NCBI GenBank assembly: GCA_903813345.2
Contig: CAIIXF020000008.1
Span: 25,344,822-25,408,821 of the forward strand
Source of the DNA: Owenia fusiformis
Lineage: Eukaryota > Annelida > Polychaeta > Sabellida > Oweniidae
DNA: 64,000 bases
Reading direction: 5' to 3'
The notes under the pieces were generated by a model. The model saw only the letters and a list, made by a program, of their open reading frames with translations, did not search any database and was not told where the DNA came from. The stretch's first letter is position 1; every line of letters starts with the position of its first letter. Below are positions 1 through 64,000 of this stretch, piece by piece. A program made the position numbers and the translations under genes.

Positions 1-960
1 TCGAAAGGTCAGAAAAGTTGATTTTTCAAATTGAGTCTTTGGATTCAAATTCAAGTCAGTCTAATTACAAAAAGCCTACTGAGGTAGACCCACTGAGCTC
101 TAAAACAGTAACATTTTCAAGGTCAAGGGTCACGGTTATCAAATTAGGTCAAAGGTCAAAATCTAGGTCAAATCTAAATTTTTTCAAGTTTCTCAAGTTT
201 GTCCTTATACTTCATTATTTCTTGCGATGAATTAAACTGAAACTACATTTAAGTATTTTCTACAAATTGTTCACTATATGTCAGCATTGAATTTTTACCA
301 TTTTTGAGATATTTGACGTCCAAAAATGGTCAAAAAAGGTAATTTTTCAACTTGCTTCAATCTGACCAATTTTTTTTTTAAAAGTCATCTACAAATTCCC
401 AGGAGTCCGAATCTGACCTCATATTTGACCTTTGACCTTTAGTTGACCTTCAATGACCTTCGAAAGTTAAGAAATGTTGATTTTTCAAATTGAGTCTTTG
501 GATTCAAATTTAGGTCAACCTGATTAAAAAAGACCTACTGAGGTCTAAAAGGGTAAAATTTTTCAAGGTCAAAGGTCAAGATCATGAAATTAGGTCACAA
601 ACTGTGCTTTCTAAGTTTCGCAAAGTTCGAGACTACAAACCAATATTTTTAACCTGAAGTAGAAATATACACATCCCTCTAAGGGTTCTACACATATAAG
701 CAATTGACTATCTAATAGAATTTTGTCCCAGTTTGAGATATAAGAGTTCAAAAATTGAAAAAAGGTCAATTTCGAAATTTTTCAAGGTCGAATTTAAACT
801 CGCTTCAAATTGACAAAATCTTTTTTTGAAAATCATCTACAAGTTCTCAAGAGTTCACATCTGACCTCAGATTTGATATTTGTCCTTTAGTTGACCTTCA
901 AATTGTCAAAAATGCCTAAGAGGGCCTCCGTGAGATTGCTTGCAATCTTCAAAAGTCTAG
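1..960 (+). mobile_element. Helitron-like repeat unit A (5' end beyond window)
   Basis: Non-coding repeat, cut by the left window edge. It ends with the inverted repeat GATTGCTTGCAATC (934-947), then CTAG at 957-960, then T. The same layout ends the next five units. The body consists of diverged copies of an internal block of about 450 bp with many AGGTCA half-sites, including the direct repeat AGGTCAAAGGTCA near 567. Hairpin plus CTAG followed by T is the classic Helitron 3' terminus; the 5' terminus is not visible. No helicase or Rep coding is present, so it would be non-autonomous. Confidence 0.55.
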
Positions 961-1552
961 TTATTATTCTTTATTATTATTATTAGACTCCAGATGTCAA
1001 TCTGGAGTCTATTGTTTTTGTCAGTATTCTTATTATTCTTTATTATTCTTTCTTATTATTCTTTCCCAGTTTTCTCGATAACCATAAGGCTTCAAATAAA
1101 GATCATTATTCAGTCAATTTATGTCCAGTATCTAGTTCCTCGGAAATTGGGTCAAATTTTTATCTAGGTCAAAGGTCAAGAACTAGGTCAAATCTTACAT
1201 TTTCAACATTCTGTCATTTATCTTCCTCGTTGTTTATCGTAACTCCTAAATCTTTTTTTCATCATGTAGCTTAGAAAAAGCCAAAGCAAAGATATGACAT
1301 TAGATTTTTGATTACGCTTACCGATTTTGAAATATGGCGTCCAGAAAGTAGGTCAAAATGAAAAGTTCTCCAAATTTAACATCTGAGTTATGAATTAAGG
1401 GTAGAATTTCGTCAGGAATCCGAATCTGCAAACCAAATTTCGACCCGACTTCCGGTTCGAAAGTTATGGCGTTTTGAAATTTCGAGAAAAATCGATCTGA
1501 TGATATCCTTATAGAAAGTCAAGAGTAGCGAAGAAAATATAGAAAAAATCAT

Positions 1553-2530
1553 CCATCCTTCCTTCCTATCCTGTCTGATCATATCCTTCCTATCTATCCT
1601 TCCTTCCTTCCTATCCTTTCCTTCCTATCCTATCCTTCCTTCCTATCCTATCCTTCCTTCCTATTCTATATCCTATCCTATATCCTATCCTATATCTATC
1701 CTATATCCTATCCTATATCCTATTGTATATCCTATCCAATCCTATCCTTCCTATCCTATCCTTCCTTCCTATCCTATACTATCCTATCGTTTCTTCCTAT
1801 TCTATCCTATCCTTCCTTCCTATTCTGGAAGGAAGGATATTCTATCCTATCCTTCCTTCCTATTCTGGAAGGAAGGATAGGATAGGATAGGAAGGAAGGA
1901 AGGATAGGATAAGAAGGATAGGAAAGAGGGATAGGACTGGACGACTTGGCTTATTCTGAACGACTCGGCTATATCCATCCCACCTATCCTATTCAATCCT
2001 ATCCTTCTTTCCTATCCTATCCTATCCTATCCTTCCTTCCTTCCTATCCCATCCTTCCTATTCTGTCCTATCTCATTCTTTCTTCGGATTCTATCATATC
2101 CTATTCTATCCTTCCTATCCTATCCTATACTATCTTATCCTTTCTTCATATTCTGTCCTATCCTTCCTATCCTATGAATTCATCCATCAATCCATCCATC
2201 CATCGGCTTATTCTGGATGACTCTGCTTATTCTGGATGACTCGGACTATTCTGGATGACTTGGCTATTTTGGATGACTCGACTATAATATCCATCCCACC
2301 TATCCTATCCAATCCTATCCTTCTTTCCTATCCTTCCTATCCTATCCTTCCTTCCTATCCTATCCTACCCTTCCTTTTCTGTCCTATCTTATTCTTTATT
2401 CGGATTCTATCGTATCCTATTCTATCCTTCATACCCTATACTATCCTATCCTTTCTTCCTATTCTATCCTATCCTTCCTTCCTATTCTGTCCTATCCTTC
2501 CTCCTATCAATCCATCCATTCATCCATCAG
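1553..2530. repeat. (TATCC)n pentanucleotide microsatellite, interrupted
   Basis: Degenerate tandem TATCC/TTCCT pentamers, mostly pyrimidine-rich on the plus strand. They are broken at about 1920-1975 and 2190-2290 by the minisatellite sequence. Between about 1829 and 1935 the strand polarity flips to TAGGA/AAGGA, so this section can fold back on the preceding TCCTA tract. Confidence 0.9.
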
Positions 2531-2665
2531 TCCAGCCATCCACCTACTTATTCTGGATGACTCGGCTTATGCGGGATGACTCAACTTATTCTGGATGACT
2601 TGGCTTATTCTGGATGACTCGGCTTATTCTGGATGACTCGGCTTATTCTGGATGACTCGGCTAAA
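2208..2665 (+). repeat. 19-bp minisatellite GATGACTCGGCTTATTCTG, two blocks
   Basis: Tandem copies of a 19-bp unit occur at about 2208-2280 and 2545-2665, on either side of the second microsatellite block. The same unit recurs near the end of unit C (about 4025-4110). It has no coding potential. Confidence 0.85.
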
Positions 2666-2718
2666 AAAGGTCTTAATCTGGAGTCTGAAATTGAACTTGT
2701 TCAATTTCCAAAGTCTAG

Positions 2719-4162
2719 TTATTCTTTATTATTCTTTCTTATTATTCTTTCCCAGTTTTCTCGATAACCATTAGGTTTCCAATAAAGATCATTATTTAGT
2801 CAATTTATGTTCAGTATCTAGTTCCTCGGAAATTGGGTCAAATTTTTATCTAGGTCAAAGGTCAAGAACTAGGTCAAATCCAGTACTTTGTCACTTTTTT
2901 CAATTTTCTCGGTCGTCCTTCAATATTTTCGATCCGGGTTTTTTTCATTGTGTTCCTTTAAAAAAAGTAGGAAACCTAGGGTCGATTTAGTTTTTTGATA
3001 TCTCAAACCGATTTCGAGATATCAGTGTCCGAAAACGAGGTCCAAAAAAAAGTTCTCCGAATCAAATGTCCAGGATATTAGTCTTATAGGAAATTTTCTC
3101 AGGATTCCGAATCTGAAAACGAAATTTGTATCTGACTTCCGGTTCGGAAGTTATGGCGTTTTGAAAACCCAAAAATCGCTAAATTTGGTGCCCATGTTAA
3201 GTCAATGGGAAAAAATATTTTTTTGAAGTGAAAAATACGGAATATAGACTGAGTTCAGCTTCATATAATCAAAGCCTTTAAAAGAAGGGGACCTCAAAAG
3301 CCATCTAGCTTCACAATTTGGACACCGAAATGCCTAGGTCAAAATCTAGGTCAAATTCATAGGTTTTCCTTATTTTTTCGATTCTGACACTACACTTTAA
3401 TTATATTCTTCGAAATTGTGTATACATGTAGCCAAGAATATGCTTATAGTGTTAGCCTTTTGCCGTCAGAAAGTATTTTGACCCACTTTTGAGATATGGT
3501 GTCCGAAAAGTAGGTCAAAATAAAAAGTTCTCCAAATTGAATATATGAGTTATGAATTAAGGGTAGAATTCTGTCAGGAATCCGAATCTGCAAATTAAAT
3601 GTCGATCCGACTTCTGGTTCGGAAGTTATGGCGTGTCCGAAAAGTAGGTCAAAATAAAAAAATCTCCAAATTTAACGTATGAGTTATGAATTAGGGGTAG
3701 AATTTTGTCAGGAATCCGAATCTGCAAACTAAATCTCGATCCGACTCCCGGGTTGGAAGTGATAGCGTTTTGAAATTTCGAGAAAAATCGATCTGATGGT
3801 ATCCTGATAGAAAGTCAAGAGTAGAGAAGAAAATATTGAAAAATTCATCCATCCTCCCTTTCTGATCCTATCCTATCCTTCCTTCGTATCCTTTCCTTCC
3901 TATCCTTCCTATCCTCTCCTATCATATCCTTTCTTCCTATTCTGTTCTATCCTATCCTTCTTTCTTATTCTATCCTATCGTTCCTTCCCATTCTAACCTA
4001 TCCTACCTTCCTGTTTTATCCATCCATCTTATTCCGGATGACTCAGCTTATTCTGGATGACTCGGCTTATTCTGGATGACTCGGCTTATTTTAGATGACT
4101 GGGCTTAAAAAAGTCTGGATCTGGAGTCTGAAATTGAACTTCGTTCAATTTCCCAAGTCTAG
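2719..4162 (+). mobile_element. Helitron-like repeat unit C
   Basis: Closely related to unit B. It has the same left sequence (TTTCCCAGTTTTCTCGATAA), microsatellite (about 3845-4015) and 19-bp minisatellite. The same 3' end is present: hairpin 4130-4152 (arms GAAATTGAAC), CTAG at 4159-4162, then T. It differs from B in lacking the 26-bp left hairpin. Internal segments around 3490-3800 are themselves partly duplicated (FRAME: GTCCGAAAAGTAGGTCAAAAT occurs at two places). No coding. Confidence 0.55.
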
Positions 4163-5991
4163 TTTATTCTTCCCCCCTCTTTTTCTCCTACTTCCAACTA
4201 CCTTTCAACTAGGTGCTACATAGTCCTACTAGGGACCTGGGCTGAACTTGGCAGGAAAGGAATTTTTATCTAGGTCAAAGTCAAAGGTCAAAATCTAGGT
4301 CAAATCTAAGTTTTTTTCAAGTTTCTCAAATCCTGACACTACACTTCAATATTTTTGGTTGAATTTTTGCATACAGATAGATATTAGTATTCTATTAGTC
4401 TTAGCCTTTTGCCGTCTAGAGAAATTTTGCCTAGATTTTGAGATATTGAAGGTCAAAAAAAGGTCAAAAAAGGTCTTTTTTCAACTTGCTTCAAATTGAC
4501 CAATTTTTTTTTAAAACTCACCTACAAGTTCTCAGGATTCCAAATCTGACCTTACTTTTGACCTTTGACCTTTGGTTGACCTTCAGTGACCTCCGAAAGG
4601 TCCAAAAAGTTGATTTTTCAAATCAATTTTCTGGATTCAAATTTAGGTATATTTATTCACAAAAGACCTTCTGAGGTCTAAAAAAGTAAAATTTGCAAGG
4701 TCAAAGGTCAAGGTCATCAAACGAAATCACAAACTGTGTTTTCTAAGTTTCTCAAAATTGGAGACTACAAATCAATATTTTTTCATGAAAGTCAGGATAT
4801 ATATTCCTCTAAAGGTTCTACACATATTAGCAATTGACTATTTATTAAAATTTTGCTCCAGTTTTGAGATATTAGAACTCAAAAACTGAAAAAAGGTCAA
4901 ATTTCGAAATTTTTCAAGGTCAAATTTCAACTTGCTCTAAATTGACCAAACTTTTTTTTAAAAAGCATCTACAAGATCTCAGGAACTCAAATCTGACCTT
5001 AGTTTTGACCTATGACCTTTAGTTGACCTTCAGTGACCTTCGAAAGGTCAAAAAAATTGATTTTTCAAATTTATTTTCTGGATTAAAATTTAGGTTTATT
5101 CAATCAGAAAAGATATACTGAGGTCTAAAAAAGTAAAATTTTCAAGGTCAAAGGTCAAGGTCATCAAACAAGATCACAAACTGTGTTTTCTAAGTTTCTC
5201 AAAGTTTGTGACTACAAATCAATATTTTTGAATTAAAGTCAGCATATATATTCCTCTAAAGGTTTTACACATATTAACAATTGATTATCTATCAAAATTC
5301 TGCACCAGTTTTGAGATTTTGGACCTCAAAAACTGAAAAAGGTCTAATGTTGAAATTTTTCAAGGTCAAATTTCACATTGCTTCAAATTGACCAAACTTT
5401 TTTTTAAAACTCATCTACAAGTTCTCAGGATTCCAAATCTAACCTTACTTTGGCCTTTGACCTTTGGTTGACCTTCAGTGACCTCCGAAAGGTCAAAAAA
5501 GTTGATTTTTCAAATCGATTTTCTGGATTCAAATTTAGGTATATTTATTCACAAAAGACCTTCTGAGGTCTAAAAAAGTAAAATTTGCAAGGTCAAAGGT
5601 CAAGGTCATCAAACGAAATCACAAACTGTGTTTTCTAAGTTTCTCAAAATTGGAGACTACAAATCAATATTTTTAAATGAAAGTCGAATATATATTCCCC
5701 TTCTAAAGGTTCTACACATATTAGCAATTGATTATCTATCAAAATTTGGCTCCAGTTTTGAGATATTATAGCTCAAAAACTGAAAAAAGGTCAAATTTCG
5801 GAATTTTTCAAGGTCAAATTTCAACTTGCATTAATTCGACCAAACCTTTTTTAAAAATCATCTACAAGTTGTCTGGAGTTCATATATGACCTTGTATTAG
5901 AGATTTGACCTTTGGCTGGCCTTTGAATGTTCAGAAACGAATATAGGGCCTCCGTAAGATTGCTTGCAATCTTAGATCGTTAGATCTCTAG
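4163..5991 (+). mobile_element. Helitron-like repeat unit D
   Basis: First member of a second sub-family (D, E, F) with a different left end (TTATTCTTCC then CTCCTACTTCCAACTACC). The 3' end has hairpin AAGATTGCTTGCAATCTT at 5956-5973 and CTAG at 5988-5991. Inside are about four copies of a block of roughly 450 bp (starts near 4475, 4927, 5375 and 5820, marked by CAACTTGCTNNAAATTGACC). This is one block more than in E and F, which explains its greater length. Every block carries AGGTCA-type direct repeats. Confidence 0.55.
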
Positions 5992-7369
5992 TTCTTTATT
6001 ATTTATTCTTCCTCCCTCTTTTTCTCCTACTTCCAACTACCTTTCAACTAGGTACTACATGGTCCTACTAGGGACCTGGGCTGAACTTGGTGGGAAAGGA
6101 ATTTTTATCTAGGTCAAGGTCAAAGGTCAAAATCTAGGTCAAATCTAAGTTTTTTTCAAGTTTCTCAAATCCTGACACTACACTTAAATATTTTTGGCTG
6201 AATTTTTGCACACAGATAGATATTAGTATTCTATTAGTCTTAGCCTTTTGCCGTCTAGAGAAATTTTGCCTAGATTTTGAGATATTGAAGGTCAAAAAAA
6301 GGTCAAAAAAGGTCTTTTTTCAACTTGCTTCAAATTGACCAAATTTTTTTTAAAACTCATCTACAAGTTCTCAGGATTCCAAATCTGACCTTACTTTTGA
6401 CCTTTGACCTTTGGTTGACCTTCAGTGACCCCCGAAAGGTCAAAAAAGTTGATTTTTCAAATCGATTTTCTGGATTCAAATTTAGGTATATTTATTCACA
6501 AAAGATCTTCTGAGGTCTAAAAAAGTAAAATTTGCAAGGTCAAAGGTCAAGGTCATCAAACGAAATCACAAACTGTGTTTTCTAAGTTTCTCAAAATTGG
6601 AGACTACAAATCAATTTTTTTACTGAAAGTCAGAATATATATTCCTCTAAAGGTTCTACACATATTAGCAATTGACTATTTATTAAAATTTTGCTCCAGT
6701 TTTGAGATATTAGAACTCAAAAACTGAAAAAAGGTCAAATTTCAAAATTTTTCAAGGTCAAATTTCAACTTGCTCTAAATTGACCAAACTTTTTTTTAAA
6801 AATGCATCTACAAGATCTCAGGAACTCAAATCTGACCTTAGTTTTGAACTATGACCTTTAGTTGACCTTCAGTGACCTTCGAAATGTCAAAAAAGTTAAT
6901 TTTTCAAATTGATTTTCTGGATTCAAATTTAGGTTTCTTCAATCAGAAAAGATATACTGAGGTCTAAAAAAGTAAAACCTGTAAGGTCAAAGGTCAAGGT
7001 CATCAAACAAGATCACAAACTGTGTTTTCTAAGTTTCTCAAAGTTTGTGACTACAAATCAATATTTTTGAATTTAAGTCAGGATATATATTCCTCTAAAG
7101 GTTTTACACATAATAACAATTGATTATCTATTAAAATTCTGCACCAGTTGTGAGATATTGGACCTCAAAAACTGAAAAAGGTCTAATGTTGAAATTTTTC
7201 AAGGTCAAATTTCACATTGCTTCAAATTGACCAAACTTTTTTTTAAAAATCATCTACAAGATGCCTGGAGTTCATATATGTCCTTGTATTTAAGATTTGA
7301 CCTTTGGCTGACCTTTAAATGTTCAAAAAAGCCTACGGGGCCTCCGTAAGATTGCTTGCAATCTTCTAG
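5992..7369 (+). mobile_element. Helitron-like repeat unit E
   Basis: 1378 bp, near-identical in length and order to unit F. The hairpin AAGATTGCTTGCAATCTT (7348-7365) directly abuts CTAG (7366-7369). It has three internal blocks of about 450 bp. The only open frames are short and recur as homologous 62-codon frames in unit D, which reflects repeat homology and not a gene. Confidence 0.55.
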
Positions 7370-8748
7370 TTATTATTTATTCTTCCTAAACCTTTTACTC
7401 CTACTTCCAACTACCTTTCAACTATCTACTATATGCACCTACTAGATACCTTGGCTGAACTTGGCGGGAAAGGAATTTTTATCTAGGTCAAGGTCAAAGG
7501 TCAAAATCAAGGTCAAATCTAAGTTTTTTTCAAGTTTCTTAAATCCTGACACTACACTTCAATATTTTTGGCTGAATTTTTGCATACAGATAGATATTAG
7601 TATTCTATTAGTCTTAGCCTTTTGCCGTCTAGAGAAATTTTGCCTAGATTTTGAGATATTGAAGGTCAAAAAAGGTCAAAAAAGGCCTTTTTTGAACTTG
7701 CTTCAAATTGACCAAATTTTTTTTTCAAACTCATCTACAAGTTGTCAGGATTCTAAATCTGACCTTACTTTTGACCTTTGACCTTTGGTTGACCTTCAGT
7801 GACCTCCTAAAGGTCAAAAAAGTTGATTTTTCAAATCGATTTTCTGGATTCAAATTTAGGTATATTTATTCACAAAAGACCTACTGAGGTCTAAAAAAGT
7901 AAAATTTGCAAGGTCAAAGGTCAAGGTCATCAAAAGAAATCACAAACTGTGTTTTCTAAGTTTCTCAAAATTGGAGACTACAAATCAATTTTTTTTACTG
8001 AAAGTCAGAATATATATTCCTCTAAAGGTTCTACACATATTAGCAATTGACTATTTATTAAAATTTTGCTCCAGTTTTGAGATATTAGAACTCAAAAACT
8101 GAAAAAAGGTCAAATTGCGAAATTTTTCAAGGTCAAATTTCAACTTGCTCTAAATTGACCAAACTTTTTTTTAAAAAGCATCTACAAGATCTCAGGAACT
8201 CAAATCTGACCTTAGTTTTGACCTATGACCTTTAGTTGACCTTCAGTGACTTTCGAAAGGTCAAAAAAGTTTATTTTTCAAATTGATTTTCTTGATTCAA
8301 ATTTAGATTTATTCAATCAGAAAAGATATACTGAGGTCTAAAAAAGTAAAATTTTCAAGGTCAAAGGTCAAGGTCATCAAACAAGATCACAAACTGTGTT
8401 TTCTAAGTTTCTCAAAGTTTGTGACTACAAATCAATATTTTTGAATTAAAGTCAGGATATATATTCCTCTAAAGGTTTTACACATATTAACATTTGATTA
8501 TTTATTAAAATTCTGCACCAGTTTTGAGATATTGGACCTCAAAAACTGAAAAAGGTCTAATGTTATAATTTTTCAAGGTCAAATTTCACATTGCTTTAAA
8601 CTGACCAAACTTTTTTTTTAAATCATCTACAAGATGCCTGGAGTTCATATATGACCTTGTATTTAAGATTTGACCTTTGGCTGACCTTTAAATGTTCAAA
8701 AAAGCCTACGGGGCCTCCGTAAGATTGCTTGCAATCTTATACATCTAG
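7370..8748 (+). mobile_element. Helitron-like repeat unit F (last of array)
   Basis: 1379 bp. The hairpin AAGATTGCTTGCAATCTT is at 8721-8738 and CTAG at 8745-8748, after which the sequence becomes single-copy intron. Three internal blocks of about 450 bp carry AGGTCAAAGGTCAAGGTCA clusters. Its end lies only about 50 bp from the 5' splice site of phosphatase exon 6, so the whole array is intronic to that gene and in opposite orientation. Confidence 0.55.
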
Positions 8749-8798
8749 TTTATGATAGAAACTTTCCAAGTTCATGAACATTTTAACGTTTAATTTAC

Positions 8799-8913
8799 CT
8801 TTAAGTCTTCTTCCAGCCATTTGTACTGGTTTACAATCTGCATCCAGCCATACTGTACATAATAGTAGACCTCTGTAGAGAATGATATGATGTGAACTGG
8901 ACCTATATCAAAA
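8799..8913 (-). CDS. Phosphatase exon 6 (last one in window)
   Basis: Acceptor CATTTTTAG, donor GTAAAT. Encodes FDIGPVHIISFSTEVYYYVQ and ends with QYKWLEEDLK in phase 0. The following exon (expected to carry the PWII..GHRPMYCS region) is not found down to position 1, where only repeats occur. Confidence 0.93.
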
Positions 8914-11900
8914 CTAAAAATGATATCAACTATTAGTTCATTGTAATGATTTAGTTATAGTACATGTAAAGCAGAGTGGATTGATTTTTGGATATGTGTG
9001 CACATGACAGACAGCATTCTGCAAAAAAGTATAAATGTACAGGTTTTCAAGCAGCAACAAAATGATAGGTGCAAAATCTGACGATGGGGCAACCGAGCTT
9101 GAAGAGAAACAGCTTAGAAATACAATGCTTACTGAATAAAGTAATAAAAAGATACCTAAGATAGTTGCCATGTATGCCATCAATTTTCTCAGTGTAACAA
9201 TATTTAGCAATTCAATGTACAACATTGCACTTTGACCAGATCATTGTTTTAAGTTTCACAATAATGCAGCATAAAATGTCACTTTACCTGAAGAATAATC
9301 CGTCTCCATCTCCACCTGGCATTGTGAACCTTTTGCGATAGTTGGAGAAATTACTTGAATCACAATGAAAATGATTAGGTTTAAATGTTTTTCTATGCAT
9401 AGAATTCTTACTGACAGAAAAATACATACTAAGTTACAAATGTTTGAACTTCAAGACTGAAAAGTACCTTGTTGTACTTACTAAGCATTCTCGTGATTGC
9501 CAACACAGGTCATGTAAGGTACATAGGCAGCTATAGGCTCAATCTGTCTCATAAACTCATCCCCTGTCCTTGCATTATCCTACAACAAACATAGACAAGG
9601 AATAGATTAGAGATCAGCCTCATAGTTCACACTTCACAACCAGAGTCAAATGATACTCTATGGACTAGAAAAGAGCATAAATAACTTCACAGTCCCAACA
9701 CAGCTAAATAAATACATAATAATATATAAAAATCATCAAAAGACTATTTGGTATATGATACACCAATTAAGCAAACCTTCCCTGAACTTGGCCTATACAA
9801 TACATGTAATTAAATTAATAGAAGAACTGTGGTATGAAGAACAAAAGAGAGCAAATATAGTTTATATTCCATTGTGTTTAGTGTGTGGTCAATCCCAAAA
9901 ATTATTGGTCAAAAGAGAACTGTTTTTTATCCAATCACCAGTTCATAAAACAAAATTGATGTTTTGATCAATAAAGCCTATGTAAACCGAATGCTACTGG
10001 GACTGGTCAAAAGTGTTCAGATTGGCAGGTGTTCACATTTCAGTTGTTTTTTAAATGAAAATATGGAAGATTTAAAAAATGTGTTCAAATTGGAAAGGTA
10101 TTCGGATATTATTCAGGATTTCCTGAACTGAGTTGGCATTATTTTTACAGCAAGTACATGTAAAGCACAGATGAGACAATACACCACTTGGTGACATACA
10201 CTGCTTGATCATATTCACCTCAAGTATTAGAGAGAGAATGGACATTTTAAACCTTTAGCATCTCTTATAGATAAGGTACAGCAGAAAAATTGATTTTATT
10301 TTATTCATGATATGCATTCACCACTCTTCTCAATTAGATGCAATTTTTAACTGGGTGCAATGTTTTAATTAGCTTCAATGTTGAGAGAGCATTTTCAAAT
10401 AGGGGTTATAAAAAGTACAATACTCACAGTGTCCATGTTGTAGGCAAAGTCACCCACATGTAAAATTGCATCAATGTTTCCATCCTGGGCTTCCTGCTGC
10501 AACCAACTTACAGACTTGGCATTTGTATTGCCCATATCTCCATATAAGGCAAATCGTGGGGACCAGTTTGTTCCACTCTGCATGGCAGTAAATGAATACA
10601 TGTCACTCCACCCAAGTTCACTGCCACACCTATATTCTGTAATGTACAGGTATTAAAAATGGAGGTCACAAAGCATGGACAACTGTAAATGCAATGAATA
10701 TGTTGGTATAATTAATGACATAAGGATTATGTTAAGGGGGTGGGGTGGATATGGGGTGTTTCCTGTGGTAAGATATCATATTTCATCAGGGAATATAACA
10801 TCATATGCCAAACCAAGCACAACATAGCTTATCTATCCAATGACTTGTGATTTTTAAACTATAAAACATTCAGTCTACTTATATTATTATATAGATAAAT
10901 TGAGATTTTCAAATGAGCTACACATATTAACTAACATTCCTGTTTGTTGTATTATGAATCAACAAATCTGCTATAGTTTTAAACACTGTTTCTTCAATGA
11001 ATGTAAACTTGTCTTCCTGGAATATTGAAGTCGGAAATGTTCAGCAGGAGATATATGATATGGATATTTATGTGCCCAGCTTCAGCAAGATATTATTTCC
11101 AAATTCTGCTATGTATGTGAAACCTCACTAGTCAAAGGATAAAGTGCATATTCAACTAGTATTACTGTATTTGTTACAAATGGATAAGAAAATAATAGTC
11201 TTACTGTATGACATCCCTGGAGTTAAATGAAAGAGCGTCACTCTATGAATATAGAATAATCTTGCTTCTGAACCTCCATCCTTGAAGAGCTCCTGTTTAC
11301 CAATAATAGCCTGTGTTGGCTTTGCAATGCCAAATTGTACAATACTGGAGTTGGTAGCAGATTGGGTCACCCAGGTCACTACCATTTCTGTAGGATTACC
11401 TATAAATAAACACACAAGGATCATCTTGACTAATCCAAAGTACTCTACATTCTGGCTTCTTTCCAAAGAGAGACAATTGTGGTGTGGGTGGGAATGGTAA
11501 AGTCCACTATGACTGAACTGTTTCAACTCCATATACTTGCAAATACAAATAAAAAATGTCAAAACACCAAATATCAAGGCTCTGAACTTCATGCTAGTCT
11601 AACTTTATTCTATCAGTTATCCCCAGGGCTGTCAACTTGGGACCATCTAACATGAGTGACTTCCAAATTTTGAACACCTTCCTTCAAACTTTGGACAGCT
11701 TCAGTGAACACTGGTAGATTTTGGACACCTCAAATTTTTCCAGCTTGCTTACACTCGCTCTTCAACGAGCGGGGAGGGGGTGGGTGGTAGGTGTTAATAT
11801 TTTCGAAACAAATGCGTGATATATACACATATTTTGAATTTAGTACTTTTTTAACTTCTTAATTTTGGATAGATTTGATGTGTGAGGGTAGATCGAAACT

Positions 11901-14900
11901 ATCAAAAATATGGAGTCATCATGCCGTTCCGCCATTTTGAAACCTGTCACGGGTAAATAAGGTTAACTGATGTTGCATTCTGGGAGTCAATCCTCCTTGG
12001 ATCACAAACATGGCGATTCATGAAAACATTCGTTTGATTTGGTAGGAATTTATCCATCATTTGCAGGTATGAAACTTTGGATTCATTTATTGTGCTACTA
12101 AAGTGAACGGGAATTATTTTTCTACCACTTGGGACAGCTTGAGACACGAAACTTAGAATTTAGCTCATTGTGACAACTTATGATGGTTGAGGTTTATTAA
12201 TGTTTCCGACTTTAGGCTAATAGAAAGGTTAAGTTTCACGTTGATATTAATCTAGACTAGAGTCCATTTCACTGCTTCATTTCGTCAGTAGAACGGCAAA
12301 AATAAGAAATTGGGAGACCATTGTGCAATAATATATGTGAAACTATATTCCTATTGTACATGGATGACATTTGTATATCTTGGATTGCTTCTAGTTTGGC
12401 TAAAAAATCTGACTCTAGAGTCCATTTCACTGCTTCATTTCGTCAGTAGAACGGCAAATATAAGAAATTGGGAGACTATTGTGCAATAATATATGGAAAA
12501 GTATATTTATAATGTACATGAATGACATTTGTATATTTCAGATTTTTTAGTTTTTTGTGCAATAAGCCTGTGCCGTCTTGTAATTTGAAGAATTTCAGCC
12601 ATGTTAATCTTATTGAAAATAACATGGCAGAGAAACATCCAAATATAAGAGGCCACACACTTTATAAGCCAAACTAGAAGCAATCCAAGATATACAAATG
12701 TCATTCATGTACATTATGAATATACTTTTCCATATATTATTGCACAATGGTGCCAATCACCCAAATACTCTAACCCAACCAGAGCAGAGATTATATCACA
12801 ATCAAGCTACCATGAACCAGCAACTCAAACCTCAAAACATCGGAGCAGTACACCAAAACCAGGTACATTCAATACCAGTGAGCAGCCAACCCACAACAAC
12901 AATAGAAGGGAAGACAACCCTAGACACCCACCAGTGTCAACGTATGAAGAGCCAATAAACCATCAACATTGACTAGACAACAAAACTGTACATAGTGTAG
13001 ATAATGTAAATAATGTAAATGACCCGCCTGTAAATAGGATAAAAAATACAAGACAAGAAAATGAAATCTCTAGTAAACCTAGTCTTAAAGTATTGTACAC
13101 TAATTGTGACTCACTAATGAACAAGAAAAATGAGCTCAAATTAGTAGTAGACACAGAAGAGCCGGATGTAATAGCTCTCACAGAAATTAAACCAAAGAAT
13201 TTAAGAGACCCCTTGATGGAATGTGAAATCAAAATCGATTCATATGAATGCTACCACAATATAACTACTGAAAATACAAGAGGCACTGCCATCTATGTAA
13301 AATCAAATCTACAATGTTCCCAAATCCAAGTACAAGACAAAAGCAACGAAGCAATATGGATAAGCATTGGATCGGATAGGAACAAAGCCACAATAGGGTG
13401 TCTATATAGAAGCCCAAATAGTACACAGGACAACTCCACCAATCTACTAGGTCAGATAAGTACAATATGCAGTCAGAATCCAAGATACCTACTGATATTA
13501 GGTGATTTTAACCTACCAACAATTGACTGGGAACTAAAAATGATAAAACCAGGAACGAACCATGACACCGCCCAATGCCTCATTGATGTAATAGATGACA
13601 ACTACCTAATACAACATCAACTGACTCCAACAAGATTCAGAGATGGACAAGTACCAAGCCTACTCGACCTTATAATCACAAACGAAGAAGACACAATATA
13701 CAACAACAAAACAGCCTCTCCTATTGGAAAGAGTGATCATTGCATACTGACCATGGAGATGAACTGCGGGGCAAAATACATTCCACCCACCAAACCAATA
13801 CAGCTCATAGACAAAGCCAACTTTACAGCAATGAAAGAAGATCTCGATATAGACTGGAAACTTCTCTTCCAAGAGAAAAATACAGAGGAATGCTGGAACA
13901 TCTTCAAAAATAAATTAGAAGAAACATCTGAAAAAAACATACCTACAATTATCCCAAACAAAAGAAAATCACCCTGGATGAACAGGGACTGTCTTAAGTC
14001 AATTAGAACAAAAAGGAGAGCCTTCAATAAAATGAAACGTAAATCCAAATATGGAACACTAACAGAGCATGACAAAATGACATACAAAAAAGCAAGCAAA
14101 CAAGCAAAATCTGAAATAAGGAAATCAATACGGAAGTATGAGAAGAAGATAGCCAAAGCTGCCAAATCTAACCCAAAGCTCTTCTGGAAATATGCAAATC
14201 ATCAGACAAAATCAAGGAATGGAATACCAGACTTAGATAAAGGTGATGGCACTAAGACAGATTCAGATGAGCAGAAGGCTAATATACTAAATGATTTTTT
14301 CTCTGGAGTATTTACCAATGAGGACGTAGAGAACATACCATCAATGGACTTCATATATATTGGATCCTACATAGATGAATGGACAGTGTCAGAAGAAGAT
14401 GTAAAACTACAACTAGAAACAACTAAAACCAACAAATCACCAGGGCCTGATAACATAAGCGGACGAATCCTGAAGGAGTTAGCTGATGTATTAACCCAAC
14501 CCATCTACCTCCTCTTCACCAAGTCAGTCGACGAAGGTTACTTGCATATGGACTGGAGAAGAGCCAATATCACACCCATATTCAAGAAAGGCACCAGTTC
14601 CTCCCCTACAAACTACCGCCCAGTTAGCCTTACCAGCACGGTATGCAAAATTCTTGAGAGCATAATACGCCCACAACTACTCCAACATCTACAGAGCAAC
14701 AAGCTACTAACAACTACACAACATGGATTCCTTCCCAATAGATCCTGCTCAACTAATCTACTAGCCATGCTTGAGAACTGGTCTAAGATCATCGACACAG
14801 GGGGCGCTGTAGACGCAATATATATGGATTACGCGAAAGCGTTTGATTCCGTCCCCCATCAGCGCCTGCTCTCCAAGCTTAAAACATTAGGAATAAGAGG

Positions 14901-16494
14901 CAAAGCTCTTAAGTGGATGTCCTCCTTCGTAACAGAAAGACAACAGAGGGTAGTTCTGAATGGTAAAGCAGCCCCGTGGACCCACGTAGGCTCTGGTATA
15001 GCTCAGGGAAGTGTGCTCGGGCCGCTTCTCTATGTCCTCTACGTAAACGACATGCCAGACACAATAAAACATAGCAATATCACTCTATTTGCCGACGACA
15101 CCAAACTATACAGGATAGTGAAGGATCCAGCAGATAGAAATATGCTCCAACACGACCTTGACTCAATCCAGGACTGGGCCAAAAAGTGGAACCTAAAGTT
15201 CAATGCACAAAAATGTTCAGTTTTACACATAGGCAGAACCAACAAGGCCATGAGTTACAATATGAAAGACATAAACACAGGAGAAGAAATCCCCCTAAAC
15301 AACTCTACCTGTGAAAGAGACTTGGGGGTCTTTATAGACTCTAACCTGAATTTCAACCAACACATCAGTAAAATAGTGAACAAAGCCAACCAAGCTGTAG
15401 GGATGATCAAGAGGACATACGTATACTGGGACCTTGAATCTTTTAAGCTTCTCTTCAATGGACTTATAAGACCAAAATTAGAATTTGCAAACTCAGTCTG
15501 GAATCCATTCACCAAGAAAAACATAGAACTTATTGAAAATGTGCAAAGAAGAGCTACACGTATTATCCCATCCCTGAGAGAACTATCGTATCCAGAAAGG
15601 CTCAGAACTTTAGATCTAACAACCCTAGCCTATAGGAGACTTAGAGGCGACATAATAGAAACTTTCAAGTATATGAACAACTTATATGATGTGAATAGCC
15701 TAGACATATTCCCAATCCAACAGAATAGAAACACAGGACCAACACTAAGAAGAGCAAACACACAGATGCTCAGAAAATTCCACTGCTCAACGACAAACAG
15801 ACAAAACACCTTCAGCCAGCGAGTGATAAGACAATGGAATGCACTCCCTGAATTCGTAATTAGGGCTGATAATACCAACACTTTCAAAAACAGGCTAGAC
15901 AAACACTGGATGGATCATCCAATGAAATTAGACCACAACATTGATTATGGCTATGTACATAGGTAGTTGGGGAAACTTGACTTTTTAACTTTTTATGCAA
16001 CAATCTAAGGACAATGAGGTCCTTGCAATGATCGATTAACAGGCAAGCATGCCTATTAATCGTAATTCACTTATAATCTTATAATCTTATAATCCCAATT
16101 TCTTATTTTTGCCGTTCTACTGACGAACTGAAGCAGTGAAATGGACTCTACATATTTTGGCCTGTAGTGTATGCTAAGAGTGTATCACAATTTAAAATAC
16201 AAATCTAACTGTTGAAGATGATTAAATAGAACAATGGTTGCATGTGAACGTGACTTTTTCAATTTTTGCCTTGGCAATTTTTCAAATCAGATAAGTTATG
16301 TCATTGTCAGAGAATGATCTTGTGATCCACTTTCAGAATCTGATGATAAAAGTGTGTAGATCATACAAAAACTAGAGAAAGTAAGGTTTACCTGCATATG
16401 ATAGATGAACTTGCTCTGGTTGAGGAAAAAATGGTTGTCCAATGACTACATTCGTCACAAAACTCAAAACAACGAAGAGAAAAATAATTTCCAT
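8799..16494 (-). CDS. Purple acid phosphatase (ACP7/PAPL type), N-terminal six exons, 3' end outside window
   Basis: Secreted or lysosomal-type binuclear metallophosphatase hydrolysing phosphate monoesters; the in vivo substrate of this animal subfamily is unsettled. CDS exons: 16494-16392, 11399-11205, 10636-10428, 9579-9482, 9353-9288, 8913-8799. All junctions are GT-AG and phase-consistent, giving 262 residues. Residues 1-19 form a signal peptide. PEQVHLSYAG opens the fibronectin-like N-terminal domain, and YIHRVTL and YRCGS are family signatures. Metal motifs seen: GDMG (132-135), GDFAY (161-165) and GNHE (196-199). Motifs IV and V (the later histidines) must lie on exons beyond position 1. 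The human family member has about 440 residues, so roughly 60% is here. The first intron holds the LINE/foldback composite, and the intron after exon 6 holds the Helitron-like array. No stop or frameshift was seen in the exons. Confidence 0.93.
8914..9287 (-). other. Phosphatase intron 5
   Basis: Single-copy AT-rich intron. A 95-codon open frame on the minus strand crosses it but has no recognisable domain. Nothing else seen. Confidence 0.8.
9288..9353 (-). CDS. Phosphatase exon 5
   Basis: A 66-nt exon between acceptor GTGATTCAAG and donor GTAAAG. Encodes YNFSNYRKRFTMPGGDGDGLFF, the conserved NFSNY...RF.MPG segment of the family. Splicing from exon 4 (phase 2) and into exon 6 (phase 2) restores the frame exactly. 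Confidence 0.93.
9482..9579 (-). CDS. Phosphatase exon 4 (metal motif III)
   Basis: Acceptor TGTTGTAG, donor GTAAGT. Encodes DNARTGDEFMRQIEPIAAYV and PYMTCVGNHEN. GNHE is the conserved metal/phosphate-binding Asn-His motif. Ends in phase 2. Confidence 0.95.
9580..10427 (-). other. Phosphatase intron 3 with MITE remnant
   Basis: AT-rich intron. The stretch at about 9985-10045, read on the minus strand, matches the inner part of the mariner-like MITE at 19007-19165 (GTGAACACCTGC, AACACTTTTG.CCAGTCC, then ATTCGG), so it is a decayed copy of that family. A 105-codon plus-strand frame (9650-9967) shows no domain. Confidence 0.6.
10428..10636 (-). CDS. Phosphatase exon 3 (metal motifs I and II)
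   Basis: Acceptor CATTACAG, donor GTGAGT. Encodes YKYRCGSELGWSDMYSF and then the start of the catalytic domain. This includes GDMG (motif I, metal-binding Asp133) and HVGDFAYNMD (motif II, Asp162 and Tyr165; this Tyr gives the purple charge-transfer colour in the family). Ends in phase 0. Confidence 0.95.
10637..11204 (-). other. Phosphatase intron 2
   Basis: Single-copy AT-rich sequence. It holds a GGGGGTGGGGTGG G-rich patch near 10737. No coding, RNA gene or clear repeat is visible. Confidence 0.8.
11205..11399 (-). CDS. Phosphatase exon 2
   Basis: Acceptor TTTATTTATAG, donor GTAAGA; phase 1 at both ends. It encodes residues 35-99 (NPTEMVVTWVTQ ... ARLFYIHRVTLFHLTPGMSY), the fibronectin-III-like N-terminal domain of purple acid phosphatases. 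In-frame reading past either boundary gives intron sequence. Confidence 0.92.
11400..12258 (-). other. Phosphatase intron 1, exon 2-proximal part
   Basis: Intronic. Around 11620-11760 there are repeated TTTGGACA(G/C)CTTC phrases (TTTTGAACACC, TTTGGACAGC, TTTGGACACC), suggesting a decayed repeat. No coding region recognised; a 66-codon minus-strand frame (11947-12147) has no known domain. Confidence 0.6.
12785..12958 (+). pseudogene. Possible ORF1 C-terminal remnant of the LINE
   Basis: A short Gln/Asn/Thr/Pro-rich frame, open from 12698. The part inside the LINE runs from roughly 12785 to the stop at 12956-12958. It is followed after 11 nt by the TGA that opens the endonuclease-RT frame in a different phase. 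Composition and position fit the disordered end of a LINE ORF1, but no zinc knuckle, esterase or coiled coil is visible. Could be chance. Confidence 0.3.
12973..15966 (+). CDS. LINE ORF2: APE-type endonuclease and reverse transcriptase
   Basis: Continuous frame after TGA at 12970, ending TAG at 15964-15966; about 957 residues counted from the TTG codon at 13093 (LKVLYTNCDSLMNKK is the natural domain start). With that numbering the APE endonuclease spans about 1-225: TEIKPKN (catalytic Glu), YRSPNS, GDFN (about 137-140) and SDH (about 214-216). The RT spans about 440-720: KSPGPDNISG, PIFKKG..NYRPVSLTS, QHGFLPNRS, YMDYAKAFDSVPH (about 577), GIAQGSVLGPLLY, FADDTKLY (about 665). A C-terminal domain has NGLIRPKLEFANSVWNP and WNALPE. 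All catalytic residues are present with no stop or frameshift. No ATG precedes the endonuclease motif, so the start is unresolved: reinitiation, a frameshift from ORF1, or loss of the start by truncation. Confidence 0.93.
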   Translation, partial: LDNKTVHSVDNVNNVNDPPVNRIKNTRQENEISSKPSLKVLYTNCDSLMNKKNELKLVVDTEEPDVIALTEIKPKNLRDPLMECEIKIDSYECYHNITTENTRGTAIYVKSNLQCSQIQVQDKSNEAIWISIGSDRNKATIGCLYRSPNSTQDNSTNLLGQISTICSQNPRYLLILGDFNLPTIDWELKMIKPGTNHDTAQCLIDVIDDNYLIQHQLTPTRFRDGQVPSLLDLIITNEEDTIYNNKTASPIGKSDHCILTMEMNCGAKYIPPTKPIQLIDKANFTAMKEDLDIDWKLLFQEKNTEECWNIFKNKLEETSEKNIPTIIPNKRKSPWMNRDCLKSIRTKRRAFNKMKRKSKYGTLTEHDKMTYKKASKQAKSEIRKSIRKYEKKIAKAAKSNPKLFWKYANHQTKSRNGIPDLDKGDGTKTDSDEQKANILNDFFSGVFTNEDVENIPSMDFIYIGSYIDEWTVSEEDVKLQLETTKTNKSPGPDNISGRILKELADVLTQPIYLLFTKSVDEGYLHMDWRRANITPIFKKGTSSSPTNYRPVSLTSTVCKILESIIRPQLLQHLQSNKLLTTTQHGFLPNRSCSTNLLAMLENWSKIIDTGGAVDAIYMDYAKAFDSVPHQRLLSKLKTLGIRGKALKWMSSFVTERQQRVVLNGKAAPWTHVGSGIAQGSVLGPLLYVLYVNDMPDTIKHSNITLFADDTKLYRIVKDPADRNMLQHDLDSIQDWAKKWNLKFNAQKCSVLHIGRTNKAMSYNMKDINTGEEIPLNNSTCERDLGVFIDSNLNFNQHISKIVNKANQAVGMIKRTYVYWDLESFKLLFNGLIRPKLEFANSVWNPFTKKNIELIENVQRRATRIIPSLRELSYPERLRTLDLTTLAYRRLRGDIIETFKYMNNLYDVNSLDIFPIQQNRNTGPTLRRANTQMLRKFHCSTTNRQNTFSQRVIRQWNALPEFVIRADNTNTFKNRLDKHWMDHPMKLDHNIDYGYVHR
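16392..16494 (-). CDS. Phosphatase exon 1 (signal peptide)
   Basis: Starts at ATG 16494 with A at -3 and G at +4 (good Kozak context). It encodes MEIIFLFVVLSFVTNVVIG followed by QPFFPQPEQVHLSYA and ends in phase 1 at donor GTAAAC. Signal cleavage is probably after the VIG at residues 17-19. I see no convincing promoter motif upstream (16.5-16.9 kb). Confidence 0.9.
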
Positions 16495-17005
16495 TTTTGT
16501 TTTTCTGCTGCATTACAAATGCGAACAGAAAATGCGCTAGAAATGCGAACGTATGTATAATATATGTTAGTTTCAGAAAATACACCCAGGCCTTATACGA
16601 CATCTATCAATACATAGGTAAAGTAAATACATTTTTTTAATCAATAAGGATAAGGACTCCTGCATTTTATTTGTATTTTAGATTGGCATCCAGACTTTTA
16701 GATCAAATATAGAGACATATTCATAACAACTAACAACTAAATCAATTAGAGCGTAATTATCTATCTACATCTACATCAATAATCCCAAGGCTAATAAGCC
16801 CATTTAAAGCAGATATATAATTTAACAGTGAGAGAATTTGAATATAATACAATATATAAATGATATAAACCTAACATTTGAAAAATAGATCTATGGTATA
16901 CAACTCATTTTAAAATGACTACTACAGGTCCGTAGCCAGGATTTTCCAAGGCGGGGTTCACTTTTTAAAATATTCCAAGGTGGGTTCAATTTTGACAACT
17001 TTGCA
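16495..17005. other. Upstream region of the phosphatase gene
   Basis: AT-rich. It holds the presumed 5' UTR and promoter of the minus-strand phosphatase, but no convincing TATA, Initiator or CpG-rich block. At 16928-16990 the phrase GTCCGTAGCCAGGATTTTCC and a second ATTCCAAGG(C/T)GGG phrase look like the end of an old repeat. Confidence 0.5.
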
Positions 17006-17515
17006 CTCATTCAATGGATTAGTACATCCTTTGATACATTCTGTTGAATGGTGTTCAAGTCAACAAAGTGATTCATAGTATTTTATTCAATGGACTCGTA
17101 CATCCTTTGATACATTCTGTTGAATGGGGTGTGACATTCAATTCAACAAAGTGATTCATAGTATTTTATTCAATGGACTGGTACATCCTTTGATACATTC
17201 TGTTGAATGGGGTGTGACATTCAAGTCAACAAAGTGATTCATAGTATTTTATTCAATGGACTGGTACATCCTTTGATACATTCTGTTGAATGGGGTGTGA
17301 CATTCAAGTCAACAACGTGATTCATAGTATTTCATTCAATGGACTCGTACATACTTTGATACATTCTGTTGAATGGGGTGTGACATTCAAGTCAACAAAG
17401 TGATTCATAGTATTTTATTCAATGGACTGGTACATCCTTTAATACATTCTGTTGAATGGGTTGTGACATTCAAGTCAACAAAGTGATTCATAGTATTTCA
17501 TTCAATAGACTGGTA

Positions 17516-17604
17516 CAACAACACTTCCCCTATTGTATAAAGCACTTGTAAGGCCACACCTAGAGTATGCCAATAGCGCATGGGGACCAGGATATGCCCT
17601 TTGA
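17516..17604 (+). pseudogene. LINE reverse-transcriptase fragment inside satellite (copy 1)
   Basis: Translates as LYKALVRPHLEYANSAW followed by GPGY. This is the conserved region just after the RT palm in CR1/Jockey-type LINE ORF2 proteins. It compares with FNGLIRPKLEFANSVWNP in the LINE at 13-16 kb but is a different, more typical sequence. The fragment replaces ATCC in the satellite unit after GGTACA and the satellite resumes at CCTTTGATACATT. Confidence 0.85.
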
Positions 17605-17760
17605 TACATTCTGTTGAATGGGGTGTGACATTCAAGTCAACAAAGTGATTCATAGTATTTTATTCAATGGACTGGTACATCATTTGATACATTCTGTTGA
17701 ATGGGGTGTGACATTCAAGTCAACAAAGTGATTCATAGTATTTCATTCAATAGACTGGTA

Positions 17761-17849
17761 CAACAACACTTCCCCTATTGTATAAAGCACTTGTAAGGCC
17801 ACACCTAGAGTATGCCAATAGCGCATGGGGACCAGGATATGCCCTTTGA
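17761..17849 (+). pseudogene. LINE reverse-transcriptase fragment inside satellite (copy 2)
   Basis: Same fragment as at 17516-17604, same junctions, 245 bp (three unit lengths) further on. It spread with the satellite by unequal exchange after one capture event and was not inserted twice. Confidence 0.85.
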
Positions 17850-18500
17850 TACATTCTGTTGAATGGGGTGTGACATTCAAGTCAACAAAGTGATTCATAG
17901 TATTTTATTCAATGGACTGGTACATCATTTGATACATTCTGTTGAATGGGGTGTGACATTCAAGTCAACAAAGTGATTCATAGTATTTCATTCAATAGAC
18001 TGGTACATCATTTGATACATTCTGTTGAATGGGGTGTGACATTCAAGTCATCAAAGTGATTCATAGTATTTCATTCAATAGACTGGTACATCCTTTAATA
18101 CATTCTGTTGAATGGGTTGTGACATTCAAGGCAACAAAGTGATTCATAGTATTTCATTCAATAGACTGGTACAGTCCTTTAATACATTCTGTTGAATGGG
18201 ATGTGACATTCAAGTCAACAAAGTGATTCATAGTATTTCATTCAATGGACTGGTACATCACTTGATACATTCTGTTGAATGGAGCGTGACATTTAGGTCA
18301 ACAAAGTGATTCATAGTATTTCATTCAATAGACTGGTACATCCTTTAATACATTCTGTTGAATGGGTTGTGACATTCAAGTCAACAAAGTGATTCATAGT
18401 ATTTCATTCAATGGACTGGTACATCATTTGATACATTCTGTTGAATGGGGCGTGATATTTACGTCAACAAAGTGATTCATAGTATTTCATTCAATGTAAA

Positions 18501-19006
18501 TGTTAAAGAAAAGTTGATGCTTTAAATTGAGTAGTAGACAGGGAGTAACTTATTGAGAATGTTATTTGCCAGGCTTCCTGAACTGTTGTTTATATCAATG
18601 AGTTAGGGTTGCCATGACCACTGGTCATGCCTTATCTATGAGGTGAATGATTGAAACAGGCCTGGATAGAGTCAACCTTCAAAAAGTCAATAATATGCTT
18701 GGTCTATTGGAAATCACCAGGGAACCAAACAAAAGCCTTCTCTTCATTATCATGCCCCCCCCCCCGTCAGTCTGTAGTTGTGTGCAAGTTGGAGAGCACT
18801 AGAGATGTGCATACACACGTATACTGTAACATTTTGTGGAATTGCTTTAAAAAGTAGATGGTAATTTGACTGATATTTTCAGAAATCATTTAAAGAAATA
18901 TTTAACCTTTAATATTTTGGACATCTGGTGAATGTGCTTGATGAGACTAATAGTAGAGACAATTCAGAGCTTGGCAGGAGCCACACACAAACTCATTGCA
19001 AGTACA
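18501..19006. other. Intergenic DNA
   Basis: No gene recognised. A poly-C tract at about 18751-18763 interrupts a chance 68-codon frame. Nothing else seen. Confidence 0.7.
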
Positions 19007-19165
19007 TACAATGAAACCTGTATATCTGAACATCTCTTAATGTGAACACTTTTTCTTGGTCCCATCGACTCAGATCTTTAAAAACTCTTGAAATGTGAAC
19101 ACCTGCTAATCCAAACACTTTTGGCCAGTCCAAATTGGCGTTCGGATTAGACAGGTTTCACTGTA
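19007..19165. mobile_element. Mariner-like MITE (159 bp)
   Basis: Terminal inverted repeats TACAATGAAACCTGT and ACAGGTTTCACTGTA are bounded by TA on both sides, as expected for Tc1/mariner-type TA target duplications. The interior repeats GTGAACACNTNCTAATCC-like phrases. Relatives occur at 33315-33508 and, decayed, near 9985-10045. Confidence 0.75.
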
Positions 19166-20694
19166 CATTTTTTAGATTTACTCGAGGATGTTTGATGCTG
19201 CATTGTCCTATCATAAAATATAACATAATAGATTTGATTTAATTTATTATTACAAAAGCATAAGCTTTATTTGAGAACTTCCATATTTTACATTCATCCA
19301 TTTCCATACATTACAACCAGAGCCATCTATGGCAAGTAAACCCCGGAAAGTAAACCTTATTATAACACATAAGCAATATCATACAATGGGTATAGTTATA
19401 GAATGCTCAATATTCCCAAGTCTAATAACAAGTACAATATTTATAATAACCTGAGCATTCCATTACCATATACACTTTATGACAGAACATACAGGACTCA
19501 CTCAAAACCATAATGGTTTACACATAGTTACATATGGACATGCCCTTTCCATTCTAAATAATGTTGAATGGTACTAACATAAAAATAAATACTACAAACT
19601 GTATATTGGTTCCCATGGGTACTGGGTTCCCTAAAGTATTTCCAATTCACTCCAAAAAATTATAAAAAATGACAGCATTTCCCAAATCATTTTAAAACAG
19701 GCCAAACAAATATTAAGTCAAATGCAAACAAAAAACAGATTTTGTTGTTTTGATGTCACATCACATGTTCATGAATGTGTCAGAATCGGCATACAATGAA
19801 AACATGATATTCAAACTGCTTTCGCAACATGGCACCTTCCATTGAGACTCATCAAATAGTCTTTACATCATTATTCATACACATGAAAAAAGATTTCATG
19901 TTTTTCTCAATAGATTTTTACTGCATGTTGCCTTTGAACATAGGGTTCAATGTTGTGGCAAAATTGAGGCTAAGATGACATCTCTTTCCTGTTAGTATCA
20001 ATAGCTGAACCAGGTCTCACTGTTTTTTACCTCCAGTGAATAAAATGCCAATTTTCTTATACTCATTTAATGCCTTTTTCCAGAATTCTATATCAACTGT
20101 CTGATCTCCTGGTATTTTCATGTAAATGAAGATTTCAAACATCATGCTTGTTCTTGCATCCTCCATTTTTACCCTTTTAGAATATATGTTCAAAGAAACA
20201 TGAGAAGTTTGACAAGTTTCTCACAGGGGCAAAAAAACTTCAATGTATTTTTTACATTGAGCCAATATGCAATGGTAATCAAAACAAGGTGTGTGAAAAT
20301 TGGAACAGACAAGTTCATATTCCTGTTTAAGATTCTCATTTTCAAAAACAGAAGTCTAAATGATTTTATCTGTTCAAGATGCTGATGATTTGAAAAGAAT
20401 ATGCAATTTGAAGCTTTTGAATAAACTAATCAAATCAAAATACTCTACAGTACACATATTTGAATTTGACAGTCTCCAGACCAAAAACTTGGAAACCATT
20501 CTTAATCAATTTGCCTTTTCTGAAATTCTGAATTCAGAAATGTGAGTAGATAAGGGATAAGAGTCAGGATCTATTGTCAGTTTTGTGTAATAAAAGAAGA
20601 ATCCCAAATTCTGGTACCAGTTCAAGGGCAACCAGAACAACGGCAACGCCAAAGCGTAGCGAATCCCATCGAACATTTTTCAAAAGGGAATATT
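19166..20694. other. Intergenic DNA
   Basis: AT-rich. Several 60-codon frames occur near 20200-20545 without a recognisable domain. The start of the repeat at 20.7 kb is preceded by GCGAATCCCATCGAAC (20659-20674), which shares ATCCCATCGAAC, inverted, with the right end at 21590-21606. Confidence 0.6.
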
Positions 20695-21607
20695 CTACCA
20701 AAAGTGTCATTAGACAGTGTGCCATGCTTATAATATTCACATACCAAATATGAACAAAATCACTCCACTTCTTTTCGAGTTATAGTAAAATACGTTAAAA
20801 TGGCGGCCATTTTGAAAAATGGCCGCCTTCTACCAAAAGTGTCATTAGACAGTGTGCCATGCTTATACGTATTCACGTACCAAATATGAACAAAATCGCT
20901 CCACTACTTTTCGAGTTATAGTAAAATAAGTTAAAATGGCAGCCATTTTTCAAAATGTCCGCCATTTTTCAAAATGGCCGCCTTCTACCAAAAGTGTCAT
21001 TAGACAGTGTGCCATGCTTACAGTATTCACATACCAAATATGAACAAAATCGCTCCACTACTTTTCGAGTTATAGTAAAATACGTTAAAATGGCGGCCAT
21101 TTTGAAAAATGACCGCCCTCTACCAAAAGTGTCATTAGACATTGTGCCATGCTTATACGTATTCACATACCAAATATGAACAAAATCGCTCCACTACTTT
21201 TCGAGTTTTAGTAAAATAAGTTAAAATGGCGGCCATTTTTCAAAATGGCTGCCATGTGCTTTTTTAATATCTACATTTCTAGCTTTATTAATGTCCTATA
21301 TAATTCTTTTTACATTTAAAACATATTGCTATTACAGTTTTACATATTGCACCTAAATTACTGTAAAGTCGGCACTAAAATGGCCGCCATTTTTAAATGA
21401 GCGGACATTTTGAAAATCGGCTTTCGAGCAGAACTTCTACCCCCATAGGGTATATGTGTACAAAATATGAATAAAATCGGGCCAACGGTATTTGAGTTAT
21501 TGCCCGGACGGACGGACGGACGTACGTACGTACGGACGGACGGACGTACGTACGGACGGACGGACGGAGGCGTTCCCTATATCCCTCCGAACTTCGTTCG
21601 ATGGGAT
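20659..21607. mobile_element. Repeat element with GGCGGCCATTTT array and GGAC/GTAC microsatellite end
   Basis: Contains four tandem units beginning CTACCAAAAGTGTCATTAGAC at about 20695, 20829, 20985 and 21119 (spacing about 135, 155, 135). Each carries AAAATGGCGGCCATTTT-type sequence. The right end is a GGAC/GTAC microsatellite (21505-21568) followed by a near-perfect hairpin TATCCC..CGAAC-TTC-GTTCG..GGGATA. The inverted ATCCCATCGAAC at the left suggests these are the element's ends. No transposase is visible. Confidence 0.65.
21505..21568. repeat. GGAC/GTAC tetranucleotide microsatellite
   Basis: Alternating blocks of GGAC and GTAC repeats. It is strongly GC-rich against its surroundings. 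Confidence 0.95.
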
Positions 21608-23552
21608 AAATATCAGGCTTGAAAATGCACTTTTATTTTCCATTGTATCAAACCCTGAACTAGTATCAAGATGTACTTATGATGTTTAAAATAGAGCTCC
21701 ATTCTATCAGAACCAAAATAGTTGGCATTGACCAGGGAAACACCTATCTGGCACTGTACTCTTGCAAATGCTAGATTTGAGATGATTACAATCTGTATCT
21801 CATGTTATCATTTATGAAAAAGAGAATGTCATCTTTTAATAGTCATTAATAATGCTGTACACTTCAAAATATTAATAAAACAAATCGATAATGTACAGTT
21901 TTGTAACCATCATAAAATTATTGATATAAAGGTAACCATGGCAACACATCTTTCAATACATCCATATGCTCAATGTCTGTTGAATTTGAGCAAGGTGTAT
22001 CCTCAAACGCAAATGTACTCATTTCACCTGCTGTAGTTATTTAGGACACAAATTCATTCACACTTTCCAGGGTAACATGTTGCCAAGGAAACCAGTAATA
22101 TTGAGAATCTATTTACTTTTACATTTGAAGCATCATAGCACTGAACCAACACAAATGAAAGCTAAAACAGCATTAAAAATTCACTAAAATTAAAAGCACA
22201 ACATACAGGTTTTTTAAATGAAAATGTTTTTTTATACTGTACAATAATTCTTGGATATATTATGGCTTACTTGTATTTCAATTTAAAAGAATTGCAAGCA
22301 AACAATAATCTTGGACTTGAAAGTACAACGATGATGTTCTCTTTCCATTTTCCCCCCGATTACTGCAAAATGTGCCACTTTAGCAAATATAATAAAAGTG
22401 GCAGATAAATATCGAGAAAAAATGGGACTCAAAATGAATCTCATTTAGGGACTACTGCAAAAGCTAAATGTAGGATAAATAACTAGTATATACATATTAA
22501 TGAGTATATTGGAAATGCTGATCACAAAGTAGTTTTGAAAGTTGTCAATATTGTGAAATTTCTGAATAAATCAAATGACAAGTGATTGGAATTGAATATT
22601 GGTGTCCCATTTTGCCACTGTTGAGGAATGTCAAAATATCCAGGTTGGCATTATCTATTGCAACTATTTTCTAACTTGCATAAATAAAATGATGTTGGCA
22701 GTGCTAAACATGGGACATTACACCTTCACTATTAAAATATAGTGGTAGGCAATCCTAATCCTACATAGATTTTTGCAGCAGTCCCTTACTTATAGCTCAG
22801 CATTACGAAACACATCCCCATTCACCTTTCTCAGGAATACATTGTTGTCTTACAAACTGTTTTTGAACATTTACACCATGCGTTTATAGAGCCCATACTA
22901 ACACACTGGCACACATATTTGTACCATTAACATACATGTTCATTTTACTTTCCCATACTTGTTCATGGAATATTAGTTTATTTTTCTTAAAAGTTGCTGT
23001 GGAATACACCCCAGTGACAATGTCATTATATGACAATCACAATAGAAAATGAAGCACTTTTTACAGCAAATGTATACATTTCTTCCATCCTTATATTGCA
23101 GCATTGGTACACAGATTGCAGATTTATAGATTATATACAAAATATTTGGCAGGTTTCTAACTACAAAATGTATTTACATCTGAGGCCTACACAAGCTTAT
23201 AACTATAACTTTTCCATTAAAAAGTTTCCAGGATTAAACCTGAAGCTATCAATTGTTGGAAGTATGTATTGCTATATTCTATATGGATTCCAAGTGCAAG
23301 TATAGGCCTTATATGGTCCAGCTGCTACTGCAGAAATACTGATTTCAAGTCTAACTCTTGCAAACACATTCTACAATTTCTCCATTACTACTTCAAATTT
23401 GACATAGTGCTACACTTTATTCCTACCTCTCTTGACAGAGTTGAATCTTGTCTGCATTTCGCCATGCAGGGAAGAAATTCATGTTCAGCATAAACATTTT
23501 GTATTTCCTCATTTCAGAGAATAAAGTGATGCACTATGGCATAATAAGTAAC
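21608..23552. other. Intergenic DNA or extended 3' UTR of the Rho gene
   Basis: AT-rich, no coding recognised. Several TTTATT motifs (AATAAA on the minus strand) occur, so part of it may be 3' UTR of the GTPase gene to the right. Confidence 0.5.
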
Positions 23553-23558
23553 TTTATT
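23553..23558 (-). terminator. Candidate poly(A) signal of the Rho GTPase gene
   Basis: AATAAA on the minus strand, about 105 nt after the stop codon at 23663-23665. It is the first canonical signal downstream. Longer 3' ends are possible. Confidence 0.4.
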
Positions 23559-23662
23559 GTGATTATTGAGTACAGTGTATGATAATACCAGAAAACCATA
23601 GACTGCATGGCTAATGTGTGCAAGAGCTATCAATAGTTGTAAGTCCAAAAACTGCACATTAA

Positions 23663-24154
23663 TCATAACCCCAAACAACAGAATCTCTGCCAGCCTTTCT
23701 TATGGTTGGGTGTGCCACTGTTATTGCTGGTTCCTCTTTGTAAGCTGCTTGACTTTTTTGAGCGCTTTTTACTGCTTTTGCTTTTCTTAATATGAGGGTC
23801 CACTTCCAATGCCGTCATTAAGGCTTGATCAAAAACCTCTTTGAGATTTTTCTGAGTTAGTGCTGAGCATTCTATATATAAAACTGCATCCAGTTCTCGG
23901 GCTCGCGTTTTAGCCTCATTTTCAGTCACAGGGCGCTCATTATAATTCGCCAATTTTATGAGTTCTTTCACATCATTGCGTAAGTCTGTTTGAGTACCCA
24001 CAAGGATTATGGGAGTTTTTGGAGAGTGACGTTTAATTTCTGGAAGCCATTTGTCAATGATATTGTGGAAGGATGTTGGGGAGACAACGCTGAAGCAAAG
24101 GAGAAAAACGTCTGTTTCTGGGTAGCAAAGTGGGCGAAGGGCATCAAAATCATC
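23663..24154 (-). CDS. RHOU: Rho GTPase exon 3 (terminal coding exon)
   Basis: Acceptor ATGTATTTGCAG; encodes residues 98-260 and TAA-type stop at 23663-23665. Begins [20 protein letters not shown], directly continuing DTAGQ. Contains the G4 and G5 nucleotide-binding motifs, the Lys/Ser-rich tail and the terminal CCLGL. Vertebrate RhoU ends CCFV and is palmitoylated there. The final four residues CLGL could also be read as a geranylgeranylation-type box, although the Gly is unusual. Confidence 0.95.
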
Positions 24155-27100
24155 CTGCAAATACATAAATGAGCTCAGGTTAGAGGAAATAAATCAAATT
24201 AATAATGAATAGTTCACAGATTCATTTACAATTTGTTGCGTTCTAATGAATTATTTTGATTTACACGGTCCTAAAACTGGGAGCATACTATCTTATAATC
24301 TTGCATTTTATTTGAATAAAAAACAAATTCTATTCATATATTATGACGCAGATGTAGATTTCATCTCCGATAATGCATTAGATTCATGAACAAGGTGACA
24401 GACAAAATGCTACATAAAGAATAACATTAATTCAGTTTAATTAATATGCCACTCAATTATAACACATACTTAGTTACACTGACGCTAACTAAATGCAATG
24501 TTCAACTAATCCACTATCTGCTCATAAAGAGTTCATCGTATTCTCAGGCATTTACTTAATAAATATACTGAAGTTAGTCGATAAGCTTTGAACTTTGTAA
24601 GTATATTTTTCTGTCACAATTACAAAGAATTACAAAATGCAAGCTTATCTCTATAAAATATGAATAAAGAATATTTATCACAAAGACATATTTTCATTAT
24701 ACAGAAGGCAGTTGATATTAATATCATCTGTAGCTAAAAAGATAAGATTCAAATTATATTGGACATGTATGTTAAGATTTTTAAGTGTCATACTACATCA
24801 TGTGTTTTAACAGCCATGCACTTTAGACATCTTGTGTTTTATCCAAAACCTTACTTGTTTTTGACATAGATCAACTAATAATTCTTATTATTGTACACAA
24901 ATCAAGTAACAATAGGTCGCAAATCTTCAGTTTTAAATATTATGACCTTTGTTAAATAGTTACAGAGAAACACATTGTTTATCTGACCTAGAATTCAGAA
25001 ATATGATTTACACTAACAGCTGTCTAAAAACTGTAATCCAAATCATTCAAAACTTGTTGTTCCCATCCTTTGTTGCTCACATGAAAAGTCTATACTATAT
25101 ATGTATTTCAATTTACACATGCAATCCTATTCTATACTTAAAGGATATTCAACTCTATTTTATTAGCATAATGAAAGAAACTGAATAACAGTGTGTCTTT
25201 TAGTTGTTTCTGAGTTGCTAGGATATCAAATATTCTTACATTTGGTAATAAACAGACTGTAGATACTAATGAATTACATGTCCATCAACAAATAAACAAC
25301 AAAATCACAATGACAAAAATGTTTTAAAAGATGGCAGGATAGAAAGTGTCATCTATCTCCCTATGAGCAATCAATTTAGTTAATTAAAAGCAAACACATA
25401 TATCTGATTATTCCAATGATAACTTGTATTGATTGCTCCAAATACTTTATACTAGACAATCATAAATAGATCACCAACCAAATATAGACACAAATTATGT
25501 ATGAAAGCTCTCGGTGCTTTGATCTACAGTTGAAATGCAATAAATCTGGTGATCATTGATAGTTATATTGTTGCTATGTAACTTTTATCTATTTAGGTAT
25601 CAAGTATGTTAGTAGAGAACAGACATCATAACATTGGAATGCAGTCCCTTATCACCACAAAGCTATAGGTTAGCTGTACTTGATCATCATTTATAAATAT
25701 AATTATATATGTTATTGGTGTTTGATGGATGTTTCTTAGATTTTTTCCTCTCAGACAACTGCATTTGTAGTTCCATGTATATATCTTTTGTGAATAGGTA
25801 CATTCTATTCATTTCCCATGTTGTCAAACATTCTCAAATTCAGCTATGCAATTTTGAGCTCATCCTTCAATGTAGAGCTTCTCACTTAATATTTCAGAGC
25901 TCTAACATCAAAACACTGGAATAACCCAATACTAGACACATCTCACATGCGGATCTGGATCTCTCAGCGAGCCAAAGTTCTAAATTAACTTATAAAAATA
26001 ATTTATGAAACTGGCTGATCAATGATTGAGTTCTATCTTTTCTTGAGATAATAACCTCAAACTGCAAAAACTCAATCCAATCATATTGCATTAAACCAGG
26101 GTGCACTTATAAAGATCAATGGATCGAGATCGATGGATATTCTGTCGCCAAAGGAACCATTTAGTGATTACATGGCTAGATTACCACTGTATTATAATGT
26201 TTTATTGAATTCTTTATATAATGAAGAATACATATCCAGGAATGGGGTGAAGACAATCAATGTCTTATATAATAGTAGATATTTATTATACATTTATTAA
26301 TATACTGCATACTTGTATATCACTTCCTGATAATCATTGAGATCTCTTACAATAGACATGTTATTCACCCATACCCAGCCATATAATATGGACAGTTTTT
26401 GAAGTGAGTTTCTCTTTCATTTAGGAAACAATGACATTATCAGTTCATTTTTATTCAGGGGTAGCAGGTAGAGCAATACAAAGATAGTGATTATAAAGAG
26501 TTAGTAGATCATTACCCATATTACACACATGGAAAATAGAATGAAGGGAAAGTGTCATCTTTAGTTTAAGGACACATGTATTTCATTTACTTCAGCCAAT
26601 TGATCGTGAAGATGGAACATGTCTGATTAGCAGAATGTGTCAGAATCAATTCAATATACAGCATACAAAATGGAGCAAATGAACCAAGAAGCATATGAAG
26701 TATAACAAGGTATTAACATGCAAAATGTCCCCATCTGCCATTTATATGTTACAGATGCTGAATGCCATCCACAAAAAGTTGGAGACTAGAACAATACTTG
26801 TATGTCACCACTTAAATTGGTGATATAAGAACAGCAATCTATAAGAATGTCATAACATTTGACTTCTCAAGTTCTAACAATTCCATTATATAATGTAATT
26901 ATACAATCAACATCCTCCTAAGCAGGTGTCCAGAATCCGTACCTCCTTCTTCCCCCTGCTATAAGCAGTTAGCATTTCCCCGATTAAGAACTCACAATTT
27001 GATTGGCTGTCGCAACACTGCGACAGAAATCATGTATACGTCATCGGCGCATAATAAGATCACGTGATTCAGTTTAATCGGGCGCGTCCAACTTGGTTAT

Positions 27101-30100
27101 AGCAGGGGGTAAAAAGAAAGAAGATATTCTGGATTTTGAAGCCCTGTGATCGGAGGATGACAATCAATGATACATGAACTTCTTGCTGTCTCAGCATTTT
27201 GATGCAAATAATAATTGGTATATATATACTTGTTGAGACCTTGTTCAAAACCTGCCTATACAGTCCAACACAAAGAAATTTTGAAACCTTTATTGGTCCA
27301 GACACCAAGTTTTCTTACCACCCTGTACTAGATAACCTTGCTATGAACATCAGGAAGCCAAGCTGGTGGTTGAGGGCTAATATTTGCAGATCTAGGCCTA
27401 GGCGAGAACAGTAAAATATAGATCAACTTCAGGTTGAAGGGCACTCATTGTGGCAATGCCCTACAACAATGGTCCTCATGATGTAACACACTTTATTGAA
27501 GTACCATAACATCAGTTCCTCCAAGAGAGCTGCTAAAATCTCCAACTCATAGCATGGAACATGCTGAAGAGAGTGAAGAGTTGGTATGTATGAAGGCACT
27601 TGGAGAGGCAGTGGTCAGTCAGTACCATATTCAAGGAACATCAATTTTAAATTATCACTTGGCAACACAAAATTATAGCATGTTATAAATTTCTAATGGC
27701 ATCAAAATAACTGCAGGATTTCCCTAAATTCTGATAATGTCAAAAATGGGTTATTGATAATCTGGCAATTATACATTGTAGTATATCGACTATCGAGAGC
27801 TCCTTCTAGTAAGTGATCTGGTATTCATCATACCATGCATTATTCCTTGACCTTTTTAATATCACAGATCAATCAATACATAAATACCAAATTCATGGTT
27901 TTATGACAATTTTATTTTGTAAAGCTATACAGGAAAACTATCAAGTATTGTATGACTGATTATCACTGAATGAGTCATGAAGTAGATTCATTAATCACAT
28001 ATCCTCACCATGCAATCTGTTGACCACTTATAAATGGTATTATCTCACCAAATCAAATGAAAGTGTCTATTATGATGGCCTACTATTATCAACTTGGATG
28101 ACGTAAACACTGATGTTAACAAACATATTATTTGCAACCTTTCCATTAATTTGGACTTCATCTACAAATTATTAAGCCCTGACACCAAGGTAATTCACGA
28201 ATGTATGTGAAATTAAACTCTATGTCATACCTAAAATTAAAGTGTTATAAACTGGGTCTAATTAAAGTCAACATGTGTAATTATTAAATCACACTTGTGC
28301 ACTCCAGACTGTTCACACTTCACATATAACATATGACATCATATATTGTAAGTGTGTCGCCAACAAGTTGTTTGTTATGTTCAAATGTGCAGAAAAGTTC
28401 ATGTTGATCATGTTTTTTTTCTGTTTTTTAAGAAGTTTTACAATGTGAATAATAGATAGTAAAGGTGCACATTTAAGATCATTATGTGATGATGATCATC
28501 AGTGTATGTTTCGACCCCCCAGATCGCATGATCTCTACATGACAATATGCTACATACATGTATATACCATACAAAGTTCAACTATATCTTAGCAATGTCA
28601 TATATGGTGTAACAAACATATAACTGCCTGGACAAATGTTTCTATTTTCATGAACTGATTTAATATATTTTTCTGAAATAGAAAAGCAAATTTTGATTTC
28701 TTTAATTTGTTTAGAATTTGGAAAGTGAGGACCATGTATCTTCCATCATCATTTGCCAATACCTCTTATACTCCAATCTATTTTGTGAAGGTTGAAGACA
28801 GTTCGGTTGTGGGTTCTGATAAACTTTCAATCAACAATTGAACTCTCTTCATTTCATCAGACTAAAAATAAATCCCATGAGTGAAATACAGAACAGTCTC
28901 ATAAAACAGAATAAACAAAATAAGCATTGATTTGGATATGTAGAATATATTCTAATTCATAAGAAAATGTAGAATTTAAGTTCTATGATCAATGTCAAAG
29001 GAGGTTTCGTCACATCAAATGTAAGCAATACTAGTAATTGATCATATGTTGTTATCATGAACATGAGTTGCAATCAACCCCATGATGTCTACAGGGCATT
29101 GTGATTAATTCATTACATTATATGAAACATAGCTCACTAAAATACATCACATTATCATTTCGAACATGTACTGTTACAATGCTCTTCCTCATACAACATG
29201 GAACTATATGCACTTAAAGGAACTCTGATGTTTCATTCAAATTCTACCATTTCATCTAATTCCTGTAGTTCAATAATCATAATTCTGAAATAAATTGGTT
29301 GTTCGAAATGATCAAACATTCCTTGTTATATTTGTCTAGACTGATGACCTTTATAATGTTCTAGTACCAATAATGATGTGCCAAATCTAACAACAGTTAT
29401 TAATGAACAAAGTTGTACCAACTTGTCACACATTGTATTTAATTTGAATTGTTACATATGTGATCTACCCAGGACTGGAACAACTTTGGTGCTGTACCCC
29501 ATTGAAAATTCTATGCCACACTATTGTTAAAACTTGTCAATCAAGGTGTAAATACTGAGATAGTTTTACAATTGCATGTAAAATGAGGATAAGTCCCATG
29601 TTGAGAAAAACTGAGATCACTGGTTGCATGTACCCAGTGAGAAACTGCCATAACCATTCAATGCCTCAAGAAGCAGCACCCAGACAGCAATCAATAAGTA
29701 ACAGAAAGCCATTTATTTCATGTTAACTTACCATATTGATGTTTACCATCAATATATTAATTGAATTGCTGCACAAAACATAATGCAGTAGAATATTCAT
29801 CTGAAGATGCAGTTAAGCAAGATTATGAGATTATACTTGAAGATGATAAAGAAAGCTCAAGTTTTTTAGTTTTTACTTATTTCAGTTTCATCTTCATGAA
29901 TCCCCATGCACTGAATGTAGTAAATCTAAAATGTGTGAGCACATACTCCTACTCTTATGTCTCTTGAACAAATGTTCTATAAAAAGGACTCTGATCTGAA
30001 TGATATGAACATGTTCCCTCTTAAGTAATTACTCATTCCACACTTGGTTACTGTATTGGTATTTTACCAGCAACCCATGATTTAGTATGTAATATAATCT

Positions 30101-33100
30101 AAGTGCTCATCATGCTATTTAACTGCAATATAATAAAATTACTCCACATTCATGGAGAATTGCATTGAACCTAATATAATTTTCTATTTCTCAGGAGAAC
30201 TGGATGTTTCACATTGCAATAACACATTTTTCCCAGATTTGTTGAGATCAAATCTCACATGACACTGTGTGCAGTCTTTCCCATATTTATACTGTACTTA
30301 ACATTTTAATACATTTTTTAGTGTAATAAGAATCAAAAAGTCTTTGCATTGCATCCCTCTGTCTAATGCTTTCAGAGGTAGTGGAGGTTTTGGAATCCAT
30401 TATAAAGTCCTTGTGTTTTATCTCAACTTAGCCTAAAATTGGTGAGCTAGCTAATACTGCTATTTTCTATAATATAGTTCTTTATTCAATATTATGATTC
30501 ATGAGATAATAGGATGATGTCTATATATGATAAGAGATGTCATTCCAATATATGATAAGAGATGTCATTCTAATATAGCAAGAATTCTTTGCAATGAAGT
30601 CAAAATGCTACAACTGGAGTTAAAACATTGCTCTAGCATGTTCATTTCACATCTTTTCTCTCTAAATTATCAGTACCATGTCTCATTTTTATAATATCTA
30701 CAATTCAAAGTGTTAATTAAATGTCTTTTTGATTCATTCCTTGCTAACTCAACACGTTTCTCCCAATTTTGTATTTTAAGACATGGGCATTGTAACAATT
30801 TTATATGCAGGATATTGAGTACTATATTATCTATCTCCTGGATTAGAATCAATATTCTGTCTCCTTTGCTTTTGACATATCTGTCTGTATGAGGGTGTCA
30901 TAGTCATAACCAAACTATACTATACTCATGATAATGCACTGTTTAGGGATGTGATTTATCAGCGAAAGGAGGATGAGATTTCCAAGAGCAGCATTAAAAG
31001 TATTAAGGAACAAATATGAATGATGGTCATCACGCATGAATGATTTTCTTTACATGTAAAATGTAAATTCATTCTTGACGTCACACTTCCTTCCATATGG
31101 ACTAATGTTACCACCCGTCTTTCAAAAACTTCAAATTTCTTTGAATTAAAACCACTTCTCCTTCCCTAGGACTATATGAATCATTTAAAGATTAATAAGG
31201 TGTAATAACATTTTTTATTGTTTAACTCTGTTGAAAGAATTTTGCACCTAATTAATTTAGATTTAATATTATTACTCATTGATATGACATTTAGTGTGAG
31301 ATTCGATTCATACAATTTCCTTCCTTCACTAATTATTGTTTTTTTGAAGGAATGTGTCAACTTCTTTAATGATACATTATTGCAAAATCACAACATTTAT
31401 GTATCATGAGAACATTGTATTCTCATGTATCAAAAAATATATTAATACATTTTAGTAATTTTAATTTTTTCATGAAGCAACAAGTATCCATAAACCAGAG
31501 GAGATTCCATTGAAATTGATACAAATCCAAATAAAACGATGAAAGACGTTGCATTTATTATACGTAAACAAGGTTATGTGATGCATATGTAAGGAGAGCA
31601 TATAACCATAGCTACAGGTGCCACTAATTAAACACTCATTTATCATTCAGCAGCTAGGCCATCTAAGGTAGACGAATCCTATTCAAAATGAATCAACTAA
31701 AAAACAAACTCAGAAAATAATTTATCAAACATAAACAGTTATAATGGCTGTGTCTGTTGTATTTCACACATGCATTTCATATATGATCCATAGGTTAAAC
31801 AGCTGTGCCAACTGTGTGTTTACATTATCACAGGTAAACAGGTATATTTATTTCTAAATAACCAAAAAATAATAAACATCATTAAAAGATTATTCTTTGA
31901 AATGCAATTATCCATACTTGTATAAGCTTATTTTTCTGCAAAAATATAACCTTGGTTCAAAATGTTATTTTGTTAAAGGTCAACATCGTTGCATCACCTG
32001 AACTGCTGATGATGTGTAACATGGTACAAAATGATATCAGACCTTATTTTAAACATGCATTGGATTATGTATCCAATATTGGTTTAATGGATGTACAAAT
32101 AATAAGTTCATTGGTTTAAAAAGGTAAAAGTACAGTCTATCTAAAATGTCATTGTGCCATCATTTCATCAAAATCAATAATTCAGATCATTAATGTAAAT
32201 ACTATCTGGGACTTAGATTTACTGGATGAATAATTATTTATGGATAGGTGAAGGCAAATGTTAGCTCAGTACACAGTTCAGGCGAAAATGATAAAACATA
32301 ACAGTAGAACTAAATGCTCTATTTTGCATATATTATATGTATTATTGTTCATATTTCCGAGCTCTGGTACAATGCACCTAGGTAACATATGTCTTCTGTC
32401 TACAAAAGGTTATACGTAAATAACAAATGTATCCTTGTTCAACTCTCTTTGTTCCTATGCTTCACTTTGTACTTGATGCCTAGACTGGCTAATTAATTAA
32501 TGCGTTTAATACAGTAAACCATTATAATAACAAGTTAAGGTTATGGTAACTTGCCATCAAGTATGAAACAATATAAAAACAACACAACTCATTAATATTT
32601 CATCAATTTATGTCAGGCATTTTGATTTATTAAAAAGTTCATAGCCTGGTGCAAAGGTACATGCCAAAAATACACCAAGTTTGAATCTTACTGCTAAAAT
32701 TAACAATTCAATGTTAACCTCTGTTGAAAAGTGCAGATTATCTCATTCATTAGTCAATGATTACAGTCATTAAATGACAAAAATACTAAAATTGGATCAA
32801 TCAAATGTTATGAGAACTTAAGGTCCTTTAAGTGCCTCTTAACTTTCCAAAGTCATTTATGAACTATTATTGATCGTAACAACAGTTTAAAGCATCTTTT
32901 ATTTTGCTTATTCACGTTTAGTGTTAGACTTTAAGTGGATTTTTGGGCAACAATGGTCAAACCCTCTTCAAGTGGAAAAATTAGCTGCGTGGGGTTTGGG
33001 TTATTTGTATCTTTAAAGTGCCGCCAACAATTACCAATTCTTATGCTAACTCTGGCATTATTCACAGGGCGAATATGACACACAGGGGGCGACTTTTTAT

Positions 33101-36100
33101 AATAGTGAGGGTAATCATTTAAAATGACCTTCTCCATTTGGCTATTATCACCAAAGGTGGTAAAACTATACAATGATAAGTTACACAGATTATGATAATC
33201 AGGCTGTTTGACTTTTAGATTACTAAATATGAAGAAACATTATACTTTATAAATAGTATATGTCATATGGTCACCATTTAACCTTGGATGTCATGTACAT
33301 GTATATTATTAAACTACAGTAAAACCTGCATATGGTGAATACTTCAGCCACAAAACTGTGTTCATTGCAGGTAGGTGTCTACTTCAGAGAGACAATTTAA
33401 TACTGCACACAGTGGAGTGTGTTGAGAAGAAGTTTTCACTGGACACAGGTGTTCATCAGAGAGGGGTGTTCAGTAGAGAAAGGTGTTGACTAAGACAGGT
33501 TTTACTTCCTTTGTTTCTGTTACGTTGCCATCAAAATTAACATTACTTAGTCAGTTAGATTCAAATATGTTGCTAACACATGTTTTGCTATGTTCAGTTC
33601 TGAGGTGACTTTGCGTGTTGAAGGCATTATAAATAATAAAAATGGATTAACCCACATTAAACTCAAGCCATATATTATTAAACATTTGTGAAAATAAACA
33701 TAATTCATAATTCTATACACCTGTGTCGAAGGTTAGGGTACTTAATGTTTTTGGTCTGTAAATGTCAACCACAAACACAATACCAGTGAGATTATATACA
33801 TATACAAGGCTTTGATTTTGTCATTGTTTGAAGTCATTTCAAAAATACAACCGTCAACACCTCTCCCCTTGAAATACACTGTACTGTACAAAACATGCAA
33901 GACCTTTTGAAACATATAAACCTGTTTGTGCCCTTCACAATCTATGTATATATATAAATATCAAATATATTTTAAGTGGTTATCCATTGACACAAAATAA
34001 AGTTTACATTTTAGACAGGAAATCGTTGAATAAACAAACTGTGTGTTTTTATAAGGAGTTGTATCGTGTCTGCATAACACTCATTCATAAAGTCCCATGA
34101 GGACACTGTTGCTTCATTCAAATGTTCATTCATAAAGTCCCATGAGGACACTGTTGCTTCATTCAAATGTACATTCATAATTCAGCAATCTGTTGATATG
34201 TGAATAGACCATAGGTAAGATGGCATAGGGTCGATCTCAGTAAGACTTCAATATCATATGAATTATGACAATTATTATGAATGGGAGATGCTGGGGTTTT
34301 CTAGTTACTGAAGCGGGGTCACACAAGGCAAAGCAATGGCACACATGGTATCTTTTCATAAATGTGAAATTTGATAAAGAAAAGCCTTTTTCAAAATATC
34401 ACCTTTTTACTCTTTATTCTCAACTGTTAAAGTTGTGTCAATACGTGCTGTTGCATTCATTCAAATGTGGGTAGCATATGATTCAGAGTAACACCTTCAC
34501 ACCCCAGGTACGAGCGAACCTCCAAGTGTACCACAAAGCAACTGTTAATCTGAAGTTATTTTTCAAGTCACTAATTGAAATGTTCATCATTAACTTCAAT
34601 TTCTCCATGATAACTGCATGCAGTGATTACTTCAGTTGTGGGTTTGGTTGGATCATGCTGGTTTGAACCCCACTCTGCTGGGTTTTAACCTTCATTTCAC
34701 CAACATTGTTTTGCTAACTTTTTTACTTATGAGTGACATCTTCTGTTATGTTAATAAAAATGTAAGTATGTATTATAAGATGGCTCCGCTAATGTTTAAA
34801 CCAAAATATGATAAAAAGATGAGAAAATTAACATTTTAGGCAGTCCTGAATAAAGATCGTTTGGAAGAAACCATACTTTAAAAGGACTGAAAGGGTGTAC
34901 GTCATATCAAATAATCGTAAACAAAATTCTTTTTTATGAGAGTCAATGAACTGTTTTTTTTAAATGATTTGAACTGAAAAGGTGACATGTGATCAAACTG
35001 AACATAATGGCTATTATCCCGAGCCAGATCATTATCCTATGTGGATGAAAGTCTTGTGACATTTCAACTAAAATTGATTTATCATGTTCCTTTTGAGCCA
35101 GACAAGCAGTGCGCTTGCAAATCACACTTCAATTGGAAACAGATTTTATATCATTTTTTGTTCAGAATTCAAAATATTTGAACATTCACTTTACTTTATT
35201 CTTATTAGACATGTCGCACATTTAGAGTGCATTGTACATGTTGTGGACTATTCTTGATTTGTAACAATTGGTAAATTTGAAAAGAATTGCAGGTGCTGCA
35301 ATAAAACCAGCTACCCAATCAGAATTGCACTGCATTATAATATACTTTCATGTGTTAATATATAGACTCAGAAGACAGTATCATGCTTTATACCATTACT
35401 ATACAATAGGGTGGTAGGGACTTCATATTCAATGCATTTTGCCACACAATTCTCTGAAGTGGACACTGTCTGTGGTGTGTACTTGAACATCAAACAACCT
35501 CTAAAAACATAATCAATATAATGTCAAAAAGATACATTTAATATCTCAAGATCACATCCCTGTGCCATGATGTCAAATAATGATTCAACAAACTCATTGA
35601 GAAAATCCATGTCAAAATGTAAGAAAATACTACATATTTTGTATCTGAGTTGTATGCACCTAATGTTTATCAGAGGTAATAAGAGATATATATTTATCTT
35701 GATAGCTCCACCTCATTCTCCAAGACAACTCCAAGTCACTTCCATACCACTGATAAAAGATAAGTCTGCTTTGACTGCCCTGTCAAAGCCCTCCATGTGA
35801 TTAGCTGAACCGCCTGAATGTAGCTTAACCGCCTTGTTTCAATGTTTGTATGTTGTATGTTTGTATGCATCAAATTACTCTCTTCTGTCATAGTTTTCCT
35901 CACAATACCTTTCTCAAAATTGAGTTTGTATTAAGAACTGTATATTGTATATGCTCACTTTATCCCTCCTTAATTTTTCTAATTTCTGAAATTAAGCAGC
36001 GAGGGGAGGGGTAGGATAAGATCAAGGAGATTTATTTACAAGAGAAGTCTTGAGCTTCTATCTTCAGAACAGAAGTAGGAATTTGGTATTTTAAATTTAG

Positions 36101-39100
36101 AGTCTTGTTCTGGTCTGCAATGCTAGAATGTTGTGTATCAATGAATGCCATGCTCTTGGGAATCTAATCTGGAGTATAATTTGGAAAACATTACTTCTCA
36201 AATGCCAGAAAGGTATGTTATACATTCCCCAACTACTGGTCTGCTAAGCCGGTATAGTAAGCCCCTTTTATAAAAGTATATCATGATGGTCAGAGCGAAA
36301 TAATAGGTGAAGAATGTACATGTCAAGGCCATCATGAGAAATCATGGCCTCTATTAGCTTCTCTCTAGAAGATATTTTTAGTTGAAGGCAGAAAGATGTG
36401 ATGAGTATCAGAATGTGTCAAGGCAGCTATAACTATAACTTCAAAAGGAAAAATGAAAACTCTATTATACTTCATGAAAGTATATCGATATCTTGCAACA
36501 GTCTCAATTGTGGTGTTTTGGGCAAAGATCTGATGTAACCTCAAGTAAAAAGTCATATCCATCTAAGATCAAAATCTTCACTTTGATTTAAAGCTTAGAT
36601 TGAATGGCTTAAATGTCATTGGGTAATGCTGAGGGCATGATGCAAACGTCAAAACATTTCAAGAAATATCTGTCAAAGAGAGACAAGAAAGAAGCTTTAA
36701 TACGCTTGATATGAGCCATCACATCAACTCAGAAAATAATCATCAAAAGAAAACAAACTTTTTTCCAGTAAAAATACTCAAGGTATTATATATCCCTGTA
36801 ACATGTTGTGTAATGAATCTCTGAAACATCTGCTGGAAACACTATACATCCTAAGGATGATGAGTATGCTTTTTGATTTCCAAAAACAGTGAATCGAATA
36901 TTTCAGATTGTGCAGTGTATGAGTATAAATTGAGGTTAACGTGGACTCCAGGTGCAAATCTGAGCTTTTCCATTGGTCTTTAAAATGAAACATGCAATGA
37001 CATCATCACCACTCACTCGAACTATCTTTTGAACTATTTTAATAGATATGAAATGTAGCATATGAAGTGCTTCACATGTACGTATGTCGTGTCAATGGTT
37101 ATTTCAGATTGTTCAAAATATTGCATGATGCTGTACTTAAACATATATCTCAAATTAATCAGTATTTTTAGGATATTGACATTTCAAAGAGGAAACAGTA
37201 CAATCTGTGCTGATCTATAAAAGTCCAAATAGTTATCAGTGATACTCCCATAGCATTTGGCCATTCAAATAATATATGTTTAACGGTACCTCATTGCTAT
37301 GATATCAGCAAATATGTTAAACATATAATTACCTTTGAGTGGCCTTGCAGGATAATGATACAAACTACCATTCAACAAGAGATTTAAGCAATGACAATCA
37401 AGATGGAGTACATGTTGACAAACTTTTTAAAAGCCCCAAAATATTTGATTAATAACCAATCGATAATTCAAGCTGATTGTTGCTATATTCTGGATAATTT
37501 GAGGTGGTCTAACAAGTACTTTGTTTGTTTTAAGTTAGCTAAGTAGAAGAATTTCAATAATATAGCCACATAAAGACAGGCTCAAGTGGTATTTTTTACA
37601 TACCACATAACTACTCAACACTCACTTAGCTACAAGATATTAAGACACATTCAAAATGATGTATATTCTAATTATTCTTCTAAAATAACATAATACGTCA
37701 CCTGCATTATATCACAGAGCTATGTCTCAACAGCTGAAGATCATTATATTGAGATGATTATACTACTTATTGAACCTGACTTCCTAATATGTTGACATAG
37801 TCTTACAATATGATAATAAAAAGTTGCTTTTCTCATATTTTGCAAGAGCAGGTTGTTGGGATTATAAATGCTCATGAAAACTTCATGTAGTCCTGTAATT
37901 TGGCCCCAAATGTTATCAAAGAACAATAGCTAAGCATCATGTATCTATTATCTCCCAACATGAAATATGTTGTAAGTAGACTATGAGCTGAACTTACTCA
38001 TGACATTGATCCTGAAAATACCAGTTGCAAGGAGTTCACATATGTTGAGAAATCTAAGTTAAGGCAATTCAATGTCATATCTTTACAAATTATTGAACAG
38101 GATATATAATATAGTACTCCTAAGGTAGCTTTCAAGGGGAGGGGGATATGTTCAAAATCTTTTGTTTTTCCAAGTTATGAAGTTGAAATATTTTGCCAAC
38201 AAGCTGAAATTTAAACCAAACCTGTGTATGTTGTCATAGTTGCAGTTTTGCCAACAAAAGTGCAACACACATTGTTCCCCATTGCGCTTTCATATCTCAA
38301 GACAAAGCTGATTTCATGCTAGATTAGCTTTCTATATTTAGCATCAACACTGGCCTAAAATATCAGAGTTTCAACAAAGATACTAAATCTTTTTGACAGG
38401 TTGAAAATATTATCTAAATTTTGACTTACTTAGGCACTGACCCAAAAGTAAATCTAGAGCAAGCCACTGACCACACAAATAGATTGTAATGCACCCTGAA
38501 ATGTCTAAATGTATATCAGTCCTTACTGAGACAACAATGCTGATCTATGGCCAAACATCAAAATGTGAATTGACAAACTTTCATTCATCAATTCATTTCT
38601 TCTGAAGCAGGTTCTATAAACTTAAATGTTTAAGTAAACCAAATGGTTGTAGATGTTCTAATTGAGGCCTCCTTTGAAAGATCATGATTCCTTACCATTT
38701 GGTCTCCTAAAAATAGGTTATTTCAATAATACAACATTAATTGATGTTGATGATATGATTTATAACAAAATAGATGCAAATAGTAACTACATGTATACAT
38801 GTTAATGATGATGATTATGAAGATGATAATATCAATACTTGTTGATGATAATTTAATAATAAACTTGGATTAATATTATACACCCAAAGGCAAGAAGTCT
38901 TTATATAGTCTCTTTGTACAAATTTATGAAAATCTTTAGAAGTCTCACTTCATGAATGAAAAGGTTTGAAGCATCATCATTCAACATGGATCTCCGATCA
39001 ATCTAGTACCCTTTAATAAATGTCATTTGAAAACATTTTGATAATTCATCTCTTTGATTTCTTTTATCAGACCTTGATAAAAAACAACATCAAAAACTAT

Positions 39101-42100
39101 GAATACGTTTTAATGTGTTTTCCAGAATCTAGCCATACTTTAGGCATGCAATTGCTCCACTTGACCCAGGTAACCTCCCTTATTGACAAATACTATTATG
39201 TTACAATGAAAACCAGCTTCATATCTAGAAAGCCCAACTTCAAACATACACTCCTAATTCTTCAAAGAGTGCCCACACATCTCTGTTTACTTAAACAATT
39301 TTTGAAATAAATGTAATTAAACTGAATAAATGGGGTAAACTCAACCCAATAGACGAGGACATGGCAAAATGAAATCTTTTAAAACATGTGTGAGATTCAT
39401 TAAGCAATTCATGATATATGCAGAGTAAAACATCAGAGTGAAGAGAGGAAAACTGCCAACATTAAGCAGACCTTATGCTATTATAAATGATATTTCAATA
39501 ATTTGAATCTGGCCCAGAACCAGCTGAGAATGTATCGTATATTGCATACCCTGCTTTGGAATATTTCATAATCATTTCTTGTATGAGATTCAAAAATCTG
39601 TTAATCTGACTTGAGCAATTCCATAATGAAAATTATACATTGAAAGATTTGGTAATCCATTTTGAAACTAATATTTTAATTCACTAAAGAAAGCCTTCAG
39701 GCCCATCTTGTTGTAATATTCTATTCATTAGGAAATTCTATTACCACCAGCAGTAAATATAATGCCAATGAAGAAGTGGTAAAAGAAGCCCTTAATCCAC
39801 ATGGCTCTGTGCCTAAAGAAACCATAGAAGAAACTGCAAGACGAATACTGAACAAACATCCTACTTTCATTCGTTTATTTTAATTACTGTATACTCAATT
39901 GAATTTAAGACCCTTTAATACCTTTAATTGTCAAACCAATAGAGAATTCGCTATTGATTCCCAGGCACCTACATCACCACTATCAACTACATACTGCACC
40001 ATGGGATAACCATGGCTTCAATTACTTGCATTTCAAGTACCACAACCACGGAGATTAGCCTAGAGAATTTTCTGGTCATTTTTTTTTCATCTATTTAAAC
40101 CTGCACGTCGCTCCAAAACGCAATATGTTGACATATATTGTTTTTACATTTTCAAGCTCTAATATAAAGTTTATGTAAATAAAAATTGTTTTTTTCTGCG
40201 TAATATCAAAGAACAATCATTTAGTTAAAAAAATAAAAAGGCTAGTGCGGGATTCGAACCCGGGCCTCCCGCGTGCTCAGCGAGGATTCTACCCGCTACA
40301 CCACCGTATTATTATGGAAGGAGGAAGTAATTAAACGCTACTTATTTTGAATGCTATGATTCGGAAGTGACATCACGTTCTTCATTTAGAAACCTTTCAA
40401 AAATCATATCGCCGGCACCGATCGAAGCAAATTCAATGAAAAATCTTTGAAATGACACATTTATCGTAAGTATTTCTACACAAGATTTGCCCCATTTGTT
40501 CATCATTCTATAATCTTTCATTAAGCTCAAAGTGATAAAGTTCACCCCCGAAACAACCCAAGATTGTGTTTCGGAGCGTAGTCCAGCTTTAAGTAAAAAT
40601 CAGGAGAAAACAGTTAACACTGCAATATAATCAGTGACTTTATAATTAATTTATAGGAGGGGAGGAAAGGGGAATGCTATTATTATTTTATTAGAACTAT
40701 AAACAGGTTTATCCCATCAGACATCTGGCCCTCAGGAATGATATAGAGATAGATAGTGCAGGTTGAATGTTGCTATGTAATAATGAAAAAACATTAACTC
40801 AACAGACTCTTAAAACATTTATCTACTTATCCTACTTTTGCTCAATGATGTAAAACAAAAAACATATGAACAATGATGAAGTTCATCATTTTTCTTATAA
40901 AAATGTCTTAAAACCAAATCTGTTTTTTCTACAGCTGATATGAGGCAATCACAAAAATAATGAATTTTCTTAAAAAGACTGTAAGAGTGTATGTCTGTGT
41001 TGGTAGTGGAAGATCCTGTTAAACATGGACTTGATGTAATTCTGGATCTAGGTACTGATGCAGGCTATCAAGATATTCAGATAGTAGATCAGTGCAAAAT
41101 ATCAACTTAACATGTTATCTTCATTTGAGCGAAGCAACATTGATGTTTATTATATTATTCAGAAGTTGCACCTATTTTGCCTTTGATGTAACGTTTGTAC
41201 CCAGAACTCTACCTAGACTATGTTCCATCGTTTAGACATTCTGAGCAAAACACAATGAAAACAAATAAGATAGAGAACATCAAAATGATAGTTCTAAAAA
41301 TGTCATCCTCTCAAGCAATAGGAGAAAACTGATGGTTTTTTTTTTACTTTTCATCAGTTTTCATTCAATTAAGGCTCAAATACATCTTGTGCCAGTCAGG
41401 TTATAACTGACTGATGACTTCCTCTTCAAAGTACTACATGCTAGTTTAAAATATAAATGCCCTCCACCTGTTCATTCCTAGAGATAATTCAAGTAAGGAG
41501 TTCTACATTTTGGCAGATTTAGCACAATATAATCTCCCACCTTCAAGACTTTTAGACCCCCTATTATACATTGCAATTAAAAAGGCCCAATAAGTAAACT
41601 ATGACAAGTTAGACAATCTCAAAAATCAGTACAGAATGTATACTGAGTGCAACTAATGGAAACAATTCAAGATACAACCTAAGCTATGTTGCTATTTCCA
41701 CCAGTAAGCCTATTAAGCTCTATTATTTCACATGTCCTCATAAATGCATTCTTCATTTGATTAAATGCTCCAATAATGCGATTTTCTCAATTTTCCCAAT
41801 GAGCACATCTCTTGTGTAATACATTATTGCTTAAATAACCTACAAGATCTTTGAAATGATAAGCTAACTATTTCTCCTTCAAACACCCAATTTCCTATTT
41901 CTCCATCTTACAATTTGGTTTGATAATATATTTCTGCCTATCTATTAACAACAGTAATGAATGTGCCTGTATAAAATGCATATTCAGATATGACGCTCCT
42001 ATTTAATTAAATTACCAACCAATTCTCAGAGACAATACGAGTTGATAGATAATTAGAGTTAGGAAACAGGAGAGTCAAATTCCATGACAACCACAAAAAT

Positions 42101-45100
42101 TGTTTCAGTGATGAAGTTGGCCAGGGCTTGTAGAGCGTAGGTTGGAGCATTTATACCTTGTGATCAGGGTCATCTTGTTCTCCTGAATCCTGCTACCAAA
42201 TATGGATCTCGAGTATACATGGAATTCATGAAGGCTATGTATAGTATGTATCGTCAATTAATTAGTCAATCTACCCTCTCCAGGAGTGGATGCCATCACA
42301 TAGAGACATGTAGGTGCTCAAGGTTGTCACGATCAAATCAAATGATCAAAAATATTCATATCATACATTTTTCCAATAATCAAAACATACCATCATGCAT
42401 ATGTGTATGTGGGACTCAATTTTATTCAGTATGATTTAATAAAGATCGTCATGCCCTACTACCACCTGCATGTTAAATTGTTGCTTATTTTATTATCATT
42501 TGCATAGCAGTATGATTTACTTTTATTCAACTGTGTTGCTGCCATTTAGTTGGATATTTATGATGTTATATATAAAAAAGTGATACTTGATACCAGCAAT
42601 TACACATATTTTATGATTTTACACAGCTTCTTTGAAGTGAAAACATTTTTACTAACTGAAATGAAATCCTGTTTCTATTCAGAATAAATCGTTTTTGATT
42701 CAATTCTAACCTTGAAATGCTGTTTAAGTTTAGGACAGATTATAATTAGTGACTTCCCACAAAAACAGTTAACATTATATGAATGAATAAATTTCTTAAT
42801 TTTTTTTCTTTGCTTGATGTCTGAATAAGATGTTTAAACTTGGGTAAAAACTTTAAAAAGTTTAAGATATCATAATTTGAGCATCATGGACACCCATATA
42901 ATGTAATTTCTGGCTGATAAGTGATTTCATTTAGTTAGTTCACTCAACCAAAATGGCATTTTATAATTTTAACCTCAATTTCAGGGACAATTTGCTACGG
43001 AAATTGAGCAGATTCACAGCCAAGATATTTTGTTATTATGTTGTTCCATGCAGCCTAAAATAGCACCTATTTGTTAAATATAGATATTACCATTATAAAA
43101 CTGACTGTAACTGACAAGACATGCCCAAATGTTTTCACTATTTTAAACACAACATGAAAAGTTATCCTGCATTTTATTCTTAGTTGGTTACATTCCAATT
43201 TTCCAAAATATATTTCTATGTGACAGCAACGAGTAAAACCCAGAGACATACAAAACAATGAACAATTGCCCCTTTTTTATAAAAGCGTATGATCTACCTT
43301 TAAAGAATGAAAAAGACATACTATCTAAGTCATAATTTCATGCCTAAGAACATGTAAGAAGATGGGAATGAGAAATAAATAATTCATTTGACACTTCTTT
43401 GGTTAACATTTGAATAAAGTGGTCACAACTTTCAATGTAGAGTTTCACAAAGTACTTCAATCTATGTGTGTGTCCCCCATTGATATGTCTCTGACATACA
43501 TTGTATATTTTCATACAACTTTATTTCTTGAATGTGATGAAACATTCAACAATTTGATACATTCGGAAAGTTTTCTATGATTTCTTGGTTAACCAAACAG
43601 TAAACCGACCCCTAAACTGACAATCTTTTACCTCAACACAAGCTACTGGATTCAATCTTAAGATATGAAATTCAGCATAGAGAACGCTAAGTCATTCTAA
43701 GAATGCCTAGGTTAAAATGAATGGTAATCAAAAAGTATATCCAAAGTAAATGACTGAACAAATACTTTTATTTTCAGGAAAGACACAAAAATATGTGTGG
43801 CAATAGACAGCTCAAATGATGAATTCATTTAGAAATCGTGGTTTAAAATCATTGTAACCATACCTCAATAAGATGACAAGGTGACAAGGAGTTTGCACCA
43901 AAGGACAATAGATTGGTCAGGATAATTTACTAGCCAAACAGATTAGTGGTGTGATACCTTTAGGCCACCATTTGAATCATGACATTGTGGTATGGTGCAA
44001 AAGACCACCTTTTGTGCAGTCTACTGTGGTATAAGTGATCATGGTGAACCACTTCATTATGAGCAAAATGTTGGAAACAATTACATCTTCTTTGAATTTA
44101 ATCACATATTTTTAGGTCTTCAATCAATTATTGCTATCTCAGTTAAATCTCCTCCCCATGTCTGTCAACTGAATTTAGGCCAGTGTGGTCTTTGAACTTT
44201 CTGGAACCCCATTCATGTCCAAACATATAAAAAACATCATTTATCAGAGAAACTGAAAAGTTCCCAATTGTCATCACACCCTCAGTCATTCTGGCCTTGT
44301 GCCCAGTTCAAATGTCCCCATGGACTTGTATCAAGTGTCCTATCATTGCCTCAGTGCCCAGTTCACCTGTCCCCATAGACTTGTATCAGATGCCCTTATC
44401 ATTGAAATGGTTATCAAAATAAGAACTATAGGAGAATGTTTCCCAATAACAAATCTTAATAACGAGTGGTAGAGATGGGGACCCAATGCATTACCTCAGT
44501 GTTAGCAAATTGTGAGACATGATGAACTGTTCATTTATCCAAAGAAATTGTTTAGGAAAAATGGCCATAAAATTACTGTAAGGTAGCAGTACTAATTAGA
44601 GGTGATAATGACCATAGATAATCCACACTGGAATGGAAGCTTTATCTTATCAAGCCTATGTTCACTTTTCCCGAAGTGAACATTTATTGAGATCATCTGT
44701 CATGTTGATGTTGAACAGATTATATATGAGTTTTTAAAAGTTTCTAGCTCAAGTGATTCAGGGGATCATCTGCTGGATTAGTGGATTGGTGGATTATCCA
44801 GATTATCTGTTTAAGTATGAGAATTACACTTAAATTGCAGTTAATAGATCAACTAAGTAGGCATGTATTTTGAGGGTAGATGAACAATTAAGGTATTGTT
44901 ATTGGTGGTCAAGTCAATGCTGCCCACACGTGATGTACATACACACGTCAGTCATATCACCATGAACCCTAGCAAGAATGTACCCCCTGGAATATGTTGT
45001 ATGGTTAGATTAACAAATGGAAATTAATTACACCAAGTGCATGGTATTGGTAAGTGTTTACTCCAAAATCAAACATAAGGCTGATTAAGTAGACAATTGG

Positions 45101-48100
45101 CTCATATCCATTCCATACCACAGACTCAGCCTTACTGACCCTGGTCAACACTCAAGTTGTCCCCTCACTTATCTTCTTACATGTATATCACAACTAGCAT
45201 GCTGTTTCTGAAGTGAAAAATATGACACTAAAAATCCTAGGAGATCCAATCATGTTTTTAAAATGCCTCAACCAGTTTATTAACCAGACCTTGTCCAATA
45301 TGGTCAGACATGATATTAAAACATTGATATCATCTCTCATGGGGTTTACTGACCCACTGGTCCTGCTAAGTGATGTGAAGTACATTGGTATGCAGTGAGT
45401 CATATACCATGGAAATGACCAGATGACCAAAACATAGCTGGGAAATAAAGTGGTAAAACATCAACAATAAGGATTCGGAAACACTGAAACATTTAGCAAC
45501 AAAAACAAGGAAGCTACCAGTCCAAATATTAAACCACATACCACAGATCCTGGCCACATCACAGTGGGAAGGACATATAATAAATTCCTCCCTAAGCTAT
45601 AAGCATTTAAATCATAAACCACAATCATAATAGATGAATGTTGACCATCTAGGGAGAATCAAAAGTGATGTAAATTATGTTTATATGATGTCACGCGATG
45701 ATGTCATATGACCTACAGCAACTGCTGTCTGAACATATATCAACAACCAGTATAAGACTGAGTCATCAATATGTAAAAATGTTGGTTGATCACATAAATA
45801 AATATTTTGGTGATCACACTTTACAACTTAACAAAAAGTAAGAAAGAGAAGGAATTTCCAGAGAAGTTTATGTCAAAAATCACAATTTGTCCATGTTTTT
45901 CTTAAAATTAATGATGCCAAATTAAGCATGACTAAGAGACACATGTCATATACTAACATTCATCATTATTATGTAGTATCATATGTCCATGATGAACATC
46001 AACTTGAGATCTACCAGACATGACAATTACACCTAACTCTAGTAGTCTAAACAGAACAGATAGTCACTGCCAAAACTGCAAATATCAGATCCTCTGATAA
46101 CCTTTCTCCAAAGTCTCAAGTCATTGAGTATGAATTAGTTTGAACTTTAGTGCGAGTGCAACTTTATAGCAGATCAGTGTAGAAAGAAATTTCCATACAA
46201 TTTTGGAGAAGTCATTCTGAGGCTAGAGATCCTAATGCATGTATCATTTTCCAGCATCATTGAAATGTCTTCATGCTCATTTATCTAATCATCACATAGT
46301 GTTTTAATAGCTGCACCTGTATTCTGACATGTTAAAGCATCAAGGATACCAACAAGTTGATGAAGACAAAATACACCTTGCCTGAGCCAATCGTCAGCTT
46401 TGGAAATGCGATCAATATTACAAATTAGGTAAATACCCAAAAGTCTTTGAGAATATCAAGCCCATGGTAAAGTACCAATAGAAAGCAAAAGTGAAGTTTG
46501 TAGTGATGGTACTAGAGGAGGTTTTGCAGATAAAACTGGCATAGGTTTATCACAGGTGTATGATGATACATGAACCCGGATGGACCAGGGGTAAGTAAGG
46601 GAGACTTGGTATCTCAATACACTCTATCTTGTATTGCAGACCACCAACACAGTACTTACCACACAGAACTACAACTTACTATATGCTCCTACCCTCTAGT
46701 TCTATATAAAGTGATAGCCAACATAGAAGGCTGTAGGAATCAATGTGAAAGTTGGTTCCATCAGTTCAAATGGTGGAAGTGCAAGGAGCAGAGGGGTAAC
46801 ACTTACTTTAAAGTGTTTTACTTTTTTATTTTCATATTCCATTTATCTAAACAATACTTGACATGATAACTTTTCATACAAGTTATTCTTTCTCTGTTTT
46901 CTTGACATATGGACATGACCATTGCATGACAATGTGCAAACAAGGCTATAGCATGAAATGAAACAAAAGTCTCATGGGGTATACATCGAATAGAACCTTT
47001 GTGTAGATAATTAATTGAATTAATCATCTACTCTGTATATGGTAAAACAGAACATGTTTGACCATTGAGTAAACTAGAAAACAATTGCTAATCACTGTCA
47101 ATGTTAATGAAAACCATGGTGGGCTGGGTGTGTCATTTGGTGGCAGTTGCATGCCAAGTTTTCAAAACTAATTGGAAACATTATTGAAGCAAAATATTGC
47201 AGCTAGTAGATGTACAATGGCACAAAGGAGAAATAAACCATGAATAAGTTTGCCTCTCAAACACATTCCATGCACAATTTGGTGTAGAAGTTGTCTCTAT
47301 TTCACATTGCTCATATGGGTGGAGCTTTCCATCAAGAAAAGTAGTTAAATGCTTTCAGTGGTATATAGCAGTTGGAATGGTGTAACCAGTGTTTTATGAA
47401 GTACTTGAAATGACAAGACACCCATTAGATGTATCATTCTAATGGTCAAATCACAACTCAACATCCACTAATGCACATTTTCAGTCACATTATGAATAGT
47501 TACATTACTTTTGGCAGTTAGAAACAATCAAATTGTTGTATAAATGGGATCTAATACCTTTACTGTGCATGTAAACTGCAAGACCACCATGGCTATAAGA
47601 CTGTGTTACACTCACAGCACTGATGACATTAATTTAACATTCAATTTTGATCAAAACACTGCTGAACAACATTTTAGTGCCAAAAGCAAAACATAAGATA
47701 ATTGCATGGTGATAAAAAGACAATATCAGAATGAAGAGTAACATTTTATGAACCTGCTTGACATGTGAGGTCAGCAAAAACTATGGGAAAATCAGTTAGA
47801 CCTTGCTGACCATTGTGATGACTTGGTATTGCCATTGACTTGTTGTGTACCTTGGGGCATTGAGTACACAAAGAGAGACATTAACATAGGGCCTCCTGTT
47901 AATTTTATTAATTGTATCCATTAACTCAAAATCTCAAGTATGTTCATATGGTCGAGCTAAACAATAACAGCCATTAAAGTTCATCAATGACCCTTAAAAT
48001 ATATTCTACATATATTTTTTGAATTGTTCCAGCCATTAGTGGTCAGTTAATTAGAGGTTTATAAGGACCTCCTGCCCCATGCACTCACATTAATAGAACC

Positions 48101-51100
48101 ACACCGAATTATTTAGAAAGGTAAGAATTTGCATGTGCCTTATATAGCTTGGTGAATCCATCCTTTTAAACTGAGGTGAAGACCCTTATTGAGACATCTT
48201 TCACTGCCCAATAGCCATCCTTGTATTTCAATTTTCTCCATAGCTTCAATAGCAGATAGCAGCGAGGGGATCATAAGCTATGGTTTATTTACTGCAATAT
48301 ACCATGTACCAAAACTTCAAAGGATTCCAATATCAGGTGCTGATATGGTTCCAACCTCTGATAAGAATACACAAAGTTCCTGCATTCAAGTGGAAATCCA
48401 AAAGAGAGAAGGGGTGTTAATATAACAATTTCAATATATTTATCTTTTATTGCCCAAGGATAAATATTACTCCATCAGTAATTAGTCTGAAAGGGACTTG
48501 ACAACTTGACCTTCATTGCTAACAGGGCCATTTGCTGTCACTTCAAAATGTTCTCTGAGTCTATCTTTTCCCTTAGGCCCAACACTTTCAATATTCAGGT
48601 TGAATGTAGTTAAGACATTAATCAATCACTTTGCATATCATTTCTAAAGTGTTATGTTTTCATTTCTGTTATCAATGCTTTACAAGTTAGCAATTATCAG
48701 AGGCCCAGAAGCAATTTAGGTTCAAAGAATATATATCCACTCTGGGTAACCTTTAACACACTAGAGTGCAAAAACATCCATTGTAGAAATGAGAATAGAC
48801 CCAAGACACAAGCATTGACCTTCACTCGCATTTTGATTTATGATCACAAAAAAGAAAAATGTTTAAGAAAACACCACTAGTGTAAATAACCAAAGGAATC
48901 TTTCTTCATCAGCTGAGCTTAATAAACATCTTCTGTCCTCTAATTGTTTTTCTATATCCTAACACAAATATTTGTGAAGTCCATCAATATCAGTTGAAAT
49001 GAACTAGCTGAGGCATGTGGCATGTTGTTAGAACTTGTATATAAGTGCTAGTGGTCAACAACTCAATGTACAATAACAGGCTCAAGGATGGATCAAGATT
49101 AAAGAAAAATAAATTGGAGTTCTCTTAATATACTCAAGATTGCTTGTCCTATGAGTCCTGGCAAAGTATGGTAACTGATGTTTGACAAGATAAAAAAGTT
49201 TGATGTATGTTGCATTCATGACTTCATCTTAACATCGGTTGGTTGCATCTATTATATTAATTTGATTCTTTAGGATTTTGATTTAAAAACAATGTTGAAG
49301 TCAATTAAGGACTGGGCACCCCTTTCTTGGCTTTCAATTGAACTCTGTGTCAATGGGATCATGTTGTTGTTTACTGCTAGAGCTGCCATCCAACACTAGC
49401 TATGGGTCATGCAAGGTCAGCCAAGGGTACACTCTATGTCCCTGAAACCCCTGTTGACGTCTAACTGAATACACTCACCCTTTCTCTGAATCAAAGTCTA
49501 CATATCCTGTTCAAATGAAATCAAATAGCAAAATTAAATACTGCTGTCCCTGTACACAAAACATTTTCAAATGCTGAATGCATTATGGTGTCCACCCCTA
49601 AATTAAATTATAGAGTATGTCAAATTGTGAGAATCTGGTATTGTCCATAAGCTGGGGAAATCTTCTAATTTAAATACTGAACCAAACTTTAATTCGATGC
49701 CTTTTCATAGTATTTGTCCTTTTTCAATTTAGATTTGACCAGGGTCATTTCTAAAACACATCAAGATTGATTAACACTAGAAATCTCTCAAATTGCAAAA
49801 ATAGATAAACAAGTGAAAGCTATCAAAAATCAGAGGTTTTGTTATTTTCTACTATCAAAGTTTGTGTTGCATTTTAAAGTATTTTCTTAATATCATCAAT
49901 CATGATGTATGAAGACTGATGTTAGATGTGACTTAGGCACTGTACATTGTGGATTGGCCAGCTGAACAGATTGTGTGCTTGATGCTTGATTTTTTCTTTA
50001 GAATGCATTTTTCCTTCAAACTTAAAAGAGAAGCAGGAATCTGTCAATGTCCCTTTTCATTGTGTTCCAGTATGTTACCACTAAGTACAAAGACATAAAG
50101 AACCTGTTTCTATCAATCCAACATCCTTGTGGTAATGAGCTCATCTTCTAAGAAATACATATAAGCCCCCTATTTACCTACACAATAAATCAGGGCCCCC
50201 ATACACCAATATTGTGTGGAGTTTCCACGACAACTGCAAAAATATTTTGGTAACTTGGGAATTTTCGCAACATAAAAAGATAATAAAAAGGGAGTTTGGC
50301 TGGGGTATAATGACTGTAATGATCAGCAATGAAACAAAATCTGTCTTTGATCTATATTAAGAGCTCTGTAAAGTGAGCTGACACCAATGTATTATAACCT
50401 TTCAGATTTGGATGGGTCCCAAATGTTTAATTAAGTACCTATTGTTTAACATGACTCACAGGTAGGGCCGTGCCATTCGACCGGAATCGGTCCGAACCGC
50501 GGACTTTTGTTAAAATACCGGAATTCGGAATTTTAATATCATGTTCCGAAGGGTTTCGGAACAATATCGGACCCTTACCTTAGTACTTGCTTTGAATCGT
50601 TAATATCCGTGACCATTGTTCCTCCAGTGATGTTTTCCTTCAAACTACATCCAATTTGCATGTGTATTACTCGCATAAACAAAATAAATAGCGGAGAAAT
50701 CAACAGAAATCAAGTTTTGTTTTACGAACTTTGACCTTCGGATTTCATTGGAAGTTTCAATTACGCATGCGCATTATGGTCAGAGCAGCCGGAAGTGAAA
50801 ACAAGTAGAAAAAAGATCGAATTTTCTCTCTTTTTACAGATTTTAGAGTCTATTTCTTTCGTAAAAACATTCAAACTTGCTTGACAGGAAAGGTAAGTGT
50901 TAACCTGACAAACTTGGACGACGATATCGTCATGATCGCCGTCGAACTCACTCATACATAATTATTTTCATTTGTGAACCAAAAGGGGTTCCGAAAGTTC
51001 CGATTCCGTGAGACCAAGTTCCGGTTCCGATTCCGAACCGTCCGAACCGGTTCCGGCACAGCCCTACTCACAGGGATACTTTGAGTCGTGACTTGATTTA

Positions 51101-54100
51101 ATAAACAACTTTCATTGTATAACAACTTACCTTTAAATAAACATCAACAATTTTTTCATAAATTAAACAAAAAACAACAAAATCTCTTGCATTATAGAAA
51201 CAAAAACAACAACACTAGAAACAAAAAGCATAATTCTGTATATAAGACTTTTCTGGAGTAAACACTCATATGAAAAGTCAGAAAATCAAGGAATAAGTAT
51301 GAGGACTTTGGTAAGTGTGTGGTGACTTTGAAGTTAGGTCGACCCGATAAAAGATCTTCTTAGACATTATTGTTGTTGTATTTACACCAGACAGGTGAAG
51401 TTTTGATATATAGGGGCATGAGAATTACAGCGATGTGGTGCCTAAAATATATCTAAATATCAAAATACATCCAAACAGGTTCACTGCACTGTCTATGGTG
51501 GAACAAAATATACAGACAATATTCTTCCATTTGTGTGCAAATGTCAACATTACTAGAAAGTCAACAAGACCAGACAAACATTTCAAATATTTTTAAATTG
51601 TTCAATCATCTCCAAATTCATTTCATTGGAGCATGGGAACAACCGACACACAATAGACTTAAAATCAACATTAGAAATAAAAATAATGTGATATTATTTT
51701 CCAGCAATAAAATTCTGAAATCTAAACAAATATACGCTTATAGTCTTGGATGATCGACATCTAGGCCTTACTAGAGGTACACCTTGTTAGTGCAGGTGCC
51801 AAAACAATTTTGGGACTCAATACACAATTTTTAATTTACTTTTATTAGACAAATCATTATTAGACAAGACATCATTGCTTGACCTTTATCATTGCTTGAA
51901 CTTTAGCCTTTATCATCACTTGACCTGTATCATCACTTGTGACCTTTATCATCACTTGTCATCACTTTCACTCTACAAAAACTTTTAAAGTGATGAACAA
52001 TAGGAAATAACTTAAAGGATCAATCACATTTGACATATGAATTAAATCAGGTTTTGATATAGGGTGTTTGAGGTAATCATTTGGTTGAATCAGTAAAACA
52101 ACATGTTATTGATACTGTGTATACCGACTCCCTGGTATCATGGTGTACTTGTGTTGTGTCACTCACTCATTTGCACATGTCCATTGTATGCAAGTCCAAC
52201 TTTCTATTCTACCTTAACATGTAGACCAAATACTATCCAAATACATCAGTAAACTTAGCTACATGTACCTCACATTAACTCATCTATTGCTAAACTCAGC
52301 ATCACCGGCTTGATTTACCATCCAGGGCTCCAGGATGTTGTTCATACAATCCACACAATAAAATCCAGAGTGTAAAATGATTAATATGAGTTATAAAAAA
52401 CAGAAAGAGTTTATAAAGAAAAATGAGCATGAAACTGTTTTTGTTGACTAATCCCAAGTTGCAAAGTTCATATAGTTGACACTTGAGGTGAAAGACATAG
52501 TTAATCTCTATAATGATGATTGCCAACATAAAAATTATTCCCTTCTTTCTCTGGGTATTAAGATGGCAATCTATCTGATAATTCCTGTCTTGTACAAGGG
52601 TAATTATTTTTATCATAATTTTCTCAATATCCCGAACCAAAACATAAACTTCCATTCTATTATGGTAAGAACGGTGTGACAGGGAGACAATAAACGATAT
52701 ATGCGCAGTATTTGCAATTATGATCATTCCTGTACTTCATGTTATGACCAAATGAGGGAAATGACATTTGAAATTAACGGGAGTATGAATGATGTGTTTT
52801 AAATTGAATTAATTGATCCACATAAGTGTGATAATAAAGGGATGTTTTCAATGCTCGTACATAAAATGGATGGTCAGGTTATGGCAATGCTTTATGTTGA
52901 TGTTCGATTCAATAAAGGATCTATCAAAAATTCATATAAAACTTTCAGAGATCTATCTAAGCATAATAGGTAGATTATAAAATAATCGATATTTCCATTA
53001 TCTTCCTGCCTCTGCAAAACAATAAGGAAAAGTCAGTTGCAAGAACCAAACAAAGCTCTCAAGACAAAAATCTCAAACAACTAGGGAAGTTCAGTTACAT
53101 GGTAATATAGTATTATGTATGAAATAAAGTCAGTCAAGAATTTAAAGGCCACCAACAGCAAATAGAATTTTTGGCTAACAAATCTAAAAATAACTGCATC
53201 TTAGGATTAAGCATTTTATGAAAACAATGCTTTTCATATTTGAATATAGTTCATTGAATCATGTAACTAGATAGCCAGTCATAACACAATATATAATAGA
53301 ATATTACAGCTTCAAATAATACAACTAAGCCAAAATACAAATATTGGGTAAAGCTACCTAACTTATGCAATTTGTGATTGAATTGTGGGAAAGTAAGACA
53401 AATATGAATGAAGTATTTCTCTCAATTGGGATTTGCTCTATGGCTTTAAAATCATTAGATTCAGTAGAATCCAATGCATGTTACAAATTGGACAAAGACA
53501 TGTGAATCACTAAATCAAAATATGAGAAGCTTTTGTTAACCTTAGAGGTATGAGATATCATATGGGAATAATTGAGTTTGAAATTATGTTCATGAAAATG
53601 CATTATGTACTTATCCCAGTATGTATATTGTTAACACGGGTCTGGAACAGTATGATGATTGAATTCATATCAACCCAAAAATTCAATTTATCATTTTCAA
53701 AAACAGATTTGATGATAAGGGAAGACCTCCCGCATCTATTCAATAAAGAATGTGTTCATAAAAAAGATAAAATGCAAATATTTGAGGTGTTAAACATAAT
53801 TCATTTGATCAACGTAAACAGTTTTGGGTTCAAAAATTCACTTTTATTTTTGACAACAGTAATAAAAACTGGCAACGAACAATGTGTAGTATATTTTAAA
53901 CATTGTTCAAAAATCAAGTTTGAAACACATTTATTGAATTTCATTTTCTCAATCAACAATAACATAAAATCAATTAATTTTCAAATATTTTCATCTGACA
54001 TACATTTTAAATAAATATTGAGTTTTTCAACTTAAAAGACACTTCAGACAAAAAGATACCCAATTAGCCTACATTACCCCTGTAGAAGCTTTCATATATT

Positions 54101-57100
54101 TTCTTATCAAACAAGAGATTTTTTAATATCTAAACAGCCATGAGGCTTTAAGTACATGGTTGTGTTCTCTTCAATTGACTATAAAAAATCATAAGAAAGG
54201 GCATGTAACAGACTTCTGAAAGTCAGCAAACAATTTGGAATGTTTTTTCTTAGAGTTTGAGTGTCATCAGTGTGTCAAGTTTTTTTCAAGCCTACTTCTC
54301 AAGCCAGTTGAAAAAATCCTGGGGGAACACTGATCTTATACTAGTTTTGACTCTTTTGTACACTTTCACGATACAGTCCTTCAATTTGCAGGAAGGAAAA
54401 TCATGATTTTGAAATCCATTGTTTTTATTCATAATGTTTATTCATTTTATAAATTGATTATCACAAACTTCACAAAGAAAATCATATAAATCATTATATT
54501 TACTGGTTAAATCAGATGAAGTGTTTTATTTATCAGCGTGAAAAGTATAATTTATAACATTTTTAAGCACATGATCAACATTTTATGAAGAGATAATGGA
54601 CAATTTGACTGACTGCAGTGCAAACTATACCAGATTAATCAATATTATTGGCGGCTAGACTCATGACACCACCTGATGACATTGATGATGTCATTGATTA
54701 TGACATGAAAAAATACCAATATCTCAAATCATAAGAACTACTTGTTGATGCAGATTGAACACCTAACATGGATAAACATCATAAAATCAATACATTAAAT
54801 TAATGATTCAGTAAAAACTGGCTTGATGGATTTAAGATCTGATTATAAAAAAGGTCACTATAACTTTTATTTCGCAGTTTGAATTTTTTCTAAAGAATCT
54901 AGATTACATTACCATATTGACTATGTTTTTGAGTGATCACAATTGAAATTCTCCAAGACCTCTGACCCCCACCAGCAGATAGGTGTGAAATGACAACAGA
55001 GCTATCGGAGACGGCATTATACCAGTCATGTTATGATGTTAACACACGCAACGAACACACACCATTCATCTTGGTAACATTTAAAAGAAATCACCAAATA
55101 TGGTAATGATTTGCTATGTGGACGAGCTTAAAACATTTTATCATATTAAAGCATATATTCAAAATTAAATCACAGCTTTAGATTACATCTTTTCCCAAAG
55201 TCTTAGTAAAAAAGTGACAAAATTAAAATGTTTCTCTGCAAGGTGTGCCCTATGTTTGTTGAAACACATTGACATTGTTGAATGGGCAACATGTTGTTCT
55301 AAAGAAGTCATTGTTTGCAGATATCTACCGTTACAAAGCCATATTCACCAAACTTCCATTTAGCATTATACAAGTTCCTTTGCTTTCAAACTGGGGGTTC
55401 CATTAAATAAAGCTACAACAAATATTGGTATTTTTTGCTTATCTCAAATTTCCCTAGCTTGAACAATGTGTTCATGAAAGAACTCTTACTTTATGAGATC
55501 TGAATCATTGCAACAGTTCCTGTCTGCCATTTTCAAAACCACTGAATTAAAAAGACAATTGGTTAAAAATGAATTTGCACTTCAATAGTTCACCTTTAGT
55601 TATGATTCACAGTAATCAACCTGCATATCCTTTCTCTTTCACCTGTCCTAACGAGCTTTTTTCACCTGTAATCTTGCCTGAAGATCAGACCAAACTGATA
55701 ACATAAATCATGAATAAAACAACAAAATAATCTCAGTTTACCTATAAAAAGGTGAATTGAGTAAACAATTATGAACTGAAAAATTATGAAATTATGAAGT
55801 CGAGAATTCTTGATCTATAGAAATATCAAGAATTGAATAACTCAGTTCTTGCAAAAAAAACAGAAACATAGGTATGACCGACATAGGACACAATCGGGAG
55901 GGGTAATTACTTAATTGGTTTGGAAAAATAATGTTGAGACACATTTATAACAGAAGCATTGCAACTTGTAACTGATGAAACATGCATTATGTTTCCTACT
56001 TCATCATATTAATAAAGTCCTTAATTACCAGTTGGCTACCAGCAGTGTCTTGTTAAGGACAAGGCCACATTAACTGTTTAATAACAAGGAAACATATACC
56101 ACATTGATTCATTTTCATTTTCAGCATCAATATTCAATCATCAGAACAATGGCTCAAAATATATACTTATTCCATTCCTCAACTCCAATATAACATTAAA
56201 ATATTAACATGCTTGTCAACTTTATTCCTTAGTACATGTATGTCATTTATCAATGGACAGACAAGGGCTGGCTATAATACTTTGCAAACCAAATGAATAT
56301 TATAGAACAAATCCAATAACTGAAAGCTTTCCTATTTGTGATGCTATACCAGAAACTAATCCCTCTACAATTCACTATCTCAACATCAGCTCATCCATTT
56401 AAAAATTATAATCTAATAGATATATACTTAATGTTAAGTGTTGTATGGTTGCTATGGCAATAGAATATTATCTATAACAATAGTACCATGGTGTTATATA
56501 GGTTATATAGGTTATACAGGTTATATATACGTAATGTAAATATATGTGGTATTTTTAATTAATTGAATAGGTAGCGCCTTACCTGGCCCGCTGTATCACA
56601 AAGCTGTAATCGCACTGGCTTCTCATCTACTGTGACGACAACTGAAAACACAGGAAAATATATTATAATTAACAATATTTTGTACTAATTAATTAAATCA
56701 AATGCCACAGCTCAAATGTATATAGAACTGTACAGTCTCAGTAAACGAGGATAAACGAGATGTACATTTTTCTCATAGTAAAGAAATGTACAATGTCATC
56801 TTATATTGCTAATTATACAAACTATTTTCTAAATCACTCTTCTGCATAAAACACAGATTGAGATAGGAGGAAACCACCAGCTATCAATATCTTCCTTTTC
56901 AAACAGGAATTCAATGGTTGACAAGACCATATTACTGACTTGTCCTTTATAATATATAAATGTTTTCTCTTTTTGAGAATGGGCAGTTGAGACTATTATC
57001 TGATAACAAATAGGGGTAGAGGGAGCGACGAATATTGAATAGGATGTATAAATTTTAGTATTGTTTTCCTAACAACTGAAAAATTCAAATTCCAAGCTAT

Positions 57101-60100
57101 AATCTAATCTATACTACTATGGATAATAACGATTTAGAACTGAGGTGAACAAGAGGCGGAAATTTTCCTATTAGCTTTTATCCATTTCAGAACTCAGCGT
57201 AGTGCTAATCTTTATTATCAAGTTATTGAAAATCTGTTCAAGAGCAACATAACACTTATCCCAGTGGAAAATCGCTATAAAATAAACCACAACAAAATAA
57301 TCAGAGTTTAGAATAGTAAACACTAAATGGATTCAAGCATTAAAGCTCCATGTAATAAATTCAAATGGAGTCTTTTAGCGTTATATTAATAAAATTGCTC
57401 AAAGTGAATTGACATTTAATTCAGGTCAAATCTTGTTAAGATTCATACTTTACAGCTAGATTGGTTTCAAATGGGGACAATTGTTATAATTATTCCTGGT
57501 TTTATTTTATATTATTATTCCTGATGGAAAATAAATATATCCAGGCATAGCTTTTCTTGATCCAGAAACTTGAATGATCAAGTTTACAATTTGCCTATTT
57601 TAGGTTTTAGGAGTTTTCAATCTTACAGTGGTATTGTGTATGCACTTAAACGATGAACTTTTTTCAGAAATCTTTGACAATATTTTCTTTATGCTGGGAC
57701 CTTATATTCAAATAAACAAAGTTACGTTTCATGGCATTTAAACATGTAAAGGTCTGATTCATCATACAGGATCATTACTCTATACCATATATGACGTTTT
57801 ATAAAGAACTGCTTACACTCATATTCCAAAGAAAAAGTAAACAGCTATGATAAAGAGGTCTCACACAAAGGCAACATGTGTGACATTGTGTACAACAGTT
57901 TGTGGATATCAAGTTGTCACTGGAAATTATCCTTCCTTTCTGAGAAGACAAATTATTTGTAGAGGCAAAATTGGGGCACATATGCTTGAAACAAGACTAC
58001 AAATCATAACAAACAAAATCTTACAACTAGACCAATCCATGGTATCAATGCAAAGAAGAATATTTCCAGGGTCACAAGTACAGTACAAAACAAAAACATG
58101 AATGAACAATTTTATCACTTTATTGTGAAGCCATTGAATGAACATGGTCATCACACTTTCAGCACACTCTGATGAGCATCAGTCAAAATGTCATAAATCT
58201 GACTCATAAACATTTAGGCGTCAAAAGAACGATGGGTTGTGGAAAGTCAACCGAATCTCCGCAATAATTACACATTTGAATTGTTAAAGCCATACTGAAT
58301 AACTTTTTGGAATGATTCAAAAAGTCAAGGAGTACAGATTATATGTGAAACAATTCTGTTGCCAATTTCACAGTGATTTCTGTTTTAAACCACCTTATTA
58401 TGTCAAAATCGGTTTTGTCAAAAATCAGCTTTATGAAAAGATAACTGGTTGAGTAGATATGAAGAGATGCGATTTGTGAAGTTATTTGCTTTAATGGGTG
58501 GCCATAATGGGCGGTCGTCAAGATTGACTTTGATCTTCTTTATTACCTGGTATACTTAGATTGAAAAATTACCTTTTAGCAGTCTTATCCACATTCTTAA
58601 CAAGATTATTACATTTTTGGATGGATATTTTAATTAAACCTAGAAAGTTTTAACTAATCTTCTTAATAACTGCCAAACGAGCATCAAAAATGTTAAGCCC
58701 AGTTATAACCCTGGAATACCCCAGGGGATATCATTGTTATCCCATAGATTAAGATGTTGTTAACATAAGATGTTTACATAATATTGATTGCTCTCTGGCT
58801 ACCCCACTGCTTCCATACCTTTAATTCCCCTTCTCAATTTTAATTCTTATTTCATTTTGACTGCCATCATATTTTGACTGCCTCACAATATTAATTCATT
58901 CATACATCAACCAATATATCAACAAATTCTGAGCCAAAGAAAATTATAGGTGTTAACAAGCTGGCGTATTTACATTACTGGCGCAAATAAACACTGTATT
59001 ATACAATCCTGCCTAAATGGCCAAAATAAACAATACCAACCCATTAGTATACATGGTCACTATTTATATGCTATGGGTGGTCAATGAAAGTGTGTTTTGT
59101 ATAAGGGAAAGCCTTATGAATGAACTATTGGGTGTAGGTCAATGCAGGTGATATATCAAGCAGGTCATGACTGTCATCTAACAAGATTTCGTGGTTCATA
59201 TGATCTAATAAAACAGGTTTCTATTTGTGGAGTAAAACATATATTATTAAGGTGAATCATATAATAAGTGTCACTGGTCAGTCAATAATTACTTGAAGGG
59301 ACTCATCAGTTGTCTGAGAATAATAATGTATGAATTTTTATGCCTCTGGTACTTTAGAAATGGCATGGCTAAAGTATGTGCTCAAGCCTGTATTTCTTTT
59401 CCTATTATCTCTATCTATAGACAAAGGATAGGTCTGTGTGCGAGGATGAAAAGTCAGCAAAAATAACCAAACAGGGATGAAGATTTTTCTACAGAATAAA
59501 TGATCAATTTCATGTCCTACAAATATCAGTTCAGTCTTGGGAAGAAGTGTTTTAGTAGACATGTTGTTATGTTGTAGAGTAATTCAGAACTAAAATCTAT
59601 TTAAGTTCTATGCCCCAATTATTGTACATTCTCGATTGCTTTTACATGTAAATTGAATCCCTGTGATCATATTATACTAATCAATATCTTTAAATTGCAA
59701 CTGTGTATGATCAATACCAGATTATTTATCTTCCTAATCATTGTAACTGTTGACTCATGTAATACAGTCATTATAGTTAGATACTACGCACCCAGGCCCG
59801 TCAGACAATAACCAAAATGGGGGTACGGTTTCAGTTTTTTTTTAGTGGAAGTAGTCATATGACGTTGAAGATACGCTGTTTTCAAGTCCATTATGATCAC
59901 TTGATTTACCATTAATTTACTTATATCTGCTGCATAATGACTTGCTAATAGCAAATTTTCGAAACAATATAGCAAATGGACAAGATTGTGGTTACTCTGA
60001 CCTGGTCTGATGAAAATAGCACCATTTGAGCATCACAAGTAGCTTTAACATTTCTGACATTTAACGAGCCTGTACTTTCTCTGTTATAAGGTAGAAACAG

Positions 60101-60395
60101 TTCTTGAGACTAAATAAGTATTTCACCTCCAATAAAAATACCTGTATACAAGACATGACTTACCTGAGTAATTGTCGAAGGCTGTTGGAACGTATTCTGT
60201 AGGGTAACCATTAGTTGTGTAGCTGACCACAAGGCTTGTTTTGCCTATTGCTCCATCCCCCAATAAGACACATTTGACCTTGGGGGAAGCGGAATCTCTT
60301 GATTTTGAATCTCGGCTACTGCGATCCATCGTCAACACTCCGGGACTATGGGTAGTGTGGTAAGAGTCTGGTAAGTTAGGAGCGTGCGGTGGCAT
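23663..60395 (-). CDS. RHOU: Rho-family GTPase, RhoU/Wrch-1 type (three coding exons, 260 aa)
   Basis: Small GTPase signalling to actin; RhoU/RhoV are atypical fast-cycling Cdc42-like proteins. CDS exons: 60395-60164, 56641-56583, 24154-23663. Junctions are GT-AG and phases match (1, then 0). Features: N-terminal extension 1-38 with PxxP-like [10 protein letters not shown]-loop GDGAIGKTS (46-54); effector region [14 protein letters not shown] (64-77); switch II DTAGQ (93-97); TQTDLR (151-156, G4); ECSAL (192-196, G5); polybasic tail 218-231; end [20 protein letters not shown] and [19 protein letters not shown] are RhoU/V signatures. Human RhoU has 258 residues, so the length is normal. An in-frame TAA lies seven codons upstream of the ATG; Met23 (better Kozak context) is an alternative start. 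RhoV is the other possible assignment, since invertebrates may have one ancestral RhoU/V gene. Introns are 3.5 and 32.4 kb. Confidence 0.94.
24155..26929 (-). other. Rho intron 2, 3' part
   Basis: AT-rich, single-copy in appearance. No exon, RNA gene or clear repeat was recognised. Confidence 0.6.
26930..27132. mobile_element. Inverted-repeat element (MITE-like, about 200 bp)
   Basis: Left arm CCAGAAT...TCTTCCCCCTGCTATAA and, further in, CCCCGATTAA; the right arm carries their reverse complements (TTTAATCGGG, TTATAGCAGGGGG, ATTCTGG). The centre is GC-richer than the surroundings and contains TGCGACAG/CTGTCGCA and an E-box CACGTG at 27061-27066. Target duplication unclear. Confidence 0.7.
27133..33314 (-). 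other. Rho intron 2, continued
   Basis: AT-rich. Only minor repeats: a partial 29-bp tandem duplication (TATATGATAAGAGATGTCAT twice) at 30513-30572. No coding or RNA gene recognised. Confidence 0.6.
33315..33508. mobile_element. Mariner-like MITE, second copy
   Basis: Left end TACAGTAAAACCTGC; right end GACAGGTTTTACTT. Interior GGTGTTCA..AGAG phrases repeat, as in the family member at 19007-19165. The right TA is not preserved. Confidence 0.65.
34081..34170. repeat. Perfect 45-bp tandem duplication
   Basis: Two identical 45-bp units starting TCATTCATAAAGTCCC, directly adjacent (34081-34125 and 34126-34170), followed by a partial third start CATTCATAA. Recent local duplication. Confidence 0.95.
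34171..40093 (-). other. Rho intron 2, continued
   Basis: AT-rich and apparently single-copy; no exon, RNA gene or repeat family recognised. Confidence 0.6.
40094..40593. mobile_element. TTAA-flanked inverted-repeat element carrying a tRNA-like sequence
   Basis: Ends are inverted repeats of about 32 bp, about 25 of 32 matching: left TTAAACCTGCACGTCGCTCC, right (reverse complement) TTAAAGCTGGACTACGCTCC, continuing (A/G)AAAC(G/A)CAAT. TTAA at 40095-40098 and 40589-40592 fits a TTAA target duplication. The interior holds a tRNA-Gly-like sequence on the minus strand. A chance minus-strand frame crosses it. Confidence 0.65.
40240..40311 (-). pseudogene. tRNA-Gly-like sequence (tRNA pseudogene or SINE head)
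   Basis: On the minus strand GGTGGTGTAGCGGGTAGAAT, CTCGC...GCGGGAGGCCC and GGGTTCGAATCCC closely follow metazoan tRNA-Gly (box A and box B intact). The acceptor strands do not pair. The anticodon loop reads TGAGCAC with G where U33 should be, and the D arm has an extra base, so it cannot be a normal tRNA. A T-rich run (TTTTTATTTTTTT) follows, as in Pol III termination. A SINE head is the main alternative to a dead tRNA gene. Confidence 0.7.
40594..50454 (-). other. Rho intron 2, continued
   Basis: AT-rich. The only repeat recognised is a 55-bp tandem duplication at 44299-44404 (GTGCCCAGTTCA..TGTCCCCAT.GACTTGTATC). Open frames of 60-100 codons have no domain. Confidence 0.6.
50463..51066. mobile_element. 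hAT-type MITE, 604 bp, with 8-bp target duplication
   Basis: Left end TAGGGCCGTGCC, right end GGCACAGCCCTA (reverse complement TAGGGCTGTGCC). A perfect 8-bp duplication CTCACAGG flanks it at 50455-50462 and 51067-51074, diagnostic of hAT insertion. Subterminal sequence is rich in CCGGAATCGG/TTCCGGTTCCG repeats on both sides. A 64-codon frame inside has no transposase similarity that I can see, so it is non-autonomous. Confidence 0.92.
51075..56582 (-). other. Rho intron 2, 5' part
   Basis: AT-rich. A short minisatellite built on CTTTATCATCACTTG lies at about 51871-51968. The frames at 52302-52727 (minus, 141 codons) and 53550-54014 (plus, 154 codons) are the longest here but show no domain. 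Near the exon a GGTTATATA 10-bp repeat occurs at about 56489-56527. Confidence 0.6.
56583..56641 (-). CDS. RHOU: Rho GTPase exon 2 (59 nt)
   Basis: Acceptor CCTGTGTTTTCAG, donor GTAAGG. Encodes [20 protein letters not shown] when joined to exon 1; that is the beta2-beta3 hairpin and the DTAGQ motif. The catalytic Gln (Gln61 of Ras) is retained. The exon is only 59 nt, so it does not appear as a free-standing open frame. Confidence 0.95.
56642..60163 (-). other. Rho intron 1 (3.5 kb)
   Basis: AT-rich, no gene, RNA or repeat family recognised. The terminal polypyrimidine tract (CCTGTGTTTTCAG) leads into exon 2. Confidence 0.75.
60164..60395 (-). CDS. RHOU: Rho GTPase exon 1
   Basis: 232 nt from ATG 60395 to donor TCAG|GTAAGT; phase 1 end. 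Encodes residues 1-77 and the first base of codon 78, including the Ser/Arg-rich N-terminal extension, the P-loop and switch I. The frame continues into the intron for 14 codons before a stop, which marks the true boundary. Confidence 0.95.
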
Positions 60396-60484
60396 AGTCT
60401 TTATACATTTATCTTAGTTTATGACTTGCAATGCTTTAAATGTACTCCAAATAGAATTGATAAAAAAGTTCAAATCAGCTGTGA

Positions 60485-60673
60485 TCTGAAAGTGAAAACT
60501 TTTAGAATCCAAAAATGTCCTTGTATGATTGATTCTGGTGTAAATCCGGCGCTAAAATCGCTGTTCTTTTGTAAACAGTATAATGATATACTCCTTTAAC
60601 TATCTGCTAACTCTTGTAGCTATCGATAGATAATTCAAATGAGAATTCAATGTTTAGAGAACATTTACTTACG
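60485..60673 (-). other. Possible 5' UTR intron of the Rho gene
   Basis: On the minus strand a donor GCAGCTC|GTAAGTA (exon base 60673) and a strong acceptor GTTTTCACTTTCAG (exon resumes at 60485) bracket a 187-nt potential intron upstream of the ATG. Sequence evidence only; the leader could equally be unspliced. Confidence 0.35.
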
Positions 60674-60734
60674 AGCTGCTACTTGTTTGGCTGTCTGCAT
60701 GTAACTGAAGGTTGTATGATCATCTCGACACCTG

Positions 60735-60801
60735 ATTGGCTAAATTTAAAATGACGTCATCTTACCGTGGGAATGAATGAAGTTGATTCATTGGCGCGAA
60801 A
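60735..60801 (-). promoter_or_regulatory. Candidate Rho GTPase promoter: CCAAT, CRE, CCAAT/E2F-like
   Basis: Clustered motifs: CCAAT (minus) at 60735-60739, palindromic CRE TGACGTCA at 60752-60759, and CCAAT at 60790-60794 overlapping TTTCGCGCC (E2F-like) at 60793-60801. They lie about 340-410 bp upstream of the ATG and just upstream of the possible leader exon. The clustering of four full-consensus sites in 67 bp of AT-rich DNA supports a promoter; function is inferred. Confidence 0.5.
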
Positions 60802-61661
60802 TTCAAATCAACAAAAGTTGAAAACTTTAGTCTTACTTCATTTCTAAGATTTCAAAGTTGATGAAACAAAATAGATGTTACAAACTTGGTTCTAGTGCTG
60901 TACACCATTATGGACAATTTTACATACTGTATTACACAGTTTTATTTCAGGATTCAACGTTATTGAATCGGAGGATATCTTGTTCCATGTCATATTTCTA
61001 TGATGCAAATGATGGCCTATAGATAGTAAAAACCATCCTATGCTCGTTTAATTATCCAAACAAACATAGATAAAGTTAGAAACTATATCATCATGCTTTC
61101 AATTTTGTGCAAGATTAATATATTTCTAAAGTTCAGACTGACATCTATTAATGAAGTTGATTCACTAAAGATTATCAGTTCTATTTGTGGATTTACTATA
61201 GCAAGTTCCAAAGATGTAAAATATTGGGTGATTTGGCATTAATGATTGATAAGCAATGTATAATTTAAATTATTTTCTGTGTAAATATATAAATATCAAG
61301 TGCTAGAAATACTAATATGAGTTTCATGGCAGATGCAAGCATGAGGTCTCTAACATAGTTTATTAGTAAAAGGGGTCTAATTACCCAAATGCGAGTAGAT
61401 AGTTACCATTTTCACCATCTAGTGACTAACTATTAGATGAGTGAACTTAGTGATCCAGTCCATCAAAATCAATTGTTAAACAAGTTGAGCAAAAAATGAC
61501 TGAACAGGAAATCATTTCAAACTATATTTGTTCATTTCAATTTATTCCAAATAATTTATAATTTACAACAAAAAATGGCTGATTTATTTAAACAATATAA
61601 AACAAATTGTTCTGGATGATATAAGGCAAATATACACAAATATATAAAACAAACCATTAAA
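60802..61661. other. Region upstream of the Rho gene
   Basis: AT-rich, no coding or repeat recognised. Confidence 0.6.
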
Positions 61662-61763
61662 TAGTCAAGCTACAAGCCTCTCTGTGACCCCCTCCTCTTC
61701 TTGACAACACACCTTCTCAAATAGCAGTGGGGGGGGGGGTCACAAGGGTTTGTAGCTCGACTA
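61662..61763. mobile_element. Short inverted-repeat element (102 bp)
   Basis: TAGTCAAGCTACAAGCC...GTGACCCCC on the left and GGGGGTCACAAGGGTTTGTA, then GCTCGACTA, on the right form inverted arms of about 30 bp. ACCATT occurs on both outer flanks. A G11 run sits at the inner end of the right arm. Confidence 0.7.
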
Positions 61764-62280
61764 ACCATTGGATGTTTGGCCAATAAAATCAGACAAACAT
61801 TGACATTTAGACTAATATCTGCAATGAAAATTAGGCACCTTCCATTAATGGATGAGCCATAATTGACTATAACAAGGCCAACTATAAAACACATAATCAA
61901 ACAATCTTATCAGGTTATTATTTTCTAACTACAGTTATTAGGATGGTATATAACCCAATCTCTCAAAATGGCCAAATTAATGCAAGATGGCTTGGATTGC
62001 TTTTATATTAGCCATTATTACTGATCTTACACATCATGAAAAAGTTATACTCTGGATTTTCAAGTCAATCATCCATGATTGAGAAAGTACCTAATGGTGG
62101 ATGGTGGTAGAGAGAGGGAACAAAATACATGTACTTGTAAAAAAAACCTATTCAACTACAGAATATGTTGTATTAAGCACAAGACCATTTCTGCAAGTGC
62201 AAGTCCATGATGTGAGGCAGTGTCTCACTGTAAAAGCACAATTCTGACTAGTAGTGTTTCTATAAATGTATCGATTTTCA
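61764..62280. other. Intergenic DNA
   Basis: No feature recognised. Confidence 0.6.
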
Positions 62281-62456
62281 GTCAGGGTGCTGGGTGCGAT
62301 TGTGGCATAAACAAGCCAAGAAATTAAGATTTATCTTGAATTTAACAAAAATTGAGCTAGAAGCTTCAAATGAAAAGCATTTTAAAGCTATTTTCTTTCT
62401 CGTGGTTAAATTTTTATTGCTTAAGGGGGGGGGGGGGGTGATCGCACCACCCTGAC
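62281..62456. mobile_element. Short inverted-repeat element with poly-G tract (176 bp)
   Basis: Left GTCAGGGTGCTGGGTGCGAT, right ATCGCACCACCCTGAC; the arms match as GTCAGGGTG..GTGCGAT with a 4-bp difference. The inner side of the right arm has a G14 run. MITE-like, family unknown, target duplication not clear. Confidence 0.6.
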
Positions 62457-63200
62457 TACACCTGTGTAGTGGAACTTGGATTTCAAATTCATTCAATTCA
62501 TCACAAACCGCATATCCTTTCTTTAAGAAGAGTGAAGAGTGGCTAGTCTATCAACTCCATTATTCCATCACAGAAAAATAGTTTAGACCTAAATGTTGAT
62601 GAAAAATTTGAAACTTGGGTATGGTGCAACAATATCCTGTGTCTGATAAATAATTGTTCTTGTATTCTGCAATGCAATTGGTTAGAAAAATAGATTCTGA
62701 AGAAACAATAGGAAATCTACTTAGGGTCAAGGGTAAAAAGCCAAGGTGACACGATTTATTGATTTGTCTGTATGGAGAAGAGGCAAAGATTGGAAAAAGG
62801 TTTGACCAAGAAGGGTTTCGCTTGACCTGGTAAGCACTGCTAAACAGACAATGCATTTTAAAGGCCTAAATACAAATATACTGGGACACCCATTATATTA
62901 AACAATTAGCTGCAGATTTATCATCTCAATACACACCACTTAGCCAGGCTAAAAAAGCAAGTGCTGTCCAAGCTAATTAGTTTTTAATGTGAAAGAAAAT
63001 GAAATACAAAATGTTCTTCAATGACTGATAGAATGATTGACTAGGTATATGGCAGATTATATCCTGCTAAAACTCTTAGATACATTGTGTAGCTAATATA
63101 TTATAATACAAGATAGGATACTAAATATACATACATACATATGCAATAAACAGCAGCTTATGAAAACATGTCATGGTGGAATGATAATATTACATATTTT
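62457..63200. other. Intergenic DNA
   Basis: AT-rich. A 98-codon minus-strand frame (62560-62856) shows no domain. Nothing else seen. Confidence 0.6.
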
Positions 63201-63222
63201 AGAATCTAAAACAGTCAAATTG

Positions 63223-63893
63223 AATCTACATCAACATTTAAAATCTACATCAGTAATATTGAATCAACATCAACATTTAGAATCTACATTAGTAATATTG
63301 CATCAACATCAACATTATAGAATCTACATCAGTAATATTGAATCAACATCAACATTTAGAATCTACATTAGTAATATTGCATCTACATCAACATTTAGAA
63401 TCTACATTAGTAATATTGCATCAACATCAACATTTTAGAATCTACATTAGTAATATTGAATCAACATCAACATTTTAGAATCTACATTAGTAATATTGAA
63501 TCAACATCAACATTTTAGAATCTACATCAGTAATATTGCATCAACATCAACATTTTAGAATCTACATCAGTAATATTGAATCAACATCAACATTTTAGAA
63601 TCTACATTAGTAATATTGAATCAACATCAACATTTAGAATCTACATTAGTAATATTGCATCTACATCAACATTTTAGAATCCACATCAGTAATATTGAAT
63701 CAACATCAACATTTTAGAATCTACATCAGTAATATTGCATCAACATCAACATTTTAGAATCTACATCAGTAATATTGAATCAACATCAACATTTTAGAAT
63801 CTACATCAGTAATATTGCATCAACATTAACATTTTAGAATCTACATTAGTAATATTGAATCAACATCAACATTTTAGAATCTACATCAACGTT
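63223..63893. repeat. 40-bp satellite array, about 17 copies
   Basis: Tandem units of 40-41 bp with phrases GAATCTACAT(C/T)AGTAATATTG and (A/C)ATCAACATCAACATTTTA. Units with GAATC and GCATC tend to alternate, hinting at an 80-bp higher-order unit. The adjoining open frame is translated satellite. Confidence 0.95.
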
Positions 63894-64000
63894 ATATAAA
63901 AGCTATCTCAGTCATGTTGAATGAACAGCATTTAACAATTGTGATGATAAAATGAAAGAAATATAAACTAGATTGTCTAACACATAAAATGAACAGACAC

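Follow-up and report, generated by a model that had tools for sequence, protein, structure and literature searches.

The left end of the analysed stretch of Owenia fusiformis DNA (64,000 nucleotides of contig CAIIXF020000008.1, hereafter the window) holds six units, A to F, arranged head to tail (Table 1). A motif scan recovers the six hairpin-CTAG-T ends that an earlier note on this DNA had reported, with every CTAG in its place and TT following each, and likewise the two hairpin types in the order A, then B and C, then D, E and F. The GATTGCTTGCAATC hairpin closes A, D, E and F, while GAAATTGAAC-TT(C)-GTTCAATTTC precedes the CTAG of B and C, which form a second family. Two further CTAGTT words in the first 9,000 bases scanned, at 1132 and 2818, both lie within units. 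The pattern of hairpin, TT, 0 to 14 nucleotides and CTAGTT occurs far beyond chance, because the 498-Mb genome contains 500 matches and the reversed control 0.

The array begins about 1.3 kb to the left of the window, spans approximately C8:25343533-25353569 in full, and is cut by the window edge within unit A. Inside the window only unit B has a palindromic 5' end (front) of its own; the whole array has 3 fronts versus 6 bodies, or 2 fronts under the stricter pattern of the 19-array survey described below. No open frame of at least 110 amino acids overlaps the units other than a low-complexity frame at 2236-2598, and Rfam at its gathering threshold gives no match in the window.

Table 1. Features of the array, in window positions.
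Feature	Position	Strand	Remarks
Unit A, 3' part	1-960	+	Left part and damaged 5' end outside the window, to the left; 3' hairpin 934-947; CTAG 957-960
TTATT/TTATTCTTT microsatellite between A and B	961-982	+	Would be a landing-pad remnant, probably of unit C, if the units are nested
Unit B, second family	983-2718	+	Own palindromic 5' end TTAGACTCCAGATGTCAATCTGGAGTCTA at 983-1011
Unit B's own 5' microsatellite (putative landing pad)	1027-1065	+	
Unit B 3' end	2675-2718	+	Subterminal inverted repeat AATCTGGAGTCT; hairpin 2687-2708; CTAG 2715-2718
Unit C, B's family	2719-4162	+	Starts inside microsatellite; without own 5' palindrome; CTAG 4159-4162
Unit D	4163-5991	+	Without 5' palindrome; hairpin 5958-5971; CTAG 5988-5991
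Unit E	5992-7369	+	Without 5' palindrome; starts in microsatellite; hairpin 7350-7363; CTAG 7366-7369
Unit F	7370-8748	+	Outermost if the units are nested; hairpin 8723-8736; CTAG 8745-8748

Termini, target site and element type

Family-1 loci are flanked by A at position -1 and by TT at +1/+2 in 25 of 25 cases, counted on a corrected list, as the fuzzy front pattern had also caught TTATTAGG and shifted left flanks by 3 nt. For L002, the one element covered by the empty-site test for target duplication, 40 scored sites match the joined flanks, 39 with equal length along the full 120 nt, and the letters of 3 were read; these empty sites are exact and free of target-site duplication. Comparison of the L007 empty site with the window at 20.7-21.2 kb yielded no exact empty site. 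A target-duplicating transposon is ruled out by the L002 sites together with the left and right 3-mers, which differ at several loci (TAA/TTT in L020). Of 14 fetched loci with a single match, 6 hold solo copies with both ends (L002, L005, L007, L008, L009 and L011). Because such copies exist and the empty sites show no duplication, neither of the findings that the earlier note had named as counting against its proposal, copies confined to local tandem arrays or solo copies flanked by target duplications, came about. Its Helitron-like assignment, made from the termini, now has support beyond them in the 25 A|TT loci and the exact empty sites.

Insertion between A and T, the lack of target duplication and a 3' hairpin followed by CTRR (as CTAG in all six window units) are shared with the Helitron superfamily, whereas the 5' end under the A|T reading is TTAGG instead of the TC of canonical Helitrons (Helitron1). 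As far as the descriptions in PMC7492417 and PMC4067079 extend, the units resemble HINE/DINE-1, non-autonomous Helentrons such as oyster Cg_HINE (PMC7492417) and the mite and fly HINEs (PMC4067079), in the palindromic 5' subterminal repeat that recurs as an inverted copy before the 3' hairpin (AGGAGGCCCC versus GGGGCCTCC; AGACTCCAGAT versus ATCTGGAGTCT), a short microsatellite close to the 5' end, long repeats in the central part (447 bp in Owenia), the absence of target duplication and a T-rich target. In full-length elements the microsatellite, TTATT/TTATTCTTT, lies behind the 5' palindrome, and the preferred target is TTA|TTAT. We do not file the units as HINE, because they end in CTAG, insert at A|TT in 25 of 25 loci rather than within TT (terminal letters in common leave at most 3 nt of ambiguity) and apparently land genome-wide in each other's microsatellite. 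Their 5' TT, 3' CTAG, A/T insertion point and lack of duplication recall proto-Helentron-Pi of Phytophthora, which is autonomous in the account given in parts of PMC4067079, whereas the Owenia units lack the long Rep-helicase frame and carry a palindromic front with a microsatellite. The evidence supports non-autonomous, Helitron-like elements, HINE-like with proto-Helentron-type ends, which would be derivatives of the proto-Helentron type and presumably depend on rolling-circle chemistry and a partner enzyme.

A limited search for such a partner found no autonomous element with matching ends, nor the RepHel copy sharing the last 30 bp that the earlier note had suggested looking for. The frame at L050 is a Rep-PIF1-endonuclease; CTAGTT is absent from both strands of the 10-kb stretch fetched there, which stops short of that element's ends. 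The genome gave 58 Rep matches, 42 of them long frames. The list of family-1 fronts is complete for C1, C2 and C3 up to 21.5 Mb, and there none of 10 Rep matches lies within 10 kb of a front, the nearest being 14.3 kb away.

Relatedness of the units

Units E and F do agree closely in length, as first noted, but so do many family members elsewhere, and the duplication it was thought to favour is not borne out. In global alignments with gaps ignored (BLAST sums were dropped, being inflated by internal 450-bp repeats), E and F are 96.4% identical, whereas a copy on C1 shares 99.3% identity with E and one on C2 98.4% with F, which rules out a local tandem duplication of the two. A unit on C10 matches unit D at 99.9% identity; in a comparison covering window units A, D, E and F, all four have closer relatives elsewhere.

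Could the units have been laid down together, by a rolling circle that missed its 3' end? Such read-through or concatemer formation has been invoked for tandem Helitrons of bat, silkworm and plants, according to portions of PMC4067079 and PMC5876387, and L048, with three identical complete 2,023-bp copies in a row, would fit it. It predicts, however, an alternation of front and body in near-identical units, whereas in many arrays the fronts are stacked and the bodies belong to different subfamilies, and 78 of 88 units have their best relative outside their own locus. Near-identical neighbours that each retain a 5' end, as expected of a rolling-circle tandem array, were found at L048 alone. Front-poor loci such as L028 or L040 could still represent composites, begun at an inner 5' end and carried past several CTAG ends. 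As an account of the arrays, we consider read-through unlikely.

Some local duplication is nevertheless real: 10 of the 88 units have their best relative within the same locus versus 2.35 expected at random, an excess owed mainly to L048, L018 and L038. The best relative is the next unit in 3 of 88 cases, one each in L048 and L038 and the third being window unit B, whose family was represented in the set by just two units. This excess fits local copying by unequal exchange or slippage in the microsatellites, which could have multiplied bodies and stubs in place; the stubs (severed fronts) make up a short tandem repeat, which is prone to gain and loss, like stubs are involved in the front deficits of L020, L028 and L045, and the extra stubs of L018 and L042 resemble their neighbours. 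Such exchange yields neither arrays of mixed subfamilies nor the last-in-first-out order of types and two-family nesting (L055) described below. It probably edits arrays once formed; that it built them is hardly credible.

Stacked fronts and their order

Of 417 exact family-1 palindromes, 119 lie directly behind another at 15-45 nt (reversed control, 0). For family 2, the first 99 distinct fronts listed of 2,648 include 47 adjacent stacked pairs, with about 0.01 expected, and runs of up to 6. Neighbours within 3 kb share a strand in 43 of 44 pairs among the first 100 matches.

Array statistics rest on a non-random sample: loci were chosen first as best matches to unit E, then from pattern clusters on C1 and C2, and the last five (L051-L055) mostly for stacked fronts. 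The survey comprises those 19 arrays, L053 among them, for which the fetched stretch was judged to reach unique DNA at the left edge; on the right, two of these still end inside the stretch. It excludes the other fetched loci, many of them since one end fell outside the stretch. Fronts and closings form balanced brackets, such as ((())) and (((()))), in 8 of the 19 arrays, one front in L016 having been removed by hand since it belongs to an inverted inner element. Bodies outnumber fronts in 7 of 19, the window included, one front is in surplus in 2 of 19, and 2 of 19 are cut by the fetched stretch. L055, read apart from this set, is balanced with one closing mutated to TTAG; there one family-1 element encloses three family-2 elements, and the closings follow in the right order. 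At L052, a third body runs past the end of the fetched stretch.

Using stub and head classes drawn up after the data were seen, types follow a last-in-first-out order in 13 of 21 testable stub/body pairs (shuffle mean 4.27; none of 20,000 shuffles reaches 13) and mismatch in 8. Within the subfamily CAATTTTGTAG/TTCCTCCCTC, the two halves of a split microsatellite complement each other in length and add up to 29-36 nt (r=-0.96, P=0.002, n=7) beside an unsplit mean of 28 (n=21); this relation fails in the other subfamilies (r=-0.01, n=14) and over all 21 pairs (r=-0.28, P=0.11).

In L016 and in L017, an inverted element sits at the identical base of a unit. The heads of the two inserted elements differ, so that independent hits on a single TTA|TTAT site are no less likely than one composite moved to both places.

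Extra fronts might also arise if composites transpose as units, starting at the leftmost front and stopping at the first 3' end, a model for which parts of PMC5148889 present cases in Fusarium Helitrons. It suits the front-rich L018 and L042 and, outside the 19 arrays, L051 (5 fronts versus 2 recognised closings) and L054 (3 versus 1). Yet it predicts many fronts per body, against the exact equality in the 8 balanced arrays, and the combinations of stubs vary among loci. We regard it as very unlikely to be the general source of the stacks.

Probable nested self-insertion and its significance

We read the window array as the product of nested self-insertion rather than as a true tandem array, with a probability of roughly 0.8. 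The repeated insertion proposed in the earlier note thus stands, but the landing point is better read as the resident's 5' microsatellite than as the CTAG/T junction, so that the units would be nested. Elements insert at A|T, with TTA|TTAT as the favoured site, and the microsatellite that follows the palindromic 5' end of each full-length element is a run of this target. A newcomer landing there would split the resident, whose 5' palindrome would remain to the left as a short stub while its front-less body followed the newcomer's CTAG; members would be co-oriented because the target word lies on one microsatellite strand only. Repeated rounds would give stub-stub-stub-body-body-body, which looks head to tail. 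Following units do start inside microsatellite, and severed 5' ends pile up at the left edges of arrays. For the window, F would be the oldest member, E having entered F, D entered E, C entered D, and A and B entered C; a single deletion running from the stub of E into the body of A would account for the absent stubs of D, C and A.

Why would copies accumulate inside one another? Target preference alone seems too weak, because family-1 elements hold roughly 0.5% of all TTATTAT sites, an extrapolation from 37 counted in 55 kb of window sequence and six elements, and 28.5% of family-1 fronts (119/417) are stacked, a rough comparison inflated by composites moved whole. Tentatively, the palindrome and microsatellite may form a dedicated self-landing pad that draws further copies and spares host genes, with arrays as a bracket record of insertion order; the resident front, perhaps hairpin-opened or still transposase-bound, might attract them. 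We find this idea plausible, if short of probable.

Nested self-insertion near the 5' end, with several 5' ends before one 3' end, is also described for FoHeli Helitron2 of Fusarium in portions of PMC5148889, which present few cases, whereas in Owenia more than 100 stacks occur, many arrays follow a type-matched order and the element itself brings a copy of its target. The head-to-tail arrays of bat, silkworm and plants are ascribed in the relevant parts of PMC4067079 and PMC5876387 to termination bypass or rolling-circle replication, of which such arrays have so far been taken as signs. Many of those in Owenia are better explained by ordered insertion into an element-borne target, a caution that tandem arrays are no proof of read-through. 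Nesting is a way by which dispersed elements could become satellite-like arrays, and the bracket order, as relative insertion order, could serve as a dating tool.

Element anatomy, ends and insertion site

The earlier note had placed six hairpin-CTAG-T ends in the head-to-tail array of Helitron-like units A to F (A, D, E and F of family 1; B and C of family 2), and every position was exactly right. The array begins about 1.3 kb to the left of the window's edge, which sets its full extent (Table). In the 498-Mb genome searched (525 contigs), the pattern hairpin-TT-N(0-14)-CTAGTT occurs 500 times, against 0 in a reversed control. Among the first 100 matches listed, 63 are clustered with neighbours at most 3 kb away, and 43 of the 44 pairs of neighbours within that distance share a strand.

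Complete copies reveal an architecture with features that are absent from most of the array units in the window. They open with a palindrome, the front: TTAGGAGGCCCC..GGGGGGCCTCCTA for family 1, TTAGACTCCAGA..TCTGGAGTCTA for family 2. The family-1 front leads through a short stretch into a TTATT/TTATTCTTT microsatellite and then the body, which in units D to F carries long internal repeats of 447 bp. One half of the palindrome is repeated ahead of the 3' hairpin, and the spacer from this hairpin to the terminal CTAG takes several recurring forms. The doubled 3' hairpins of L027 and L032, two loci fetched elsewhere in the genome, possibly represent a step in 3'-end evolution.

In 25 of 25 family-1 loci, A immediately precedes the element and TT immediately follows it. 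The left flank reads TTA in 22 of these and TAA in 3, and on the right TT is followed by A in 29 of 38 loci. When the flanks of locus L002 are joined, the genome yields 40 scored matches, of which 39 cover all 120 nt at equal length; the three empty sites that were read out show no bases duplicated and none lost. Flanking bases and empty sites together indicate insertion at A|T, preferably TTA|TTAT. This target is also the repeated word of the element's own microsatellite: the six copies counted each hold TTATTAT 3-6 times on their plus strand and 0 times on the minus strand. In both L016 and L017, an inverted element occupies one and the same bottom-strand TTA|TTAT site inside a unit; the heads of the two inverted elements differ.

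Other features of the window are collected in the Table; a dispersed relative of its 136/290-bp repeat flanks the element in locus L007.

Table. Coordinates of features in the window and in loci elsewhere in the genome
Feature	Position	Strand	Remarks
Whole array of units A to F	~C8 (CAIIXF020000008.1):25343533-25353569
Unit B, centre	window 1551-2662		long tracts of TCCTA type; 19-bp repeat
Non-LTR-type retrotransposon frame	window 13093-15966	+	957 aa; endonuclease and reverse transcriptase domains
83-bp satellite	window 17054-18496		17.5 copies
136/290-bp repeat	window 20693-21255		GGCCGCCATTTT motifs
40-bp minisatellite	window 63196-63888		17.5 copies
Doubled 3' hairpin	L027 5954-5988		21 bp apart, ahead of CTAG
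Doubled 3' hairpin	L032 3769-3803		21 bp apart, ahead of CTAG
Locus L048	C2:10678600-10688599
Tandem triplet	L048 ~789-6850		three complete units
Locus L050	C6:36035460-36045459		Helentron-type frame
154-bp tandem repeat	L050 5355-10000		behind the frame, reaching the stretch's end
Locus L054	C12:32492700-32498900

Classification and autonomous elements

By structure, the window elements are HINE-like and non-autonomous, with proto-Helentron-type ends (5' TT, 3' CTAG, A|T), as judged against the HINE structure in PMC4067079 and PMC7492417 and the proto-Helentron description in the former. Insertion within TT, a HINE criterion, was tested in these elements and was not found, and they are kept out of the HINE class for this reason. 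Helitron_like_N has 58 matches in the genome, 42 of them in open frames of at least 1,400 codons. The frame tested in L050 encodes Rep, a PIF1 helicase and a C-terminal endonuclease, the combination that PMC4067079 gives for Helentrons. No Rep-helicase gene linked to the present element ends was found in the parts of the genome examined.

Order of fronts and 3' ends in the arrays

How do these arrays arise? Nesting is well supported as their main origin: a newcomer inserting into the 5' microsatellite of a resident would leave the severed front on its left and the body on its right. The microsatellite would then serve as a landing pad, which may be either selected as such or merely passive. 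Units directly behind another unit often start within the microsatellite, without a palindrome, and the left edges of arrays carry stacks of body-less palindromes. Across the genome, 119 of the 417 exact palindromes of family 1 sit directly behind another one. Exact TTAGACTCCAGA palindromes of family 2 are far commoner (2,648), and among the first 99 distinct fronts in the matches listed, 47 pairs of neighbours are stacked, the longest run comprising 6.

We parsed 19 arrays as brackets, with fronts as openings and 3' ends as closings. Eight are balanced (L016, L022, L023, L025, L026, L027, L036 and L053), two have one surplus opening (L018 and L042), two run off the fetched stretch (L033 and L048) and seven lack openings (L020, L028, L038, L040, L043, L045 and the window). 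L055 has three family-2 elements surrounded by one of family 1; the four closings follow in the correct order, and one has mutated to TTAG. Two loci are rich in fronts, L051 with five against two recognised closings and L054 with three stacked fronts against one recognised 3' end. The latter form is shared with Fusarium Helitrons, for which PMC5148889 describes a number of cases of self-insertion that combine multiple 5' ends with a single 3' end.

Front and body types agree last-in-first-out in 13 of 21 nested pairs, as judged only by front-body pairs that are still joined (a 22nd pair has no such reference); shuffling gave a mean of 4.27, and 0 of 20,000 shuffles reached 13. In the subfamily of unit E, whose copies are the most alike (~99% identical), the halves into which the microsatellite is split complement each other in length (r=-0.96, P=0.002, n=7), with sums of 29-36 nt and an unsplit mean of 28 (n=21). 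The correlation is absent from the other subfamilies (r=-0.01, n=14) and weak when all 21 pairs are pooled (r=-0.28, P=0.11).

Local copying and a proposed history of the window array

Tandem Helitron arrays have been attributed to termination bypass or rolling-circle replication (PMC4067079 and PMC5876387). In the multi-unit loci, the best relative lies within the same locus for 10 of 88 units, and is the adjoining unit in 3; B and C were the only family-2 units in this comparison. The random expectation is 2.35, and the excess indicates a degree of local copying, chiefly in L048, L018 and L038. The L048 triplet, 100% identical and in true tandem with a period of 2,023 bp, is either a genuine tandem duplication or a concatemer of rolling-circle origin within a nested array. 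Relatives of four window units lie on other contigs: on C10 for D (99.9% identity) and for A (90.9%), on C1 for E (99.3%) and on C2 for F (98.4%). The identity between E and F is 96.4%.

The left edge of the window array consists of an F-type front and a second front, which starts as E's type, is truncated after TATCAAT and runs directly into the body of A. In L025, which holds A's nearest relative, the front is of another kind, and ~160 extra bases stand ahead of the point where A's sequence picks up again. One deletion reaching from the front of E into the body of A would have taken away the D, C and A fronts and left the observed ones, in the nested order F, E. Unit B retains its own front, and A and B would both be located within the microsatellite of C.

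Judging by the titles and abstract openings of the open-access papers listed in our searches, we found no description of elements that nest genome-wide in a microsatellite of their own. Besides nesting, later gain and loss of fronts and occasional tandem duplication also shape these arrays, and perhaps read-through or composite transposition does so as well.
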